Shown here: positions 1-64,000 of the stretch, piece after piece | Layout of the letters: every line of letters starts with the position of its first letter | Numbering within the stretch: position 1 is the first letter of the stretch | Assembly (NCBI GenBank): GCA_007121535.1 | Contig: SKKK01000189.1 | Coordinates: forward strand, 1 to 64,000 | Direction: 5' to 3' | Source of the DNA: Planctomycetaceae bacterium | GTDB taxonomy: Bacteria; Planctomycetota; Planctomycetia; Pirellulales; Pirellulaceae | Length of the DNA stretch: 64,000 bases | The notes under the pieces: generated by a model | Database searches by the model: none | What the model saw: only the letters and a program-made list of their open reading frames with translations | What the model was told of the DNA's origin: nothing | Made by a program: the position numbers and the translations under genes

Positions 1-102
1 CTTGTACTTCTTGCCGCTGCCACAGGCGCAGGGCTTGTTGCGGCCGACGCGGGCGGTGTCGTTTTGGATGGCTGGACAAGATCTATTGACACCAGATGTC
101 AT
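1..102 (-). CDS. SEC-C motif protein, partial at left edge
   Basis: The reverse strand reads from an ATG at 102 into NDTARVGRNKPCACGSGKKYK-like sequence and runs off the window. CxCGSGKKYK is the start of a SEC-C zinc-binding motif, known from the SecA C-terminus and from many small YecA-like proteins. An in-frame stop lies a few codons upstream of the ATG (a GTG sits 6 nt before it), so only about 14 residues precede the motif region. This is therefore either a very small SEC-C protein or the tail of a truncated gene; it is not the end of a normal SecA. Function beyond zinc or partner binding cannot be said. Confidence 0.5.
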   Translation of the reverse strand, partial: MTSGVNRSCPAIQNDTARVGRNKPCACGSGKKYK

Positions 103-181
103 CCCCACACGTCAATCGTTTCTCGACCACACCACCCCGCTTCCACCCGCCGAACCGCATCTCCAGTGGCCGCAACCGCTA

Positions 182-961
182 TTAGGCACCCGACACCGCC
201 TGAGTACGCCGAGCGGGTGGGCATCTGAACACGTAGATCGCCCAGCCCAAGGCGTCTCTGCCCCATTTCAAGTAGACTGATTTCTCCTTCGCCACGCGCT
301 CAAGCAGTTCTGGAAGATCAGGGTCATCGTGGTTGGCGTGCGCGTACTCCGCCGTCGCATGCCACTGCAGACCTTCGTATCGGTCCCAGTCGTCCTTGCT
401 GCTCACCAGAGTATGCACGAGGTCGAGCCCTCGCCGCTCTCCAGCCTCCACGTTTTCTACGTGGCTTCCGAAGGCATCTCTTGTTAGCCCACACGCCCGC
501 AAGTGCTCGTCCGACGGCTCCCGCAGCCAGTACGGCTCCCCCACTATCACCCAGCCGTCGGGCTCAACCATGCCGACGAGCGCGTCAAGAGTCGGTCCGT
601 GCCCGCCGAAAACCCAGCTCGCCCCAATGCACGAAGCGAGAATGAAGCTGTGTGGCTTGTCGGGTTTGAAATCAGCGCCATCCATTCGGGTGAAGGTGAT
701 TCCTGCTTGTGGCACACGGGCTCTGAGCCTTTGTTCCGCGTCGGCGATGAAAAAGGGCGAGAGGTCCACGCCGACGCCGCGCACTCCGTATGCCTCCGCT
801 AGACGTATCAGGAATTCGCCCTTCCCGCAGGCGATGTCAACCACTCGTGCGGCTGTCGGAAGCTGCAACAAGTCCACCAAGCGTGTGAGCTTCTCCTCGC
901 TCGTGGGATTGCACACCACGTGCCCACGATGAGTGATGTCGTAGAACTTCCAAGTATTCAT
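182..961 (-). CDS. class I SAM-dependent methyltransferase
   Basis: The protein carries a clear SAM-binding motif I (VVDIACGKGEF, around residues 40-50), followed by GVGVDLS for motif II and an acidic motif around GADFKPDKPHSFI. This is the Rossmann-like fold of class I methyltransferases; the later SCIGASWVFGG and EPYWLREP stretches resemble small-molecule methyltransferases of the Methyltransf_25/11 type. The substrate is not readable from the sequence. I chose the ATG at 961 (MNTWKFYDITHRGH), where the conserved part begins; a GTG at 1009 would add 16 residues. It is a stand-alone gene on the minus strand, followed by tspO further upstream on the same strand. Confidence 0.8.
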   Translation of the reverse strand: MNTWKFYDITHRGHVVCNPTSEEKLTRLVDLLQLPTAARVVDIACGKGEFLIRLAEAYGVRGVGVDLSPFFIADAEQRLRARVPQAGITFTRMDGADFKPDKPHSFILASCIGASWVFGGHGPTLDALVGMVEPDGWVIVGEPYWLREPSDEHLRACGLTRDAFGSHVENVEAGERRGLDLVHTLVSSKDDWDRYEGLQWHATAEYAHANHDDPDLPELLERVAKEKSVYLKWGRDALGWAIYVFRCPPARRTQAVSGA

Positions 962-1102
962 CAATCGATCATTCAGTTGCGTTGGGTATAGGGAGTTTCT
1001 GCCAATCACCTGTGGGCGTCAGATCTGCGGCCTAACGCGCAGGCAGGCACTTTTCGCAAGTCACATTCTAGCATAAGTTCCTTGTGAGCCTTTCGCTTCG
1101 CA

Positions 1103-1585
1103 TCAGGCGACGTTCAACCGCCAGATAGTGAAGTTCAACACGGCGGCGAAGCTGACCCAGGCCAGGTAGGGCACCAGGAGCCAGCCGGCCAGCGTCGAGC
1201 GGCGAAAGAAGGCCCACGTCGTGGCCGCGATGGCCAACCACAGGATCACGATCTCCACGAAGGCCCAGCCGGGCTGGTGCATGCCGAAGAAGATCCACGA
1301 CCAAGCGACGTTCAGAACAAGCTGGCCGCCGAACAGCGTCAGGGGTATCGCGGCGGCCTGGAAACCTGCCGGCTTCCAGACGAGCCAGGCGGCGAGAGCC
1401 ATCAATACGTAGAGCGTGGTCCACACCGGTCCAAACACGCTGGCGGGCGGGTTCCAGGTGGGTTTGGCGAGCGTTCTGTACCAACCGTCGATCTCCGGTG
1501 TGGTGGCGATGGCCCCAAGGCTGCCCGCGCCGAGGCAGACAGCGATGAAGACGACAAGGCCGATCCAGCGTTTCGTTGCATTCAT
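1103..1585 (-). CDS. tspO: TspO/MBR family tryptophan-rich sensory protein
   Basis: A 160-residue integral membrane protein with five predicted hydrophobic helices and the TspO hallmarks: [22 protein letters not shown] early on, then [15 protein letters not shown] and the late [17 protein letters not shown] helix. TspO proteins bind porphyrins and related ligands and take part in tetrapyrrole handling and stress signalling in the membrane. Length is normal for the family. The start has a good ribosome site (AAGGAAACCAC before ATG). The next gene upstream on the same strand (FMN reductase) ends 27 nt before it, so the two may be cotranscribed. Confidence 0.93.
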
Positions 1586-1612
1586 GTGGTTTCCTTCTTC
1601 GTTCGACGCGTA

Positions 1613-2230
1613 TCACCGGCACCGATGTTCCGCCAATTTTCTGCCGAGTCGCTGGGCCTTGCGACGTGCCTTGTCACTTACGTCCGGCCGCTCTTTCAAA
1701 GCGGCCAGGCCAATGAACAGCACGTCCACTCGCTGGGCGCCGAGCAATCGGGCGGCTTGCTTCAGGAGGCCGACCATCGACGTGAAGAGTCGACCCAGGA
1801 TGGCCGGTGCGGCCGAAGACGCCACGACGACGGCTCGCTTGGTGCGATTCCGTTTCCTCGCACTGGGCGCCAGCTTGCCCCAGGGCCAGTGGGCGCAGCA
1901 CACCAACCGTTCGACAAACCGCTTCATCACGGCCGTGACGGTGCCGAAATTCATCGGCGAGGCGAGTATGATCGCGTCGGAACGCTCGATCTCCTCCAGG
2001 ATCGGTCGCATGCGGTCATCGAGGATGCAGCGTCCGAACTCATCTCCAGCCTGCTGCGTACACGAGCGGCAATTCGTGCAGAACTCGATGTGCTCATCGA
2101 CCAAATAGAACTTCGTTGTTTGGGCACCTGCCGCTGCCGCTGCGCCAAGCAGTTCGTCGACGGCCGAATCGATCACGCCCCCTTTGCAGTACGTGCCCAC
2201 GATTGCGGTAATTTTGGATGGACGCTGCAT
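1613..2230 (-). CDS. flavodoxin-fold NADPH-dependent FMN reductase
   Basis: The N-terminus KITAIVGTYCKGG is the flavin-phosphate-binding loop of the NADPH-dependent FMN reductase/WrbA-like flavodoxin superfamily. Residues around FCTNCRSCTQQ and ILDDRMRPILEEIERSDAIILASPMNFGTVTAVMKRFVER match the iron-sulfur-flavoprotein-like branch, in which CxxCxxC precedes the flavin site; here the order is C-T-N-C-R-S-C. The role is probably flavin-dependent electron transfer in the cytoplasm. The ATG at 2230 has AAGGGATACC just upstream; an ATG at 2257 is possible. The C-terminal helix is rich in Arg/Lys. It is followed by tspO in the same direction. Confidence 0.8.
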   Translation of the reverse strand: MQRPSKITAIVGTYCKGGVIDSAVDELLGAAAAAGAQTTKFYLVDEHIEFCTNCRSCTQQAGDEFGRCILDDRMRPILEEIERSDAIILASPMNFGTVTAVMKRFVERLVCCAHWPWGKLAPSARKRNRTKRAVVVASSAAPAILGRLFTSMVGLLKQAARLLGAQRVDVLFIGLAALKERPDVSDKARRKAQRLGRKLAEHRCR

Positions 2231-2279
2231 GGTATCCCTTGTATCGTTTTTTTTCATGGCGCCTGTGGACTCGTCTCGA

Positions 2280-2681
2280 TCACGGCATCAGCCAGTCAAC
2301 TATCCGCAGCCCGGGAATATTCCGAAAATCGCTAGTGTTGTGGGTCACCAGCGTCAGGTCGTGAACCAGAGCAACTGAAGCGATCATCAAGTCGACAGAA
2401 GGAAACTCGATACCCCGCTTGCGAGCTTCAATGCGGGTTCGCCCGAAAGTCACTGCGCAGTCGACGTCGAAATCCAGGGCATGTACTTCAATTTGCAGCA
2501 TCTCTGCGATGGTATCCAAAATCCGGGTGGGATCCGGTCGGTTGTACGCCCAGACAAAAAGTTCACCCAGTGCGACGCTCGCCGTATAAAGCCGTCCCGA
2601 GTACTGAGTAAAACGATGCGCGAGTCCGGCAGGTCGTCTGAGGTAGGCCGAGAGAATATTCGTGTCGAGCAGGTAACTCAT
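2280..2681 (-). CDS. VapC-type PIN-domain toxin
   Basis: A complete PIN domain of 133 residues: [14 protein letters not shown] supplies the first catalytic aspartate, [11 protein letters not shown] the conserved glutamate, and [27 protein letters not shown] the third and fourth acidic residues with the NTSDF ending typical of VapC. PIN toxins are Mg2+-dependent ribonucleases. The start overlaps the stop of the upstream antitoxin gene by 4 nt (ATGA), the usual type II toxin-antitoxin arrangement. All expected acidic residues are present, so it is likely active. Confidence 0.9.
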
Positions 2682-2944
2682 AGTCCAAGTCCCGCCCGTC
2701 GCTCGCGCTTCCGATCTTGATGAATCTCTTCAAGCATCCGGTCCTCTTCCTCAGTCGCCAGATCGGCAAGCGCACCGGCCACGGTCCTCGTATTGCCGGG
2801 CTTCCAACCCGGCGGCGGTCCAGGCAACTTCTTCTTCGAGCAGACCGCGATATGCACCTGAACCTTCTGTCCATCCGCGATTCCCGGATCTTCATCCAGT
2901 TCGATGATTTTCCCATGTACGATACCTTGCAATGTCGCATTCAT
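2678..2944 (-). CDS. antitoxin partner of the PIN toxin
   Basis: An 88-residue protein upstream of, and overlapping by 4 nt, the PIN toxin. The N-terminus ([32 protein letters not shown]) has the beta-rich pattern 'xGxVxxGxIxLxxxxxLxdGxxVxV' that I associate with small antitoxins of PIN toxins in cyanobacteria and planctomycetes. The C-terminal half is charged and helical ([25 protein letters not shown]), suited to wrapping the toxin. A strong ribosome site (GGAGGATGCT) precedes the ATG. The family assignment rests on pattern and context; autoregulation of the pair is expected but no operator was identified. Confidence 0.75.
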
Positions 2945-2968
2945 AGCATCCTCCGATCTGTCAGGTGT

Positions 2969-3061
2969 TCAGTGCCTGGACGGGCGGGTTAAGTGGTCGA
3001 ACGGTTCTGTCGTGCGTCGCATGTGGGCCGAACAGATGTCCGTATCGAGCAGAAACTTCAT
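2969..3061 (-). pseudogene. PIN-domain N-terminal fragment
   Basis: A 30-codon reading frame starts MKFLLDTDICSAHMRR, the first strand and catalytic aspartate of a VapC/FitB-type PIN domain, then loses similarity and stops. It lies directly upstream of the intact antitoxin-toxin pair in the same orientation, so it is probably the remnant of a second toxin gene in a formerly tandem locus. Confidence 0.6.
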
Positions 3062-3548
3062 GGTGTCCCTTTCCTGTGTGTGCGAAAAACTAGACAGCTG
3101 GGCCAGTACCCATTGCTGTCGTCGCGGAATCGGTTGCTCGAGCCATCCGTCCTAGAATTCGGGTTCGACGGGACCTTTGAATTATACCCTGTGCTCAGTT
3201 CTACCAGGCGGCCTTCGAAGCCGCTCAGCTAAGCGACGATCGTTTCCAGATTCGGATCTTCCACGACGAATTCCCTTCTGTGAGTTGCTGACGCCAATCC
3301 CCCTCGGCAGGTTGACCATCTGCTCCGGGCGATTACCATAGAACCCGCATCATTCGGTGCTCACCGCGGTGCTCTTTTTTCGCAATCCCGAGGCCGTGGT
3401 TTCTTCTGTGGTGCCATACAGTTCGCCGGATTTTGCAGCGATTTGCCGGGATTTGCAAGGAAGGTAGCCGAAAGAGGTAGGCTTGGGAGGAGCTTGGCTG
3501 TTGCCAGAAGTTGCGCCGTGGGCGGGAGTTGTGAGACGTAAATGCAAA
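3062..3548. other. intergenic, no gene seen
   Basis: About 490 bases between the PIN fragment and the tRNA terminator. Short open frames on both strands show no recognisable motif, biased composition or ribosome site. I see no gene. Confidence 0.5.
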
Positions 3549-3574
3549 CGCCGCAAGCGTTTATGCTTACGGCG
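3549..3574 (-). terminator. intrinsic terminator after tRNA-Arg
   Basis: A 10-bp stem (CGCCGTAAGC / GCTTGCGGCG on the minus strand, one G-U pair) with a six-base loop is followed by TTTGCATTT. It sits 28 nt past the tRNA-Arg 3' end on the same strand, fitting a factor-independent terminator with a weak U tract. Confidence 0.6.
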
Positions 3575-3602
3575 TCTCTATTTGAGGATATTTAGACCCA
3601 AG

Positions 3603-3676
3603 TATCCCCGAGAGGATTCGAACCTCTAACCTTCGGCTCCGGAGGCCGACGCTCTATCCAATTGAGCCACGGGGAC
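3603..3676 (-). tRNA. tRNA-Arg (anticodon CCG)
   Basis: The minus strand folds into a full 74-nt cloverleaf: acceptor GTCCCCG paired with CGGGGAT, a D arm around GCTCAATTGGATAGAGC, an anticodon stem TCGGC/GCCGA enclosing the loop CTCCGGA (anticodon CCG, reading CGG), and a T arm AGAGG-TTCGAAT-CCTCT. Discriminator A; CCA is not encoded. The first acceptor pair is G-U. Confidence 0.95.
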
Positions 3677-3745
3677 ATGTACCGGAATGGCGGTACCGTT
3701 TGACCAACCTTCCAAATTGTTAAGGACCGACAAGGGATTAATCGA

Positions 3746-3799
3746 CCGGCGGCTAGCGCCTTGCCGCTCGGATGACCGGTGGCTAGCGCCTTGCCGCTC
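3746..3799. repeat. two copies of the GCTAGCGCC dispersed repeat
   Basis: Two direct copies of CCGGYGGCTAGCGCCTTGCC followed by GCTC, 30 bp apart, lie just upstream of the tRNA. The same motif recurs near 8.2, 37.4 and 41.9 kb, always between genes. Confidence 0.8.
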
Positions 3800-3897
3800 A
3801 CATGACAAACCGACTGTAAGCGGTCTGGCGGTCGTTAAACGGATTTTAGCTGGTGGCTCGCCGCGTGTACAGCACGGGTGCGAGGGGAATTTGTCGA

Positions 3898-5097
3898 TTA
3901 ACCAAAGTCGAACTCTAGCTGATCGCCGCGCTGGAGCATGTCGGCCCAGGTCACTTCGCCGCCTTCGTAGGCGGCCATGCGGCCCAGGACGGCGGTCAGA
4001 TTAGCTCGGACCGAGGGCGCTACGGTCTCGTTGGCGTAGTTCCCCTTTGTGATGAACTCGTAAAACTCGTCGATGTTGGTTTGAGCGCCGGTGGTGTACA
4101 GATTTTGTACCGGTCCCCCCTCGAACGGCTTTTTGCCTCGGATGAACACGCTGCCGAAATAATCGGTGTCGATCACGCCGTCGGCGCCGAAGAAACGTGT
4201 ACGGATCTCGTCCTGGACCCCGGGGATGGATTGGATCGATGTGAACGACACGGGCAGTTCGTCAGGGAACAAGTAATTGACGGCGAAGTGGTCCCAGATA
4301 CTGCCTTCGGGTCGCACCTTGCGACCGCCCATGCCGACCGCGCTGATCGGATCGGCATCGGCGATCCAGGTGGCGACGTCCAGCACGTGGATGCTCTGTT
4401 CGACGATGAAGTCCCCGGACAGCGGCAGGACGAAGTACCAGTGGCGGAGTTGCGCTTCGGGCGTGTCAGGTCGCGGGCCACGTCCGCCGCCCGACCAAGG
4501 ATAATGGGCTTCGCCCATGACCAATCGTCCCAAATCACCGGCTCGGACTCGCCGCAGCGCTTCGCGAAACAGCGGATCGGCTCGTGTTTGGAAGTCGACC
4601 AAGTAGACCAGTTCCTTCTCCGTGGCTTGTGCGCCGGATTGGGCGATCGACTGGCAGCCGGGGACATCGACGGCGACCGGTTTCGAGAGGAATACGTGCT
4701 TCCCGGCTTCGACCGCGGCGGCCGCCTGCTCGGGGTGGAAGTACGGGGGGGTCTGGATCACCACGGCATCGACCTGGTCGTCCAGCATGCGTTTGTAGCC
4801 ATCGAGTCCCGTGTAGCGATGGGCCGAGTCGATTTGGGCGAGTTGACCGACGGCATCCGCTCGATCTTGGAAAAAGTCGGCGCAGGCCGTCCAGCGGTAG
4901 TTGCCCGTTTGGGCGAACATGGGGATCAGCCATCGGCCTCGGCCGCCGCAGCCGATCAGACCCAGCCGGACGACCGAGTTGGCTTGTGAACCGAAGACGA
5001 GGGATGGCTTGATGAACGTGGCCGCCGTGGCGGACGCGGCGGCCCCGGCCAGAAAACGACGCCGGTCAACCGGCGTGGGATCACAGACGTTGGACAT
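3898..5097 (-). CDS. Gfo/Idh/MocA family oxidoreductase, TAT-exported
   Basis: The N-terminus has a twin-arginine signal (DRRRFLAGAAASATAATF), followed by a Rossmann NAD(P)-binding motif (VRLGLIGCGGRGR) and the family's EAGKHVFLSKPVAVD lysine motif (usually EKP; here SKP), then the alpha/beta C-terminal domain. These enzymes oxidise or reduce sugars and related polyols with bound NAD(P), and planctomycetes carry many exported copies. The start at 5097 is set by AAGGAGATCCGATT immediately upstream; a longer frame to 5139 lacks this. Replacement of the usual Glu by Ser in the E-K-P motif is a small oddity, so catalysis may differ. Exact substrate unknown. Confidence 0.88.
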   Translation of the reverse strand: MSNVCDPTPVDRRRFLAGAAASATAATFIKPSLVFGSQANSVVRLGLIGCGGRGRWLIPMFAQTGNYRWTACADFFQDRADAVGQLAQIDSAHRYTGLDGYKRMLDDQVDAVVIQTPPYFHPEQAAAAVEAGKHVFLSKPVAVDVPGCQSIAQSGAQATEKELVYLVDFQTRADPLFREALRRVRAGDLGRLVMGEAHYPWSGGGRGPRPDTPEAQLRHWYFVLPLSGDFIVEQSIHVLDVATWIADADPISAVGMGGRKVRPEGSIWDHFAVNYLFPDELPVSFTSIQSIPGVQDEIRTRFFGADGVIDTDYFGSVFIRGKKPFEGGPVQNLYTTGAQTNIDEFYEFITKGNYANETVAPSVRANLTAVLGRMAAYEGGEVTWADMLQRGDQLEFDFG

Positions 5098-5257
5098 AAT
5101 CGGATCTCCTTTTCGGGTGAAATCGGCGCGCTCAGCCAACGCCGCTCACTAAGAGGCCGTAACAATACCGTCCACGCAGGATGGTTCTCCGAGCCGTCAG
5201 GCGGTTTGGTTACGGCCTCGAAACACCGAGTCAAGAATAACTGCCCGGATCTTGTCG

Positions 5258-5425
5258 GGTAAGTACCCGGCCAGAAGTTTCCTGCCAACTGAGGTAGCCT
5301 TGCATGGGGACGCAACGGGGTCGGGAGTCGTTTTCGGCCAGCGATCTACCACATGGGAAGCGGGTCACCCGAAAACGACTCCCGACCCCTTTCGCGAATC
5401 GCGACCGTCATTCATTTACCGATCG
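5258..5425. repeat. 21-bp-arm hairpin element, copy A
   Basis: Perfect 21-bp inverted arms at 5317-5337 and 5369-5389 (GGGTCGGGAGTCGTTTTCGG core) flank a 31-base loop containing ACCACATGG. The left flank (from about 5258, ACCCGGCCAGAAGTTTC ... ATGGGGACGCAAC) is shared with the inverted copy near 58.3 kb, and the right flank with copies at 37.7 and 45.5 kb. The right flank reaches into the end of the neighbouring methyltransferase gene and supplies its stop codon. Confidence 0.85.
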
Positions 5426-6287
5426 AATCGAGGTTGCCGGATGTCCAGCGAACGCGCATGCCGCTGGGCAGTCTGGCACCGGCAGCGGTGGTGAGCCGCA
5501 TGGGTTGGGCTTCGACGCATCCGATCCTTCCGCCCACGCAGGTTCCTGTTATCCACTGCCGCAGGTCGGCAAGGGACGCCCGAGGCGTGTGACAAGTCAG
5601 TAGAACCCAACTTGCTTGGGGGCTGAGCAGCTCACCACAGGCGTCCAATAGAGGTCCGAGATCGCGATCGATTTTCCAGGCTTGGTTTTTGGGACCGTGG
5701 CCGTAGCTGGGCGGATCCAGGATCAGACCATCATAGCGGACGCCGCGACGCAATTGGCGCCGGACGAACACCAATGCGTCTTCATGAATCCAGCGGATCG
5801 GGGCATTGTTCAATCCGGACAAAGCCGCATTCTGTCGTGCCCAAGCGACTACGTTCCTGGCCGAATCGACGTGGGTCACGTTGGCGCCAGCCGCCGCTGC
5901 GGCCAAGGTCGCACCACCGGTGTACGCGAACAGATTCAAGATCCGCCGCCCGGGCACTTCGCCGCTCAAGCGAGCTGTAATCCAGTCCCAATTCTCCGCC
6001 TGTTCGGGGAATATTCCAAGGTGGCCGAATGGGGTCGGCCGCAACTGGAAGATCAAAGGGCCGTAACCGATCATCCACGTCGCCGGCAACCCTGACGGCG
6101 GGCGCCATCGGCCGTCACCGTCCGCTTGCCTTTCGAACCGAGCATCCACACGCTCCCACCGATCAGGCGTCCTGCAACGGCGTCGCGCAACGGCTGGGCA
6201 CGGCCGATCGATCAAATAGGACCCGAATCGCTCCAGCTTGCGCCCCTGGCCGAAATCGACTAATTCGTACTGGTCACTGGTAAACAC
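5412..6287 (-). CDS. class I SAM-dependent RNA methyltransferase-like protein (COG1092 type)
   Basis: Central motifs define a Rossmann methyltransferase: ILNLFAYTGGATLAAAAAG (motif I of the RlmI/RlmK-like group), VDSARNVVAWARQNAALSGL (motif II) and LILDPPSYGHGPK (the N/DPP(Y/S) motif IV of base methyltransferases). This points to an rRNA cytosine- or guanine-modifying enzyme acting in the cytoplasm, although the N-terminal PUA domain of RlmI is missing. The GTG at 6287 (MFTSDQYELVDFGQG) has GGGGATAG before it and begins where homologues usually do; a TTG at 6335 would extend it. The last codons and stop lie in a dispersed hairpin element. Confidence 0.82.
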   Translation of the reverse strand: MFTSDQYELVDFGQGRKLERFGSYLIDRPCPAVARRRCRTPDRWERVDARFERQADGDGRWRPPSGLPATWMIGYGPLIFQLRPTPFGHLGIFPEQAENWDWITARLSGEVPGRRILNLFAYTGGATLAAAAAGANVTHVDSARNVVAWARQNAALSGLNNAPIRWIHEDALVFVRRQLRRGVRYDGLILDPPSYGHGPKNQAWKIDRDLGPLLDACGELLSPQASWVLLTCHTPRASLADLRQWITGTCVGGRIGCVEAQPMRLTTAAGARLPSGMRVRWTSGNLDSIGK

Positions 6288-6751
6288 CCTATCCCCGTTC
6301 CGTTTCTCGACCAAGTTTCCCGCAACGCCCGCCAAAAATACAGCGCAAGAGGCCTAAACTTTCACGATGCCCGCAGGGTCCCAGTATCCAATTAACTCTT
6401 ATGGCATACATGTACCCACCATATGCTACCGCAATAATGGGGACGACGATTTCCCCGGATCATTCAAGAAATGGTCGCCTTTTCCAGTAAGTCGTTTGTT
6501 AACACGTGGTTGCATCCATCTTACCCAAATCGCCGCGCATCGCAAAACGAGACGTAAGCCAGGAGAAATGCCTGGATTTCCTCGCTGACGTTTCGCGTTA
6601 CAAAATAATCCGGATTTCCGCTTAGCATTTTGGGGAATTTCCGCTCAGTTGATCTGGATCGACAAGCGGGAATCGTTTAGAGTCCGGTCGCCCGCGTCAG
6701 TCGGCGCTTCCCTTGCATCGTGGTTGTCGCCTTTCGTCAAGGAGGACGAGA
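6288..6751. other. intergenic between divergent genes
   Basis: About 460 bases lie between two divergently transcribed genes and should hold both promoters. A short frame starting near 6367 shows no features of a real protein. No riboswitch or clear operator was recognised. Confidence 0.45.
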
Positions 6752-8080
6752 ATGGAGACTCTGAAGACCGCTCTGGTGGTTGTCTTATTGTTGGCAGTGC
6801 TGTACGGAGTGTTCATCGTGTTGAACAAGCCCGAATTGGGCGAACCTCCGGAATTGGCATGGCAGACTCTGGCGACTTCCCCGCCCGAAATCGAGTATGG
6901 CGATCCGGTGGGGGAATCGACAAGTCCCCTGCCGCCCATGATCACAGCGCCACCGGAAATGCAGCCGGAGATCACGCCGATGGAGAAAGACACGGCGGAT
7001 CCCGACGGTGATGTCTCGCTTGACGAACTACCTCGAATAAGCGGTGATTATGGCCCGTCATCAGGCGACGAAGGGGCGAGGGACGGCCGAAAGGTGGGCG
7101 ATTTCGGTTCGGAGCCGCCAAAGCTTTATGGCGAAAAGAGTGGCGAAGTGTCGAGGCCGGCAGATCCTGGCTATCCATTGGCAGAGAAGTCACCTGAATT
7201 CGATTCGCGAGCCACGTCAGCGACCGATCAGGATGACATGCCTTCGGTGCCAGAAGATCTCTCGGATCGAGTGGCGACACTGGAAAACACCGGCGTTGAT
7301 CGCCGCTTGTCCATCTACGAGCAGCCGTCATCGGAAGCAGCTCAAGATTACGGCGACAACGGACACGAGACTCGTCCCGCTTCAAATTCGTTTGAAGATG
7401 CCTGGATGCTGGCAACCGACCAATTGAACCGCCAGTACTGGAGCGATGCCCTGCTGACGTTATCGGCGTTTTACGATCGGCCGGAAGTCACCGGTCGGGA
7501 TCGCCAGCGTCTGGTCGATCTGTTAGATCCGTTGGCTGGAAAGGTCATCTATTCGCCCGAGCATCTGTTGGAGCCCCCGCATCAGGTTCGTCCCGGCGAG
7601 AGTCTGCTGGAGATCGCTCAGCAGTACCAGGTGCCTGCCATGCTGTTGAAGAACATCAACGGAATCTCCGACCCCGGAAATCTGACGCCAGGCAGTTCGC
7701 TGAAGGTGGTGCGAGGTCCGTTTCGAGCCGAAGTGAACTTGGCGAAAGACGAGCTGGTGTTGTTCCTGGGCGACTATTATGCCGGTCGGTTTGCGATCAG
7801 CATTGGCAACGACCCGCAACCAAAGCCGGGGCAATACGTCGTTCAGGGCAAGCAGGAAGGCCGCGAATACTTTGCACCCGATGGCTCCCGCATCCCGCCG
7901 CTGGCGCGTGACAACCCCTACGGACGTTGGTGGATTGATCTGGGCGGGGATGTCTGCATTCATGCGTCGCCGGAAACCACGCCTTCCCATGGCGGGCTGG
8001 GCTGCATCAGCCTGGATCCTCATGATGCGGCCGATGTGTTCGGGATCCTGTCGATCGGATCGAAGGTCATCCTGCGATAA
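6752..8080 (+). CDS. LysM / L,D-transpeptidase (YkuD) protein
   Basis: A 442-residue protein with an N-terminal membrane anchor (TALVVVLLLAVLYGVFIVLN), a long low-complexity acidic/proline-rich stretch (about 25-200), a helical segment, a LysM domain (HQVRPGESLLEIAQQYQVP ... GSSLKVV) and a C-terminal YkuD domain ending in HASPETTPSHGGLGCISL, the His/Gly-Cys catalytic signature with Cys at about 418. Such enzymes make 3-3 peptidoglycan crosslinks or attach proteins to the wall, and act outside the cytoplasmic membrane. The start at 6752 follows a perfect AAGGAGG; an upstream ATG at 6713 lacks one. The catalytic motif is intact, evidence that this planctomycete handles peptidoglycan. Confidence 0.92.
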   Translation: METLKTALVVVLLLAVLYGVFIVLNKPELGEPPELAWQTLATSPPEIEYGDPVGESTSPLPPMITAPPEMQPEITPMEKDTADPDGDVSLDELPRISGDYGPSSGDEGARDGRKVGDFGSEPPKLYGEKSGEVSRPADPGYPLAEKSPEFDSRATSATDQDDMPSVPEDLSDRVATLENTGVDRRLSIYEQPSSEAAQDYGDNGHETRPASNSFEDAWMLATDQLNRQYWSDALLTLSAFYDRPEVTGRDRQRLVDLLDPLAGKVIYSPEHLLEPPHQVRPGESLLEIAQQYQVPAMLLKNINGISDPGNLTPGSSLKVVRGPFRAEVNLAKDELVLFLGDYYAGRFAISIGNDPQPKPGQYVVQGKQEGREYFAPDGSRIPPLARDNPYGRWWIDLGGDVCIHASPETTPSHGGLGCISLDPHDAADVFGILSIGSKVILR

Positions 8081-8114
8081 GCCTCTTTTCCAATGCCGCG
8101 TCTCGTGATAGAAC

Positions 8115-8278
8115 CTAGTGCGTTGTCCAGGCGAAATCTTGGGGTCACGATCAGTGAGCGGCACGGCGCTAGCCGCCGGTGGCGTAAAGGATCGACTCTA
8201 GCCGCCGGTGGCGTTCAGAATCGGCGGCTAGTGCCGTGCCGCTCACAATCCGCATTTTTCGCCTGGACAACGCACTAG
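8115..8278. mobile_element. 164-bp MITE-like element with perfect terminal inverted repeats
   Basis: The ends are perfect 22-bp inverted repeats (8115-8136 and 8257-8278; CTAGTGCGTTGTCCAGGCGA core). Nested inside are oppositely oriented GCTAGC-type repeat units (about 8154-8180 and 8222-8246), so the whole element can fold into one long hairpin. No coding capacity. It lies between the L,D-transpeptidase gene and pyrE. Size and termini suggest a non-autonomous transposable element; no transposase with matching ends is present in the window. Confidence 0.7.
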
Positions 8279-8329
8279 TCGAGTGTTCGTGGATCGATAT
8301 GGTTTATGTCGCAGGGATAAAGGCACAGC

Positions 8330-8884
8330 GTGTACGACAAGCAGGCTCTGGTTGCACTGGTTCGAGAAAGAGCCCTGGAATTCGGGGATTTTACGCTCGC
8401 TTCGGGTAAGAAAGCATCGTTCTACCTGGATTGCCGTCGAGTCACCTTGGACTCGGCCGGCGCCAACCTGATCGCTCACGGGATGCTGGAGATGCTGGGC
8501 GACCCGTTACCGGATGCCGTGGGTGGCATGGCGATCGGAGCCGACCCGATCACTGCGGCGGTGATCACGGTTGCCGGCCAGCAGGGCCGCCCGATTCGCG
8601 GATTCATCGTTCGCAAGGAATCGAAGTCGCACGGCAAAGGCCGCGATGTTGAAGGTCCGATCCAGGCCGGCGATCGCGTGGTGATCGTCGAGGACGTGGT
8701 GACGACCGGCGGCAGTTCACTGCGAGCCATCGAAAAGGTCGAAGCGGCCGGCTTGCACGTTCAAGGCGTGCTGGCCATCATCGATCGCCTGGAGGGCGGT
8801 GCGGAAGCCTTTGCGGCCAAAGGTTATTCCTTGCGGACCTTGCTGACCATTCGGGATTTTGGCATAGAACCTTCCAGCGACTGA
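8330..8884 (+). CDS. pyrE: orotate phosphoribosyltransferase
   Basis: A 184-residue type I phosphoribosyltransferase. FTLASGKKASFYLDCRRV is the orotate-binding N-terminal hood of PyrE, and VVIVEDVVTTGGSS is the PRPP-binding motif. It converts orotate and PRPP to orotidine monophosphate in pyrimidine synthesis. IVRKESKSHGKGR is the flexible catalytic loop. The start is a GTG at 8330. Two bases separate its stop from the deformylase gene, so the two form an operon. Confidence 0.95.
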   Translation: MYDKQALVALVRERALEFGDFTLASGKKASFYLDCRRVTLDSAGANLIAHGMLEMLGDPLPDAVGGMAIGADPITAAVITVAGQQGRPIRGFIVRKESKSHGKGRDVEGPIQAGDRVVIVEDVVTTGGSSLRAIEKVEAAGLHVQGVLAIIDRLEGGAEAFAAKGYSLRTLLTIRDFGIEPSSD

Positions 8885-8886
8885 CA

Positions 8887-9480
8887 ATGGACACGGCGCC
8901 TTTGAAAATCGTATTCTACCCGCATCCCGCCTTGCGGCACCAATCCAAGCCGATCAAGCGGGTCGATGCCGATCTGAAGCGGATCATTCGCGAAATGTTC
9001 ACCCTGATGTACGAAGCCAACGGGATCGGGCTGGCCGCCAATCAAGTGAACCTGCCGTTTCGTTTGTTTGTGATCAACCTGGCTGCCGTACCCGACGAAG
9101 GCGAAGAATTGGTGTTTCTGAATCCGGTCCTTTCCAAGCCGAAGGGAAGCGAAGAGTACGAGGAAGGCTGCCTGAGTCTCCCGCAGCTTTACGCCCCGGT
9201 CCTACGACCTAAGCAAGTCATGGTCCAGGCTTACAACTTGCGGGGCGAGGAGATCAGTACCTCGCTGGACGGCATGCTGGCGCGCGTGGTCCAACACGAA
9301 TACGACCATTTGGAGGGCGTGCTGTTCACCGATCGAGTCAAGGCATCGGCGCTGGACGAAGTCCAGCCGGCGCTGGATTCGTTCACGTCGGAATTTGATC
9401 GTCTCCGTCAGCAGGGCGAGATTCCATCCGACGAGCAGATCGCACAGCGGCTTCAGCAATGGGAGCAGAAGTACTGCTGA
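8887..9480 (+). CDS. def: peptide deformylase
   Basis: All three deformylase motifs are present: GIGLAANQV (motif 1), EGCLSLP with the metal-ligand cysteine (motif 2) and QHEYDHLEG, the HExxH motif 3. It removes the formyl group from nascent N-terminal methionine at the ribosome exit. At 197 residues it is slightly longer than typical, with a helical, Gln-rich C-terminal extension (LDSFTSEFDRLRQQGEIPSD onward). It follows pyrE with a 2-nt gap, implying cotranscription and possible translational coupling. Confidence 0.96.
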   Translation: MDTAPLKIVFYPHPALRHQSKPIKRVDADLKRIIREMFTLMYEANGIGLAANQVNLPFRLFVINLAAVPDEGEELVFLNPVLSKPKGSEEYEEGCLSLPQLYAPVLRPKQVMVQAYNLRGEEISTSLDGMLARVVQHEYDHLEGVLFTDRVKASALDEVQPALDSFTSEFDRLRQQGEIPSDEQIAQRLQQWEQKYC

Positions 9481-9573
9481 CGACCGGCGAATGAATCCGT
9501 TCTCCTCTTTCGCGGAAGGAGCGGGAGCGGCGTGTTCCGCTTTCCCCCGGTCTTCCACTACCCGAAACACGAG

Positions 9574-10668
9574 TCACTCCCAGATCCTGACCTCTTGCGG
9601 TTCGTCGGAACGAGCCCAGGCGCGGTACATGCCGTCGGTCGTAAATCGGCTGACAATGTTTCCCGCGGCGTCGATGCCGATGATTCCACCGGTCCGCGGC
9701 GGCAGCCGTTCTTCCAGCACCAGTTCGGCCGCCTGTTCCAGCGACTTGCCACCGTGTTCCATCAAGGCCGAGATCTGGAAGGCCACCGCGTGGCGGATGA
9801 ACTCCTCGCCGATCCCCGTGCCCGACACGCCGCACGTGGCGTTGTTCGCGTAGGTTCCGGCGCCGATGATCGGCGAGTCGCCGATGCGGCCCGCTCGTTT
9901 ATTGGTCAACCCGCCGGTCGACGTACCTGCGGCCAGGTTGCCCTGCCCGTCCAATGCGACGCATCCGACCGTGCCGTAGCGCCGATCGCCAAAGCGTCGC
10001 GCCGAGTCCTCCAGCGGATCGGCCTGGAGTTGTTCTCGTTCGCGCTGCTGGGCTCGCTGCAGTTGCCGACGCCGGGCATCGGTGGAAAAGAACTCGTTCG
10101 GCACCGGCTCCAGCCCCATCCGGGCAGCGAACTGGTCGGCGCCGGGGCCTGCCAGTAACACGTGCCGAGTCCGTTCCATCACCAGGCGCGCGGCGGCGAT
10201 CGGGTGCCGAATCGTGGTGACATTGGCCACAGCCCCGCACGCCAGCGTCCGCCCGTCCATCAGCGACGCATCCAACTCGTGGGTCCCTTCGTGGGTAAAG
10301 ACGGCGCCGCGTCCCGCATTGAACACCGGAGCATCCTCCAACGCGCGAATCACCTGCTCGACCGCATCCAGGCTCGTACCCCCCTGTTCCAGGATGCTGA
10401 TCCCGCGGTGCAAGGCATCGCGCAGCGCGGCCCGGTGAGCCTGAATCACCTCCTGCGGTTGATCTCGCGAAATCGTCCCAGCACCCCCGTGCAAGACGAT
10501 TGCCCATTGTGGTCGATTGTTTTCCCGGTCGCCTTGGGCGGTGGAAGCCGTCCGCATGTTTGTCGTCCTTCCTTCCGCAGGGCGGCCCGGCGTTTCTCCG
10601 CCCATCAATTGCAGATTCGCCAGAACAAGCACGCACCCCGCCCAACCACCGATCGTTCGAAATCGCAT
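9574..10668 (-). CDS. isoaspartyl peptidase / L-asparaginase, exported
   Basis: A 364-residue N-terminal-nucleophile hydrolase of the plant-type asparaginase family. An N-terminal hydrophobic stretch (IGGWAGCVLVLANLQLMGG) suggests export. WAIVLHGGAGTI starts the enzyme; LEDAPVFNAGRGAVFTHEGTHELDASLMDG is the conserved core; RRYGTVGCVALDGQGNLAAGTSTGG contains the autocleavage site, with Thr of GTVG as the nucleophile. It would hydrolyse isoaspartyl peptides or asparagine after self-processing into two chains. AGGAAG precedes the ATG. It lies convergent to def and upstream of no obvious partner. Confidence 0.92.
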   Translation of the reverse strand: MRFRTIGGWAGCVLVLANLQLMGGETPGRPAEGRTTNMRTASTAQGDRENNRPQWAIVLHGGAGTISRDQPQEVIQAHRAALRDALHRGISILEQGGTSLDAVEQVIRALEDAPVFNAGRGAVFTHEGTHELDASLMDGRTLACGAVANVTTIRHPIAAARLVMERTRHVLLAGPGADQFAARMGLEPVPNEFFSTDARRRQLQRAQQREREQLQADPLEDSARRFGDRRYGTVGCVALDGQGNLAAGTSTGGLTNKRAGRIGDSPIIGAGTYANNATCGVSGTGIGEEFIRHAVAFQISALMEHGGKSLEQAAELVLEERLPPRTGGIIGIDAAGNIVSRFTTDGMYRAWARSDEPQEVRIWE

Positions 10669-10687
10669 GATCTTCCTGCCCCTTTGC

Positions 10688-11716
10688 TCAACTGCTGTGT
10701 TGGATCAACAGAATCTCACCTTCCTGGATCACGTAGTCCTTATGTTCTTTGCGCATCAGATTGTGGGCTTTGACCTCGCGTTCGCTGCCCAGCCGGATCA
10801 GATCGTCGCACGTCATGACCTCGGCTCGAATGAAGCCGCGAGCCAGGTCCGTATGGATTCCCGCAGCCGCCTCGACCGCCGTGCCTCCCCGGCGGATCAG
10901 CCAAGTGCGCACCTCGCGGTCTCCCGCCGTAAAGAACAACATCTGCCCCGACGCCGCCGTGATCTGTCGCAACAGCCCGTCACGATCGAAAAGGGTCACA
11001 CCCATCTCGTGACAGAACGCTTCCCGCTCTTCAGGCTCTGCTTCCGACAACTCGAGCTGCAATCTCAGCGGGATCGCGATCACGGGCATCGAGGGCGATG
11101 AAGCCCTTTGGAAGCGCTCCAGTTCGGTGTCGTCGTCGGCTGCATTGACGATCACGATCCGCGATTTATCGCTGAACAACTGGAACGATCGGATCACCCG
11201 TTGCTGTTCCGGCGTCAGTTCCAGACCATGCAGCGAGCGGCCGTCTTCCAGAATCGCGTGCAAGGGCTGGAGGGCTTCCAGCTCCTTTTGCAACTCGTCC
11301 CGGTTCGGACGAGGGCGTTTGATCTGGTCGTGCAACCGTTCGATGCGGCCGGACACGATGTCCAGGTCGGCGATCAACAGATCGTCCTCGAAGTTGTTTA
11401 AATCCGCCAACGGGTCCTGGCCGTCAAACGCCGCGACCACCACGACCAGGCACCCGGCTTCGCGGATCAACGCCAAGCGCGACGCCGTCCCTTCATGCGA
11501 ACGGCTGAGCCCGGGCGTATCGACCATCTCCAACGCCGCTTGGGTGACCTTTTTCGGTCGGTAGATTTCGCACAATGGGGCGACGCGAGGATCGGGCACG
11601 GTCGCCATCGCGGATTGCGCCTGATGAGCGTGAGCCGGATGGGGCGCCACCCCCGTCAGCCAATGGAAAAGGGTGCTCTTGCCCGAGCCCTGATAACCAA
11701 CGATACCGATCTTCAT
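10688..11716 (-). CDS. YchF-like (Obg-family) GTPase with TGS domain
   Basis: MKIGIVGYQGSGKSTLFHWLTG opens a GTPase domain, ALEMVDTPGLSRSHEGT holds the G3 region, and the C-terminal part (GDREVRTWLIRRGGTAVEAAAGIHTDLARGFIRAEVM ... DYVIQEGEILLIQH) matches the YchF TGS/DUF933 domain. YchF proteins are ribosome-associated ATPases/GTPases. Differences from standard YchF: the P-loop is GYQGSGKS rather than GxPNVGKS, and the nucleotide-specificity motif is NAADDD rather than NKxD or NxxE. This is probably a divergent paralogue. ATG 11716 follows AAGGATCGGGG; a GTG at 11737 is possible. It sits just upstream of the asparaginase gene on the same strand (19-nt gap). Confidence 0.82.
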   Translation of the reverse strand: MKIGIVGYQGSGKSTLFHWLTGVAPHPAHAHQAQSAMATVPDPRVAPLCEIYRPKKVTQAALEMVDTPGLSRSHEGTASRLALIREAGCLVVVVAAFDGQDPLADLNNFEDDLLIADLDIVSGRIERLHDQIKRPRPNRDELQKELEALQPLHAILEDGRSLHGLELTPEQQRVIRSFQLFSDKSRIVIVNAADDDTELERFQRASSPSMPVIAIPLRLQLELSEAEPEEREAFCHEMGVTLFDRDGLLRQITAASGQMLFFTAGDREVRTWLIRRGGTAVEAAAGIHTDLARGFIRAEVMTCDDLIRLGSEREVKAHNLMRKEHKDYVIQEGEILLIQHSS

Positions 11717-11769
11717 CCCCGATCCTTCGTTTCCCACCTCAAATCGTCCCGGTTCCGAACGAGGACACC

Positions 11770-12183
11770 TTACTTTTTTGTCCTCGACCTTGACTTCGAT
11801 TTCGGCGACAAGACCGTCAAGGCCTTCTTCGTATCGGAAACGCGCAGGAACAAGGTGGCGCGTTGGTTGTCGGCGGTGCCGTAGGCATATTCGATGTTGA
11901 CTTTGGCTCGAGCCAACTTGGCAGCCAGTTTTCCCAATTCACCGGGCTTGTCGTCCAAGTGGATTTGCAACACATCCGTCTCGACCACCAGCGCGCCACG
12001 CTCGCCCAGCACATGGATTGCACCCCGGGGATCGTCGACAATCAAACGCAGCACGGCGTGATCCACTGTATCGGACACCGACATGGCTCGAATGTTGATA
12101 CCTTGGCCGGCCAATGACTTGCAAACGTCGGCCATCACCCCCATCTTGTTTTCCAACAGCACAGACAACTGATTTTCGATCAT
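11770..12183 (-). CDS. tandem ACT-domain protein
   Basis: A 137-residue protein of two ACT domains: NQLSVLLENKMGVMADVCKSLAGQGINIRAMSV and VLQIHLDDKPGELGKLAAKLARAKVNIEYAYG. Both have the beta-alpha-beta-beta-alpha pattern with a Gly-rich ligand loop. Stand-alone ACT pairs bind amino acids and act as regulators; no catalytic domain is attached. The C-terminus is a basic tail (SPKSKSRSRTKK). A ribosome site (GGGAC) precedes the ATG. It is upstream of the YchF-like gene on the same strand with a 53-nt gap. The ligand cannot be read from the sequence. Confidence 0.88.
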   Translation of the reverse strand: MIENQLSVLLENKMGVMADVCKSLAGQGINIRAMSVSDTVDHAVLRLIVDDPRGAIHVLGERGALVVETDVLQIHLDDKPGELGKLAAKLARAKVNIEYAYGTADNQRATLFLRVSDTKKALTVLSPKSKSRSRTKK

Positions 12184-12399
12184 CGATCGTCCCTTTCATG
12201 CGTGAGATGCCACTAGGTGCAAACGGCAACGGAACAAGTGCAGCCAAGTACGGCAAGATCACCCGTCTCCGCTTCGCACATTGTAAACATCCCAACGCAT
12301 CCAGGGGAAGTAGGACCGAATCCCATGACGCGATTCCGTCTTCGGTCGACAATGTCCGCCCGGCGAAAGGGCAAAACCGACATCCCAATAGAGAAAGAC

Positions 12400-13035
12400 T
12401 CAAGCGTCGAAGTCGTCCAATTGATCCAGCAATCGATCGAGATCGTCGCACGGTGCGGCCGGTTTGGTTCGTGAATCTTCCGAGGGGTCGCGGTTCCGAT
12501 CGACGGACGAAACGAATGGATGCTCTGGCTCCGGTGACTGGCGTTTGATCGCGGCGGGCTGCGATGAAGTGTCGACGATCGGCAATCCGCTCGCAGCAAG
12601 GTCCGTTGGCTCGATCGCATCGCGCAGACGTCGGATTTCGCGCACATACCAATCGGGCGGCTTGGTTACATCCAAGCGCAGGATGCCCAAGCGGCGTCCA
12701 GCGGATCGTGAAAGGGTGCCGTCCGCCGCCGGATTCCGATCTCGATCATGCAGGCCGCCCAGCAGCCAATCCTGCCCGGAAATGCCATGTTGCTGGAGCG
12801 TCTGCCGGGCACTTTCCGCATCCAGCCATGTCAACAGGATCCAGTCGCTCTTGATTCCTTGCAAACATAACAGGCCTGTTGAGCCGCCGCGGAGTTGCCG
12901 CAAATCGGGGACCACGTTGATATCGACGCCCTGCTGGACCATCAGTTCGGCGACCAGATCCTCTTCCAATCGACGAGCATCCGGTGCGGCGATTGCGGCT
13001 TGGGAAAGGACGACGGGGATTCTAGCAGTCTTCAT
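12400..13035 (-). CDS. conserved-looking hypothetical protein
   Basis: A 211-residue soluble protein I do not recognise. The first 120 residues look folded (alternating hydrophobic strands such as GLLCLQGIKSDWILLTWLDAESARQTLQQHGI); from about 125 it becomes linker-like, with RLGILRLDVTKPPDWYVREIRRLRDA and an acidic end (DDLDRLLDQLDDFDA). No signal peptide or membrane segment. Same strand and 45 nt downstream of the FIST gene, so possibly in one transcript. Coding is supported by length and context only. Confidence 0.6.
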   Translation of the reverse strand: MKTARIPVVLSQAAIAAPDARRLEEDLVAELMVQQGVDINVVPDLRQLRGGSTGLLCLQGIKSDWILLTWLDAESARQTLQQHGISGQDWLLGGLHDRDRNPAADGTLSRSAGRRLGILRLDVTKPPDWYVREIRRLRDAIEPTDLAASGLPIVDTSSQPAAIKRQSPEPEHPFVSSVDRNRDPSEDSRTKPAAPCDDLDRLLDQLDDFDA

Positions 13036-13080
13036 TCGCCCGGGTTCCGTGATTTTTTGGACGCCGAATTCCGATTCGTC

Positions 13081-14277
13081 TCATGCCGGCGATTCGAACA
13101 GGGCGATGCTGGCCGTGAACCCGTGCTGGAAATTCTTGCCGCCGATTGGTCCCAATTCGCCCGCAGCGAAAAATCCGGCTAACGGGATGTCGCCGAAGGC
13201 TTCGCGGATGGCCAACGCATCGTGATGCGGTTCGGGGAACAAGCGGGTTCCGCGTCCGTTGCAGGTAAACATCAGCGCACCACTCGCCGGGCGGCTGCTT
13301 GCCGTTCGAGCGCGGGCCAGCAGTTGACGCAACTCGGCATCCGCCGTTTCCCAATCGCGGACGTGAAACTGGACGGTCTGGCCCGTGCGAAGATAGTCAC
13401 CGATCGCCAAGGCTCCGCTATCGGGGTCGAAGCCCAGCACATTACGAACCAGAAAATCCCCCTGCTCGAAATGTTCCAGGTATTCACTGACAACGCGGCC
13501 CAGATGCACACCCTGGTTGACAAGTTCGCGTTCACGCGTCGGCAATTCCGCAAACACGGCTTCCAACTGACTGACCGCCGGTTTGCCACCCAATTGCAAA
13601 ACCACGTTTTGTTCCGCCTTGGTGATGACAAAGTGCCGGCCGATCGGGCGACATCCCTGGGAAACGACCGTGCGAACGCGAACCGGCCCTGAGATCAGCA
13701 CGGCCACCGCGCCCTCGACGTGCGTCTGCGAGCCCAGCAGCAGACGAACCTCGCCGGGTTGCGAAGCGCCGCTGGCCATCCCCCCGATCACACGAGCGTC
13801 CGGGTGCCGTTCGTTGATCTGCTGCAGCAGGAAATCAGCGGGGAAACTGAACGGGTCGCCCAACAGCAGCAAGCTGGGGGTATCCGGCCAGCCTTCCAGC
13901 AACGAATCGGGCCAGCCGAAAAAGGATGGCCCCTCGGGCGTTTTGCGAAACGTCAGATGGATCGGCTGGACATCCACGCCGGGCAATTTGGCCAGCCATA
14001 AGGACGCGGCCGTCTGCCCTTCGATCTCTTGACCTCGCCCGACAATCGATTCCCCCGTGCATCCGATCAAGCAGTCCGTCTGCAACCGTTGGCAAGCATC
14101 CGCTGCGATCGCGTCCGCAAACGGCACAGCATCGGCGGACAAAAACAACATCGCCAAGTCAGGCGAGCTGTCCAATTCGGCAAGCGCCTGTTGACAAACC
14201 TGGGCCACCGCCCGTTCAGGATCGCCGGCCATGGAAAGAGCGGATGCAAAACGGATACTTGCAGCGGAAGATGTCAT
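13081..14277 (-). CDS. FIST N + FIST C domain sensory protein
   Basis: About 398 residues. The N-terminal FIST domain is visible in LAMLFLSADAVPFADAIAADACQRL, DCLIGCTGESIVGRGQEIEG and PDARVIGGMASGA; the FIST_C domain follows from about 220 (SQLEAVFAELPTRERELVNQG) and ends in GALMFTCNGRGTRLF and DIPLAGFFAAGELGPIGGKNFQHGFTASIALF. FIST proteins are cytoplasmic small-ligand sensors, proposed to bind amino acids, usually linked to signal transduction. Here no kinase or cyclase domain is attached. Start chosen at ATG 14277; an extension to 14367 lacks family similarity. Confidence 0.88.
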   Translation of the reverse strand: MTSSAASIRFASALSMAGDPERAVAQVCQQALAELDSSPDLAMLFLSADAVPFADAIAADACQRLQTDCLIGCTGESIVGRGQEIEGQTAASLWLAKLPGVDVQPIHLTFRKTPEGPSFFGWPDSLLEGWPDTPSLLLLGDPFSFPADFLLQQINERHPDARVIGGMASGASQPGEVRLLLGSQTHVEGAVAVLISGPVRVRTVVSQGCRPIGRHFVITKAEQNVVLQLGGKPAVSQLEAVFAELPTRERELVNQGVHLGRVVSEYLEHFEQGDFLVRNVLGFDPDSGALAIGDYLRTGQTVQFHVRDWETADAELRQLLARARTASSRPASGALMFTCNGRGTRLFPEPHHDALAIREAFGDIPLAGFFAAGELGPIGGKNFQHGFTASIALFESPA

Positions 14278-14533
14278 CGTCGATCGGTTATCCGGATCAA
14301 ATGGAGACTCAGCCAGCCGGTCGTTGCACTCGCGGTTGGCGGACACAACCAAGCCGAAATTATTCACGAAAGGGCCGCGTACGACAAGCAGGCCACGGCG
14401 TAGAACGAGATGGGTGTGTTGGGATCTGGCATACGGATTCGCCAGGCACAGCCGGTAACAAGACAGGCCCGGGAGACCTGCGGTCGGCGGTTTCGGCGGG
14501 GTCAGAGACCCGCGCCGAACCGTTTTGGTAACA

Positions 14534-14593
14534 CGGTTTCGGCCAACGACTTACCATGTGGAAACGAGGTTGCCCGAAAACGACTCCCGACCC
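14534..14593. repeat. 21-bp-arm hairpin element, copy B (decayed)
   Basis: The right arm (14573-14593, CCCGAAAACGACTCCCGACC) is intact and the loop motif TTACCATGTGGAAACGAGG is recognisable, but the left arm is reduced to GTTTCGGC. It lies between the divergently placed FIST gene and the end of the second Gfo/Idh/MocA gene. Confidence 0.7.
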
Positions 14594-14647
14594 TTCCTCC
14601 CAATTCCACCAAGGGAATCCTCGGCCGGGTGCCGATGATCGCCCGGC

Positions 14648-15967
14648 CTAGACTTGATCCGGCAACGCATACTCACTGCGCTCGGGCCGATGCAGGAACC
14701 GGTTGCCTTCCGGGCTGTTGGTAAAACGCTCGTTCACGGCGTCCCACCGAAGCCGCTGCCCCGTCTCGCCGGTTACTTCGCTCACCCAGCGGACGATGTT
14801 CCCCAGGTTGCAGATGGTGGCCGAACGATGGCCGGCTTCGGCGGGGGCCACGGGGTCGCGGCGTTCCCGGATACAGTCCAGCCAGTCGCGATGATGGCCG
14901 GGGCTTTGGTAGAGTTCCACTTCGGGGTCCGCCACCGGTTCGGCGATCAGTTCCGGTGGATCGGAACTGGCGTGGCCGCGGGTGACGGTGATCGAACCTT
15001 TCTCGCCGATGAAGCGAACGCCGCTCCAGTCCGGCCCGTCACCGAGTTCCAGCAAGACGTCGCCGGGAAACCGCATCCACACTTTCGGCGAGCCCACGCC
15101 CCGCTGCCGGCCGCCGGGATTGTCCGGAGTGCTGTACATCGTCTCGAAAGGCTCGCCCTCGACCCAGACCTCTTCCGGTCCGCTGTCATCCAAACCCATC
15201 CCCCACTGGGCGACGTCCAGTCCATGGCCGCCCCTGTCGCTCATGTTGCCGCCGGAGAAGGGCCGGATGGAAACCCAGCTTGGGTTGCTGCGGTTGTCCC
15301 AAATGACGTAATTGTACGGAGGCGGTTCGGCCGGGCCGCACCACATGTCCCAATCCAACCCTTCAGGGACTGCCTGCTCCGGGTGCCTCGGCTCCATCGG
15401 GCTGTAGAAATTGGTAGCGACCACGCGGGTCAGCTTGCCGAGCGTACCGTTGCGCACGTGCATGATGCCGTCGTACTCGGTGCGACCCGAGCGCTGCTGA
15501 ATCCCCGTCTGGAGCACTCGCCGATACTTCCGCACGGCCTCGACAATTCGGCGCCCTTCCAGGATGCTGTAAGAGAGCGGTTTTTCGCAAAAGATGTCTT
15601 TGCCGGCCTGAGCGGCGTGGATGCAATTCAACGCGTGCCAATGGATCGGGGTCGCCACGATCACGGCATCGATGTCTTGGCGCTCGAGCAGCTTGCGGTA
15701 ATCCTGATACACGTGCTTGGCGCCGACCGACTTGGCAATCTCTTCGGCCCGCGGCAGGTAGACGTCGGCGATGGCCGCGACATCGCAGCTTCGCGCGAAG
15801 GCGCGAACCAGTCCGCTGCCCTGGTTCCCCACCCCAATGCCCCCCAGCACGATGCGGTTGTTTGCGCCCATGGCTCGGGCAGGAATGAAATGCGGCATGC
15901 CGACTGCCGTCGCTCCCGCAACGACGCCCGCTCGCAAGAAGCTTCGCCTGCTAACCCTCTTACCCAT
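14648..15967 (-). CDS. Gfo/Idh/MocA family oxidoreductase, TAT-exported
   Basis: A twin-arginine signal (VSRRSFLRAGVVAGATAVG) precedes a Rossmann NAD(P) domain (RIVLGGIGVGNQGSG), the canonical CEKPLSYSILEGRR lysine motif and the C-terminal domain with GGNMSDRGGHGLDVAQWGMG. It is a 439-residue periplasmic or paryphoplasmic sugar-type oxidoreductase of the large planctomycete family; ending NRFLHRPERSEYALP. A strong GGAGG ribosome site sits upstream of the ATG. Unlike the paralogue at 3898-5097, the EKP motif is standard. Substrate unknown. Confidence 0.92.
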   Translation of the reverse strand: MGKRVSRRSFLRAGVVAGATAVGMPHFIPARAMGANNRIVLGGIGVGNQGSGLVRAFARSCDVAAIADVYLPRAEEIAKSVGAKHVYQDYRKLLERQDIDAVIVATPIHWHALNCIHAAQAGKDIFCEKPLSYSILEGRRIVEAVRKYRRVLQTGIQQRSGRTEYDGIMHVRNGTLGKLTRVVATNFYSPMEPRHPEQAVPEGLDWDMWCGPAEPPPYNYVIWDNRSNPSWVSIRPFSGGNMSDRGGHGLDVAQWGMGLDDSGPEEVWVEGEPFETMYSTPDNPGGRQRGVGSPKVWMRFPGDVLLELGDGPDWSGVRFIGEKGSITVTRGHASSDPPELIAEPVADPEVELYQSPGHHRDWLDCIRERRDPVAPAEAGHRSATICNLGNIVRWVSEVTGETGQRLRWDAVNERFTNSPEGNRFLHRPERSEYALPDQV

Positions 15968-16307
15968 GATCGTCCTCCGGTAAGTCCTGCGCCTGAAAAA
16001 ATTTACCGCCCCATTGGCGTTGTTGTTGGCTGTTTAGAGCCCGGGGGCACGTCTCCGGAAGAAACGGCCCATTCGAGGCTGTCGTCCGGCAACATCCAAG
16101 CCGACACCGGCAGACCGACTGCCTGCCCACCATCCTAGAATAATCGAAAACCCGGTCAACCGCTATGATGCGCATTCTGCAAATTCACACGGATTACCGC
16201 CCGGCCGCTGCGCAACGTAAGCGTCCGAGTTAGGCATTCTTGACAGGCGGGGTAGCTTGGAGGTGTGTTTGTTTTTTTCACCCTTAGGTTCAGGAGGTGC
16301 CTGACGA
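15968..16307. other. intergenic, no gene seen
   Basis: About 340 bases between the Gfo/Idh/MocA gene and the IS66 relic. It should contain the oxidoreductase promoter. No open frame shows recognisable coding character. It marks the left border of the accessory zone. Confidence 0.4.
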
Positions 16308-17000
16308 ATGGCTCGGAATGTGGATCGTAGACTTTGGGAAGCATGGCAACGCAGAATCGGCCAGCAGCAACGAAGCGGTTTGTCGATCGTGGGGCCGACT
16401 ATCAAGGGATCTTCGTGGGAGATGCCGACGGTGCCAATGCGCGGCTGGAGTTCCGGTCCGGGGGGCTGCATCCGCCATGCCAGTTGCAATACCCATGCGC
16501 GTCGGGGTTTCGTGAAAGCCGAGTCGCACGAGCCGTTGCTGGCCTCGCAGGCGCTATCGTTCTACCGGCAGTTGTACGAGGTGGAAGAGCGAAACGTTGG
16601 GCTACCTGCGGAATCAGTGGTCGGCTTTGCAAGTCTATCTGACGGACGGTCGAATACCGATCGACAACGATCATTCGGAACAACGCATCCGCCCGTTGGC
16701 GATCGGCCGCAACAACTGGCTGTTTCTGGGCCACCCGGCAGCCGCCCCCGGGCGTCTTCAGTTATTCAGCCTGGTCAGCAGCGCCCATCGTCAGCATCTG
16801 GTGCTGCAGAATTACCTGGAGGACGTGTTGAGCAAGCTGGCCGAGGCCCAGCAGCGGCACCCGACCGCGCTGGAACCTGGTTGTCCGTATCTGCTGGATT
16901 TGCTGCCCGATCGCTGGGCGGCAGCCCATCCGTGTCCTGGACGAAGATCGTCTTTCGAACCGCAAACTGTTTCCCCCGGAACTGAATGGGGTGACCTGGT
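16308..17000 (+). pseudogene. IS66-family transposase relic, frameshifted
   Basis: Pieces of an IS66-type transposase appear in order across frames: MARNVDRRLWEAWQRRIGQQ with SGLSIV (like the N-terminal IS66 helper or leader segment), ADYQGIFVGDADGAN (the y.G.lq.DGyagy region), ARRGFVKAE (usually HARRKF), FYRQLYEVEERN, then the well-kept end YLRNQWSALQVYLTDGR, IDNDHSEQRIRPLAIGRNNWLF and SLVSSAHRQHL with NYLEDVLSKLAE. The catalytic Glu of the SEQRIRP motif is present, but the frames do not join and most of the N-terminal half is missing, so it cannot encode an active enzyme. No terminal inverted repeats were identified. Confidence 0.78.
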
Positions 17001-17262
17001 GAGCCGCACCGTTTTGACCGACCGCGTCATCAATCCTCGGTCCCAGCCCGGCGATCGTCTTGCTGTACTTGGAGCGACATCTGCTTCGGTCCAGAGACCG
17101 AGGTCAAACGCAACAACTTCGCCTCAGTGCCAATCTAGTATGACTTTCGGAGCGGACGAATGTTATCCACCGAACCGCTTTGACATGCACCGATGGAGCC
17201 CGTATTCCCTCTGATGAACGCCCGCATAAAGCTGGAGTGATTCGATATCCGACATCAAGTTT

Positions 17263-17663
17263 TCATTCCAGCCGTTCCCTGAGTCGTTTCTTCGCGTCGT
17301 CCCACGGAACGGGAACAGACGGCGTAGCAGCGTCAGAAATCGTCGTCCGGCTGGGGTATTCAGATCGTTCCAGAGATCGAAGTCGTGTTCCACCGGCACC
17401 GCCGTGGGAAACGAACTCGGCCACGGGTACTCGGGATTCGGACCATCCCGATCTAACGCCGGAGCTAGATCTTCGACGCGTTGTGCCAAGGGAATGCTGT
17501 TGCGGATCACCTGCGCCCAATTCGCATTCTGACCCTCGAAGCCGAGTTGCTGCTGAGCCCGGCGATCGTGCGAGAGCCTCTGCAAGAAGCTCACCAAAGC
17601 GCGGTGAGTCTTGCCGGGCCGCGAGTGCCTCCAAGCGTGGGCTTTCCCGAGCAACTCCGTCAC
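17263..17663 (-). pseudogene. unrecognised gene, probably frameshifted near its end
   Basis: From a GTG at 17663 (ribosome site GGAAGGCAGG) the frame reads a convincing protein: VTELLGKAHAWR, LVSFLQRLSHDRRAQQQLGF, IRNSIPLAQRVEDLAPALD, PVEHDFDLWNDLNTPAGRRF. Around 17320 the coding pattern moves to another frame that ends SVPVPWDDAKKRLRERLE and stop at 17263, so a one-base change probably occurred. Without the shift the frame runs to 17163. I do not recognise the family. It starts 38 nt after the 17702-18409 gene ends, so the two look like an operon. Confidence 0.45.
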
Positions 17664-17701
17664 GCCGCCTGCCTTCCCCAATGACGGGCTCCGTCGATCG
17701 A

Positions 17702-18409
17702 CTACCCCGGCGGCAACTGCGACGGGTCTTGCTTGACTCGCACCAGTTGGTCGCTTGTGATATCGGCCACGAACAGACGGAACGGTTTCCCGCCTACGTC
17801 GACTCCGAAATCCACCGCGTCGATCTGCTCCTCGCTGCCGGCGAACCGGTCGTTCACTTCCAACAACCGAATCTCGTCCGGCGCGGCTCCGGTGGGCAAG
17901 TACCAAACCTCCCGGATGGCGCTGTCCGAAAGAATGTGCGTCTTGGCCAACCACGCCGCGATCTCGTCACGATTCCCGTTCGTCGGCCGGCTGGGACCGG
18001 GATGAGTCCGCCGTCGCTGACGTGAGTCTTCATCCAGTTTGTCCAGATACTCGAACCATTGCTCGTCGCGGATCTGTTCCGGATCGGGAGGCGTCAGCCT
18101 TACCGCCAGATAATCCGACCACGACCCGAAGACCAAGGGAATCCCCGGCACCCGTTCATAACCGGCCGCATCGCACTCACTGCCGTACCGGAACACCTTG
18201 TAACGCTTCGGATCATCCCTGGCCCGCCCCACACAAACCTCCGGACAAGGATCGCCCTCGGGCCAGTGATGGACCGCCTGCATGTCGTAATCCAAGGTGA
18301 CCGATTCGACGTCGCGAACTTCACACCCCCGTCGGCGGGGATCTTCTGCCAAGAAAAGCAAGTATGCGACCCCGTAACGCTGATCTTTGATGAGAAACTT
18401 CGGAACCAT
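17702..18409 (-). CDS. hypothetical protein
   Basis: A 235-residue soluble protein without recognised domain. Its middle is rich in charged residues (DEQWFEYLDKLDEDSRQRRR) and its last third reads IREVWYLPTGAAPDEIRLLEVNDRF and DFGVDVGGKPFRLFVADIT, followed by TSDQLVRVKQDPSQLPPG. The alternating pattern in this last part looks like a beta-rich domain found in other planctomycete hypotheticals (recollection, not a search). The start ATG at 18409 begins MVPKFLIKDQRYGVAYLLFL. It is the first gene of a likely two-gene operon with the frame at 17263-17663. Confidence 0.6.
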   Translation of the reverse strand: MVPKFLIKDQRYGVAYLLFLAEDPRRRGCEVRDVESVTLDYDMQAVHHWPEGDPCPEVCVGRARDDPKRYKVFRYGSECDAAGYERVPGIPLVFGSWSDYLAVRLTPPDPEQIRDEQWFEYLDKLDEDSRQRRRTHPGPSRPTNGNRDEIAAWLAKTHILSDSAIREVWYLPTGAAPDEIRLLEVNDRFAGSEEQIDAVDFGVDVGGKPFRLFVADITSDQLVRVKQDPSQLPPG

Positions 18410-18781
18410 CGTCTGCTCCCATTCTCCAAGCTCGACTCGTATCCAACCTGTCGACCAGATCCGCCAGACAATCAGTAAACCCGTTATTCCATCGTCGCTG
18501 ACGCATCCCAGCCCGTCAAGACGCAGAAGTCTCGCGGCCCCGGTTGCCAGGGCTCCAATTCAAGAATCGTTCCATCCTCCCGCCGCTCGTCAGATCCACC
18601 CCGCTTGCCGACCAAGAGTTCTCACGCCACCCAGCCGAGTGCCCGCACCTGTCGGCCTCGCAGATTGGCTCCGCTTCAACAACAGAACCCCGGGATAGCT
18701 TGGGGGCAATAACACCCTAATCTTTCACCTAAACTACTCCCTCTACAGCGCAGGGCCACAGGAGATTAAGTGAAAGATTAG
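18410..18781. other. intergenic, no gene seen
   Basis: About 370 bases upstream of the hypothetical gene at 17702-18409. It probably carries that gene's promoter. Small frames here show no motif. The stretch near 18720-18780 repeats the phrase GAAAGATTAGGG/TCTTTCACCTAA, a short inverted pair. Confidence 0.4.
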
Positions 18782-18966
18782 GGCTTCAGCTTTCCCTACG
18801 ATCGCCGGACGCCGATGGCGTCTTTGAGAAATCCGAACGATGGGTCGATCGGCTACAGACTTCGCGCGGTCAGTTCTGCACCAGGGCTTTGGCCGAATTT
18901 CTTGCACGACATGCGGACGAATGGTGTTCCGGCGGCGATGAATGCGGTGGTCGCCGAGGCCAGCGT
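18782..18966 (+). pseudogene. mazE-like antitoxin fragment
   Basis: The DNA is closely similar to the MazE-like gene at 28716-28952 and its relic at 31449-31628 (shared: CGGCTACAGACTTCGCGCGG, GGCTTTGGCCGAATTTCTTG). Here several small indels break the frame and the 3' part passes directly into a palindromic spacer repeat, in the same way as the 31.4-kb copy. Confidence 0.7.
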
Positions 18967-19620
18967 GTAAAACCCCGTTGGGGTTTGCTGGCACTCTCGA
19001 CTAACTCGGCAACCCAAGGTGCGCGGATTACCGCGACCTTGGGCTTTCGAGTTCCACGCCTTTAGCGTCACCGGAACACCGTCACGAATGCAGCGGAACA
19101 AACGGTTACGTCAATTCCGCTACGGTGATGGCCAACACTTCGTAGACCCCAAAGCTTGAACCAGTTCGGAGCGAGGATCTACGACCACATCGGCACCCCA
19201 CCCCAACGGGGCGCCATTCCGAAGCCCAGGGTCGCGGTACTCCGCGCACCCTGGGTAGGTGAATCGCAAACGATTCAAGCACCCTGAAGGGGTGCCACAC
19301 CGGGAAGAAGATTAGCACCGCGTGGGTTTCCAGGACGAGTTCCGACAATTGTGAACGAACATCGTGTGTCCATCGATGCATGATACGTTTGGGATTGACG
19401 AAATGTGTAAAACCCCGTTGGGGTTTAATCGTTTTTGAGGCGAACCGTCAAACCAGGGTGCGCGGAGTACCGCGACCCTGGCCTTTGGAGTGCAACGCCC
19501 TTGGCGTTGGCCGAACCATCGGCATCCCGCCCCAACGGGGTGCCATTCCGCGGACCAGGGTCGCGCAGTGCACCCTGGGCCAGCGAGAGACCGAAGACCA
19601 AGCACCCTGAATGCGTGCGA
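18967..19620. repeat. planctomycete-type palindromic spacer repeats
   Basis: A mosaic of short palindromes: TGTAAAACCCCGTTGGGGTT twice (near 18967 and 19404), CCAAGGTGCGCGGATTACCG / CCAGGGTGCGCGGAGTACCG and the inverted forms CCCCAACGGGGCGCCATTCC and CACCCTGGGTAGG. The same phrases return at 31627-31745. No coding content. The units read as alternating hairpins and occur next to mazE fragments in both places. Confidence 0.8.
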
Positions 19621-19774
19621 CACTCATTTCGTGTGACGAGCCAGCGGTACCGGTTGCGCGAAGAATCTTGGGACGAACAAAGGCGTTACGAAACGGACCT
19701 TTTCGACCTCCAGAATCCTGCCGATCCTGCCGGAACACATTAACGTACAGGCGAATTGGTTCATCACCGCTGCT

Positions 19775-20580
19775 TCAACCTCGGTCGTTCACATCGAACC
19801 CGTTCTGAGTCGCTTCCTCCAGGATCGCCGCCGCCCAACGCGCCTGGCGGATCGTCAGTGGCCATTGCTGCCGGATATGACGCCCGACATCGTACACGAA
19901 TTTGCGTTCTCTGCGATTCAGAGTGTCGTGCTCTTTGCCCCAGCGCGATAGTCGCATCCACATCACGTAGCCGAATCCGATCACGTCACGGATGATTCGA
20001 TCGTCCTCGCCAACCGCAATGTCTTTACGAACCGCCTCATCGATCGTCGAGGCAGCATCCGGCGGCACGTTTTCTGCGGCGACGGTTTGGATAGCCTTGT
20101 CGACGATCCGGCCAATCTCGCGTTGTCGGTTGGCATAGAAAGAACTGCCACGGACTCGCACAAACTTCCATCCACACCGCTCGAGCATCCGCTGCCGCGC
20201 CATGTCCGCTTCGTAGCGATCCGCGCCATGCCACTGGTCGCCATCGCATTCGACCGCCAAGCGAGCCTTGGTCCCTTCGACGACCAAGTCAATCCGCTTG
20301 CCAGCAGCCGGATACTGTGGAATCACTCGATACCCGGCATTGACCAACTCGGTCGCCACCTCGCGCTCAAACTCGCTTTCGCACAACGACAGATCTTGTG
20401 GTAAGACTTGCCCGGGCGGATGGTAGCAGTACTCCAACAAACGGCGACGCATACAATCCGGGTGGAGTTCGTTCGCCGAAACACTGTGGAACAGCCACAT
20501 CCCAGATATTGTAGCAGCAGTCCTTCCGGTCCCATTTGGCTGACTTCGTCGATAATCACAACATCGAAGGCGCTGCCTTG
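19775..20580 (-). pseudogene. superfamily 1 helicase with DUF559 nuclease tail, truncated
   Basis: A Walker B segment SAFDVVIIDEVSQMGPEG (about 20525-20575) is followed, after a frameshift and a missing middle, by the intact C-terminus MWLFHSVSANELHPDCMRRR, ESEFEREVATELVNAGYRVIP, DLVVEGTKARLAVECDGDQW and MARQRMLERCGWKFVRVRGS. This is the end of the large AAA_11/AAA_12 helicases that carry a DUF559/Vsr-like nuclease domain. The N-terminal helicase core is lost. Such helicase-nucleases are often in defence islands; this one is dead. Confidence 0.75.
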
Positions 20581-20589
20581 CACGGCGAC

Positions 20590-20893
20590 CGCTTCCGCTC
20601 TGCTGTTGGGCCAAGTAGTTCTGGGGTTCGGCCAGGAGATCCTGTTTGACGAACCGTTTGTGAGGCAAGGCGAAAAGCGGATATTCCGTGAAGACCGCTC
20701 GACAGTGGCTACAACGGAACCGCACACGCCAGGACAGGATGACTTGGACGAGGAACTCGTCGAGTTCCTGATCGAACACGCGAATGCGGAACTGGCGCCT
20801 GGCGCAGTCGTGCTTGGTGAGCAACTCGATCAGTTTCTGCCTGCGGATTGGCCAATCGGGATGTGATCGTTGACCAAAAAACACGCGTGGCAT
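20590..20893 (-). pseudogene. transposase-like zinc-ribbon fragment
   Basis: From ATG 20893 the frame reads MPRVFFGQ, WPIRRQKLIELLTKHDC, FRIRVFDQELDEFLVQVI and WRVRFRCSHCRAVFTEYPLF then ALPHKRFVKQ. A CxxC pair followed by F-x-x-Y/LP-x-FALPHKRY is the zinc-ribbon head I associate with DUF6431-like transposases. It breaks off into the helicase remnant around 20590, so an insertion element probably landed in, or recombined with, that gene. Confidence 0.5.
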
Positions 20894-20942
20894 GCCCACC
20901 GTGGGGCTGACTCCCCCACGCTTGCCAACGAAGCTTGAAATC

Positions 20943-22304
20943 TCAGGGCTGCCGGATGTCGATCGCGAAATGATTTTCGAACGCGCGGGGGATGGTTCGT
21001 TCGCCGGCCGGTTTTCCCGTCTCGATGGCTTCACGGATGTCTTCGATCACCAGTTTTGCGGATGCGAAGTAGCCGTGGCCCAGATCCAGCAAGCCGAAAC
21101 CGCCGACTTCGATGGTTTCGACGCCGTCGACGACCGTGACCGGAGGTACGTATCCGACACGACTGTGTTTATGTTTCCACTGCGACAGAAAGACGGCCTG
21201 GTCGTCGGGCGAGACGAACAGCGTGCGGCGTTCGAATTCGTGCGGATACCTGTTCACCGCGTCTTTGAACGTGCGCACGTCTTCATCGGGCGCGCAGAAG
21301 AAGACCTGACCAAGACGCAAGTTCGGCCGGCGATCGGCAACCAGTCGCTCCAGAGCCCTCAAGAATCCGCGATTGCCCATGCTGTGGACGAACAGATGGA
21401 TGCGTTCGGCTCCGGACCGCTCAGACAGCTCGTGCAGGAATTGGGCGATGTGCGGCACGCTGGCGGTGATCGTGGATTCGTCCGCCGAATAGGCGGGGAC
21501 CGATCCGTGCGAGGGCCAACTGTAGAACGCCATTTCGCCAGGCACTTTCAGGTCGTAGCCGACCTGTGCCGCCCGGACGGCGGCTTCCTCGAAACTGACA
21601 TTAAAGCCGTGAATCAAGACGAACATGTTGCGCTGTCCCGGGTTCCACCAGGTTTTCAGCTTGTGGGCCAGCCCCGCCCAGAACACATCGCGCGGCAGGG
21701 CGTGGATGCCGTGGACCCGCAGCGAGTCGTCGGCCTCCAAACGGATCCAACGCCGCCACCAGGCTGTACCGGTCGAGCCCGGTTTGTGGCTTTCCGGAAT
21801 GAACACGTTGCATACGCCGTAGGTCAGGCACTCGGCAGATTCTTCTGAGTTGAATCGCTCGACAATGTCGTCGAACTGGACGGGCTTGCGATCGGTCGCG
21901 AACCAGACCCGCACCAGTCGCCGGTCCGGATCGATCCAGACCTTCCCGTCAACGCTGCGTTGGACGCCTTCGAGCGCGAGGCTTCGCGGGACTTCTCGCC
22001 AGAGGAAGTGGTAGAGGGTCTCGCAGAGCGGTTCGAAATCGTTGTCCGCAAGCAGATCCCGCAACATCAGGAACTCGTCGGCCGCCTGAAAACCATCCGC
22101 ATCCGTAATCGCACCGGCGGCGATTTCGGCCAGCAGGGGCTGGAGGTCGATCAGACACGGATCGGGGACCAGCGTCGCGTCGGCGCCCATGCGAAGCGCG
22201 TAGCGGGCGGAACCCACCGCATCAATGGCGGACGGCCCAAACCACTGGCAAGTCAACGCCCCGGCCCGGGCATCGAGCCGAACCTGTAGGTGAAACGGTT
22301 TCAT
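20943..22304 (-). CDS. DUF900 alpha/beta hydrolase with unknown N-terminal domain
   Basis: A 453-residue protein. The C-terminal half (from about 128) is a DUF900 hydrolase: RRLVRVWFATDRKP, RNMFVLIHGFNVSFEEAAVRAAQ, the nucleophile elbow FVHSMGNRGFL (Ser about 308), an acidic residue in CAPDEDVRTF (about 345) and a final GHGYF histidine (about 418). The N-terminal ~125 residues (MKPFHLQVRLDARAGALTCQ ... LPLLAEIAAGAITD-like) match nothing I know. Ribosome site AAGGGAG before the ATG. Same strand as, and 1.9 kb downstream of, the CHAT-STAND-TPR gene; the space between holds REP repeats and a DUF559 gene. Possible lipase, esterase or effector activity. Confidence 0.82.
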   Translation of the reverse strand: MKPFHLQVRLDARAGALTCQWFGPSAIDAVGSARYALRMGADATLVPDPCLIDLQPLLAEIAAGAITDADGFQAADEFLMLRDLLADNDFEPLCETLYHFLWREVPRSLALEGVQRSVDGKVWIDPDRRLVRVWFATDRKPVQFDDIVERFNSEESAECLTYGVCNVFIPESHKPGSTGTAWWRRWIRLEADDSLRVHGIHALPRDVFWAGLAHKLKTWWNPGQRNMFVLIHGFNVSFEEAAVRAAQVGYDLKVPGEMAFYSWPSHGSVPAYSADESTITASVPHIAQFLHELSERSGAERIHLFVHSMGNRGFLRALERLVADRRPNLRLGQVFFCAPDEDVRTFKDAVNRYPHEFERRTLFVSPDDQAVFLSQWKHKHSRVGYVPPVTVVDGVETIEVGGFGLLDLGHGYFASAKLVIEDIREAIETGKPAGERTIPRAFENHFAIDIRQP

Positions 22305-22596
22305 TCAGCGAACTCCCTTCTTGTCCCCTCTCCCCCCGGAAAATTGGCGCGCAGGCGTTATCTTACATGAGGCGCGTGTTGCCGTCAATTTGCTGGCGGA
22401 GAGGGGACGTCCGCATTCGCCGGTCAGCGGAGCAGTGGCGTCGGGCGGCCAACGCTCGTTTCGCGTCTGATTCCCGCCGATTGTCTCCGTTTTTGTCCCC
22501 TCTGCCCCAAATCGTTGCCGCAAAGGGACTCGGAGTTCAGAAAACGGTTCATCGGACACGATTTGGGGGAGAGGGTTAGGGTGAGGGGGCCGCCTC

Positions 22597-22667
22597 GAAA
22601 CTCCAACTTCATTCTCAAATGTTTTGCAATGGCTATCGCAACTGCTTCGAGGTCTTCCAGAACATTT
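22597..22667 (-). pseudogene. DUF559 C-terminal fragment within REP array
   Basis: The minus strand reads NVLEDLEAVAIAIAKHLRMK then LEF, almost identical to the end of the intact DUF559 gene (DVLEDVEAVAIAIARHLKMK, LEF), and like it joins straight to a REP unit. Only the last ~22 codons remain. Confidence 0.75.
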
Positions 22668-22935
22668 CTGGCCCCCTCACCCTAACCCTCTCCCCCAGAA
22701 AATTGACGGGCAGAGGTTGTTTTGTGTGGAGGGCGTTTCTGCCGTCAATTCTCTGGGGGAGAGGGGACGTCCGCATTCGCCGGTCAGCGGAGCAGTGGCG
22801 TCGGGCGGCCAACGCTCGTTTCGCGTCTGATTCCCGCCGTATGTCTCTGTTTTTGTCCCCTCTGCCCCAAATCGTTGCCGCAAAAGGACTCGGGGTTCAG
22901 AAAACGCTCGATCTGCAACGATTTTGGTGAGAGGG

Positions 22936-23319
22936 TTAGGGTGAGGGGGGGCCCCTTCGAAACTCCAACTTCATTTTCAAATGTCTTGCAATGGCAATCG
23001 CAACGGCTTCGACGTCTTCGAGGACATCTTCGTTGCTGAACCGAAGCACGGTCCAGCCTTCCGCTTCGATTTTGGCTTGTCGCGAGACATCATTCGCGTA
23101 AACGTAGTCGTGATACCCACCGTCGATTTCGATGACCAGCTTCTTCTCGATACACGCGAAATCTACGATGAATGGTGGGATGGGACACTGACGGCGAAAC
23201 TTCAGGCGACACAACCGGCGTCCTCGTAATACGTTCCACAGAAGTGACTCTGCTTTGGTTTGTCGAGCACGCAGGTCACGGGCTTTTTCGGTCAGTTCAG
23301 GCTCTTGTCGGTGCGGCAT
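22936..23319 (-). CDS. DUF559 endonuclease-like protein
   Basis: A 127-residue Vsr-like (PD-(D/E)XK-fold) protein of the DUF559 family: RQTKAESLLWNVLRGRRL, LKFRRQCPIPPFIVDFACIE, KLVIEIDGGYHDY and EGWTVLRFSNEDVLEDVEAV. The catalytic acidic residues of DFxxxxxKLxIExDG are present. These are putative DNA nucleases of unknown physiological role. GGAGAC precedes the ATG. The last residues (EFRRGPPSP) are encoded by the adjoining REP unit, which also supplies the stop. REP units flank it on both sides, and a second DUF559 tail lies 300 bp downstream. Confidence 0.88.
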   Translation of the reverse strand: MPHRQEPELTEKARDLRARQTKAESLLWNVLRGRRLCRLKFRRQCPIPPFIVDFACIEKKLVIEIDGGYHDYVYANDVSRQAKIEAEGWTVLRFSNEDVLEDVEAVAIAIARHLKMKLEFRRGPPSP

Positions 23320-23880
23320 GGCCGTCTCCTCCAGACCATTGATGGGTGGACGTTAATCTTATATGGGCCGCGTCTTGCCGTCAATTCTTCGTGGGAGTGG
23401 GGACGGCGGAATTTTCTGCTCTCCGGCCCCCTCACCCTAACCCTCTCCCCCAGAAAGTTGACGGGTAGAGGTTGTTTTGTGTGGAGGGCGTTTCTACCGT
23501 CAATTTTCTGGGGGAGAGGGGACGTCCGCATTCGCTCCCCGGAGCAGTGGCCTTGGGCGGCCAAAGCTCGCCGTTTGGGCTCCGGTCCTCGACCCTCCCG
23601 TTCTTGTCCCCTCTCCCCCAAATCGCTGCCGGAATTAGACTTTGGGTTCAGAAAACGTTCGATCGGCAGCGATTTGGGGGAGAGGGTTAGGGTGAGGGGG
23701 CTGCCCCGGGCGCCTCTAACTCGGCTTCCCCCTTCGAAACTCGGCTTTCTCGGTCAGTCGGGGGCAACTGTTTGGGGGAAAGGGGACGGCGGATTGTGCG
23801 GTGTATGGCCCCCTCACCCTAACCCTCTCCCCCAGAAAATTGACGGGCAGAGGTTGTTTTGTGTGGAGGGCGTCTCTGCC

Positions 23881-24141
23881 GTCAATTTTCTGGGGGAGAG
23901 GGGACCAGACCTTCTCCCGCTGGGAATTGACGGGTGGAGGGTGTTTTGTCTGGAGGGCGTTTCTGCCGTCAATTTTCTGGGGGAGAGGGGACCAGACCTT
24001 CTCCCGCTGGGAATTGACGGGTGGAGGGTGTTTTGTGTGGAAGGCGTCTCTGCCGTCAATTTTCTGGGGGAGAGGGGACCAGACCTTCTCCCGCTGGGAA
24101 TTGACGGGTGGAGGGTGTTTTGTGTGGAAGGCGTCTCTGCC
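23881..24141. repeat. 87-bp tandem repeat, three units
   Basis: Three head-to-tail units start at 23881, 23968 and 24055, each GTCAATTTTCTGGGGGAGAG ... CTCCCGCTGGGAATTGACGG ... GGCGTCTCTGCC, differing at a few positions. The unit is the inner part of the REP type 1 hairpin plus a new linker, so local amplification happened inside the array. Confidence 0.9.
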
Positions 24142-24217
24142 GTCAATTCTTTGGGGGAGAGGGGACGTCCGAATTCGCCGGTTGGTGGGGCTGTGGCGTT
24201 GGGTTGCTGGGTTCGGA

Positions 24218-27200
24218 TCATGGGTTCGGTTGGTGCTCCGACGGCAGCAGGGCGGATAGGGTGGTGGGATCGGCAATCGCGCGGAGGATGGTTTCGATGA
24301 TCATGGATGCGGTCAGCCCAGCGTTTTCGCAGAGGCGTTGTTCGTCACGCTCGCCGGCTAGGATGTTCTCGATCGCATCGGCACAGGCGAGCCACTCGCC
24401 ACCACCCTGGCGCATCGCGCCGACGTAAGCGGCAACCAGGTCGCGGAAGTCATCTTGGCCAGCGCATACGGCAACGACGGCGGCGATCAGTTCAGCATAT
24501 TGCTTCATCTCGTGGGCCGTGCCGGCGAAGTTTCGTTTGGCTTCGCGAGCGAGTTGGCGGTATTCGGCGGCCCGGTCGGGCTGCGACTGCCCGTCGGCGA
24601 TTTCGGCCAGGATGTTGTAGGTCGTCCAGATCTCCGCGGCGCCGGGATCCAGGGTCTTGTCGATGGCCAAGGCCTCCTCGGCCAGTTCGCGGGCCTCGTC
24701 CAGACGTCCCGGCTGGGTTTGCAGGAGAGCGGCGAGGTTGCTGAGGCGTTTAGAGAGGCCGACGTTATCCCCGGTTTTCCGACCGCCGTCGATGGCCTTG
24801 CGATACCAGCTCTCCGCTGCCTCTGGCTTTCCGGCTGACTTGTTCACCAGGCCCAGACTGTTCCACGTGGTTGCGGCTCCGGCCAAGTTGCCGAGTTGTT
24901 CTTCCAGTCGGGCCGACTCCCGATAATGGTGCTCGGCTTGCTCCCACTCCTGTGCTCGCCGAAACGCCATGCCAAGCTGGTGCTGGGCGACGGCTTCCAT
25001 CGCGGGTTCGCCCAGACGCTGGAACAATTCGAGGGCTTCGTGGTAACGCTTTACGGCGTCGGCGAGATCGCCTTCCACCATGGCCAGCGTGCCGAGTTGC
25101 CCGAGGATGACGCCTTCGGTACGCGCGTCATTCACTTCCTTGATGCTCTCCAAGCCCAGTTCATATTGCGCACGGGCCTCGGCGTATTTGCCTTGAGCCG
25201 TCAACACATCGGCCAGGTCCGTTCGGAGCACACCGCGTTTTTGCTTGACTTCATCAGTCGGCTCCAGTTGCTCCGTCACCGCAATGCCTTGCTGATAGGT
25301 AGCTTCCGCCAGATCGGGCCGACCGCCGGAACGGTAGCAGCGGCCTAAGTCGACAAGGGTCTTCGCCTGATTGAAGGATGGCTGATCTCCGAGTGTTTCC
25401 AGGATGTCGGCAAAGATCTCGGCGGCCTGCTGCACGCGGCCGGCAGCCCGCAGTTGTTCGCCGCGGCTCGATTGCGCGAGAAACCAGGCCTGCGAACCGC
25501 GCTGGCCGCCGGCTTGTTCGGCGCGGCCGGTCAGCCGAGCCGCTTCGCGGGTCATGCCGAAGATGGTGAGGAACCGGTTGACGGCCTCTACAAACTCGAC
25601 CGCATCGGCATCGCGGGCGTCCAGGGCGCGGTCGACGGCGTACAGCAGATTCGGCAGTTCACGTCGGGCGATGGCCCGGGCCTGATGCGGGTTCTGCCGG
25701 TCTTCGTGATAGAGGTAGCTCGCCAGGGCGTAGTACCGCTGGCGATGGGCGGTGGTCAGCGCGTCGCGCTCGTCGGCCGCCAGACCGGACCAGAGCATGG
25801 GGGCCAGCGTGGGATGGAAGCGGAGGAAGGGCGGGCCGACGCCCGGAATGCTCTCGGCTTCGATCAGAGCGGCCGCTTCCAACTGGCGGCGCAAGCCGGG
25901 CCAGACGTTTTCCGCCGCCGGGTCGGGCAAGCTGGCCAACCGGGCCCGAAGCTGCTCGATGTGTTCCTGGAGTTCGGGATTCCCCTTAAGCCGCGCCAGC
26001 AGTTCGGCCGGGATTTCGGCGTCCTCGGGGATCTCCACTCCCATCAACCGGAGCAGGACGCGCGGGTCGCCGCTTTCCAACGCCGCCAGCAGCGCCTGGA
26101 GTTGCTCGCGCTGGTCGCTTTCGCCCAGTTCGGTGATGGCCAGCAGATCGTCTTCAAACGCTCCGCCTTGAAACACACCCAGACGGCGGACGGCGTGGCG
26201 CTCGCGCTCGCTCAGGCGCTCCAGCGAGAGTTCCAGCGAGGCGATCAGGCTCCGCGGCGTGCCCTCGACCGCGATGCCGGACGTGGCCGCTTCGCTCAAG
26301 ATCTGTTCGAGCCGCTCGCCGAGCTTCCTGGCCGTGCGGCTCTTGAGCTGCTGGGCCAGCACGCAAATCGAAAGCGGATGAAAGTTGACGCGGTCGAACA
26401 ACTCGATCAGTTGCTCGCGCTCGGGGAGCGGGACGCCGGGCTCCGGCGGCAACTTGCTCAGCTCGCCAAACCAATCGAGGGCATCGTCGGGATAGGCCGC
26501 CGAGCCCAATCCTTCCAGGGCGATGCGACGATGGATCCGCGTGCCTTCGATGCGATAGTCGGGATGGCCGAAATCCGGAATCCGACTGGTCAGCAACACG
26601 CGCGAGTCGCCCGCACAGGACCAGGCCACCGCGGCGGTCAACAGTTCTTGCAGGGCGTCCGGCCGGGCCGCGACGGCGGGGTCGGGTGACCCGCGCCGAG
26701 CGAGGAGGAGCGATTCCAGGTTGTCCAGGACGACGAGCGTCGGGGTTTCGCGGAGGGCCTCGGTGGCTGCGTCGGCGTCGATCAGCGACCGCTGGAGAAC
26801 GCTGCCGATCGTGCTGACGGCCACGGAGCAGGCGTCTTCGGCTTGCACTTGCGAGTAGTCCACGAAGACCGCGCGCTGGAACCGGCCCGTCCGGACCAGC
26901 CACCGCGCGGCTTCCAGGGCCAGCTCGGTCTTGCCCTGGCCGCCGAACCCGGTGATGGAAATGCGCCGCGTTTCCGGTGCGGCAAACCAGCAGGCGATAT
27001 CCCACAGCTCGCGCCGCCGCCCGAAGAACCCGGCTTCGTGCTCCGCCCGCAGATTGTGCTTCACGTGGCCCGGCATCTCCGAGGCCGGAACCGGGTCTCG
27101 GAGAGACTCGGCCACGTGTGCCGGCTTCAGCAGCGGCGAATCGGCGCCGCCGTGGAACAGGGCCGGGAGAAACCAGTCGGCCAGCTCCAGCATCTGCCAC

Positions 27201-28435
27201 TGGTCGCCGCGCCGGACCTTGTATTTCTCGGGGTTGTTGGCCAGATAGGTGCGGGCATCATCCAAGGCCGTGGCGATGCCCCGGCCGCGTGCCAGGCTCT
27301 CGTAGAACTTGCCGAACAACATCCGCGTCGTAGGAACAAGCACCGCATGGGTCATCGCCAGGATCGCTGGGATGCCCGTGGTGGTCAGCCGTCCGGCCAT
27401 GCTGGCCATCGGATCGCCCTGGACGTCCAGAGCGGCCGTCTGGCACGCGGACAGAACCACCAGTCCGACTCTGGACCGGTACAGGTTCTCGGCCAAATCC
27501 TCGGCGGGGATCAGATGCGTGCGGCCATCCTCCCGCTCGAAGACCAGAAAACCGATCCCGACGCGTTCCCCGGCTGCCCCGTCGCCCCGGACCTGGCGTT
27601 CGCGCTGGATTTCGCTGAGGATCGACTTGCCGAACAGGGCGGGGGCCTTTTTGGCGTCCTCTTCGGACACCTGCCGAAAAACGCCATGTCCGTCGAAATG
27701 CAGGATGTCGACGGACGGCTTGGTCTCGTCATCCAATCGCTCGACAAGCGCATTGAGCGTCGCAGGCCGCAGGAATTCCCAGGTAACGCGGCCGGGCGCG
27801 TGTTTCTCCAGGGCGTCCAGCACCGCACGGGGATCGGCCCGCGGATCGATGAACCCGGCATCGGTCGGACGGCTGACGACGAACAGCAGGTGCAGGCGGT
27901 CTTTGGACTCGACGCGGAACGGTTGACGGCCGCCCGTGGCTCCGGAAATCCTGCGGCGGACGCTGATGTGCGGTTTTTCTCGAAACAGGAAAGTGCCGGA
28001 CGGATCGTGCAGCAGTTCCCAAGGCAGCGCGAGGATCGAGGCGTCCTGGGAGTTGATGGTCAGCACGCGTTGCCGGTCGTCGGCGTCCTGAAACCGGTTG
28101 AACAGACGCTGCGCGGCGCGATTGTCGAACACGGCGTGGAACAGTGCTTTGCCGATCTCGGGCAACCGGGCCCTGATGCGGCGGGCCTCCTGATCGTCCG
28201 GAACGGCCAGCGACACCGCACCGTACGTTTCGACGTACCAGCGGATGTCGAGCCGATCCTGCTCGGTGACCGGATTGGCGAAGTCGAGTTTCCCGGAATC
28301 GGTGCCGTCGAACGAGACGTTGACCTCGGTACTGCTGGAAAACCGGAGAGCGAGTTCCGTGCCGTTCATATCGATCCACCCCCAATGACAACGGGCCGTT
28401 TCGCGCGACAGGAGTTCCACGGTGTTCTGCGGCAT
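24218..28435 (-). CDS. CHAT protease - STAND NTPase - TPR protein
   Basis: A 1405-residue protein with three modules. Residues about 130-430: CHAT caspase-like protease, with SVDILHFDGHGVF (catalytic His about 250) and SRVGLVVLSACQTAA (catalytic Cys about 331). Residues about 470-800: STAND/NB-ARC NTPase, with FGRRRELWDI, the P-loop ITGFGGQGKTELAL (496-503), Walker B TLVVLDNLESLL and LTSRIPDF. From about 900 to 1320: TPR repeats (e.g. GDLADAVKRYHEALELFQRL, AESWYRKAIDGGRKTG). In known STAND systems TPRs sense a ligand, the NTPase oligomerises, and the effector domain is switched on; a CHAT effector would cleave a target protein. An alternative ATG at 28369 (MNGTELALRF) has a GGTGGA site. Catalytic and P-loop residues are intact. 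The downstream DUF900 hydrolase is on the same strand. Substrate and trigger are unknown. Confidence 0.9.
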   Translation of the reverse strand: MPQNTVELLSRETARCHWGWIDMNGTELALRFSSSTEVNVSFDGTDSGKLDFANPVTEQDRLDIRWYVETYGAVSLAVPDDQEARRIRARLPEIGKALFHAVFDNRAAQRLFNRFQDADDRQRVLTINSQDASILALPWELLHDPSGTFLFREKPHISVRRRISGATGGRQPFRVESKDRLHLLFVVSRPTDAGFIDPRADPRAVLDALEKHAPGRVTWEFLRPATLNALVERLDDETKPSVDILHFDGHGVFRQVSEEDAKKAPALFGKSILSEIQRERQVRGDGAAGERVGIGFLVFEREDGRTHLIPAEDLAENLYRSRVGLVVLSACQTAALDVQGDPMASMAGRLTTTGIPAILAMTHAVLVPTTRMLFGKFYESLARGRGIATALDDARTYLANNPEKYKVRRGDQWQMLELADWFLPALFHGGADSPLLKPAHVAESLRDPVPASEMPGHVKHNLRAEHEAGFFGRRRELWDIACWFAAPETRRISITGFGGQGKTELALEAARWLVRTGRFQRAVFVDYSQVQAEDACSVAVSTIGSVLQRSLIDADAATEALRETPTLVVLDNLESLLLARRGSPDPAVAARPDALQELLTAAVAWSCAGDSRVLLTSRIPDFGHPDYRIEGTRIHRRIALEGLGSAAYPDDALDWFGELSKLPPEPGVPLPEREQLIELFDRVNFHPLSICVLAQQLKSRTARKLGERLEQILSEAATSGIAVEGTPRSLIASLELSLERLSERERHAVRRLGVFQGGAFEDDLLAITELGESDQREQLQALLAALESGDPRVLLRLMGVEIPEDAEIPAELLARLKGNPELQEHIEQLRARLASLPDPAAENVWPGLRRQLEAAALIEAESIPGVGPPFLRFHPTLAPMLWSGLAADERDALTTAHRQRYYALASYLYHEDRQNPHQARAIARRELPNLLYAVDRALDARDADAVEFVEAVNRFLTIFGMTREAARLTGRAEQAGGQRGSQAWFLAQSSRGEQLRAAGRVQQAAEIFADILETLGDQPSFNQAKTLVDLGRCYRSGGRPDLAEATYQQGIAVTEQLEPTDEVKQKRGVLRTDLADVLTAQGKYAEARAQYELGLESIKEVNDARTEGVILGQLGTLAMVEGDLADAVKRYHEALELFQRLGEPAMEAVAQHQLGMAFRRAQEWEQAEHHYRESARLEEQLGNLAGAATTWNSLGLVNKSAGKPEAAESWYRKAIDGGRKTGDNVGLSKRLSNLAALLQTQPGRLDEARELAEEALAIDKTLDPGAAEIWTTYNILAEIADGQSQPDRAAEYRQLAREAKRNFAGTAHEMKQYAELIAAVVAVCAGQDDFRDLVAAYVGAMRQGGGEWLACADAIENILAGERDEQRLCENAGLTASMIIETILRAIADPTTLSALLPSEHQPNP

Positions 28436-28555
28436 CTTCCCCGTTCCCGCCGCGCGAAGCCGGGATCAGAGACAACCAATACGATGACGTCAGGAAAACG
28501 CCACCGCAAGAGGGTATTGTACAGCTCCCACAGGGCCGTGCAATAAGAAACCCGG

Positions 28556-28577
28556 GCTCGAGAGTCGTTTTCGGGTG
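28556..28577. repeat. solitary arm of the 21-bp hairpin family
   Basis: The phrase GAGAGTCGTTTTCGGGTG matches one arm of the dispersed hairpin element, without a partner arm nearby. It lies in the upstream region of the CHAT-STAND gene. Confidence 0.5.
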
Positions 28578-28715
28578 CCGCGCTGGAGTTCACGATTCAT
28601 CGTGCCGGAGCCGCCATGGGAAATGGCAGGCGACGGTCGGGAAGACAGCGAGAAGCGATAACTTGGCGTGGTGTGTCGCCTTGACGACGTTGGGCTGGTC
28701 GGTTGTATCTCCGTC

Positions 28716-28952
28716 GTGAAGATTGTCATTTTCGCCCCCGATGACGTTTTTGAGGAAGCCGAACGATTGTTGGATCGGCTACAGACTTCGCACGGTCAGT
28801 TCTACGCCAGGGCTTTGGCCGAATTTCTTGCACGGCATGCGGAGGACCGTGTCGAGGCGGCGATGAGTGCGGTGGTCGCCGAGGCCGGGCCAGCCGCGGA
28901 CGAGTTCACCGGCGAGGCCGCTCGCAAGAGGCTGCGGCGAGTCGAATGGTAA
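28716..28952 (+). CDS. MazE/CopG-like ribbon-helix-helix antitoxin
   Basis: From GTG 28716 the frame reads MKIVIFAPDDVFEEAERLLD, RLQTSHGQFYARALAEFLAR and HAEDRVEAAMSAVVAEAG, then ADEFTGEAARKRLRRVEW. This is a typical 78-residue antitoxin of MazF in planctomycetes and cyanobacteria: a ribbon-helix-helix DNA-binding part followed by a toxin-binding tail ending in VEW. The reading frame is intact and overlaps the (broken) mazF by 7 nt. With its toxin dead it may be an orphan. No clear ribosome site precedes the GTG, and a longer frame from 28668 exists. Confidence 0.75.
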   Translation: MKIVIFAPDDVFEEAERLLDRLQTSHGQFYARALAEFLARHAEDRVEAAMSAVVAEAGPAADEFTGEAARKRLRRVEW

Positions 28953-29228
28953 TCGCTCAGGGAAAACGTCTGGTGGGCCGATCTTGGCGAGCCGATTGGT
29001 TCGCCAGCCGGTTACACGCGCCCCGTTGTCGTTGTGCAGTGCGATGCGATGAATCGCAGTCGCCTCGGAACGGTCGTATGCGTCCGCTGACCAGCAATCT
29101 CAAGTGGGCGAATGACCCGGGAAATGTTCCTCCTGAAGGCCGAAGCGACAGGGTTACCCCTGGACTCGGTTGCGAATGTTTCTCTCGTCAGACTTCGCCC
29201 CCTCCGAGCTTGCTTGGTGGTGCGGTGA
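28946..29228 (+). pseudogene. mazF-like toxin, multiply frameshifted
   Basis: MazF pieces are recoverable by changing frames: VWWADLGEPIGSPAGYTRPV, VVQCDAMNRSRLGTVVCV, then after a one-base loss LTSNLKWANDPGNV, and after a one-base gain LLKAEATGLPLDSVANVSLV. The 5' codons are also out of frame with the body, and the C-terminal helix is missing. It cannot yield an active endoribonuclease. Confidence 0.8.
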
Positions 29229-29356
29229 TTCTGCACTAAGCGGGCGAATCCCCATGCCCTCGGCTCCCCGCCGAACTCGCTAGGTGGAAGCAAACGATTG
29301 GAGCGTGGGTCGGACTGAACTGGCTGACCGCCTGAATGTCCTGAGAGCCTGAGGTT

Positions 29357-29500
29357 TCAAGCTTGGTGGCGAGGGAATCGGGAACGGAGTTTTTCCGTCG
29401 ATACGTCGTGGCCACCCTGCGACACTCGCATAGCGACACGGACTTCACTTACCTCCGGCCCTGAAATGCCGATGTAGCACAGTACCACGGTGTAGCCCGA
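29357..29500 (-). pseudogene. zeta-toxin kinase fragment
   Basis: In the frame ending at 29357 the strand encodes SGYTVVLCYIGISGPEVSEV then RVAMRVSQGGHDVSTEKLRS and RFPR. This is the conserved core of the zeta-toxin/UDP-N-acetylglucosamine kinase family (...VVLxFIGIxxPElsxxRVxxRVxxGGHxVPxxKLxxRFPR). The P-loop half and the C-terminus are gone. Its 5' end overlaps the 3' end of the ParD-like gene in another frame, so a deletion joined the two. Confidence 0.7.
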
Positions 29501-29880
29501 CCGTACTGTCTCCCGGAGACTTCCCGAAACTGCCGGTTGACGAAACGGCCGACCGTCCGCGTTCCATCGGCTTCGATGCGGACGAGCAACCCCGGAACAT
29601 GTGGCACTGGCTCGTAGTGAGGAAACGGCTGGTTGCCGAGATGCTCGGCCAGTCGCTGACGTCCTTCGGGTGAATCGGCCGATTCCAGGCACTCCGAAAG
29701 TGGGCGCGTCGCCCCGGCTCGGCACAACGCCAACGCTTGTGCTCCCTGCAGCAACGGTTCAATCGCACGACCCAGCCGCGCCCAGTATTCGACTTGCCCC
29801 GCAATCGATCGTTGGGCGATCTCGGCCGTAAGCCGAGCATCCAGCACAAGTTCATCGGAAAGCTTCACAGGTTGACTCAT
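29449..29880 (-). CDS. ParD-like antitoxin (DUF3423 type)
   Basis: MSQPVKLSDELVLDARLTAE then IAQRSIAGQVEYWARLGRAI is the ParD-like antitoxin family signature. The middle (LLVRIEADGTRTVGRFVNRQ, FREV) matches the longer members that continue after the ribbon-helix-helix. The last ~22 residues (GRQYGRATPWYCATSAFQGR) are out-of-frame translation of the zeta-toxin remnant, so the natural C-terminus has been replaced. In complete loci this antitoxin is followed by a zeta-type toxin; only a fragment of that toxin remains here. Confidence 0.7.
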   Translation of the reverse strand: MSQPVKLSDELVLDARLTAEIAQRSIAGQVEYWARLGRAIEPLLQGAQALALCRAGATRPLSECLESADSPEGRQRLAEHLGNQPFPHYEPVPHVPGLLVRIEADGTRTVGRFVNRQFREVSGRQYGRATPWYCATSAFQGRR

Positions 29881-29974
29881 TCTCGCAATAGTAGCAAAAC
29901 GCTACCGGCGAGTCAACGGGAGGGCCAGTCCGAGATGCCAGCCATTTTCAAGATGATGAAACACGTCCCATCAA

Positions 29975-30380
29975 GTAGCTCGAGCAGCGATGAACGCGGA
30001 TTAAGCATATACCGCGCGCGGTATGGCATCCATTATCGATCCCCTCGAACGGCGTGCAGGATAAATTCTCCGACTTGCGCGGCGGTTTCGCGATCGCGTT
30101 TGTCTCCCCGCATCAGTTCCAACCAGGTTTGGACCGGAGACGCCCAATAGAACCCAGACTCGTCTCGCGCGTCGAAGTAGAGCGGTTGATCGAGCGTCTC
30201 GATCAGTTCGACGTTGGGGAAGCGATCCGTCTCGCGTCCGCCGATCGCGGCCTGAACTCGTTTTGCCTCGGGGCAATACACCATGCTCATCGCCAGTGTG
30301 TCCGCTAACTGCACGAACAATTTGCGCCGGTTCACTTCGGCCAGGATCTCCTGCACGCTCGTGAATCGCGCTGCAGTCAC
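29975..30380 (-). pseudogene. truncated copy of the AbiE locus
   Basis: The strand encodes VTAARFTSVQEILAEVNRR, LADTLAMSM, then directly YCPEAKRVQAAIGGRETDRF and ESGFYWASPVQTWLELMRGD. All are near-identical to the intact AbiEi-like protein (34755-35855), but about 85 internal residues and the whole N-terminal half are missing. Past its stop, the first bases of the AbiEii-like gene (ATGGATGCC...) and a stretch matching TAGCTCAAGCAGCGCTGA remain, so the copy once held both genes. Confidence 0.85.
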
Positions 30381-30393
30381 TATCTCTGGTCTT

Positions 30394-30504
30394 CTATGAC
30401 AACGCAACGGACCAATCCTCGACAGGCAGGTCGGGAATCAGCGAGAAGTGGCGCACATTAAGCTGACAGAAAACCGACGTGTCCAAGAGATGCGTCAAAG
30501 CCAT
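30394..30504 (-). pseudogene. PIN toxin fragment after Phd antitoxin
   Basis: ATG 30504 starts MALTHLLDTSVFCQLNVRHF, the opening strand and first catalytic Asp of a PIN toxin, and stops after 36 codons. It begins 3 nt after the stop of the Phd-like antitoxin gene, the place where its cognate toxin should be. The rest has been replaced by the truncated AbiE copy. Confidence 0.7.
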
Positions 30505-30507
30505 GTC

Positions 30508-30777
30508 TCAATCCTGGAGCGGGTCTTCCCAGCGTTCCTCGTCGATCTCGCGCGATGGCAGATCGAAATCCTCAGTCAGCACGCCATGACGCGCCTCAAA
30601 TTGCCTCCGAAGTATCCACACCGACTTCTCTCTACCGGCGTCGGGGCGAGGTAAAGGCATGATGGAAACGAGTGGTTCATGACCGCACATGACCAGCACG
30701 GCCTGACCCGTGCTGGCCACGGCTCGGCAGACGGCTGGGAAATCGTGTTGTACTTCATCGAATTCGATAGTTTTCAT
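30508..30777 (-). CDS. Phd/YefM-family antitoxin
   Basis: An 89-residue protein: MKTIEFDEVQHDFPAVCRAV then ASTGQAVLVMCGHEPLVSIM has the Phd/YefM pattern of an N-terminal DNA-binding fold followed by a charged tail (DFDLPSREIDEERWEDPLQ). A good ribosome site (GGAAGGGAG) precedes the ATG. Its toxin is only a 36-codon PIN fragment, so this is an orphan antitoxin that could still repress its own promoter or neutralise a related toxin elsewhere. Confidence 0.8.
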   Translation of the reverse strand: MKTIEFDEVQHDFPAVCRAVASTGQAVLVMCGHEPLVSIMPLPRPDAGREKSVWILRRQFEARHGVLTEDFDLPSREIDEERWEDPLQD

Positions 30778-31178
30778 AGCGGCTCCCTTCCCGAATCAGC
30801 CAGTGTATTCTACGCCAACCCTTTCCACATGGAAAGCATGCTTCGGGCATGGCCCGGGCGTCCAATGGCAGTCGCAATAGCGTCTGTCTGTGCGCACACC
30901 AACTGGCCGGTGTCGGCACGCGATTGCGCCGGACGGGTGCGCTCTTTCAGATAAGCTGATAGTTCAGCAGACGCATCGGGCAGAAGCGAGGCCGTTTCCA
31001 TGAGGCCCCAGGAGTTGTGATGCTCGGGCTAAATACTCTTTCAGAGTGGTTGCCACATGCCTCTGTCAGGCTATATCAAGAACTTATACAGCATTCTCGC
31101 CGGGGGACCAACAACCAAAGGAAGGGAAACCAGACTCCCGCAACCACACCGAGACAAAACACAGTCCAGGACCAGAAG
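30778..31178. other. intergenic, no gene seen
   Basis: About 400 bases upstream of the Phd gene. A 63-codon frame on the minus strand (METASLLPDASAELSAYLKE...) has no recognised similarity and no ribosome site. GAGACAAAACACAGTCCAGG near 31151 recurs with small changes near 36141, so part of this spacer is shared with the region upstream of the intact AbiE operon. Confidence 0.4.
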
Positions 31179-31260
31179 GGGTGCGATAGGTGCCACCGGG
31201 TGCGATAGGTGCCACCCACTTACCGCGCCACCCACTTATCGCGATACCACCCACTTATAG
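31179..31260. repeat. short degenerate tandem repeats
   Basis: GGTGCGATAGGTGCCACC occurs twice in a row, followed by three CCACCCACTTAYCGCG-like units. No coding sense; probably replication slippage. Confidence 0.7.
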
Positions 31261-31448
31261 ACCGCACGTCCGTTGTTTTGTGGATAACCGGCCTTACTGG
31301 AGAATGGGTTTTCGTGCCATCAAAACGGCAGGGGGCATCAGGCTGGTTGGCTGAAATGGCAGGCGACGGTAGGGAAGACAGCGAGACGCGAGAATTTGGC
31401 GAGGAGTCTCGCCTTGACGAAGTTGGGCTGGTCGGTTGTACCTCCGTC

Positions 31449-31628
31449 GTGAAGGCTGTCGTTTCCGCGCCGGATGACGTTTTTGAGGAGGCCGAACGAC
31501 GGGTGGATCGGCTACGGACTTCGCGCGGTCAGTTCTGCACCAGGGCTTTGGCCGAATTCGTTGCACGGCATGCGGACGACCGTGTCCAGGCTGCGATGAA
31601 TGCAGTGGTCGCCGAGGCCATCGTGTAA
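31449..31628 (+). pseudogene. truncated mazE-like antitoxin
   Basis: GTG 31449 opens MKAVVSAPDDVFEEAERRVD, RLRTSRGQFCTRALAEFVAR, HADDRVQAAMNAVVAEAIV and stops inside a palindromic spacer repeat. It lacks the last ~20 residues (DEFT...VEW) of the homologue at 28716-28952. About 100 bp upstream (GGCAGGCGACGGTAGGGAAG onward) are also shared with that copy, so the block was duplicated with its promoter region. Confidence 0.75.
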
Positions 31629-31745
31629 GACCCCGTTGGGGTTTGCTGGCGCTCTTCTGTAACTCGGTAATCCAAGGTGCGCGGAGTACCGCGACCTTGG
31701 GCTTTGGAATTCGACGCCCTTGGCGTCACGGGCTCGCGGGATGAA
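31627..31745. repeat. palindromic spacer repeat block
   Basis: GTAAGACCCCGTTGGGGTTT, CCAAGGTGCGCGGAGTACCG and CGACGCCCTTGGCGTCACGG follow the truncated mazE gene exactly as in the block after the fragment at 18782-18966. Same order, same junction. Confidence 0.75.
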
Positions 31746-31945
31746 AAACGATGGGGCAGGGAGATCGGGCAGGCGAATTGCGGGCAAGGGAATGGAGCAC
31801 GCACGGTGTTGGGGTGGACACGGGGTCCGAAGTCGTTTTTGGGCACACCCGTTTCGATGTCGATGGACTGCCGAATATCATCGTTGATCCGTTCGGCGGC
31901 ACTGTGGCGACGCTGTTGGATCAATTTCCAGAAATCGTCGCGCAA

Positions 31946-32869
31946 TCATTCTTCCAGGTCGGATGATGACAAGCCCAGTTCGGCCAGCGAGTTGGCGATG
32001 CCGATCTGCAATCCCAGACTTCGCAGCTTGTCCGGCGACAATTCTTCCAAGCGGTCTCGCGCTGCCTGGGAGATTGGACCGAACCGGTCTTCGAGCAGAG
32101 AAAAAATCAGCTCCACCTGACCTTCACGACGTCCCTTTTCGATTCCTCTTTCGTACATCGTTTGATTCATGGCACGTACTCCCGCATAAGATTCTGATTG
32201 CAGCAGGGCATCAAATTGACGTTGTTGCTGCTCGTCAAGCGGCAAATAGGCTTGGACGCATTCTCCCAGTAGAAATCGCTGTTGTTCGCTTAACGGAGCC
32301 TCGGCCAACCGACGTAACGCCTCGGCACCCAACCAAGCGATCCGTTCGCGTGGAATCCTCATCAGGGCCGAAAGAGCGATACCCAACCAGTTGTCTCCCT
32401 GAACGTATTCTACACCGTCCAAGCCGGGCAGACCTACGTACAAATACTGAAAACAGTTCACCTCCAAACCCCAAAGCTCCTCGACGTAGCGATCGACACC
32501 GACCCCATCGAGCCCCACCTTCAGGTAGAGAACGATTGGCAGCACTGGCAACTGAAGTTTATCGCGCAAAAAATGGTAGTAGTAAGGAAGCCGAGGCGTG
32601 ATCGAAGTGACCCGGTCAGGGGCCTCGACCTCGATATGGACCAACAGCAACGACTCGGCGAACCGTGGATCGTAAACTTGATTCACAGGCACTTTGGCGA
32701 GCAGGTCCAGTTTGTGCCGCGAGCCCTCTGGCGGATCAGGGTACAATTCTTTCTCCAGCCATTCGACCGAGGACAAATCTAGCCGAACAGCCCAATCGCA
32801 GAAAAACAAATCCAGGAACTCGGCAAAGAATTCCCTGATCAAGGTCTTAAATCGTTGATCGTGGTCCAT
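31946..32869 (-). CDS. Rpn-family recombination-promoting nuclease with DUF4351 tail
   Basis: MDHDQRFKTLIREFFAEFLD opens a protein of about 307 residues of the Rpn/YhgA-like 'PD-(D/E)XK nuclease family transposase' group. Nuclease-core features are KLDLLAKVPV, LLLVHIEVEAPD and YYYHFLRDKL. The C-terminus (SLLEDRFGPISQAARDRLEE, LSPDKLRSLGLQIGIANSLA) is a DUF4351 domain. Rpn proteins cleave DNA and stimulate RecA-independent recombination in E. coli. Genes of this group spread by local transfer and fit this repeat-rich zone. ATG at 32869 chosen over a 3-codon longer frame. Confidence 0.88.
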   Translation of the reverse strand: MDHDQRFKTLIREFFAEFLDLFFCDWAVRLDLSSVEWLEKELYPDPPEGSRHKLDLLAKVPVNQVYDPRFAESLLLVHIEVEAPDRVTSITPRLPYYYHFLRDKLQLPVLPIVLYLKVGLDGVGVDRYVEELWGLEVNCFQYLYVGLPGLDGVEYVQGDNWLGIALSALMRIPRERIAWLGAEALRRLAEAPLSEQQRFLLGECVQAYLPLDEQQQRQFDALLQSESYAGVRAMNQTMYERGIEKGRREGQVELIFSLLEDRFGPISQAARDRLEELSPDKLRSLGLQIGIANSLAELGLSSSDLEE

Positions 32870-32929
32870 GCCCCTCAAGATACGGATTCCAGATCAATTG
32901 TCAAGCCAAGCTTCGGCCCGGGTCTACCG

Positions 32930-33090
32930 TGAAGCGAGCGGCTCGTGCGCCAGCAGCCACGACCTGGATTACGCCTTCAGCGATGACCACGGGCGTAGCT
33001 GGCAGAACCATGCGGGCCGGCTGATCGCCGATACGCGACAGGGGCAGCGGATCGTATTGGACAGCCCTGGCATCGAGGTCTCGGGTACCA
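32930..33090 (+). pseudogene. BNR_4 repeat protein fragment
   Basis: One frame reads SHDLDYAFSDDHGRSWQNHA, GRLIADTRQGQRIVLDSPGI then EV. This is one blade with an Asp-box (SDDHGRSW) of the BNR_4 sialidase-like propeller proteins common in planctomycetes. Sequence on both sides is unrelated, so only this internal fragment survives. Confidence 0.7.
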
Positions 33091-33148
33091 ACAAACGAAA
33101 TCCGGCAGTTATTTGTTTGCCGATCCTAAGCTGCTGGTCAGGAGTTCC

Positions 33149-33588
33149 ATGATGGCTAACTTGTACCGATTTGTTCCTCTGGCCGCCTTGGTGCTGGTCG
33201 GGTTCTGCTGCGGTTGCCGAACGACCGCTACCGCGGCCGCGATATCCTGACCCACGAATTCACTCACACCATCCACCGCTACGGTCTTTCGCCCAACATC
33301 CAGCGAATGATCTCCGAGACCTACAAGAAGGCCCGCGAGAAGAAGCTCTGGGAAACGCCCGCCGGCCGACTGGAGTACGGCGGCACGAACGAGGACGAGT
33401 ACCTTGCCGAGATGGCCATGTGGTATGTCGGCGGCCGTGGGGACTGGCCGCGGGGCATGCCGCCCATGAAGCCGGGCCCCGAGTTTTTGAAAAGCTACGA
33501 TCCCGATGGCTACCAACTGGTGGACGACCTTTTTCAAGGCCGCCTGGACGTCCGGCCCATCGCTCCGCGCCGGCGGACCCGGCGTTGA
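33149..33588 (+). pseudogene. lipoprotein signal joined to metallopeptidase C-terminus, frameshifted
   Basis: ATG 33149 (ribosome site CAGGAG) opens a lipoprotein signal MMANLYRFVPLAALVLVGFC then CGC with a lipobox-like cysteine, and stops after 33 codons. In another frame, overlapping near 33214, a metallopeptidase end follows: RYRGRDILTHEFTHTIHRYG (HExxH zinc motif), LSPNIQRMISETYKKAREKK and TNEDEYLAEMAMWYVGG (third ligand region). The middle of the gene has been deleted and the halves left out of frame. Confidence 0.7.
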
Positions 33589-33739
33589 TCCGCTGCAAGC
33601 GTTCAACTGCGGGCGCTGGGAATACTCTGAAGACGACGCTCCAGGCCGCTCAATGTTCGTCAGGACCGTCGTATTCGCACTCAGTGCAATGGTCCTCGTG
33701 CTCGTGCTTGTGCTCGTACTTGAAACGAGCGTGGTAGCA

Positions 33740-33850
33740 GAGCTGATTGGTTCGCCACCCGGTTACACGCGCCCCGTTGTCGTTGTGCAGTGCGATGCGA
33801 TGAATCGCAGTCGCCTCGGAACGGTCGTCTGCGTTCCGAGGTTCCTGAAA
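33740..33850 (+). pseudogene. mazF-like fragment
   Basis: GELIGSPPGYTRPVVVVQCD-like sequence (ELIGSPPGYTRPVVVVQCDA, MNRSRLGTVVCV) is nearly identical to the broken mazF at 28946-29228 over about 100 bp. Neither end of the gene is present. It sits directly past the 3' end of the AbiEii-like gene. Confidence 0.75.
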
Positions 33851-33867
33851 CGCTCGCGGTTCGGTCA

Positions 33868-34755
33868 TCAGCGAGTCTCCGACTGGATTTGCGGCGGAAA
33901 CAACTCTTGCAGCGCCCGGCAGAAATCATCTAACTGCAGATCGAGCCGACAATAGGGGCTTTCGCGCATGCGGAGCATCCCCTCGCTGTTGAGCGACGAG
34001 AAATACCGCTTGGCGATCTGGGTTGCCTCCAGGATGGCTGGATCCGCCCGATGCATCTCCCGAAGTTCCAGGGCACGATACCACTCGACTTCACTGGTCA
34101 TGGCAAGTATCGCGTACAGATCCAATGCGTGGTGGCGGCCGTATTCTTTGTCCTTGTCGGTCATTCGATCCCGAAACGCAAACAGTTTCATCATAGTGAA
34201 GGTAAATGGATGCGGCAGAAAGACCTCCGTTCGCAACGTCGAATCGCTACGGTTTCCTTCGTCGATCCCAATTGGCAAAAGGTCGTCCTCCAGCGTCAGA
34301 GCTTCGTCGACCGGATGCGCGTGCAGGTCCACTGACGGGCGCGGCCGAACGCGGCGTTCATCCACTTGTAGCGGGGCGTTTCGAAATCGGCTTTGGGGGC
34401 CGGTTAGCAAATCGATCTTGATACTTCCCTCGCGGCCGCCAGCAGGTCCGGGTTTCACGAACTGATACTTCTCGGCGCCAGGAACAACTCGATACCGCAA
34501 TCGTCGAAGAGTGAGCGCCAATGGCTTCAATCGTGCGGAATCGATCAGTAGTTCAGGACGAAGAAAGAGGTCGAGGTCGTTGGTGGATCGAGCTTCCGGC
34601 CACTCACGAAGGAGGGTTCGAATCCCGTGTTGCCGAACGTACTCTCGTTTCAGATAGATGCCGTAGCCGCCGCCGATGATCAGCCGCAGGTTGTTGTCTC
34701 GAGTTGCGTCGAGTAGCTCAAGCAGCGCTGACCGCAAATTGGGCATGACATCCAT
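33868..34755 (-). CDS. abiEii: AbiEii-type nucleotidyltransferase toxin
   Basis: A 295-residue protein with the AbiEii/MNT nucleotidyltransferase pattern: LRLIIGGGYGIYLKREYVRQ, the metal-binding STNDLDLFL (D-x-D), IKIDLL (third acidic residue) and PFTFTMMKLFAFRDRMTDKD. AbiEii toxins add nucleotides to tRNA acceptor stems and cause growth arrest; in phage infection they act by abortive infection (family knowledge). ATG 34755 overlaps the antitoxin stop (TAATG), so translation is coupled. All key residues are present. It is the toxin of the intact type IV-like pair with 34755-35855. Confidence 0.85.
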   Translation of the reverse strand: MDVMPNLRSALLELLDATRDNNLRLIIGGGYGIYLKREYVRQHGIRTLLREWPEARSTNDLDLFLRPELLIDSARLKPLALTLRRLRYRVVPGAEKYQFVKPGPAGGREGSIKIDLLTGPQSRFRNAPLQVDERRVRPRPSVDLHAHPVDEALTLEDDLLPIGIDEGNRSDSTLRTEVFLPHPFTFTMMKLFAFRDRMTDKDKEYGRHHALDLYAILAMTSEVEWYRALELREMHRADPAILEATQIAKRYFSSLNSEGMLRMRESPYCRLDLQLDDFCRALQELFPPQIQSETR

Positions 34756-35855
34756 TATCGATCCCCTCGAACGGGCCGCAAGATGGATTCCCGGACCTGT
34801 TCGGCGGTTTCTTGATCGCGTTTGTCTCCCCGCTTCAGTTCCAGCCAGGTTTGGACCGGAGACGCCCAATAGAACCCGGACTCGTCTCGCGCGTCGAAGT
34901 AGAGCGGTTGCTCGAGCGTCTCGATCAGCTCGACGTTGGGGAAGCGATCCGTTTCGCGTCCGCCGATCGCGGCCTGAACTCGTTTTGCCTCGGGGCAATA
35001 CAGACTCAGCCGTTCCTCGCGTTGCATCGTGGCGTATCGTGAGACCGAAGACAAACCTGTCGCCACGAGCGGCTCGGGGCTTCTTGCAAGCTTTGTGCCT
35101 ACGAGTTGCGGCAGTTGGGTAAACTGGCAATCGACTTTCAGACGGACGGTTCGAGCTTTCGGCGGTTCGTAGTTCTGCTGAAGTTGCTCGAGGAGTTTGT
35201 CGGCTTGCAACAGCCGGATTTCCGCATTGCGTCCGACGATCAACTCGTCTTCCAGTTGTTTCAGCGCCTTGGATACGGTCCCCATGCTCATCGCCAGTGT
35301 GTCCGCTCGCTGCACGAACAAGTTGCGCCGGTTCACTTCGGCCAGGATCTCCTGCACGCTCGTGAATCGCGCTGCAGTCAGCAGCAGCCTGGGCACCATC
35401 GACGTGTTTCTGCGGTAAATGTTCTTGATGGGCGAATACGTAGCAAACTGGTTGCGGCCTCCGCTACGGAAGACGCGAATCTTGTCCGGTACGATCACCA
35501 CTCCATTTCCGCACCAGTCCACGCCGCTGATTCCGTTTCGCTCCAGTTCGTCAAGCTGCTCGGGCCGCAGATAGGGGAGCATGACAAGAGGGTAGCGGTT
35601 CGCAGGAAGCCTTGCGACGCGACACTGGTTCAGCGTTTGCTGGAAGGCTTTCGGAGTGAAGAGCGACTTGTACCCGACGGCGAAGACGGCGGATTGGTCG
35701 CCCCATTGCGCCTCGATCTCGAAGTCCCAGAAACGGTCGTTGGGGTAGCTAGGCTGCTCTTCCCGGAGCGCAAAGCGAAGTGGAGGCAGGGCAAGAAGCC
35801 CCTCCTTCAGCCATTTGAGAACTGCGATCTGGTCTGGAATTTTCCTTTTTTTCAT
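34755..35855 (-). CDS. abiEi: AbiEi-type antitoxin / transcriptional regulator
   Basis: A 366-residue protein. The N-terminal part (WDFEIEAQWGDQSAVFAVGY, RVARLPANRYPLVMLPYLRP then EQLDELERNGISGVDWCGNG) resembles a restriction-endonuclease-like fold; the middle is a winged-helix region (LTAARFTSVQEILAEVNRRN ... AMSMGTVSKALKQLEDELIV) typical of AbiEi-like antitoxins, which repress their own operon and counteract the toxin without direct binding. ATG 35855 has AGGAAAACC before it; the frame is open to 35942. The winged-helix and C-terminus are duplicated as a relic at 29975-30380. Confidence 0.8.
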   Translation of the reverse strand: MKKRKIPDQIAVLKWLKEGLLALPPLRFALREEQPSYPNDRFWDFEIEAQWGDQSAVFAVGYKSLFTPKAFQQTLNQCRVARLPANRYPLVMLPYLRPEQLDELERNGISGVDWCGNGVVIVPDKIRVFRSGGRNQFATYSPIKNIYRRNTSMVPRLLLTAARFTSVQEILAEVNRRNLFVQRADTLAMSMGTVSKALKQLEDELIVGRNAEIRLLQADKLLEQLQQNYEPPKARTVRLKVDCQFTQLPQLVGTKLARSPEPLVATGLSSVSRYATMQREERLSLYCPEAKRVQAAIGGRETDRFPNVELIETLEQPLYFDARDESGFYWASPVQTWLELKRGDKRDQETAEQVRESILRPVRGDR

Positions 35856-35857
35856 GG

Positions 35858-35892
35858 TTTTCCTATTCAGGAAAATAGCGTTTTTCAGGAAA
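35858..35892. promoter_or_regulatory. possible operator of the AbiE operon
   Basis: Directly upstream of abiEi lies an inverted repeat TTTTCC-TATTCA-GGAAAA (35858-35875), and the phrase TTCAGGAAA is repeated 18 bp further (35866 and 35884). AbiEi proteins bind inverted repeats at this position, so this is a candidate autoregulatory site. Confidence 0.45.
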
Positions 35893-36333
35893 GTTGTCAA
35901 CCGTCCAGAATCAAAGCCGTCTGCCGCGAAGGTGTCCGGCAATCTCCATGCATCGCCCAGGCCAATGTGTCAAACGTGACCATCCTGCTGGCCGGCTTCG
36001 TCGCGGATGATGGGGAAAAAAATTGTTATCGAGGGATTTGACAATACCTATATTAGGCTAATGGGAGACCCGAGACAGCATTGGCGCCTGGCGAATACCA
36101 CTCAAAGAAAGGGTTTCAGCCAGGCTCACGCAGCCTTACCGAGACAAAACATAGTACAGGACTAGCATGTCCTGTTATTCCCATGTCGAGTTGGAGGTCG
36201 GTGGGTTAGCCGATTTGTGGTGGAGTTTGCGAAATGCCCATCGTGAACTTCGAACGTATCGTCGACGGATATTTGGCGTTGCTGAAACTCATTCGAGTTC
36301 CGCGACACTCTGGCGAGTGCCGCTACCCGGGGC
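35893..36333. other. intergenic, no gene seen
   Basis: Between abiEi and the MBL hydrolase gene end. Contains TTTGACAATACCTATATTAG near 36037, a possible promoter-like stretch, a short palindrome around GACTAGCATGTCCTG (36160) and the spacer hairpin CGACACTCTGGCGAGTGCCG (36302). No coding frame of note. Confidence 0.4.
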
Positions 36334-37233
36334 CTACGTCGGCCACGTCACGGTGTCACCGAGGATCATTCCGTGGACAGCCAATCGAATGTCTCGGTCT
36401 TCGGCGATCCGCTGAAGCTGCCGACGAAAAGTCTCCGTGTCCATCGGGCCGGCGATCGGGTCGTTCTGATGCTCCAGGTCCTCGTAGCCCGAGTAGTGCA
36501 GCAGGTACGTCCGCTTGGGCCGCCATTTGTCGATCAGTCGCAGGTTGCCCAAAACCGATTGGTGCGAGGTCCATTCTGCGGGATGCCAAGTGTTGGCCTC
36601 CAAGAACAACACGTCGGCATCGAACATGCGCGGATGGTCTTCGTCGGCGATTCGTACGAAGTCGCCGCTGATCACGATTTTCCGCTTGCCGTGCTCGGCG
36701 ACGAAGCCCAGAGCGCCCGGGGCTTTCGGACCGTGGTCGACCGCGAATGGCGTGACCCTCAGATCGCCCAGCACGAGTTTCCGAGCAGGCTCGAGCGGTC
36801 GGAAGTCGCTTCGTTCTGCAAGATGGCGATGGATTCGGTTCGGCCCGTTCTCCCAGCAGTCCGTGCTGGCGTGGATGGGCAGCGGGCGTGGCTGGTCCGG
36901 CCGATCGCTGCGCAGCAGACACATCGACAACCAATCGAGTTGCGCGAAATGGTCGAAGTGCGGGTGGGTCAGCAGCACCTCGTCGACGACGTGAACGCCG
37001 TGGGTTTGCTCGAACTCCAGCAGCGAAGGCACTACCCCCATCCCGACATCGATCAGCGTGTGCCGCACGATCCGATCATGGCGTCGCTGAACCAGCGAAA
37101 ACGAGACGTTGGCCTGTCGATAAGGATCGCCTGAGCGGCCTTCGTTCGCTCGGGGGCTGTCCAGTCCGAATTCGATCCCGAAAGCAGGTTGGACTCCGTT
37201 GACTCTCAACAGCAGTTCCGTTGTGGACGCCAT
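36334..37233 (-). CDS. MBL-fold metallo-hydrolase
   Basis: About 299 residues. VVDEVLLTHPHFDHFAQLDW is the HxHxDH zinc signature; later ligands appear in FAVDHGPKAPGALGFVAEHG, KIVISGDFVRI (the GD aspartate) and YLLHYSGYEDL. The arrangement resembles the PhnP/ribonuclease Z-like group acting on phosphodiesters or other small esters. ATG 37233 (MASTTELLLRVNGVQPAFGI) chosen; the open frame continues upstream only through dispersed repeats that translate as AALAAGL-like phrases. No gene directly linked. Confidence 0.85.
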   Translation of the reverse strand: MASTTELLLRVNGVQPAFGIEFGLDSPRANEGRSGDPYRQANVSFSLVQRRHDRIVRHTLIDVGMGVVPSLLEFEQTHGVHVVDEVLLTHPHFDHFAQLDWLSMCLLRSDRPDQPRPLPIHASTDCWENGPNRIHRHLAERSDFRPLEPARKLVLGDLRVTPFAVDHGPKAPGALGFVAEHGKRKIVISGDFVRIADEDHPRMFDADVLFLEANTWHPAEWTSHQSVLGNLRLIDKWRPKRTYLLHYSGYEDLEHQNDPIAGPMDTETFRRQLQRIAEDRDIRLAVHGMILGDTVTWPT

Positions 37234-37353
37234 GCTCACGTACCTGTGGTGATGATGGATTGGCCCGACGCCGTGAAGAATTCTCGTAGCCGAATTCGTG
37301 AGAACTCGGCAAATGAGCGGCACAGCGCAAGCCGCCGGTACGGGCCAAAGACC

Positions 37354-37467
37354 GGCGGCTAGCGCCGTGCCGCTCAGAGCCGATGCGGGCCGAAGACCGG
37401 CGGCTAGCGCCGTGCCGCTCAGAGCCGATGCGGGCCGAAGACCGGCGGCTAGCGCCGTGCCGCTCAG
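37354..37467. repeat. 45-bp tandem array of the GCTAGC repeat
   Basis: Units start at 37354, 37399 and 37444 (the last partial): GGCGGCTAGCGCCGTGCCGC, TCAGAGCCGATGCGGGCCGA, AGACC. An inverted half-copy (AGCGGCACAGCGCAAGCCGC) precedes the array near 37317. Confidence 0.9.
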
Positions 37468-37475
37468 GAAGGTCC

Positions 37476-37625
37476 TTACACAAATCGGTAGATTCCGGGC
37501 ATGGGTACGGGCGGGATCGGATAGGGTCCCATCGCGTACTGGTCCGGTCCCCACCGTTGCTCTGACTGCATGGCCTGGTCCCAATCGATCGGGTCGCATC
37601 GTACGCGAACGTGCATTATAATCAT
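37476..37625 (-). CDS. possible small protein
   Basis: A 49-codon frame MIIMHVRVRCDPIDWDQAMQ then SEQRWGPDQYAMGPYPIPPV and PMPGIYRFV. The composition (aromatic, Pro-rich tail) is protein-like and unlike repeat translation, but no family or ribosome site supports it. It lies upstream of the MBL hydrolase on the same strand with a repeat array between. Confidence 0.3.
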   Translation of the reverse strand: MIIMHVRVRCDPIDWDQAMQSEQRWGPDQYAMGPYPIPPVPMPGIYRFV

Positions 37626-37671
37626 CGAGTCAGGATCGCGAAATGACTTTCGGATATCGTTTCGTGGTATG

Positions 37672-37787
37672 CAGCGCGAACGGGGTCGGGAGTCGTTTTC
37701 GGGCAACGACCAACCAGATGGTACATACGTTTTCCGAAAACGACTCCCGACCCCTTCCCGCAAGACGCGACAGTAACTTATTCGCCG
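37672..37787. repeat. 21-bp-arm hairpin element, copy D
   Basis: Perfect arms at 37682-37702 and 37734-37754 enclose CAACGACCAACCAGATGGTA. The right flank CTTCCCGCAAGACGCGACAG with TAACTTATTC is shared with copies at 5.3 and 45.5 kb. It lies just upstream of the DUF1080 gene start. Confidence 0.85.
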
Positions 37788-37841
37788 ATCCTTAGCCGGA
37801 TTCGGCTTTTGATTTGGAACCCTATGGTGGGAGGAAATGTT

Positions 37842-38645
37842 ATGGGGATCGCACGGTCCAGGCTAGGCATCGTGGTAGGCAGTTGGCTCGTGACGGCGAT
37901 CTGTCTCGGTTTCATTTCTCGAACGGCTTGGGGATTGGACGCGGATGCGACGCAGACACCGCCGAATACGCTCAGCAGCGAAGAGCAGCGTATGGGGTTC
38001 GAGCTGCTGTTCGATGGCCAAACCGACAAGGGCTGGCGGCATGCAGGCAACTGGGTGGTGGAAGATGGAACGCTGTACCGCAACCAGCGCGGAGGGGACG
38101 TGACGTATACGGTCGCCAAGGTGCCGGACGACTTTGAATTGCGTTTCGAGTGGAAGGTGTCGAAGGGCTGCAACAGCGGCGTCTATTATCGGCCGGGGCA
38201 GTACGAGTACCAGATCCTGGATGATGCGAACAGTCCGTACGGCGAGAATCCTCGACAAGCCGCCGCGTCGCTGTTCTTCTGCATGGCGCCTTCGAAGGAC
38301 GCCACCCGGCCCTACGGGCAATGGAACGAAGGACGCATCGTCTGTAAGGGTACGGTGATCCAGCACTGGTTGAATGGCGAAAAGGTCATCGACTTTGATT
38401 ACACCGATCCACGTTGGTCCGAGGAAGTGGAACTGCTGCGCATCCGCGGGGCGGACCTCGCCGCTCGCGGCGCGTATCTCCGCTTGCAGGACCACGGTGA
38501 CGACGTGTGGTTCCGCAGCTTGCGCTGGCGTGTCATTCCGCCGGACGAGCAACTGGAGCGTTCGGACCTCACGCCCTTGCCCATCCCGGAAGAAGCGCTG
38601 CGCAGGGAGCAGGAACGTGTCCAGCGGATGTTGAAAGCCCGCTGA
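37842..38645 (+). CDS. DUF1080 (3-keto-disaccharide hydrolase-type) protein
   Basis: A 267-residue exported protein: signal peptide around VVGSWLVTAICLGFISRTAW, then the DUF1080 concanavalin-like fold: FELLFDGQTDKGWR, WVVEDGTLYR, DDFELRFEWKVSKGCNSGVY then YRPGQYEYQILDD, YGQWNEGRIVCKGTVIQHWL and LRLQDHGDDVWFRSLRWRVI. DUF1080 proteins include 3-keto-glucoside hydrolases that work with Gfo/Idh/MocA oxidoreductases in disaccharide breakdown. ATG 37842 follows GGAGGAAATGTT. Gap to the next gene (esterase) is 32 nt, so the two form an operon. Confidence 0.92.
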   Translation: MGIARSRLGIVVGSWLVTAICLGFISRTAWGLDADATQTPPNTLSSEEQRMGFELLFDGQTDKGWRHAGNWVVEDGTLYRNQRGGDVTYTVAKVPDDFELRFEWKVSKGCNSGVYYRPGQYEYQILDDANSPYGENPRQAAASLFFCMAPSKDATRPYGQWNEGRIVCKGTVIQHWLNGEKVIDFDYTDPRWSEEVELLRIRGADLAARGAYLRLQDHGDDVWFRSLRWRVIPPDEQLERSDLTPLPIPEEALRREQERVQRMLKAR

Positions 38646-38677
38646 CCTTTCGAAACTTGAAACCGACGGAGGCTACC

Positions 38678-40684
38678 ATGTCGCGGTACCGGAACCTTGC
38701 GATCGTTGTGCTGGTGTGTGGATGGGCGTGGACAGCCCGGACGACGCCTTTGACAGCCGAGACGATCTATGAAAGCGTGTGCCGCGAGGCTCAGCACGTG
38801 TCTCGCGCGTCATTCGCCGAGCCGTTGCCGGCAGAGCAATGGTCAGCGACGCTGGAACGGCGGCGGGAGAAATGGCGGGAGATGATCGGTCTGTCGCCCC
38901 TGCCGGAGCGTACGCCGCTGAACGCGACAATCACCGGCGTGTTGGACCGGGACGATTACGTGGTCGAGAAGATCCACTTTCAAAGCGTGCCGGGCGCCTA
39001 CGTTGTGGGCAATCTGTACCGTCCGGCCCAAGTGTCCGGCCGACTTCCCGCCGTGCTGTACTTGTGCGGCCACTCGTTGGGCAAGGTCAACCCACCGTAC
39101 CAGGCGAACCCGCGTTGGTTTGGCCAGAACGGCTACGTGGCGCTGGTGTTGGATCCGATCCAGTTGGGTGAATCGCAGGGGCTGCATCATGGCACCTATC
39201 GCGAAGATCGCTGGGATTGGCCCAGCCGAGGTTATACGCCGTTGGGGACGGAAGTTTGGAACGCCATGCGGGCGCTGGACTACTTGGAGACTCGCGAGGA
39301 CGTGGACCCCGACCGCATGGGAGCGACGGGCTTGAGCGGCGGTGGAGTCGTCTCGTGGTGCTTGGCGGCGGCGGACGAGCGTGTGAAGGCCGTCGCACCG
39401 GTCTGCCAGACGGGCAGCATGGAACACGTGGTCGTCGATCGGGCGACGGATGGGCATTGTGATTGTGCCTTCTGGATCAACTATTACCGTTGGTGCTGGC
39501 CCGATTTGGGAGCGCTGATTGCTCCGCGCGCCTTGTTGATCGCCGCGGGCTCCGAAGACGTGCTGTGGCGGCCCTTCGCGTATCGCGACGTGGCTCATCG
39601 CATCCGCCATCAATATGCCGTGCTCGATGCATCGGACCGCTTCGATCTGGTTGAAGATCTGGCTCCCCACGGCTATACCCCCAAGCTCCGCCAGGCGGTA
39701 TTCACCTGGTTCAACACGCATCTGAAAGACGACCCCACCCCGGTCCGAACTGACGTCACCGATTTCGTCGAGCCCGCAGAGAATTTGCTGGTGTTCGGAG
39801 GCAATCTTCCGGAAGACGATCGGATGCGCGAAATCGACACGTTGCTGGTCAAGCCAGCGGATGTACCCGAGTTGACCGATTTGGAAACCTGGCAACGACA
39901 CCAGGAATCCACGCAGGGTCGCTTGCGCGAGCTGACGTTTCGCCACATTCCTCGGGATTGCACGCCGCGCCCCGGGGACGTCCGGGACGACGGCAGCGAT
40001 CGTCAGGGGACGCGTTTCGCAACGCACGAATTCGACACGTCGGACGGTTTGACTCTGCGGATCAAGACCATGCGTCCGAGTGACGCGGCGTGGCCCGCTC
40101 AGACCGTGTTTTTCGCCGTTCCTCCCGACGCTCGCAGCACTTTCGCCGGCGGTGGTCCCTCGCGTCCTCGATTTGCGAATGGAACCATAACGGCGGGGGT
40201 CGAGGTTCGCAATACGGCCGCCACCTCCGTAGGGCCGGGCTACCTGTGGACGCTTCGTCGAGTCTACCCGCTGTTAGGCCAGACATTGCCCGAACGGCAG
40301 GTCTATGATCTGTTGTCCGGGATCGCTCTGTTGCGTCGCCAGGATTCGACGGGACCGGTGATCGCCTACGGCCAAGGCTATACGGCGCCGTTGGCGATCT
40401 ACGCGGCGATCTTGGATACAGACATTTCCGAAGTCGTGCTGGCGGACTTGCCCGAAAGCCACGAGAATCCCGCGACGCCCGAGTTTCTGGGGATCCTGCG
40501 CATCGGCGACTTGCCCCAGAACCTGGCTTTGTTGTATCCGCGTCCCATCACGTTCGTCGGCTCGATTCCCGACGCATATCAATGGGCGCTTGACGTATAC
40601 GATCGATTCGGCGCCGCCGATCGCATCCGCGTTGTGCCTCATGTGCGGAATTGGCAGCCGTTCGAAGAGTCGGACGGATCGTAG
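38678..40684 (+). CDS. exported alpha/beta-hydrolase, acetyl-xylan-esterase-like
   Basis: A 668-residue protein with a signal peptide (RNLAIVVLVCGWAWTARTTP). The first ~380 residues form an alpha/beta hydrolase: LPAVLYLCGHSLGKV, GYVALVLDPIQLGES, DRMGATGLSGGGVVSWCLAA (Ser about 219), PRALLIAAGSEDVLW (acid) and EDLAPHGYTPKLRQAVFTWF (His). The architecture matches the AXE1/DUF acetyl-xylan-esterase-type enzymes of planctomycetes. The C-terminal ~280 residues form a second hydrolase-like domain without an evident catalytic serine (VIAYGQGYTAPLAIYAAILD). A GGAGG site sits before the ATG. Probably removes ester groups from polysaccharides together with the DUF1080 partner. Confidence 0.85.
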   Translation: MSRYRNLAIVVLVCGWAWTARTTPLTAETIYESVCREAQHVSRASFAEPLPAEQWSATLERRREKWREMIGLSPLPERTPLNATITGVLDRDDYVVEKIHFQSVPGAYVVGNLYRPAQVSGRLPAVLYLCGHSLGKVNPPYQANPRWFGQNGYVALVLDPIQLGESQGLHHGTYREDRWDWPSRGYTPLGTEVWNAMRALDYLETREDVDPDRMGATGLSGGGVVSWCLAAADERVKAVAPVCQTGSMEHVVVDRATDGHCDCAFWINYYRWCWPDLGALIAPRALLIAAGSEDVLWRPFAYRDVAHRIRHQYAVLDASDRFDLVEDLAPHGYTPKLRQAVFTWFNTHLKDDPTPVRTDVTDFVEPAENLLVFGGNLPEDDRMREIDTLLVKPADVPELTDLETWQRHQESTQGRLRELTFRHIPRDCTPRPGDVRDDGSDRQGTRFATHEFDTSDGLTLRIKTMRPSDAAWPAQTVFFAVPPDARSTFAGGGPSRPRFANGTITAGVEVRNTAATSVGPGYLWTLRRVYPLLGQTLPERQVYDLLSGIALLRRQDSTGPVIAYGQGYTAPLAIYAAILDTDISEVVLADLPESHENPATPEFLGILRIGDLPQNLALLYPRPITFVGSIPDAYQWALDVYDRFGAADRIRVVPHVRNWQPFEESDGS

Positions 40685-40770
40685 TTCTTCGTAGTGGCAC
40701 TCTCCAGAGTGCCGATTGGTCATATCATATCGTGCTCGTGTTCCTGTTCGTTTGCGGGATAGTGATTACG

Positions 40771-40852
40771 ATTTCGAGCACGAGCACGAGCACGAGCACG
40801 AGCAAGAGCAAGAGCACGAGCAAGAGCACGAGGATGGGGATGGGGATGAGGA
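40771..40852. repeat. GAGCAC/GATGGG simple repeat
   Basis: A run of (CGAGCA)n hexamers drifting into AAGAGC and GGATGGGGAT units. A related run (GCTCGTGCTTGTGCTCGTAC) lies near 33696, in opposite orientation. The upstream spacer also contains GGCACTCTCCAGAGTGCCG, a short perfect palindrome near 40694. Confidence 0.85.
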
Positions 40853-40897
40853 TGAAGACCAATTGGGTTGCGGCCGGAGGCCGCGTTAGGATAAGTG

Positions 40898-41788
40898 ATG
40901 GCGAGAGACCGAAGGTTTAAGATCCAGGTCGGCCAGCGTTCGCGCCGCTGGCTGATCCATCTTCCCCCGGGATTCGATGATCATGCGTCGTTGCCGGTTG
41001 TGATCATGCTGCACGGGGGTGGAGCGACCGCTCGATCGGCCGCCATGGAGACCGGCTGGAACGAACTGGCGGATCAAGCCGGCTTTTTGGCGGTCTACCC
41101 CGATGCCTTGGCGCGTGATCCGAATCGAATGGCCAACTTCCCAGCCAATCCGCAATTGTGGAACGACGGCTCGAACCGGTACTTTGCCAGCAGAAACGAA
41201 CCGGATGACATCAGCTTTCTGGACTGGCTGTTGGACGAACTGGACGAACGATTTCAGGCGGACATGCGGCGAGTCTTCGTGACGGGGTTTTCCAACGGGG
41301 CATCCATGGCGTTTCGCGTTGGCATGGAACTGTCTGGCCGCATCACGGCGATCGCGCCGGTGGCGGGCACGTGCTGGTTGAACAGAATCGAACTGCAAAG
41401 GCCGGTGCCATTGTGCTACATCACGGGAACCGCAGATCCTATGAATCCGGTCGACGGGGGACCGACGAAGATTATTTTCGAGGGCAGTGAGAAAATCCTT
41501 GCTCAGCCCAAACCGCCGATCCGCGAAGCGTTGCAGAAGTGGGCGATCGCCAACGGGTTTCGGGGTGAAGTGACCAGTGTCCAACAGTGGGATGGCGTCC
41601 GTACCGAAACCTTCCACAGCGGTGCAGATGCCGCTCAGGTGATTTGCCTGACCGTCGACGGCCTGGGACACGTGTGGCCGGGCGGGACGAGTCCGCTGCC
41701 CGAATCGGTCGTGGGACAACCGTCCAACAAACTGGCGGGAACGCAACGGATCTGGCAGTTTTTCCGGCAATGTACTGCGTCGCTTTGA
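40898..41788 (+). CDS. LpqC-type esterase (polyhydroxybutyrate depolymerase family)
   Basis: A 296-residue alpha/beta hydrolase: LPVVIMLHGGGATARSAAME (oxyanion HGGG), GFLAVYPDALARD, RVFVTGFSNGASMAFRVGME (Ser about 131), CYITGTADPMNPVDGG (acid), and VDGLGHVWPGG (His about 258). It matches COG3509/LpqC poly(3-hydroxybutyrate) depolymerase or feruloyl esterase enzymes. No signal peptide: it begins MARDRRFKIQVGQRSRRWLI, so it may be cytoplasmic. AGGATAAGTG precedes the ATG; a GTG three bases earlier is possible. Confidence 0.88.
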   Translation: MARDRRFKIQVGQRSRRWLIHLPPGFDDHASLPVVIMLHGGGATARSAAMETGWNELADQAGFLAVYPDALARDPNRMANFPANPQLWNDGSNRYFASRNEPDDISFLDWLLDELDERFQADMRRVFVTGFSNGASMAFRVGMELSGRITAIAPVAGTCWLNRIELQRPVPLCYITGTADPMNPVDGGPTKIIFEGSEKILAQPKPPIREALQKWAIANGFRGEVTSVQQWDGVRTETFHSGADAAQVICLTVDGLGHVWPGGTSPLPESVVGQPSNKLAGTQRIWQFFRQCTASL

Positions 41789-41844
41789 AACGCCAAATGA
41801 TGACGGGCAAATGAATGACTGGTGGTGGTTCCCGTCAGCGGCAA

Positions 41845-42090
41845 GGCGCTAGCCGCCGGTTTTTCGGCCGTTCGGGGACCGGTGGCTAGTGGCATGCCGT
41901 TCGGGGTTCAACGGTGGCTAGCGCCATTCCGCTCAGAGGACGCCGGTGGCTAGCGCCAGGCCGCTCAGAGGACGCCGGTGGCTAGCGCCAGGCCGCGCAG
42001 AAGGCGCCGGTGGCTAGCGCCAGGCCGCTCAGAAGGCGCCGGTGGCTAGCGCCAGGCCGCTCAGGGTTCAACGGTGGCTAGCAACGAATC
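41845..42090. repeat. 32-bp tandem array of the GCTAGC repeat
   Basis: Five regular units start at 41913, 41945, 41977, 42009 and 42041 (GGTGGCTAGCGCCAGGCCGC TCAGARGRCGCC). Diverged and inverted copies flank them (41845, 41881, 42073). The array ends about 60 bp before recC. Units are contiguous, without unique spacers. Confidence 0.9.
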
Positions 42091-42149
42091 GCTCGGGACG
42101 GTATCGTTGACCGAATTCGTAGGTGCTCGTGCGAAGGAGTGCGGCGATC

Positions 42150-45100
42150 ATGGCCATCGATGTTTATCAATCCAGCCGTTTCGAGTCCCTGTGGCAACTG
42201 TTTTGCCAGCAGGTGGATACGCCGCTGCGCCGTGTGCTGGCCGAGCAGTTGATCATCGTTCCGGCCGGTGGGTGGGAGAGCTACCTCAGCCGGGCGCTCG
42301 CCAGACGCAGCGGTTGCTGCGCCCATTATCGGTTCCGCACGCTCGGTCAGTGGGTGAACTGGCAACTGTGCGAAACGCTGGATGCCTCGTCCGGTGGCGT
42401 GAGCGATGCGGAGGCATTGACCTGGGCGATCGCTTCCCGGTTGCCTGTGTTGTGCGAGGATCCGGACTTCGCTCCGATCAAGGATTATTTGCAGGCAGAC
42501 GATCAGTCCGATGTGCGGTGGCGGATCGAGCTGGCGCGTCGCATCGCGGGTCTGTTCGACCAATACCTGGTCTATCGGCCGGACCTGATCGATTCGTGGC
42601 GAAACGCACGCAACCAGCCGGATGATCCGATGCAGCATGTTGCCTGGCAGCGTAAATTGCTGCTGAGCCTGGATCAGCAAACGCCTTTGCCGTCGATCGA
42701 TGAACGGATCGACCGGCTGGACCAAGCCTTGCAGACCGCAACGACAACGTTGCCCGAGCGTGTCCAGGTGTGGATGTGCGGCAGCGTGCCGCCGGCGTAC
42801 CTAAGGTTTCTGGATGTCGTCGGTGCTCGGATCCCCATCCAGTTGTACATCGTTTCGCCGGCACTGGCCGGCCGCGGCGACTCGCCTCACCCGCTGCTGG
42901 AATCTTGGGGAAAACTGTCGTCGGACCGCCAAATGCTGATGCTTCCCTACGACTCGGATCGCTGGCGATATCACGACGTGCCCGCATCGCCGGAGCCAGA
43001 AAAGCGAGGCACGCTGTTGGCGGAAGTACAGCATGATTTGCAAGAAGGACGTGCTCCCGGAGCGCGGCCTCTGGTCGCCGATCCCAGCTTGCAAGTCCAC
43101 AGTTGTCACAGCGCGATCCGGGAGGTCGAGGTATTGCAAGGCCAGTTGCGAGACGCCTTTGAAGCCGATCCGCAGCTTCAGCCCGAACAGGTCGTCGTGC
43201 TTTGTCCGGACCTGGACACCTACGGACCGCTGATCGATGCCGTGTTCGGGCGGACCGATCCGGGGCACGACGGGCACATGCCGTATGCCGTTGCCGGTCG
43301 CTCGCCTCGACAAACCCGGGGCATCATCGACGCCTATTTTCGAGTCCTCGATGTTTTGCAGGGGCGGTTTTCTGCCAGCGAGGTCGTGGATCTGTTGAAT
43401 CTGGCTCCGGTTCAGGCCGCTGCGGGGATGGACGACGATCAAGTCCAGACGATCACCGGTTGGCTTGCGGACAGCGGCGTGCGTTGGGGCCTCGACGCGG
43501 GGCATCGCAGGGCGGAAGAGTTGCCTGCATCCGACCTGAACACCTGGCAATTCGGCTTGGATCGCTTGCTGTTGGGATACGCCATGCCGCCGGGCGGCGG
43601 CCAAATGGTGGGCGACGTGTTGGCCTTGGATCGCGCCTCGGGATTGGCAGGCCAGACGCTGGGATGTCTGGCCGCGTTTGTCCAACAACTGCAATTCTGG
43701 CGAGCAGAGATCCTTCAAGCCCGTTCGTTATCGCAGTGGCAGGAGACGCTGGGCCGCATCGCCGAACGGTTCCTGGATTCGCGGCAGGACGAGATCGGAG
43801 TCCAACGCATCCTTGACGCGGCGGGATCGTTGCGTCAAGTCGCCGAGCAGAACGGGTTCGACGAAGGGGTACCGTTTTCAGTGGCGGCCAACGAACTGGC
43901 TCGCCTGGTCGACCAATCCACGGGCGGACGAGCGTTTCAGTTGGGCGGGATCACGTTTTGCGAGATGGCGGCGATGCGCAGCCTGCCGTTCCAGGTGGTC
44001 GCGTTGCTGGGTTGGAACGATGGCGTCTTTCCGCGAGTCGACCGCCCCATCGGCTTCGATCTGATCGCTCGAGATTCGAGGCCGGGCGATCGCAGTTTGC
44101 GGCTGGAGGATAAACACTTGGCGCTCGAGGCCCTGCTGGCCGCACGTTGCCGGCTGTTGATTACTTACCAGGGCCAGAACGTTCGCGATCATCGACTGCG
44201 CCCGCCGTCGATCGTCGTGGAGGAGCTGCTGGATGTCGTCGAGCAGACCTGCTCGGAAGATCAGATCGTTCGGTCGAAGCTGCGAGACGAAGTCGTCATA
44301 CGGCATCCGCTGCAGCCGTTCAGCCCTCGGTATTTCGATCGGACTCATTCCGGTCTGTTCAGCTACGACCAGGACTACTTGGACGCCGCACGGGCGTTGC
44401 TGGCTTTGCCGGAAGACATACCGCCGTTCTTCGTTGGTGCTCTGGACGAGGACACCGAACAGAAAGAGGTCCGCGTTCGAGATCTACGGCGATTGATGGA
44501 CGCCCCCTGGGAACTGCTCCTTGCCCGTTTGGGCGTGCGGCTGTCCGAGGCGGTCGAGGCCGGGTCGGACCGTGAGCCCTTGTTCCTGAACCATTTGGAA
44601 CAATGGCAGGTGGGCGAGCAGTGGATTCAGCGCCGATTGCGCGGAACGGAACGCGATCAACTGCGGCAGCGGATGCGTCGCGGCGGGCAACTGCCAGCGG
44701 GCCGTTTGGGCGAAAATCTGCTGGGAAGTATCGAGGGCGAAGCGGATTTCGTGGTCGAGGCTGCTCGACAAATGGGCGTCGATGCCGCTGTGTCGAGCTT
44801 GCCGGTACGCGTGCCGATCGGCGATTTCGTGGTCGTGGGGCGTATCGAAGGTGTTACGAATGGCGGACTGCGCCGAGCCACCTATTCGAAGATGTACGTG
44901 TGGCGGACCTTGCGGGTGTGGTTGGATCATCTGCTGGTCGCCGCGACTCTGCCGTGCTCCGCCGGAGAGACGCGGGTGGTGGGACGATTCGGCAAATTCA
45001 CGTCGGTCGGATTCAAGCCGATCGCGCCCGCCGCCGCGATCAAATGCTTGGAGGATTTGTTGCCGTGGTACCGCGCTGCCCTTCGCGTTCCGCTTCCTCT

Positions 45101-45401
45101 GTTTCCAGCATCGGTCGACAAGGCTCTCGAACAGCTTTACCAAGGCAAGTTCGCTGCCAACGATGATCGGCTGGACGCCAGCTTCCTCCGCGAGGCAGAA
45201 GGAGTTTTTCAACGCAGTTTTTTAGGAACTCCCGATGCCGAAAGGGCTTCCGTCCGAGTGGCCTTCGCAGGACGCGATCCGTTTCAAATGACGTACCAAG
45301 AGGTTACGGGACAGGAAAAAGACGGCAAATCGAACCTGTTTTTGTCTCTGGTCAACTCGATATGCCGGCCGATGCTGCCGTACATCATCGCTCAAGAATA
45401 G
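42150..45401 (+). CDS. recC: exodeoxyribonuclease V subunit gamma, RecC
   Basis: A 1083-residue protein of the RecC family: an inactive helicase-like fold with LAEQLIIVPAGGWESYLSRA near the start, FRTLGQWVNWQL, SCHSAIREVEVLQGQLRDAF (conserved RecC motif, about 320), VVVLCPDLDTYGPLIDAVFG, YAVAGRSPRQTRGIIDAYFR, and ITFCEMAAMRSLPFQVVALL then GWNDGVFPR in the central part. RecC binds the unwound strands and scans for Chi in the RecBCD complex. ATG 42150 has AAGGAG 11 nt upstream. Order recC-recB-recD is kept; a hairpin element sits in the 207-nt gap to recB. Confidence 0.92.
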   Translation: MAIDVYQSSRFESLWQLFCQQVDTPLRRVLAEQLIIVPAGGWESYLSRALARRSGCCAHYRFRTLGQWVNWQLCETLDASSGGVSDAEALTWAIASRLPVLCEDPDFAPIKDYLQADDQSDVRWRIELARRIAGLFDQYLVYRPDLIDSWRNARNQPDDPMQHVAWQRKLLLSLDQQTPLPSIDERIDRLDQALQTATTTLPERVQVWMCGSVPPAYLRFLDVVGARIPIQLYIVSPALAGRGDSPHPLLESWGKLSSDRQMLMLPYDSDRWRYHDVPASPEPEKRGTLLAEVQHDLQEGRAPGARPLVADPSLQVHSCHSAIREVEVLQGQLRDAFEADPQLQPEQVVVLCPDLDTYGPLIDAVFGRTDPGHDGHMPYAVAGRSPRQTRGIIDAYFRVLDVLQGRFSASEVVDLLNLAPVQAAAGMDDDQVQTITGWLADSGVRWGLDAGHRRAEELPASDLNTWQFGLDRLLLGYAMPPGGGQMVGDVLALDRASGLAGQTLGCLAAFVQQLQFWRAEILQARSLSQWQETLGRIAERFLDSRQDEIGVQRILDAAGSLRQVAEQNGFDEGVPFSVAANELARLVDQSTGGRAFQLGGITFCEMAAMRSLPFQVVALLGWNDGVFPRVDRPIGFDLIARDSRPGDRSLRLEDKHLALEALLAARCRLLITYQGQNVRDHRLRPPSIVVEELLDVVEQTCSEDQIVRSKLRDEVVIRHPLQPFSPRYFDRTHSGLFSYDQDYLDAARALLALPEDIPPFFVGALDEDTEQKEVRVRDLRRLMDAPWELLLARLGVRLSEAVEAGSDREPLFLNHLEQWQVGEQWIQRRLRGTERDQLRQRMRRGGQLPAGRLGENLLGSIEGEADFVVEAARQMGVDAAVSSLPVRVPIGDFVVVGRIEGVTNGGLRRATYSKMYVWRTLRVWLDHLLVAATLPCSAGETRVVGRFGKFTSVGFKPIAPAAAIKCLEDLLPWYRAALRVPLPLFPASVDKALEQLYQGKFAANDDRLDASFLREAEGVFQRSFLGTPDAERASVRVAFAGRDPFQMTYQEVTGQEKDGKSNLFLSLVNSICRPMLPYIIAQE

Positions 45402-45454
45402 GAGCCTTTACGATCGGCAAAGAAATACTTTTCGGATTTCGTTCAGAGGTCCCC

Positions 45455-45570
45455 TGCGCGAACGGGGTCGGGAGTCGTTTTCGGGACACGACCAACCACA
45501 TGGTACATACTTTCTCCGAAAACGACTCCCGACCCCTTCCCGCAAAACGCGACAGTAATTCACTTCCCGA
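45455..45570. repeat. 21-bp-arm hairpin element, copy E, between recC and recB
   Basis: Perfect arms at 45464-45484 and 45516-45536 enclose GACACGACCAACCACATGGT. Both flanks (CTGCGCGAAC and CTTCCCGCAAAACGCGACAG) match copy D almost base for base. It fills most of the space between recC and recB. Confidence 0.9.
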
Positions 45571-45608
45571 TCCTTACGTGAACGCGATGCTTGAAAGGTG
45601 ATACGGAA

Positions 45609-48600
45609 ATGGGTAACGCGCGATCCTTCGATCCGCTACGGATGAGTTTAGCCGGTGCGCACAGCATCGCGGCCAGTGCGGGGACGGGAAAAACGTACAC
45701 GATCACCACGCTGTACCTGCGTTACCTGCTGGAAACAGACTGCCGCGTGGAGGAGATCCTGGTAACGACCTTTACGGAAGCAGCCACTGCGGAATTGAAG
45801 GAACGTCTACGAAGCCGCGTTCGCGAGGCACTGAACCTGCTGCAATCCTGCGAAACGATCCACGAGGGCCAGCAGCAGGTGACGCAAGGACAAGCCGACG
45901 AGAACGTCTTTCGCTTGCTGCAAGAGGCCGGCGCCTGGAACGCCGATCGCCGTGCGGACGTCCAGGATCGATTGCGAAACGCTTTGCTGAACTTCGATCA
46001 CGCGCCCGTTTTTACGATCCATGGTTTCTGCCACCGCGTCTTGCAAGAACTGGTGTTCGAGACGTCCAGCCGCTTCGATATCGAATTGGTCACGTCTCAG
46101 GACGCCTTGGTCGAAGACGCCGTCGCCGACTTTGCCGCCGTGTTGTGGACCACCGACGATTCGACCGTCGCGGACTGGGTGACGTTGGACGAGTCGCTGT
46201 GGAGTCGCATGCGCTCGGTCGCTGCCTTGGCTCTGGAGAACCCCGATTTTCCAGTCTGTCCTGACCAGGATGAATGGGAAGACCTGCTGGGCTCGACCTT
46301 GCTGGAGGACTTCCGCACATGCGTTCACGACTTGGCGGACAGTTGGCGGCGCGATCGCGAGGAGGTTGTTGCTTTACTGTTCACCGCGCGCCAGAACGAC
46401 TGGCTGAGTCGAACCACGCACGGTAAAGAAGGCCAATTGGAGCAATCGATCGAGTTTGTCGAACGATTGATCGAACGGGCTTCCCCCGAGATGTTCACAA
46501 TCGACAAGGACGACTGCTTGGTAGCGACTCAGCGACGCTTGACGCAATCGGCGCTGGACAAAGGAACAAAGAAGAATCACAAAACCAATATGCCTCGCCA
46601 CCACGTTTTCCAACAATTGGAAAAGGTTGCGGAAAGGGCGGTTCAAATCCACCAGCATCGCAAGAAGATCATCGCGTGCCTGCTTTCGCGACTGGCTCAC
46701 ACCACGCGTGACAAGGCCGTGCGGCGGAAGCAACAGCGAGGCATCATGTCGTTCAGCGATCTGTTGAACCAGGTGGACCGGGCCTTGCAAACCTCGCAGG
46801 GTCCACGGCTATTGAAGCGACTTCGCGAACGCTATCACGTGGCGATGGTCGATGAGTTCCAGGATACCGATCCCGTCCAGTATCGGATCTTTCGTCGTGT
46901 TTTCCAGGTTCCAGAGGATGCGGCGGATACATCGTTCCGATCGTTCATTATGATCGGCGATCCGAAGCAATCGATCTATCGGTTCCGTGGCGCGGACATC
47001 CACAGCTATCTGCAGGCCACGGACGAGATGCCGGCCCAGCATCGTCACACGCTCGATACCAACTGGCGATCGGATCGACCGCTGGTCGAAGGAGTTCAAG
47101 CGGTTTTCGCCTGCCGCGAAAATCCGTTCCTCTATACCAGCATCCCGCTGCCCGATGTCAAAGCCCACCACGAACGTCGTTTTTCCGAGCCTGCGGCGGT
47201 AGAGGTTTGTCTGGTCCCGCGCCGTCCCGACGCCGACAAGAACAAGGCGCCGGGCCGTGATCCGGCGCTTCGGCACGTGGTCCAGCGAGTGGCCGCAGAG
47301 ATCGTGGCTCAGCAAAACAGCGGGCAGACGCTGTCGAACGGCTCGGGGCAGACGCGGCCGTTGGCGCCGGGCGATATCGCCGTCTTGTGTCGCACGGGCA
47401 AGCAACTGCGCATGCTGCAGTCGGAACTGGCAACTCGCAACGTGCCGGCCGTTCTTCAGACGGACGAGTCTGTCTTCGATACCGCCGAAGCCGAAGCGAC
47501 GGCACACGTGCTGCGAGCCTTGGTCCAACCCGGCGATCTCACGATGCAGTTCAACGCCTTGGCATCGCCGCTGTTCGGGCTGAATGCCAACGATCTGGAA
47601 TGGTTGCGACGGGATGAACAGCGGTTATCGCAATGGAGCGAACGGTTTTTCGAGTGGCATGACTTGTGCGGCTCACGCGGCTTCATCGCCGCCTGGCGTC
47701 GTCTGTTGGACCAGTTGGACGTGGTGGAAACGCTGACGCGGCGCATCACGGGTGAACGCCAGGTGACCAATTACCTTCATCTGGGCGAATTGCTGCATCG
47801 CCAGGCCGTTACCAACCACGCAGGCCCGGATCGATTGCTGCGTTGGTTGGAAGGTTGCATCGCCGATCCCCGCTTGCGATCGGACGACGAAACACAGCTA
47901 CGCTTGGAGACCGACGCCGCCGCCGTCCAGCTCTGCACCATCCATCGCTCGAAAGGCCTGGAATATCCCGTCGTGTACTTCCCGACCTTGTGGCATACCT
48001 ACGGTGGCGCGGACGCCGCATGGGTGATCGCACGGCTGGACGAGGAAGGTCGCCCGCTGGTCGATCCCGAAATCGACGTGGGTTCCGACCGTCTGAAGGC
48101 TCGCATCGAACAGGACAGCCAGGAGATCGAGGCCGAGGATCGTCGGCTGCTGTACGTTGCGTTGACCCGCGCCAGGCACCAATGCCGCATCTATTGGACC
48201 GCGGTCAAGGATGCGGCGGATTCGGCGTTGGGGCAACTGATGTTCGACGGCCTGAAGGGAAACCAGTCCGATGAACAGCTTGATCGAACGTTGCGCCAGT
48301 GGGTGGAATCCTTGCCCGCCGGCGGCGTCGAGTATCGCGGTTTGGAAGCGATGACGAATTTCGAGGATCCCGGCCGCTATCACCCGCCGAAGTCCGCGAC
48401 CACCGCCTTGGCGTGCCGTCCCGTGAAGCGGATCGATCTGCCTCGATTGGTACGGACCAGCTTCAGCGCCTTGGCACGTCAAGTGGATCTGGCCGATGAT
48501 CTGGAGATCCCGGACCGTGACACATCGTTCCCCGACGATGCCAGCCAGCGGGATGAAGCCGCCCCGGATCGTCAACGCGTGCCTCTGGCCGAGATGCCGG

Positions 48601-49364
48601 GCGGCGTGTTGATCGGCAACCTGGTCCACGACGTGTTCGAAATGGTGCTTCAAGACGACCGTCGGCAAGGCGCCGATCGTCGATCGGCAGCGGATTTGGT
48701 CCGGGAGCACATGCAAGCGGAACTGGTCCGTTACAACTTGGACCCTGTGTGGATCGAGCCGCTGGCCGGCGAATTGACGAAATGCCTGACTGGCGGCATC
48801 GCCGAAGTGGCTCCGGCTTTCTGCATGTACGATCTGCCGCTGGAGGACGCTGCGTGCGAGCTGCATTTCTTGTTGCCTGTGGCGGATCACGATCGCCACA
48901 TGGACGCTCGCTCGTTGGGCCGCGCTTTCGCTCGGGCGACGGAGGACCCGATTCGCAGCTATGGAGATCGCGTGGGACGAGTTCCGCCGTCAAGACTGCG
49001 TGGCTTCCTGGAGGGTTACATCGACCTGGTGTTCCGATACCAGGATCGCTGGTTCCTGATGGATTACAAGACCAACCAGTTGGGACCCCTGTCGACGGAT
49101 TACGCGCCGTCCGCTTTGGAAGAAACCATGTTCCGACACGACTATCTCTTGCAGTACCACCTGTATTCGGTTGCCCTGGACCGATTCCTGCGCCAGCGGG
49201 TCAGCGGATACCGCTATGAACGCGACTTTGGTGGCGTGATCTATCTGTTTGTGCGAGGGTTTCAGCCGGATCGATCGCCGACGCCAGGCGTGTATTTCCA
49301 TCGGCCACAGCAGACGGTCATCCGAGCGATCGCATCCGTTTTGGACGGGAAGGAGATGCCGTGA
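45609..49364 (+). CDS. recB: exodeoxyribonuclease V subunit beta, RecB
   Basis: A 1251-residue UvrD-type helicase-nuclease. Walker A HSIAASAGTGKTYTITTLYL near residue 20; GFCHRVLQEL; Walker B/motif II HVAMVDEFQDTDPVQYRIFR; motif III IGDPKQSIYRFRGADIHSYL; motif IV LDTNWRSDRPLVEGVQ; motifs V-VI LCTIHRSKGLEYPVVYFPTL and RRLLYVALTRARHQC. The C-terminal nuclease has GFLEGYIDLVFRYQDRWFLM then DYKTNQLG (catalytic D and K near 1151-1153). RecB is the 3'-5' motor and the nuclease of RecBCD. Ribosome site GAAAGGTGATACGGAA. Its last 4 nt overlap recD. Confidence 0.95.
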   Translation: MGNARSFDPLRMSLAGAHSIAASAGTGKTYTITTLYLRYLLETDCRVEEILVTTFTEAATAELKERLRSRVREALNLLQSCETIHEGQQQVTQGQADENVFRLLQEAGAWNADRRADVQDRLRNALLNFDHAPVFTIHGFCHRVLQELVFETSSRFDIELVTSQDALVEDAVADFAAVLWTTDDSTVADWVTLDESLWSRMRSVAALALENPDFPVCPDQDEWEDLLGSTLLEDFRTCVHDLADSWRRDREEVVALLFTARQNDWLSRTTHGKEGQLEQSIEFVERLIERASPEMFTIDKDDCLVATQRRLTQSALDKGTKKNHKTNMPRHHVFQQLEKVAERAVQIHQHRKKIIACLLSRLAHTTRDKAVRRKQQRGIMSFSDLLNQVDRALQTSQGPRLLKRLRERYHVAMVDEFQDTDPVQYRIFRRVFQVPEDAADTSFRSFIMIGDPKQSIYRFRGADIHSYLQATDEMPAQHRHTLDTNWRSDRPLVEGVQAVFACRENPFLYTSIPLPDVKAHHERRFSEPAAVEVCLVPRRPDADKNKAPGRDPALRHVVQRVAAEIVAQQNSGQTLSNGSGQTRPLAPGDIAVLCRTGKQLRMLQSELATRNVPAVLQTDESVFDTAEAEATAHVLRALVQPGDLTMQFNALASPLFGLNANDLEWLRRDEQRLSQWSERFFEWHDLCGSRGFIAAWRRLLDQLDVVETLTRRITGERQVTNYLHLGELLHRQAVTNHAGPDRLLRWLEGCIADPRLRSDDETQLRLETDAAAVQLCTIHRSKGLEYPVVYFPTLWHTYGGADAAWVIARLDEEGRPLVDPEIDVGSDRLKARIEQDSQEIEAEDRRLLYVALTRARHQCRIYWTAVKDAADSALGQLMFDGLKGNQSDEQLDRTLRQWVESLPAGGVEYRGLEAMTNFEDPGRYHPPKSATTALACRPVKRIDLPRLVRTSFSALARQVDLADDLEIPDRDTSFPDDASQRDEAAPDRQRVPLAEMPGGVLIGNLVHDVFEMVLQDDRRQGADRRSAADLVREHMQAELVRYNLDPVWIEPLAGELTKCLTGGIAEVAPAFCMYDLPLEDAACELHFLLPVADHDRHMDARSLGRAFARATEDPIRSYGDRVGRVPPSRLRGFLEGYIDLVFRYQDRWFLMDYKTNQLGPLSTDYAPSALEETMFRHDYLLQYHLYSVALDRFLRQRVSGYRYERDFGGVIYLFVRGFQPDRSPTPGVYFHRPQQTVIRAIASVLDGKEMP

Positions 49365-51340
49365 CCGTGAATCTCGAACGATTGAATTCCGACGGTGTCT
49401 TAGGTCCGTTGCCATTGGCGTTTGCCACGATGATCGGCCGCGTCGCCCCCTCGTCCCGCGACACTGTGCTGCTCGCCGCCGCTTTGGTCAGCGAACAACT
49501 GGCTCGGGGGCACATCTGCCTGGATCTGGCTCAAGCCGATCGGATCGTTTTCGGGGTCGGCGGCGATCGTGATCAAGCGATCCGTTACAAGCGGTGGCCG
49601 GCGATCGCTCGATGGTTGAACGATCTGACCGCCAGTCCGTCGGTGCTGGTTCGGGACAGCAGCGACGATGCACAGGATATCGACCGCCCGCTGGTGCTGG
49701 ATGAAAGTGGGCGGAAACTGTACTTGGCTCGCTACTGGTACTACCAGCAGCAACTGGCGCAGAGCATCCGTCAGCGAATCGCGATGCCGCCGTTGGAAGT
49801 GGACGAAGACAGCTTGCGATCCGACGTCGCTCGCCTGTTCCCCAACGCCCACGCGCCTGGCGACACGGGCCAATGCCTGGCAGCGGCCGGTACCGTCGAC
49901 CAGCGATTCGGCGTCATCACGGGCGGGCCGGGCACCGGCAAAACCACGACCGTCGCGAAACTGCTGGCGTTGCGCATGGTGCAACAGCAGAAGATGCAAG
50001 CAGGCGTCAAACTGCGAATCTTGTTGATGGCGCCCACCGGCAAAGCGGCTCAGCGCTTGAACGAATCGCTGGGGCGAGTCGCCCGTGAGTTGGATATCGA
50101 AGAATCTCTGCGAGAGCAATTGTTGGCGATCCAGGCCGGCACGATCCATCGGATCCTGGGCTGGACGCCCCTGCCTCCCGAATTGGGCGGACCGTTCAGC
50201 CGTGGTATCGACTATCCGCTCGAGGCGGATGTGGTCCTGGTCGATGAAGCGTCGATGGTCGATATCGGCCTGATGAGCCATCTGTTTCGCGCCGTACCGC
50301 TGCAGGCTCAATTGATCCTGATGGGCGATCGGGATCAACTGGCCTCGGTCGAAGCGGGCAGCATCTTGGGCGATCTGTGTGGGGATTTGGCGGACGCAGC
50401 CGCAGGCCGCTTGAGTCCCCGGCGTCGCGAGGTCATCACGAGCCGTACGGGGATCGAAATCGAGGGCGGCGACGAGTCGCGACATGCACTGGCCGATCAC
50501 GTCATGCCGCTGCGTCACAGCCATCGCTTCGATCCGTCCAGCGCCCTGGGCCGCCTGGCGGCAGCGATCCGCTCGGGCGATGCCGACACGGCGATCGCGG
50601 AATTGCAGCGACAAAACCCGTCCGTTGGTTCCATCGAGTGGATCCAGCCGAAATCGCCTTCCCACACACTAGCCCGGATCGCCGAAGTGGCGACCGACGA
50701 ATACGCGGCCTATCTGGAAGAACTTGCCAACTGCCCCGAAGGCCAACCATCCGTCTTGCAAGCCTTGCTGCGATTCCGCGTGCTGTGCGCGCACCGCGAG
50801 GGCCTATGGGGCGAAGGGAACATGAACCGCATGATCGCTCAGCGTCTGGATCGCCTGGGGTTGATCCGTATGCGTCGGCAAGCTTACTTGGGGCAACCCG
50901 TGATGGTCACGCGAAACGACTATCGCCAGGAGCTGTTCAACGGCGACGTGGGCGTCGTCGTACGAGATCCCGGCGGCCAGGATTTGGCCGTGATGTTCGA
51001 ATCGGCAACCCGGGCGTCGGGTTGCCGTCGAGTCCCTGCGGCGCTGGTGCCGGAGACCCGACCATGTTACGCGTTGACGATTCACAAATCGCAGGGCTCG
51101 GAATTCCATCACGTCATGGTCGTGCTACCCTATCGCCCCTCGCCGATCCTGACCCGCGAGTTGCTGTACACGGGCATCACCCGAGTCGCCGATTGGCGTG
51201 ATCCCGCAACGGGTATCCGGCATCCCGGCAAGCTGTATCTGGTCGCCAGCGAATCCGTTTTACGCGAAACCATCCACGGCCGCATCCGCCGTTCCAGCGG
51301 CCTGAACGATGCCATCCTTCAAGAGCCGCGCACGAAGTAA
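49361..51340 (+). CDS. recD: exodeoxyribonuclease V subunit alpha, RecD
   Basis: A 659-residue superfamily 1B helicase. The P-loop FGVITGGPGTGKTTTVAKLL (about 188-197), LMAPTGKAAQRLNESL, GTIHRILGW, motif II DVVLVDEASMVDIGLMSHLF, LILMGDRDQLASVEAGSILG, HSHRFDPSSALGRLA and the C-terminal motif ALTIHKSQGSEFHHVMVVLP then TRELLYTGITRV are all present. RecD is the fast 5'-3' motor of RecBCD. The GTG start overlaps the recB stop by 4 nt (translational coupling). The last residues EPRTK and the stop are encoded by a unit of the adjoining 30-bp repeat. Confidence 0.95.
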   Translation: MTVNLERLNSDGVLGPLPLAFATMIGRVAPSSRDTVLLAAALVSEQLARGHICLDLAQADRIVFGVGGDRDQAIRYKRWPAIARWLNDLTASPSVLVRDSSDDAQDIDRPLVLDESGRKLYLARYWYYQQQLAQSIRQRIAMPPLEVDEDSLRSDVARLFPNAHAPGDTGQCLAAAGTVDQRFGVITGGPGTGKTTTVAKLLALRMVQQQKMQAGVKLRILLMAPTGKAAQRLNESLGRVARELDIEESLREQLLAIQAGTIHRILGWTPLPPELGGPFSRGIDYPLEADVVLVDEASMVDIGLMSHLFRAVPLQAQLILMGDRDQLASVEAGSILGDLCGDLADAAAGRLSPRRREVITSRTGIEIEGGDESRHALADHVMPLRHSHRFDPSSALGRLAAAIRSGDADTAIAELQRQNPSVGSIEWIQPKSPSHTLARIAEVATDEYAAYLEELANCPEGQPSVLQALLRFRVLCAHREGLWGEGNMNRMIAQRLDRLGLIRMRRQAYLGQPVMVTRNDYRQELFNGDVGVVVRDPGGQDLAVMFESATRASGCRRVPAALVPETRPCYALTIHKSQGSEFHHVMVVLPYRPSPILTRELLYTGITRVADWRDPATGIRHPGKLYLVASESVLRETIHGRIRRSSGLNDAILQEPRTK

Positions 51341-51600
51341 GCGGCATTGCTTCGCACTTGCCGCGCACGAAGTAAGCGGCATTGCTTCGCACTTGCCGCG
51401 CACGAGGCGAGGGAATCGCGCCGAAAACCGCTTACTTCATGCGCGGCTTGTTGTGAAGCGCTTACTTCGTGCGCGGCTTGTTGCGAACCGCTTACTTCAT
51501 GCGCGGCTTGTTGTGAACCGCTTACTTCGTGCGCGGCTTGTTGTGAACCGCTTACTTCGTGCGCGGCTTGTTGTGAACCGCTTACTTCGTGCGCGGCTCT
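51325..51600. repeat. 30-bp repeat array with inverted head at the end of recD
   Basis: Three inverted units (CCGCGCACGAAGTAAGCGGC, with ATTGCTTCGCACTTG between) start inside the recD stop region; then six direct units begin at 51431, 51461, 51491, 51521, 51551 and 51581 (CTTACTTCGTGCGCGGCTTG TTGTGAACCG). The opposite orientation of the two sets allows long hairpins, so it may act as a transcription terminator or mRNA stabiliser after recBCD. No unique spacers, hence not CRISPR. Confidence 0.9.
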
Positions 51601-51663
51601 TTCGTTTATGGGCGATGTCAATGCCTTTGCCGAATCTGCCGTATATGATACGATGCGACAAAA

Positions 51664-51689
51664 GGGTCTCGGAACGTCACCCGAGACCC
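51664..51689. promoter_or_regulatory. perfect 9-bp hairpin in the leader of the next gene
   Basis: GGGTCTCGG-AACGTCAC-CCGAGACCC lies 30 nt upstream of the ATG at 51719. No U tract follows on the plus strand, so it is not a standard terminator for recD; it could be a weak attenuator or processing site. Confidence 0.4.
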
Positions 51690-51718
51690 TGCCTTCAAAA
51701 AAAATTAAGGAATCGACG

Positions 51719-52231
51719 ATGAAAAGAATCCTTATTTGTCTGATTGTGTTGATCGTGGCCGGCGGTTTGCAATTCGATCACTCCCCGGCAATCGCTGCTC
51801 GACCGGCAGACGCAGAGCCGGAAAACGCTGCTGTCGATGATCAAGCGGAGCGTTTCGCGAAGTTTCAAGAGACGCTCAGCGGTGCGACGCTCGACGGTGA
51901 GTACACGGTGTTACGTGACTCGGAAGTGTCCCAGCATTCTGAGAGGTACACGATTCGAAGTGTCCGCAAGCTTCCCGAGGGGGATTACTGGTTGTTCCAG
52001 GCTCGCATCCAGTATGGCGACAAAGACGTCACCGTCCCGATGCCTCTGGAAGTCAAGTGGGCTGGGGACACCCCGGTGATCACCTTGGATCGGGTGAACA
52101 TTCCCGGTCTGGGAACATTCAGTTCGCGTGTGGTCATCGATGGCGACAAGTATGCCGGTACCTGGAGCCACGATCGGGTCGGGGGGCACTTGTTCGGGAC
52201 GATCAAGCCAAGCGAGTCTGAGGATGAGTGA
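51719..52231 (+). CDS. exported hypothetical protein
   Basis: A 170-residue protein with a clear Sec signal (MKRILICLIVLIVAGGLQFD ... AIAARPA) and a beta-rich mature part: SGATLDGEYTVLRDSEV, YTIRSVRKLPEGDYWLFQAR, VPMPLEVKWAGDTPVITLDR and GDKYAGTWSHDRVGGHLFGT. The strand pattern resembles a lipid- or ligand-binding barrel; I do not know a named family. AAGGAATCGACG precedes the ATG. Its last 8 nt overlap the SDR gene, so the pair is cotranscribed. Confidence 0.8.
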   Translation: MKRILICLIVLIVAGGLQFDHSPAIAARPADAEPENAAVDDQAERFAKFQETLSGATLDGEYTVLRDSEVSQHSERYTIRSVRKLPEGDYWLFQARIQYGDKDVTVPMPLEVKWAGDTPVITLDRVNIPGLGTFSSRVVIDGDKYAGTWSHDRVGGHLFGTIKPSESEDE

Positions 52232-53009
52232 ACCGGGGCGCCGCAAAGTGGCATTGATCACCGGAAGTGGTCGGCAACGGGTGGGGAACGTGATCGCTCG
52301 TTCCCTAGCCGGCTGGGGGTATGATGTCGCCTTGCATTACCATCGGTCCGAGCAGTCCGCCCTGGAGACGGTCGAAGCATTGCGTTCGATGGATGTATCC
52401 AGCGAGGCTTTTCGAGCGGACGTGAGTGAGCAGGCCGAAGTGGACGCGATGTGCGAGCGCGTCGTCCAGCGATTCGGAAGACTGGACGTGCTGGTGACCA
52501 CGGCGTCGATCTGGGAGCCCATCCCGCTGGAAGATGTTAGTGCCGAAGATATGTTGCGACATTTTCGCGTCGACGTATTAGGCACTTTTTTGTGCGCCCG
52601 ACGCGCAGGTCTGATCATGACCCGGCAACCCGAAGGTGGCGTGATCGTGACATTTGGCGATTGGGCCGTGAAGCGTCCCTACCCGGATCATACGGCTTAC
52701 TTTGCAGCCAAGGGCAGCATTCCGACGTTGACTCGGGCGCTGGCGGTGGAGTTGTCGCACCGCAACCCGAAGATCCGAGTCAATTGTATTCAGCCGGGTC
52801 CCGTCTTGTTTCCTCCGGAATCAAGCGAAGATCAGCGGCAGGCGATGATCGAATCGACCTTGGTGAAGACGGCCAATTGTCCTGAAAGTGTCTCGCTGGC
52901 GGTCAAGTTCTTCATCGACAATCCCTTTGTTACGGGAGTTTGCTTGCCGGTCGACGGGGGCAGATCAATCTACGCTACCGAATCGACGAACCGCTTGCGA
53001 CCCATTTGA
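52224..53009 (+). CDS. SDR oxidoreductase, FolM/pteridine-reductase-like
   Basis: A 261-residue short-chain dehydrogenase: nucleotide motif ALITGSGRQRVGNVIARSLA, LDVLVTTASIWEP (NAG-like), and YFAAKGSIPTLTRALAVELS with the catalytic Tyr-x3-Lys pattern. The usual catalytic Ser is replaced: VIVTFGDWAVKRPYPDHTAY has Asp at the motif, as in pteridine reductase and FolM (dihydromonapterin reductase). So the role may be reduction of dihydrofolate or dihydropterin. The ATG overlaps the end of the preceding exported-protein gene by 8 nt. Confidence is high for SDR, moderate for the pterin role. Confidence 0.85.
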   Translation: MSEPGRRKVALITGSGRQRVGNVIARSLAGWGYDVALHYHRSEQSALETVEALRSMDVSSEAFRADVSEQAEVDAMCERVVQRFGRLDVLVTTASIWEPIPLEDVSAEDMLRHFRVDVLGTFLCARRAGLIMTRQPEGGVIVTFGDWAVKRPYPDHTAYFAAKGSIPTLTRALAVELSHRNPKIRVNCIQPGPVLFPPESSEDQRQAMIESTLVKTANCPESVSLAVKFFIDNPFVTGVCLPVDGGRSIYATESTNRLRPI

Positions 53010-53223
53010 TCTTTCTGGGATTGTGGAAGACACGAAGATCTTCGCATAGTAGGGATCGATCATGCCTCGTACGGGTTCGGACATCGTTTCCACGGCAGGC
53101 TTCCATTGACGAATGGACCGTGAAAGCATACGTTTCCCTGAGTGAATATTGTCGTTTGCAAGATGATCGGAACCACGTAGCAAGCGATATCGGGGCGAAT
53201 AGGACGGGGAGAAACAAACGGTC

Positions 53224-54762
53224 GTGATACGCGAAATCCTCAGCCTGGAAGGGGCGAGATTCTTGCTGTTCCGCCTGTTGGCGGCGCTAGAGTCTGTGGT
53301 CCGGTTCGTAGGCGAGTGGCTCATGACCCGTCCATGGCTGGCCCTTTTGGCGGGCGTACCTGCGATCGTCAGCGCCGTGGGGTTTGCGGCGATCGCGCCC
53401 TGGCACGCTCGTTCGTCATCATGGGAATGGGTTCGACGGTACGAACGGGCTGGTAGCGCTGCGTTGCGGCGCGACGATTGGGATGCAGCCACCATCTACT
53501 TTCGACGCTTAGCCTATCTGGGCGGGGAATTTCCCTCGTCGCTTTACGGATTGGCATTGACCGCTGAGCGTCAAGGGGATCTGCCCGTTGCGCGGGCTCG
53601 AATGCAGCGAATCGCCCCCGAAACGACTCTCGGTTACCCGCCCGCGCATTTTTGGTTGGCCATGGACCTGAGGAAACGGCAGGACCAGCTCAGCTTCGAG
53701 GAGCTTGACATCCTGGAGCATCATCTGGTGCAAGCGACGCGTCATCCTGCGCATCGCGCCGAGTCTCAAGTGCATTTGACGTCGCTTTACGCGATGCGAG
53801 GCGAAATCGACAAGGCGATCCGGGAGGCCGAGCGGGTGGCATTCGACCGGCCTGTGATTCATCTGACTTTGGCCGAGTTATACGCACAAGCCGGGCGTCG
53901 GGAACGAGCGCATCTGTCGGCGATCCGCGCAAGTGAAGCGTTGGATGCTCGCAGGCTGGCCCAGCCCGACGATCCAGCGATCCGCATTCTGTGGGCCACC
54001 AGTTTGGGACTTCAGGGGCGTTTCGAAGACGCAGTGAATGCCCTGCGACCCGGGCTCAGTTGGCCCGACCCGAAGCCATTTCAGCAGGCTCTGGCAGGCA
54101 CCTATCTTTATTGGTTCCAAGGCACCACGACGCCCAAAAACCTCCACTCGCCGCAGCAGATCGGCTTGCTGGAACGCGTGTTGCAGTACGACAGGAACAA
54201 TCTGCAGGCGATGCTGATCCTCTGCAATCTGGTGATGCAGTCGGGGGAAGCCGGCGATCGTGCCGAGTCCATGCTGAACGAGATGTTGGATCGCGACACG
54301 GCCCCCGCCGTCGTGCACATCGCGTTGGGCATCCGCGGGCTGCAGATGGCGGAATCCGAGTTGGCTCTGAAGCATCTCCAGCAGGCTGCCGAGCAGAACC
54401 CTCAGTTGCCGGCTGTGTTAAACAACATCGCTTGGGACATGGCCCATCAAGAACAGCCGGATTTGGAGTTGGCCAGTCGATTCGGCGAAGCCGCCGTGCA
54501 GATGCTGGCGCACCCCGAGTTTCACGATACTTTGGGTACGATCCTCGCGAAAATGGAAAAGGCGGAAGACGCCTTGCCTCACTTGAAAATCGCGTATCGC
54601 CAACTGCCGCCTCGTGCGACCATCCACCAGCATCTGGGCGACGTCTACCTTCAGTTAGGCAAAGCCGATTTGGCAGCCCGACATCATCTTCAGGCTGCCG
54701 AATTGCAGTCGACGCCGATCGAGGTAGAGCCGTCGGCGCCGGTCGAGGAAGAATCGCCTTGA
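53224..54762 (+). CDS. membrane-anchored TPR protein
   Basis: A 512-residue protein starting at GTG 53224 (GGAG upstream). It has one or two hydrophobic segments near residues 38-60 (WLALLAGVPAIVSAVGFAAI), then TPR-like helix pairs: GSAALRRDDWDAATIYFRRL, LYGLALTAERQGDLPVARAR, HLTSLYAMRGEIDKAIREAE, LGIRGLQMAESELALKHLQQ, DTLGTILAKMEKAEDALPHL and HLGDVYLQLGKADLAARHHL. TPRs mediate protein contacts; the mature part is probably on the outer face of the inner membrane. No catalytic domain. It lies alone, 214 bases after the SDR gene, with nothing notable in the gap. Confidence 0.85.
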   Translation: MIREILSLEGARFLLFRLLAALESVVRFVGEWLMTRPWLALLAGVPAIVSAVGFAAIAPWHARSSSWEWVRRYERAGSAALRRDDWDAATIYFRRLAYLGGEFPSSLYGLALTAERQGDLPVARARMQRIAPETTLGYPPAHFWLAMDLRKRQDQLSFEELDILEHHLVQATRHPAHRAESQVHLTSLYAMRGEIDKAIREAERVAFDRPVIHLTLAELYAQAGRRERAHLSAIRASEALDARRLAQPDDPAIRILWATSLGLQGRFEDAVNALRPGLSWPDPKPFQQALAGTYLYWFQGTTTPKNLHSPQQIGLLERVLQYDRNNLQAMLILCNLVMQSGEAGDRAESMLNEMLDRDTAPAVVHIALGIRGLQMAESELALKHLQQAAEQNPQLPAVLNNIAWDMAHQEQPDLELASRFGEAAVQMLAHPEFHDTLGTILAKMEKAEDALPHLKIAYRQLPPRATIHQHLGDVYLQLGKADLAARHHLQAAELQSTPIEVEPSAPVEEESP

Positions 54763-54773
54763 GTTGAAAGCCG

Positions 54774-55544
54774 CTAGTCGTCGCTATCATCCGGACGGCC
54801 GGCCGCCCACAACACGCCTTGCGTCAGCAGGGTTTGAAATTCCTCCGTGCGCATCGTTTCGGTGGCATGCCCGATGCTGGTTCCGAAGACGCGCCCTTCG
54901 CCGAACTGATTGGTCCACACCACGGTATGTTCGACATTGTCGCTGGAAACGCCGACGGCCAGAGATTCGGCCGTGTCGGCCATGGCGTGAATCCGATACA
55001 GTTCGCCCTGTTCATACGACCAGGTTTCCGGAAGTCCTTGCAGGGTAGGATGGTCGCGTTCCTTGAACGTCACCGTCACCGGGGCGCCCCGTTCGTGGTT
55101 TCGGCTGGTGACGCCCAAGAAGGCTACCCATTGACCGCTCTCTTTTTCGTCCGGCCAGTAATTGTGCAGCGTGCCGTGGATCACCACTGCCGGAAGACCC
55201 TCGCGGTGCGGCTTGACAATCCGCTCGATCCAATCCGGGTTGCTGTAACGAGGCGCGTTGCACTTGTTGTAGATTACCAAGTCATATCCCTCGGCCCAGT
55301 CTTCGTTTTCGAACAGAGGATGCCGGTCCTGGACTCCGTCGACCGCCGATACCGTCAACTCGATCCCCGGAATGCGTTCCTGGAGTGTCTCGCGGATCAC
55401 GATTTCCTGTCCGGCATAGTCGTGCCAACCGCCACCCGTCACATACAGGGCTCGCAGCGGTTTCGTATCGGTGGCGATTGCCGACGAAAGGAAGCCGACG
55501 ATCGCCAAGCTGGAAATCAACATTACTTTGGTCGTACGCATCAT
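54774..55544 (-). CDS. ThuA-like protein, exported
   Basis: 256 residues: signal peptide (KVMLISSLAIVGFLSSAIA), then the class I amidotransferase-like fold of ThuA: LRALYVTGGGWHDYAGQEIV, YDLVIYNKCNAPRYSNPDWI, HGLPAVVIHGTLHNYWPDEK-like (GLPAVVIHGTLHNYWPD), TVTFKERDHPTLQGLPETWS and EHTVVWTNQFGEGRVFGTSI with GHATETM. ThuA proteins take part in trehalose or other disaccharide use through 3-keto sugars. ATG 55544 follows AGGAG. The DUF1080 gene diverges from it 243 bp upstream, a frequent planctomycete neighbourhood. Confidence 0.9.
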   Translation of the reverse strand: MMRTTKVMLISSLAIVGFLSSAIATDTKPLRALYVTGGGWHDYAGQEIVIRETLQERIPGIELTVSAVDGVQDRHPLFENEDWAEGYDLVIYNKCNAPRYSNPDWIERIVKPHREGLPAVVIHGTLHNYWPDEKESGQWVAFLGVTSRNHERGAPVTVTFKERDHPTLQGLPETWSYEQGELYRIHAMADTAESLAVGVSSDNVEHTVVWTNQFGEGRVFGTSIGHATETMRTEEFQTLLTQGVLWAAGRPDDSDD

Positions 55545-55786
55545 TTCGTCTTCTCCTGCAAGTCGCGAAATAAACCAGCCTTCACGGTAATCGCGCAATT
55601 CCCGTTCGTCAACCGGTCGGCCTGGCCAGCGCGGATGCCCGTTCGTTCGGCGGAAATCTTGATAGGGACGGCTCGAAATCCGCTGCAGCGCAGGGTAAAC
55701 TTGTGTGAGATTTGCAGGCTGAATTGCGGCGCATCGCACCGTTGCCCTTGATTTTCCATTGAAATCCCTTGAAGGAGAGATCCCCG

Positions 55787-56449
55787 ATGTCTTGTAAACC
55801 CACCGTCCTTGGATGCTTGTGCTTGTTGTTGGTCTTCGTCGTCTGCGGTGCTTCGCGAGCCGATGACGGAGCTTGGCAGACGTTGTTGGATGGTTCGGAT
55901 CCGAGTGCGTGGCAGAACGCTCGAGGCGACGAGCCCGGTGCCGGATGGGCCGTTGAAGATGGCCAGTTGATTCGCAAGGATCGCGCCGGGTTCATCTGGA
56001 CTCGCGAGCGTTTTGCGGATTTTCATCTGGAACTGGAATTCAAGACGGCTGGCAACAGCGGCGTCTTCTTTCGTACCGATGATCTCCGCGACCCGGTCCA
56101 GACGGGCATCGAGGTTCAGATCTATCGGCCATCGGAAAAGCCCACCCGGCACAGCACCGGATCGCTGTACGATCTGCTGGCGCCCAGCAAGGCAGCCGAC
56201 CGGCCCATGGGGCAGTGGAACGAGATGGCGATCATCGCCAAAGACGCTCACGTCGTCGTGGTGCTGAACGGCGAGAAGATTATCGACGCCGATCTGGACC
56301 AGTGGACCGAGGCGAATCAGAACCCGGACGGTTCCCGCAACAAATTCGACACCCCGCTGAAGGACTTCAAGCGTGACGGGCACATCGGTCTGCAGGATCA
56401 CGGCGCCGCCGTGTCGTTTCGCAACATCCGGATCAAACGGTTGCCGTAG
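55787..56449 (+). CDS. DUF1080 (3-keto-disaccharide hydrolase-type) protein
   Basis: A 220-residue exported protein. The signal peptide (TVLGCLCLLLVFVVCGASRA) is followed by DUF1080: WQTLLDGSDPSAWQNARGDE, WAVEDGQLIRKDRAGFIWTR, FHLELEFKTAGNSGVFFRTD, MGQWNEMAIIAKDAHVVVVL and GHIGLQDHGAAVSFRNIRIK. A good AAGGAGAG site precedes the ATG. It is shorter than the paralogue at 37842. Its 3' end overlaps the convergent FGGY kinase gene by 17 bp. Likely acts on 3-keto sugars with ThuA. Confidence 0.92.
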   Translation: MSCKPTVLGCLCLLLVFVVCGASRADDGAWQTLLDGSDPSAWQNARGDEPGAGWAVEDGQLIRKDRAGFIWTRERFADFHLELEFKTAGNSGVFFRTDDLRDPVQTGIEVQIYRPSEKPTRHSTGSLYDLLAPSKAADRPMGQWNEMAIIAKDAHVVVVLNGEKIIDADLDQWTEANQNPDGSRNKFDTPLKDFKRDGHIGLQDHGAAVSFRNIRIKRLP

Positions 56450-57983
56450 CCGCGTTCAGTTGATGGTGGATCTCTCGAAGCGCCGGGTATAACTGAGAGA
56501 ACACGGCAAAGCGGTCCCGGTACCAGGCATGTCGCTGCGCGTCCGGCTCGTAGATGCAACCCGGGCGATAAACGCGGTCGTAGGCCTCGGATTCGTCGGC
56601 GTAGATCCCGACACCGATGCCTGCCAGGACCGCCGCACCCATCACGACAGCCTCATCGATTTCCGGCACTTCGATGGCGGTGCCCACCACGTCGGCTTTG
56701 TTCTGCATCCAGAACCGGTTGTTGACAGCGCCACCGATCGCCACGATGCGATCGGTGGGAACCTTCAGACCACGCTCGATTCCCTGGATCACTTGCAGGA
56801 ACTGGTAATCGAGTCCCTCGATGATCGCTCGTAGCATGTCGCCCTTGGACGTGGTGTTCCTCAGACCCACAAAAGTACCCGAGGATCGGTGATCCACGAC
56901 GGGACAATGGCTGCCGGACATGTGCGGCAGGAACAGGCAGCCGCCGGCGCCGATCGTCGAGGCTTCGGCCGCCTGCATCAGGTAATCCCAATCGACCCCG
57001 CCTCGTTCCGCCGCTTGCTGCATCTCCGGTTGTCCGTATTCGCGGCGGAACCACTCCAATTGGTCGGCGGCAACGGTGGCGCCCATCGCGGCCCACCGCC
57101 CACGAGCGACGTGAGAGTCGACCAGGATGCCCATCTGCAGCACTTCCGGACTCAGCACGGGTTCGTCCAGCGCCGCGACGACCATCTCCCAGGTGCCCGT
57201 CACATCGCCCAACACACCGGGTCGAAACACGCCCGTTGGCAAAGCGCCGCATAAGTAGTCGTGCCCGCCCAACACGACCGGGGTACCCGTCGGCAACCCG
57301 GTGGCTTCCGTCGCCGCACGATGCACGGTACCCAGCACGGTGCCGCTGGGTTGCGGGTCGCACAGCAATCGCCCATCGATCTCGGATCGCTGTAAGAAGT
57401 CCTCGGACCACTGGCGGCGACGCTGATCGAACAGCAGCGTGGTCGAGGCCATGCTGTAATCTGTGGCCAAAGCGCCGCAAAGCCGCTGATTGATGAAGTC
57501 TTCGATCAGCACCCACTTGTGGGTTCGTTCGAGTATCTCCGGATGGTTCTCGGCCATCCAACGCAGACGCAGCGCCGTGTTGAAAACCCAGATCTGATTG
57601 CCACCGACAGCGAACTGCTCCTCCGCCCCGAATCGCTCAAGCCACCAGTGATACTGGGGTTCGGTGCGAGGACAGTGCCACGAGATAAACGGGTACAGCC
57701 AACGGCCTTCGCGGTCCAGTGGCAGTCCGTCCATCCCCATCCCCGTGACCGCCACCCCGCGAATTCGCGACCGATCGTCCAGTTGACCGATCGCCTCTTG
57801 CAGCGACTGGCAGACGCCATCCCAAATCTGCTGTGGCTGCCACACGGCCCACTTCGGATGTCCGGAATCCGGGTGGAACCGCTGAGTGGGGCGGCTGGCT
57901 TGTGCCATCGTGTGGCCATCCGCGTCGTACACGATGGCTTTCAGGTTCGTTGATCCAAGATCGATACCGACCAGATAGTCCAT
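56433..57983 (-). CDS. FGGY-family carbohydrate kinase (xylulokinase-like)
   Basis: 516 residues with the FGGY pattern: MDYLVGIDLGSTNLKAIVYD (phosphate 1), IRGVAVTGMGMDGLPLDREG, FISWHCPRTEPQYHW, FGAEEQFAVGGNQI, GGHDYLCGALPTGVFRPGVL, GDVTGTWEM and RIVAIGGAVNNRFWMQNKAD then VVGTAIEVP (adenosine motif). It phosphorylates a pentose or sugar alcohol; the WHCPR and GGHDYLCGA motifs differ from classic XylB so the exact sugar is uncertain. The start at 57983 is the first one consistent with the family; the frame extends upstream without similarity. Confidence 0.88.
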   Translation of the reverse strand: MDYLVGIDLGSTNLKAIVYDADGHTMAQASRPTQRFHPDSGHPKWAVWQPQQIWDGVCQSLQEAIGQLDDRSRIRGVAVTGMGMDGLPLDREGRWLYPFISWHCPRTEPQYHWWLERFGAEEQFAVGGNQIWVFNTALRLRWMAENHPEILERTHKWVLIEDFINQRLCGALATDYSMASTTLLFDQRRRQWSEDFLQRSEIDGRLLCDPQPSGTVLGTVHRAATEATGLPTGTPVVLGGHDYLCGALPTGVFRPGVLGDVTGTWEMVVAALDEPVLSPEVLQMGILVDSHVARGRWAAMGATVAADQLEWFRREYGQPEMQQAAERGGVDWDYLMQAAEASTIGAGGCLFLPHMSGSHCPVVDHRSSGTFVGLRNTTSKGDMLRAIIEGLDYQFLQVIQGIERGLKVPTDRIVAIGGAVNNRFWMQNKADVVGTAIEVPEIDEAVVMGAAVLAGIGVGIYADESEAYDRVYRPGCIYEPDAQRHAWYRDRFAVFSQLYPALREIHHQLNAATATV

Positions 57984-58661
57984 GATTCGCCTCGATTGAA
58001 ATCTGACGGTCCATTGATCGCGTGCCCACTCTCCAAACGCGAGACCCCACCCAACACGCATCACCGCCGTATCTGTTTCACGATAAAGGCCCAACCGGTC
58101 CGCATTGGACCATAGGCAAGAGCCGCCTGCAAGAATGGTCCGTCCAAAAAAGACGTAAAAAGACGTAAAAAGACGTAAAGACGGGGTACCAGTAGCACGG
58201 CCCGGTTTGTCTGCGCCGATAAGCACCCGGCCATATATTTCTTGGTGCAATCGGGCGGAAGGCGTCGGGAGTCGTTTTCGGGTGACCCGCTTACCATGTG
58301 GTAGATCGTTGGCCGAATTGGCCGAAAACGACTCCCGACCCCCGTTGCGTCCCCATGCGAGGCTACCTTCAATGACAAGAAACTTCTGGTCGGGTGCTTA
58401 CGATCCATGCGAATCGACGCGAGCCCAAGCTCGTCAGAAGAAAAGGCAGGCTCTTTGGGGGGAACTGAAAGCAGGGAAAAGCGTTGTGCCCGGAGAGGGT
58501 CAGACCCCTTATCACTGACAGAGCCCAGGCAACAGAGGAAATATGTGGCTTTGATCGCTACGATTAACTATACTTGAGGGCTGAGGTCGATGAATGACCA
58601 CAGCATCCCTGCGTTCGTCACTGACACGCTTTTCCGCTCGAGCCTAACGAGGTTGGCATCG
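57984..58661. other. intergenic with hairpin element and short tandem repeat
   Basis: No gene. It contains an (AAAAAGACGT) tandem repeat near 58145-58182, a hairpin element copy (listed separately), and the palindromic phrase GGGTCAGACCCC near 58498. Upstream of the exported gene at 58662 and of the FGGY kinase, so both promoters lie here. Confidence 0.6.
58256..58410. repeat. 21-bp-arm hairpin element, copy F (inverted)
   Basis: Arms at 58262-58281 and 58322-58342. In reverse orientation it matches copy A through the loop (ATCTACCACATGGTAAGCGG on the minus strand) and through the long flank ATGGGGACGCAAC and ACCCGACCAGAAGTTTC. The loop is 9 bases longer because GGCCAATTC is duplicated. Confidence 0.85.
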
Positions 58662-59633
58662 ATGACACGGACAATTCGTTTGATCCTGATTACCGCAATC
58701 TGCACCACCATACCGCTTGGCTCCGGCTTGTCTTGGGGTCAGGGTGTTCGCCAGTTGGCACCCGGTACTCTGCGCGTGATTCCTCCCGAACCAAACGAGG
58801 AGGAAACCTATCTGGGGCCGGTCGAGCTTTCTGCATTGACTCAGTTTGAATGGGAACCAAACTTTTCGCCGCCGACAGCGACGTTGCGATCAAAAGCATC
58901 CCAAGTCACGCTGCGACACAATATCTGGAATCTTGAATTTGCGTTCAAGCCCCTTCGGATGGTCCATGTCGATATCCCGCAACCGACTGGCAGGATGCAG
59001 CGGAAGCTGGTCTGGTACATGGTGTACCGCGTACGAAATTTAGGGGAGCATTTGACGCCGGTTCCGGTTGAAGACGAGCATGGTTTACGAACCTACACAA
59101 GCCAACGTGCCAACGAAGTCATGAACATCGGAGCCGCACAGCCCACTGCGTCGGTACGATTCTTCCCCCATTTCGTGCTGGAGAGCCGGCAGGTTCGCAA
59201 AGCCTATCTGGACACAATTATCCCTGTAGCAATCCCCGTTATCGAACAGCGGGAAATGCGCGGCGGCAAACTGTATAACTCGGTCGAGATAAGCAGGGTG
59301 CCCATCCAGGTGGGTAGTGCGGACGATGATGAAGAGAATGCCGTGTGGGGCGTTGTCACGTGGATGGACGTCGATCCGAACATCGATTTCTTTTCCATCT
59401 ACATCCAAGGGTTGACCAACGCATTTCGGACGGAGCGTACGGAGGACGGCCAATTGGTTCATCGCATGAAGACGCTGCAACTGAACTTCTGGCGGCCCGG
59501 GGACAGTGTTTACGAGCACGAAGGCGAAATTCGGTACGGCATTCGAGCGGTGGCCAATCCGGAGGAACAGCAATACATTTTGAGCTGGTATAACGTCGAT
59601 AAGCGGCTTGATCATCTGTGGATCTACCGCTAA
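58662..59633 (+). CDS. exported hypothetical protein
   Basis: 323 residues. Signal peptide MTRTIRLILITAICTTIPLG ... SWGQG; mature part without a domain I recognise. Repeated strand-like phrases (LRHNIWNLEFAFKPLRMVHV, KLVWYMVYRVRNLGEHLTPV, FFPHFVLESRQVRKAYLDTI, AVWGVVTWMDVDPNIDFFSI, LNFWRPGDSVYEHEGEIRYG) suggest a beta-sandwich. The WYMVYRVRN...FFPHF pattern is shared by proteins I remember from other planctomycetes. GAGGTTGGCATCG precedes the ATG. A longer frame (58590) has no ribosome site. Confidence 0.8.
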   Translation: MTRTIRLILITAICTTIPLGSGLSWGQGVRQLAPGTLRVIPPEPNEEETYLGPVELSALTQFEWEPNFSPPTATLRSKASQVTLRHNIWNLEFAFKPLRMVHVDIPQPTGRMQRKLVWYMVYRVRNLGEHLTPVPVEDEHGLRTYTSQRANEVMNIGAAQPTASVRFFPHFVLESRQVRKAYLDTIIPVAIPVIEQREMRGGKLYNSVEISRVPIQVGSADDDEENAVWGVVTWMDVDPNIDFFSIYIQGLTNAFRTERTEDGQLVHRMKTLQLNFWRPGDSVYEHEGEIRYGIRAVANPEEQQYILSWYNVDKRLDHLWIYR

Positions 59634-59710
59634 AATCCTCGGCTTCCCATGGGCTGGATGGCGAAATCCAGCGAATCGATGCAGGACTTTAGCACAGGGT
59701 AATTGGTGAG

Positions 59711-59959
59711 ATGGCTCATAAGAAGGGACAGGGCTCCAGCCGCAACGGCCGCGATTCGAACGCTCAACGGCGTGGCGTCAAGCGATTTGGTGGTCAGGCA
59801 GTACGGGCCGGAAATATTTTGGTTCGTCAGGTAGGCACCCGGTTTCACCCGGGCGCCAACGTGGGCATGGGCAATGATTATACGCTGTTCGCCACGGCGG
59901 ACGGGGTGGTCCATTTCGACCGCGATGGCCGTCGCGTCAACGTCATCACGGCGAATTGA
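59711..59959 (+). CDS. rpmA: 50S ribosomal protein L27
   Basis: 82 residues, canonical: [61 protein letters not shown]27 sits near the peptidyl-transferase centre and its N-terminus reaches the P site. GGTGAG lies just before the ATG. The usual partner rplU (L21) is not upstream; an exported hypothetical gene is there instead. obgE follows, the classic L27-Obg order. Confidence 0.98.
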
Positions 59960-59990
59960 GACCGCCTTTACGGAGCCTTTCGATACATGT

Positions 59991-60021
59991 TGGGGGACGT
60001 CCTGTTGGGGCGTCCTTTTTT
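59991..60021 (+). terminator. possible terminator between rpmA and obgE
   Basis: GGGGGACGTCCTGTTGGGGC with GTCC then TTTTTTATT forms a short GC-rich stem (GGACG/CGTCC) followed by a U tract, 30 nt past the rpmA stop. It ends four bases before the obgE start, so it could attenuate obgE transcription. Confidence 0.5.
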
Positions 60022-60025
60022 ATTG

Positions 60026-61024
60026 ATGTTCGTCGATCGGGTAGAAATCGAGGTCCAAGCGGGTGACGGCGGAGCCGGGTGCGTCAGCTTTCGCCGCGAG
60101 CGTTACGTGCCACGCGGCGGCCCCAACGGGGGTGATGGCGGCAACGGTGGCAACGTGGTGGTGGTGGCCGAACCGGGCGTGGACAGCTTGGTCGCGTTGG
60201 CTCATCGCAAGTTCTGGCGAGCCGAGCGGGGGACCCACGGGCAGGGCTCGAACAAGCATGGCCGCAACGGGCAGGATTTGACCATCCATGTACCGCCCGG
60301 AACCGTCGTGATCGACGCCAAGCACGGTTTCATACTGAAGGATCTGGCTCGACCCAACGACCGCATGATCGCCGCTCGCGGCGGCAAAGGCGGCTGGGGC
60401 AACGCCCACTTCAAATCGTCCACGAACCAGGCGCCACGTCAAAGCACGCCGGGCGAAGAGGGCGAACGCCGTCGCTTGATTTTCGAGTTGAAGGTGATCG
60501 CGGACGTCGGATTGATCGGCAAGCCGAATGCCGGCAAAAGCACGCTCCTGAGTCGTCTGTCGCGAGCCCGTCCCGAGATCGCCGATTACCCGTTCACGAC
60601 CAAGCACCCGAATCTGGGCCGAGTCACCTTGGACATGGACCGATCGTTTGTCATGGCGGACATCCCGGGACTGATCGAGGGAGCGCACACGGGCGTCGGA
60701 TTGGGGCACGAGTTTCTGCGGCACGTCGAGCGTGCGGGGATTCTGGTCCACTTGATCGAGCCGATGCCGATGGACGGCACCGATCCGATCGAAAACTATC
60801 ACGCGATTCGCAACGAATTGCGGCAATACAATCCCAAGCTGGTCCAGCGTCCTGAGATCGTCGCCGTCACCAAGTCCGAATTACCCGGCGCCGCCGACGT
60901 ACGCGATCGGCTGGCTCCGCAGGTGGGGAGTGACGTGCTGTTGATCTCGGCCGTCACGGGTCAAAACCTGAATCGGCTGACTGCCGCCATCGTCCAACAC
61001 TTGCAAGCCGATGAGGATGAATAA
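60026..61024 (+). CDS. obgE: GTPase Obg
   Basis: 332 residues. The glycine-rich Obg fold (AGDGGAGCVSFRRERYVPRG, GPNGGDGGNGGNVVVVAEPG), then the G domain: DVGLIGKPNAGKSTLLSRLS, DYPFTTKHPNLG, MADIPGLIEGAHTGVGLGHE and VAVTKSELPG in place of NKxD. Obg acts in 50S assembly and stress signalling. I chose ATG 60026 (MFVDRVEIEVQ), the family's usual beginning; an ATG at 59987 has a better ribosome site (GGAG) and would add MLGDVLLGRPFLL. The C-terminal extension of E. coli ObgE is absent. Confidence 0.94.
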   Translation: MFVDRVEIEVQAGDGGAGCVSFRRERYVPRGGPNGGDGGNGGNVVVVAEPGVDSLVALAHRKFWRAERGTHGQGSNKHGRNGQDLTIHVPPGTVVIDAKHGFILKDLARPNDRMIAARGGKGGWGNAHFKSSTNQAPRQSTPGEEGERRRLIFELKVIADVGLIGKPNAGKSTLLSRLSRARPEIADYPFTTKHPNLGRVTLDMDRSFVMADIPGLIEGAHTGVGLGHEFLRHVERAGILVHLIEPMPMDGTDPIENYHAIRNELRQYNPKLVQRPEIVAVTKSELPGAADVRDRLAPQVGSDVLLISAVTGQNLNRLTAAIVQHLQADEDE

Positions 61025-61081
61025 GCCCGCGTTACGATCGATTTGTTTCTGCTGTTTGTTTTTGAAGAAGGGGACCCGACG

Positions 61082-62485
61082 ATGCGTGGTATGCTCAATC
61101 GAAAGTCAGCTCTGCGGGCATCATGCTTGCTTTTGTCTGTCGTGTTGGTTTTGGAGGGGGGCGGGGTTGCCACCGCTGTTGACGACTCGAAGTGTCCATC
61201 CGTATCACCGCTGCTTGTCGGGATTTACCGAGTCGACATCACGCCGCCGGTCGGCGATGTTCACTACCGGGGAACCAGCACGGCGGTCGCCGATCCGTTG
61301 TGGGCGAAAGTCCTGTATCTGTCCCAAGGTGACGTCCAAGCGGCCCTGGTGTTTTGCGATGTGATCTCCGTCCGCTACGACTTGGCGCAGTCCATCCGTC
61401 GCCAGGCCGCTGAGGCGACGGGGATCCCTGCCGAACATATCGCGGTGGCCGCGACGCATACGCATACCGGGCGTTTCGCTTCCGAAGGCCCGGACCAGAC
61501 TTTGGCGACGATCGCCGCGGCCGTCGAAACGGCGCGGCAGAGGGCAAGGCCCATGGCGCTGCTGGACGGCACGGCACAGCAACATGGCTTGGCCTTCAAC
61601 CGTCGCTTCCTGATGAAGGACGGTACGGTGCGATTCAATCCGGGGTTTCAAAATCCCGAGATCGTGAAGACCGTCGGACCGATCGATCCCGAGGTCGGAA
61701 TCGTTCTGCTGCGTGATCCCGAATCCGAAGAACCGCTGGCTTCGTTGACCTCCTTCGCCCTGCACCTGGATACGGTGGCCAACACGCAGTATAGTGCCGA
61801 CTATCCTTATTTCATCGAGCAGACGTTGCGTGAGGAACTCGGGGAACCGTTCGAATCGCTGTTCGGTCTGGGGCCCTGCGGCAACGTGAACCATTTCGAC
61901 GTTTCCGGCCCGCCTCCCACGCCGGGCCACGAGGGGATTACCCGCCACATCGGCGTCACCTTGGGTCGGACCATCCTGGAAGCCCTTCCGGACCTAAAGC
62001 CCGCGCGGCCGTCATTGGCCGTATTGCAGACCGTCGTCGACGCGCCGTTGCAAACGTACACGGACGCCGAACTGGCTTGGGCCGAATCGTACCAGCAGAC
62101 TCGCCAGCCGTTGGTCCAGGAGCGCGTCTTCCTGCAGCAACGGCGAGCCCGCAAGATCTTGTCGCTGGCCGAGATGCGAGCGCGTTGGGGCGAAACGTAT
62201 CCCTTGGAGGTCCAGGTCTTTCGGCTGTCGGACCAAGCCGCCGTGGTGACGTTGCCCGGCGAGATCTTCGTCGAGCTGGGTTTGGCCATCAAGGCCCAGT
62301 CGCCATTCCGCACGACGCTGATCGTCGAGCTGGCCAACGACGCACCGGCGTACATTCCGAACCGCGAGGCATTTCCCCAAGGCGACTACGAGGTGATCAA
62401 CTCGCGAGTCGCCGCTGGCAGCGGTGAAATGCTGGTCGATGCGGCTGTTCAGATGCTCAACGAGTTGGCTTCGCAAGATGATTGA
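61082..62485 (+). CDS. neutral/alkaline ceramidase N-terminal-domain-like protein, exported
   Basis: 467 residues with a signal peptide (ASCLLLSVVLVLEGGGVATA). The ceramidase-like pattern is visible: LVGIYRVDITPPVGDVHYRG, VFCDVISVRYDLAQSIRRQA, IAVAATHTHTGRF (zinc-binding H-x-H), SFALHLDTVANTQYSADYPY and LGPCGNVNHFDVSGPPPTP, then VVTLPGEIFVELGLAIK and GDYEVINSRVAAGSGEMLVD. In planctomycetes these proteins are numerous, secreted, and of unproven substrate; amide hydrolysis of lipids or sugars is inferred. AAGGGGA precedes ATG 61082. Confidence 0.9.
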   Translation: MRGMLNRKSALRASCLLLSVVLVLEGGGVATAVDDSKCPSVSPLLVGIYRVDITPPVGDVHYRGTSTAVADPLWAKVLYLSQGDVQAALVFCDVISVRYDLAQSIRRQAAEATGIPAEHIAVAATHTHTGRFASEGPDQTLATIAAAVETARQRARPMALLDGTAQQHGLAFNRRFLMKDGTVRFNPGFQNPEIVKTVGPIDPEVGIVLLRDPESEEPLASLTSFALHLDTVANTQYSADYPYFIEQTLREELGEPFESLFGLGPCGNVNHFDVSGPPPTPGHEGITRHIGVTLGRTILEALPDLKPARPSLAVLQTVVDAPLQTYTDAELAWAESYQQTRQPLVQERVFLQQRRARKILSLAEMRARWGETYPLEVQVFRLSDQAAVVTLPGEIFVELGLAIKAQSPFRTTLIVELANDAPAYIPNREAFPQGDYEVINSRVAAGSGEMLVDAAVQMLNELASQDD

Positions 62486-62572
62486 TCGGATCTCAAGTTG
62501 CCTTGGTGACGGCGACGAGCGAAAATAAGTTTAGTCGCTGGTCCTGAAATCGGGATTGCCTTGAGTCGTACC

Positions 62573-62760
62573 ATGAATCCATCTGCTCTGAACGTGACTC
62601 TCTGCACGATGACAATGGCTCCGGACGTGGGTTACACGCCGCCGCTGGAGAATGGAGATCGATTGACGCGTGCGGAATTCGAACGGCGTTACGCATTGAT
62701 GCCTCAGGTCAAGAAAGCCGAGTTGATCGAAGGAGTCGTTTACATGCAGCCGTGGGTTTC
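62573..62760 (+). pseudogene. Uma2-family nuclease N-terminal fragment
   Basis: [20 protein letters not shown] leads to the Uma2 opening [20 protein letters not shown] and [14 protein letters not shown]. Just after this, where the family has SPVSxxHG, a perfect 9-bp palindrome CCGTGGGTT-TC-AACCCACGG (62750-62769) and repeat-like sequence replace the rest. Only ~60 of about 200 residues remain. Confidence 0.7.
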
Positions 62761-62876
62761 AACCCACGGTCTCGGTTTCGCGTGGAAGCGTCGGTCGCGT
62801 AGCGACGACCGAATTGTCTCAATCCCTAGGCTGCGACGCCACGTTCCTATTCGTGCGTCGCGGCGATCCGATCGGC

Positions 62877-64000
62877 TCAGGCCATCGCGGCGAAGTACGC
62901 GTCCAGATCCGTAAGCTCCGTCGGCCGATCGGCCAGCAGGGGCAGAAGATCCTCCAGCGGATCGTAGCCGTCGAACCGAAGAGGCTGATGTTCGACAGGC
63001 GTTTCAGGTGGCGAAGTATCTCGCAGGGGGCGGGTGTTCGGCAACTCGCGTCCCCTGCCGGTGAGCCATGCCGCGGGATCGGGCACCAGCGATTGACGTT
63101 CTTCGTGTACGAACGCTTGAGTCACTTCGATGCCGAAGACGACGTTCCACCACGGTGCTTGCGAAACCTGTGAACGGTCGAATCCCAACGGAATACCAGC
63201 GACACGCGCTGGTGGCTCGAACCCCTCCGAACCACCCGCCGCTTCGCCCTCACCCGTGGGCTCGCCATGTCCGTTGCGCCAAGCACCCGGGAAGCCCGGC
63301 GGGAAGATCAGCGTCTGGGCACCCGATTGCACCGCCGTGCGTGTCTTGTTGAAGTTGGGCGCGAAGAAGGCCAGGTCGCCGAAATCGACTCGGCCCGACT
63401 TGTCAAAGTCCGCCCACCACACATACGGCGGTTCGGCGGCAGCGTCCACCGTACGGCCGAACGCGGCGGCAAAGAAAGACAGTTCGCCGAAATCGATCCG
63501 GTGGTTCCCGTCGATGTCGTACATCACCGCCCATAATTCGGTCGCCGGCGGTTCTCCCAGCGCCGGGATCACCAGCCCGGGATGCACCAGTGCCGCGTGA
63601 CCGCCCGTCAGCGCGATCTGCATGTCGTAGGGACCGATCTGTCGTCCCGCTGCGTCCACCGGCACCTGATCGTCGCCAGTCGAGGCGAACCGGACTCGAG
63701 CCAACAGCACGTAGCCGCTGCGGCCAGCGTCCGTCCGCTCCGTCCGCCCACCAATCGCGGTGACCTGTCCCGCAGCGTCATCGATCATCCCCGTCCGATC
63801 CTCCGTGAACGCCGTACCGTACTCGATGTGCTGAGCCGTCATGTACTCGTTATTGTACTGCAGATCCACCACCGCCCCGGCAACCCCCAGCATCGTGGTC
63901 TCGTCCATGCTGACCCAGAACTCGACCCAGAACGATTGCCACGCATGAACCCACTCGGCACTCTCGGGCAACGACATCGCTTCCCCCTTGGCATCGGTCT
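62877..64000 (-). CDS. large secreted EF-hand/dockerin-type protein, C-terminal part
   Basis: The gene runs off the right edge; about 374 C-terminal residues are visible. [20 protein letters not shown] then [14 protein letters not shown] begins a cohesin-like or carbohydrate-type beta domain ([40 protein letters not shown]). Two EF-hand loops follow: [20 protein letters not shown] and [20 protein letters not shown], spaced as in dockerin type I. A Gly/Glu-rich linker and a conserved-looking tail end it. Such ends are typical of giant planctomycete cell-surface proteins. Confidence 0.85.

Follow-up and report, generated by a model that had tools for sequence, protein, structure and literature searches.

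Short DUF559 genes across bacteria are, for the most part, framed by inverted copies of a tag-plus-hairpin repeat. The type of that repeat matches the type of the protein, and its copy number tracks the cognate gene, although phylogenetic caveats apply to both patterns. Because this small, widespread gene (ycjD in E. coli) is framed by its own repeat type across many phyla, and because copy number tracks the gene, we regard it as a strong candidate for the spreader of a large class of orphan repeats. We think it likely that short, YcjD-type DUF559 proteins are REP-associated nucleases, forming selfish or semi-domesticated units with their own tag-plus-hairpin repeat family. We also hold, a little less firmly, that the EDxHD nuclease family DUF559 is probably the dedicated mobiliser of widespread REP-like repeats (BoxC/TM and relatives), and that it evolved independently of the RAYTs.

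The window, by which we mean the whole stretch of 64,000 nucleotides that was analysed, is contig C191 of a planctomycete genome of 9.32 Mb in 706 contigs. The core CCCTCACCCTAACCCTCTCC matches the window six times between positions 22566 and 23832, three times per strand and with at most one mismatch, where 0.01 matches are expected. Every core comprises the tag plus the first hairpin arm of one REP-like unit. Such a unit is a tag CCCCTCACCCTAACC followed by a long hairpin whose arms of 23-24 bp have 32 nt between them. Compared with shuffles, and counting duplex folding only, the folding z-score is -7.3 for the first hairpin type and -7.5 for the second. The features of the locus are as follows.

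20943..22304, minus strand: neighbouring gene for a DUF900 alpha/beta hydrolase, duplicated with the block, with a remnant on contig C192
22323..22408, strand not assigned: decayed REP hairpin beside the DUF900 start codon (61% repeat match)
22495..22588, minus strand: REP unit on the 3' side of the tail remnant
22590..22668, minus strand: DUF559 tail remnant between inverted REPs (87.7% nucleotide identity to the gene tail on contig C528; 89% in the repeat search; 79% amino-acid match)
22673..22768, plus strand: REP unit on the 5' side of the tail remnant
22855..22948, minus strand: REP unit on the 3' side of the intact DUF559 gene, tag facing the gene
22936..23319, minus strand: intact DUF559 gene (YcjD/COG2852-type, EDxHD/Vsr-like) for a putative nuclease of 127 aa (PF04480, E = 8.5e-36; E24, D53, E64, D66, H70 and D77 present)
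23428..23523, plus strand: REP unit on the 5' side of the intact DUF559 gene, tag facing the gene, in the opposite orientation to the 3' unit
23606..23699, minus strand: REP unit of the second hairpin type (AAATCGCTGCCG arms; folding z = -7.48)
23810..23905, plus strand: REP unit of the first hairpin type, opening a tandem array (folding z = -7.34)
23906..24166, plus strand: three more hairpins without a tag, in tandem with a period of 87 bp, locally amplified
24218..28435, minus strand: neighbouring gene for a CHAT-TPR protein, duplicated with the block, with a copy on contig C528

The intact gene is flanked by inverted REPs whose tags both face the gene, and the tail remnant has a frame of the same kind. 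The C-terminus of the intact protein, KLEFRRGPPSP*, extends into the REP tag, which provides the TAA stop; the tail at 22590-22668 (minus strand) likewise meets its REP after KLEF. The initial annotation was correct in that both the gene and the tail end in REP units after KLEF. The remnant is an internally deleted derivative of the DUF559 cassette. The 87-bp tandem array of tagless hairpins spans 23891-24178.

Two other observations concern the same window. At 19775-21034 (minus strand) lies a C-terminal piece that resembles DUF4011-type antiphage proteins (Hhe, ProA) and carries an MTES_1575/DUF559-like nuclease domain; this domain belongs to another branch of DUF559, and no REP frame is seen around it. 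At 18900-19650 there is a second, unrelated set of repeats, in which units around GGTGCGCGGAGTACCGCGACCCTGG and ACCCCGTTGGGGT recur imperfectly in direct and inverted orientation.

A search for the 22-nt core across the whole 9.3 Mb genome yields ten copies in three contig places: the window, the edge of C192 and the edge of C528. No REPs are found by this search outside the DUF559 block and its duplicate. C192 and C528 hold pieces of a paralogous block, including a CHAT-TPR gene (86.7% nucleotide identity), DUF559 (83% nucleotide identity) and a DUF900 remnant (87% amino-acid identity). This block has a second intact DUF559, with 93% amino-acid identity to the window gene, and the C192 edge carries a DUF559 tail together with the DUF900 remnant. 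The two edges are probably one duplicated DUF900-DUF559-CHAT/TPR locus (window 20943-28435), split by the assembly. The association within this genome is therefore one ancestral event that was subsequently duplicated. It had been argued that the boundary between KLEF and REP is conserved twice; both joins are real, but because the block is duplicated they partly reflect one ancestral event that was copied. Since the repeat is confined to the DUF559 block and one duplicate, the genome by itself proves little. We reject it as sole proof, the second and third repeat sites belonging to one duplicated block, and the general claim of a link between DUF559 and REPs depends on other genomes.

We therefore turn to 80 DUF559 loci from across bacteria, chosen by protein similarity alone, in which 79 genes were scored. 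The 250 bp upstream of a gene were locally aligned to the reverse-complemented 250 bp downstream of it, with a threshold of 14, so that the score is agnostic to the sequence of the repeat. Inverted repeats stand on both sides within 250 bp in 58 of 79 DUF559 genes (73%), as opposed to 6 of the 932 neighbouring genes (0.6%); 1.0% of random windows pass, and weighting the 58 genera or groups equally gives a DUF559 rate of 73.6%. The link proposed from a single locus thus generalises. The repeats are of the tag-plus-hairpin form, and a hairpin stem of at least 8 is present on at least one side in 95% of DUF559 genes versus 34% of controls. About a quarter of the DUF559 genes are without paired repeats, most of these having a one-sided repeat. 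As the initial annotation had anticipated, REP cores are enriched near the gene: their density is 4.76/kb within 150 bp of DUF559 versus 0.02-0.10/kb (about 0.05) from 300 bp outward, roughly a 100-fold difference.

The association also holds within one phylum. Of 149 genomes of Planctomycetota, 16 have the repeat, 26 have DUF559, and 11 have the two together (Fisher p = 1.4e-6). Hairpin repeats lie immediately beyond the ORF, mostly two-sided and inverted and in a variant that differs per genome, in nearly all of the short DUF559 genes of this phylum, which share 35-50% identity with the query; a helicase-fused DUF559 (L070) has no such hairpin repeats outside its ORF. The loci of Sinorhizobium and Deinococcus have the same layout, and in Picosynechococcus and N. 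gonorrhoeae there are repeats on either side of the gene. Dispersed repeat copies, from 1 to 143 per genome, occur in 30 of 40 DUF559 genomes.

The repeats differ between genomes, and we can ask how their types and numbers relate to those of the protein. In Rhizobiales, two DUF559 clades each go with their own repeat type, ATCTCCCC or CTTCTCCCC; the type A and type B clades of Mesorhizobium show 79% identity within and 52% between. Of 61 Mesorhizobium genomes, the 45 with an A-type enzyme hold 22-201 A-repeats (median 91), whereas the 16 without it have a median of 6.5 (p = 5e-7, a descriptive value that ignores strain relatedness). Six of these 16 have no A-repeats, and no genome with the A-type enzyme has zero. 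Other DUF559 types are present in 14 of the 16. The remaining ten genomes without the A-type gene still hold 1-92 A-repeats, for example G230 (92) and G275 (29), and among the Planctomycetota G145 has 52 repeats with no cognate gene detected; many repeats without a cognate gene could be remnants after gene loss.

A similar pattern is seen for BoxC in 60 evenly spaced E. coli genomes, where genomes with ycjD have a median of 17 BoxC places (10-27) and those lacking it a median of 4 (1-15) (p = 9e-10, again descriptive and ignoring strain relatedness). This contrast is phylogenetically confounded: O157:H7, without ycjD, has about 12-14 BoxC copies. The unit adjoining ycjD is multicopy and 37 nt long, with a C-rich head and then the matching hairpin. 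The sapF-fabI site is occupied either by ycjD or by the eef operon (PMC12817139). Directly upstream of ycjD (L077:2951-2996) is a palindrome, CACCTCATTCTGACAAAAGATTAAATCTTGTCAGAATGAGGTG, which is unlike BoxC and is possibly an operator or an alternative end. In none of Planctomycetota, E. coli and Mesorhizobium, then, are the repeats equally common without DUF559, the outcome that had been named as speaking against a DUF559-mobilised repeat.

The window protein covers the whole PF04480 domain (positions 3-108 of 109). Four residues, E24, D53, H70 and D77, are invariant across 21 DUF559 sequences, and all are present in the window gene. Its AlphaFold model (pLDDT 83) matches 3HRL, which is N. 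gonorrhoeae NGO0050 and itself a DUF559 protein (Z = 16.2), followed by the homing endonuclease I-Bth0305I (Z = 12.9) and Vsr (Z = 10.3); sequence profiles match 3HRL (E = 2e-34) and 3R3P (E = 7e-6). It falls within the EDxHD/Vsr group and has a predicted role as a nuclease. It shares its catalytic fold and the conserved E, D, H and D with I-Bth0305I and Vsr, and I-Bth0305I is encoded by mobile DNA, as we propose for DUF559. These relatives differ in setting: DUF559 is a stand-alone gene of 110-130 aa between hairpin repeats, whereas the others are intron-encoded or mismatch-repair genes.

Signs of mobility come from comparing orthologous sites, where relatives show both gene cassettes and repeat doublets to be present or absent within repeat boundaries, as the empty sites sought after the initial annotation should be. 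At the hppD-hmgA junction of Xanthomonas, most of 35 genomes have the arrangement hairpin-tag-DUF559-tag-hairpin, with the hairpins about 412 bp apart. Six genomes are without DUF559, and all six carry a single hairpin at the exact same spot. Such a pattern can be produced by insertion at a hairpin or by deletion between two hairpins. In Sinorhizobium, a REP-DUF559-REP block lies between two genes that adjoin each other in Shinella. The dispersed A-repeats of Mesorhizobium are doublets of about 158 bp, arranged as tag-hairpin-spacer-hairpin-tag, and a comparison of sister species shows orthologous sites that either hold a doublet or lack it cleanly. At the best-resolved of these sites (L213 versus L229), no target duplication longer than about 4 bp is apparent between the diverged sequences. 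The orientation of the tags is opposite in the gene cassette and the doublet, and a single mechanism must account for both. L111 and the surroundings of E. coli ycjD likewise contain duplicates of the gene tail adjoining REPs, as the window does. In L226 and L227 (Mesorhizobium), the hairpins of a doublet are lost while both outer tags are kept, that is, a doublet was internally deleted at an orthologous site. A plasmid search for empty sites in Azospirillum found only filled ones.

The single hairpin at each of the six Xanthomonas sites fits another explanation as well, in which the REPs are landing sites: a DUF559 protein of the homing type would cut existing hairpins and its gene would be copied in, the REPs having spread by other means. 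That I-Bth0305I is the closest characterised structure after NGO0050 agrees with this idea. We nevertheless consider it unlikely. The genome of the window offers no other REP targets, the gene-less doublets are mobile too, and the type and number of the repeats follow the type of the cognate protein, which would not be expected of passive targets.

The Vsr fold raises a further alternative, namely that DUF559 is a Vsr-like enzyme of mismatch or very-short-patch repair, and that the hairpins are terminators, insulators or incidental. Genetic evidence has led to the proposal that VsrA of Caulobacter, a DUF559 protein, is a repair nuclease (PMC12907096). Yet a Caulobacter DUF559 locus (L139) itself lies between inverted hairpins, flanks of this kind are almost absent from other genes in the same loci, and the repeats are genome-specific, fit the protein clade and also occur scattered away from the gene, all of which makes this explanation improbable. 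Slightly less probable still is the idea that DUF559 keeps REPs in check or makes them tolerable, in that it processes hairpins extruded as the DNA replicates and thereby retains the repeats without moving them: the tracking of copy number with the gene and the instability of hairpin-containing DNA (Holder 2015, PMC4666352) are in keeping with it, but it leaves unexplained the inverted frame of the gene and its gain or loss at repeat-bounded sites.

We return, then, to DUF559 as a mobiliser, for which the RAYT-REP system is the known analogue (PMC3733652; see also PMC2817692). Like DUF559, a RAYT (TnpA-REP), with its GTAG REPs and REPINs, is one small gene between inverted copies of a hairpin repeat. 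Both systems have numerous non-autonomous repeats away from the gene, single or as doublets, and the repeat variant fits the enzyme variant; such dispersed copies are present in other DUF559 genomes and absent from that of the window. The enzymes themselves differ, DUF559 having a PD-(D/E)XK/EDxHD nuclease fold and RAYT being an HUH tyrosine (Y1) transposase. The repeats differ also: in the window and the other loci read, DUF559-linked units have no GTAG foot but a C-rich tag of 12-15 nt. The DUF559-REP system thus resembles RAYT-REP in how it works but lies outside that family. A RAYT is not required, and we reject it as the true mobiliser, as Y1_Tnp is absent from G034 (a complete genome) and from G084, both of which have DUF559 and REPs. 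Among the Y1 matches and repeat places listed, the two do not coincide except for one Y1 fragment in G033. This transposase fragment (G033:C66:13146-13909) lies directly beside a REP-linked DUF559, the only such case among the matches listed.

A REP superfamily with CGTC tags has reportedly been described, by Di Nocera in 2013, as having no dedicated transposase. Those repeats carry CGTC feet, whereas the DUF559-linked repeats carry C-rich tags, and a link to CGTC REPs, sought in the DUF559 flanks, was not found. The repeat of the window is instead of the same class as BoxC, PIT and the G/C-rich intrastrand triplex motif (TM), with which it shares its tag-plus-stem sequence; E. coli BoxC sits at the 3' end of ycjD. 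This class is known from more than 260 genomes, with 23 copies in K-12, and mobility genes near BoxC and triplex-motif repeats were not found (Holder 2015, PMC4666352). In a literature search whose coverage leaves out most subscription papers and preprints, nothing was found that links DUF559, COG2852 or ycjD to REPs. What is new here is a strong candidate for the enzyme of a repeat class that was already known: so far orphans, these repeats are tied to DUF559 by the present analysis.

We infer that the repeats are mobilised by DUF559, as the initial annotation suggested, and that DUF559 serves the BoxC/PIT/triplex-motif repeats as RAYT transposases serve GTAG REPs. The nuclease would recognise the tag and the hairpin once replication or repair has left these extruded or single-stranded, and would nick at or near the foot; host replication or repair may then copy or delete the REP-bounded segment. 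Gene cassettes would be the autonomous segments, while REP doublets and gene-tail remnants, as in the window, would be non-autonomous by-products. In the window, one cassette lies between the DUF900 and CHAT-TPR genes; it has left the tail derivative, been amplified locally and been duplicated with its block. While the association, the matching of types, the tracking of copy number and the repeat-bounded presence or absence are observed, the nicking, the direction of cause and the intermediates are inferred.

By tying the repeats to DUF559 we can propose a function for a nuclease family that lacked characterisation, and the tie offers an explanation for the widespread 'PLTLTLSP' peptides that the repeats encode. 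Since E. coli K-12 carries ycjD along with 23 BoxC units, the question is directly testable there. If our reading is true, systems that pair REPs with an enzyme have at least two separate origins, in enzymes unrelated to each other.
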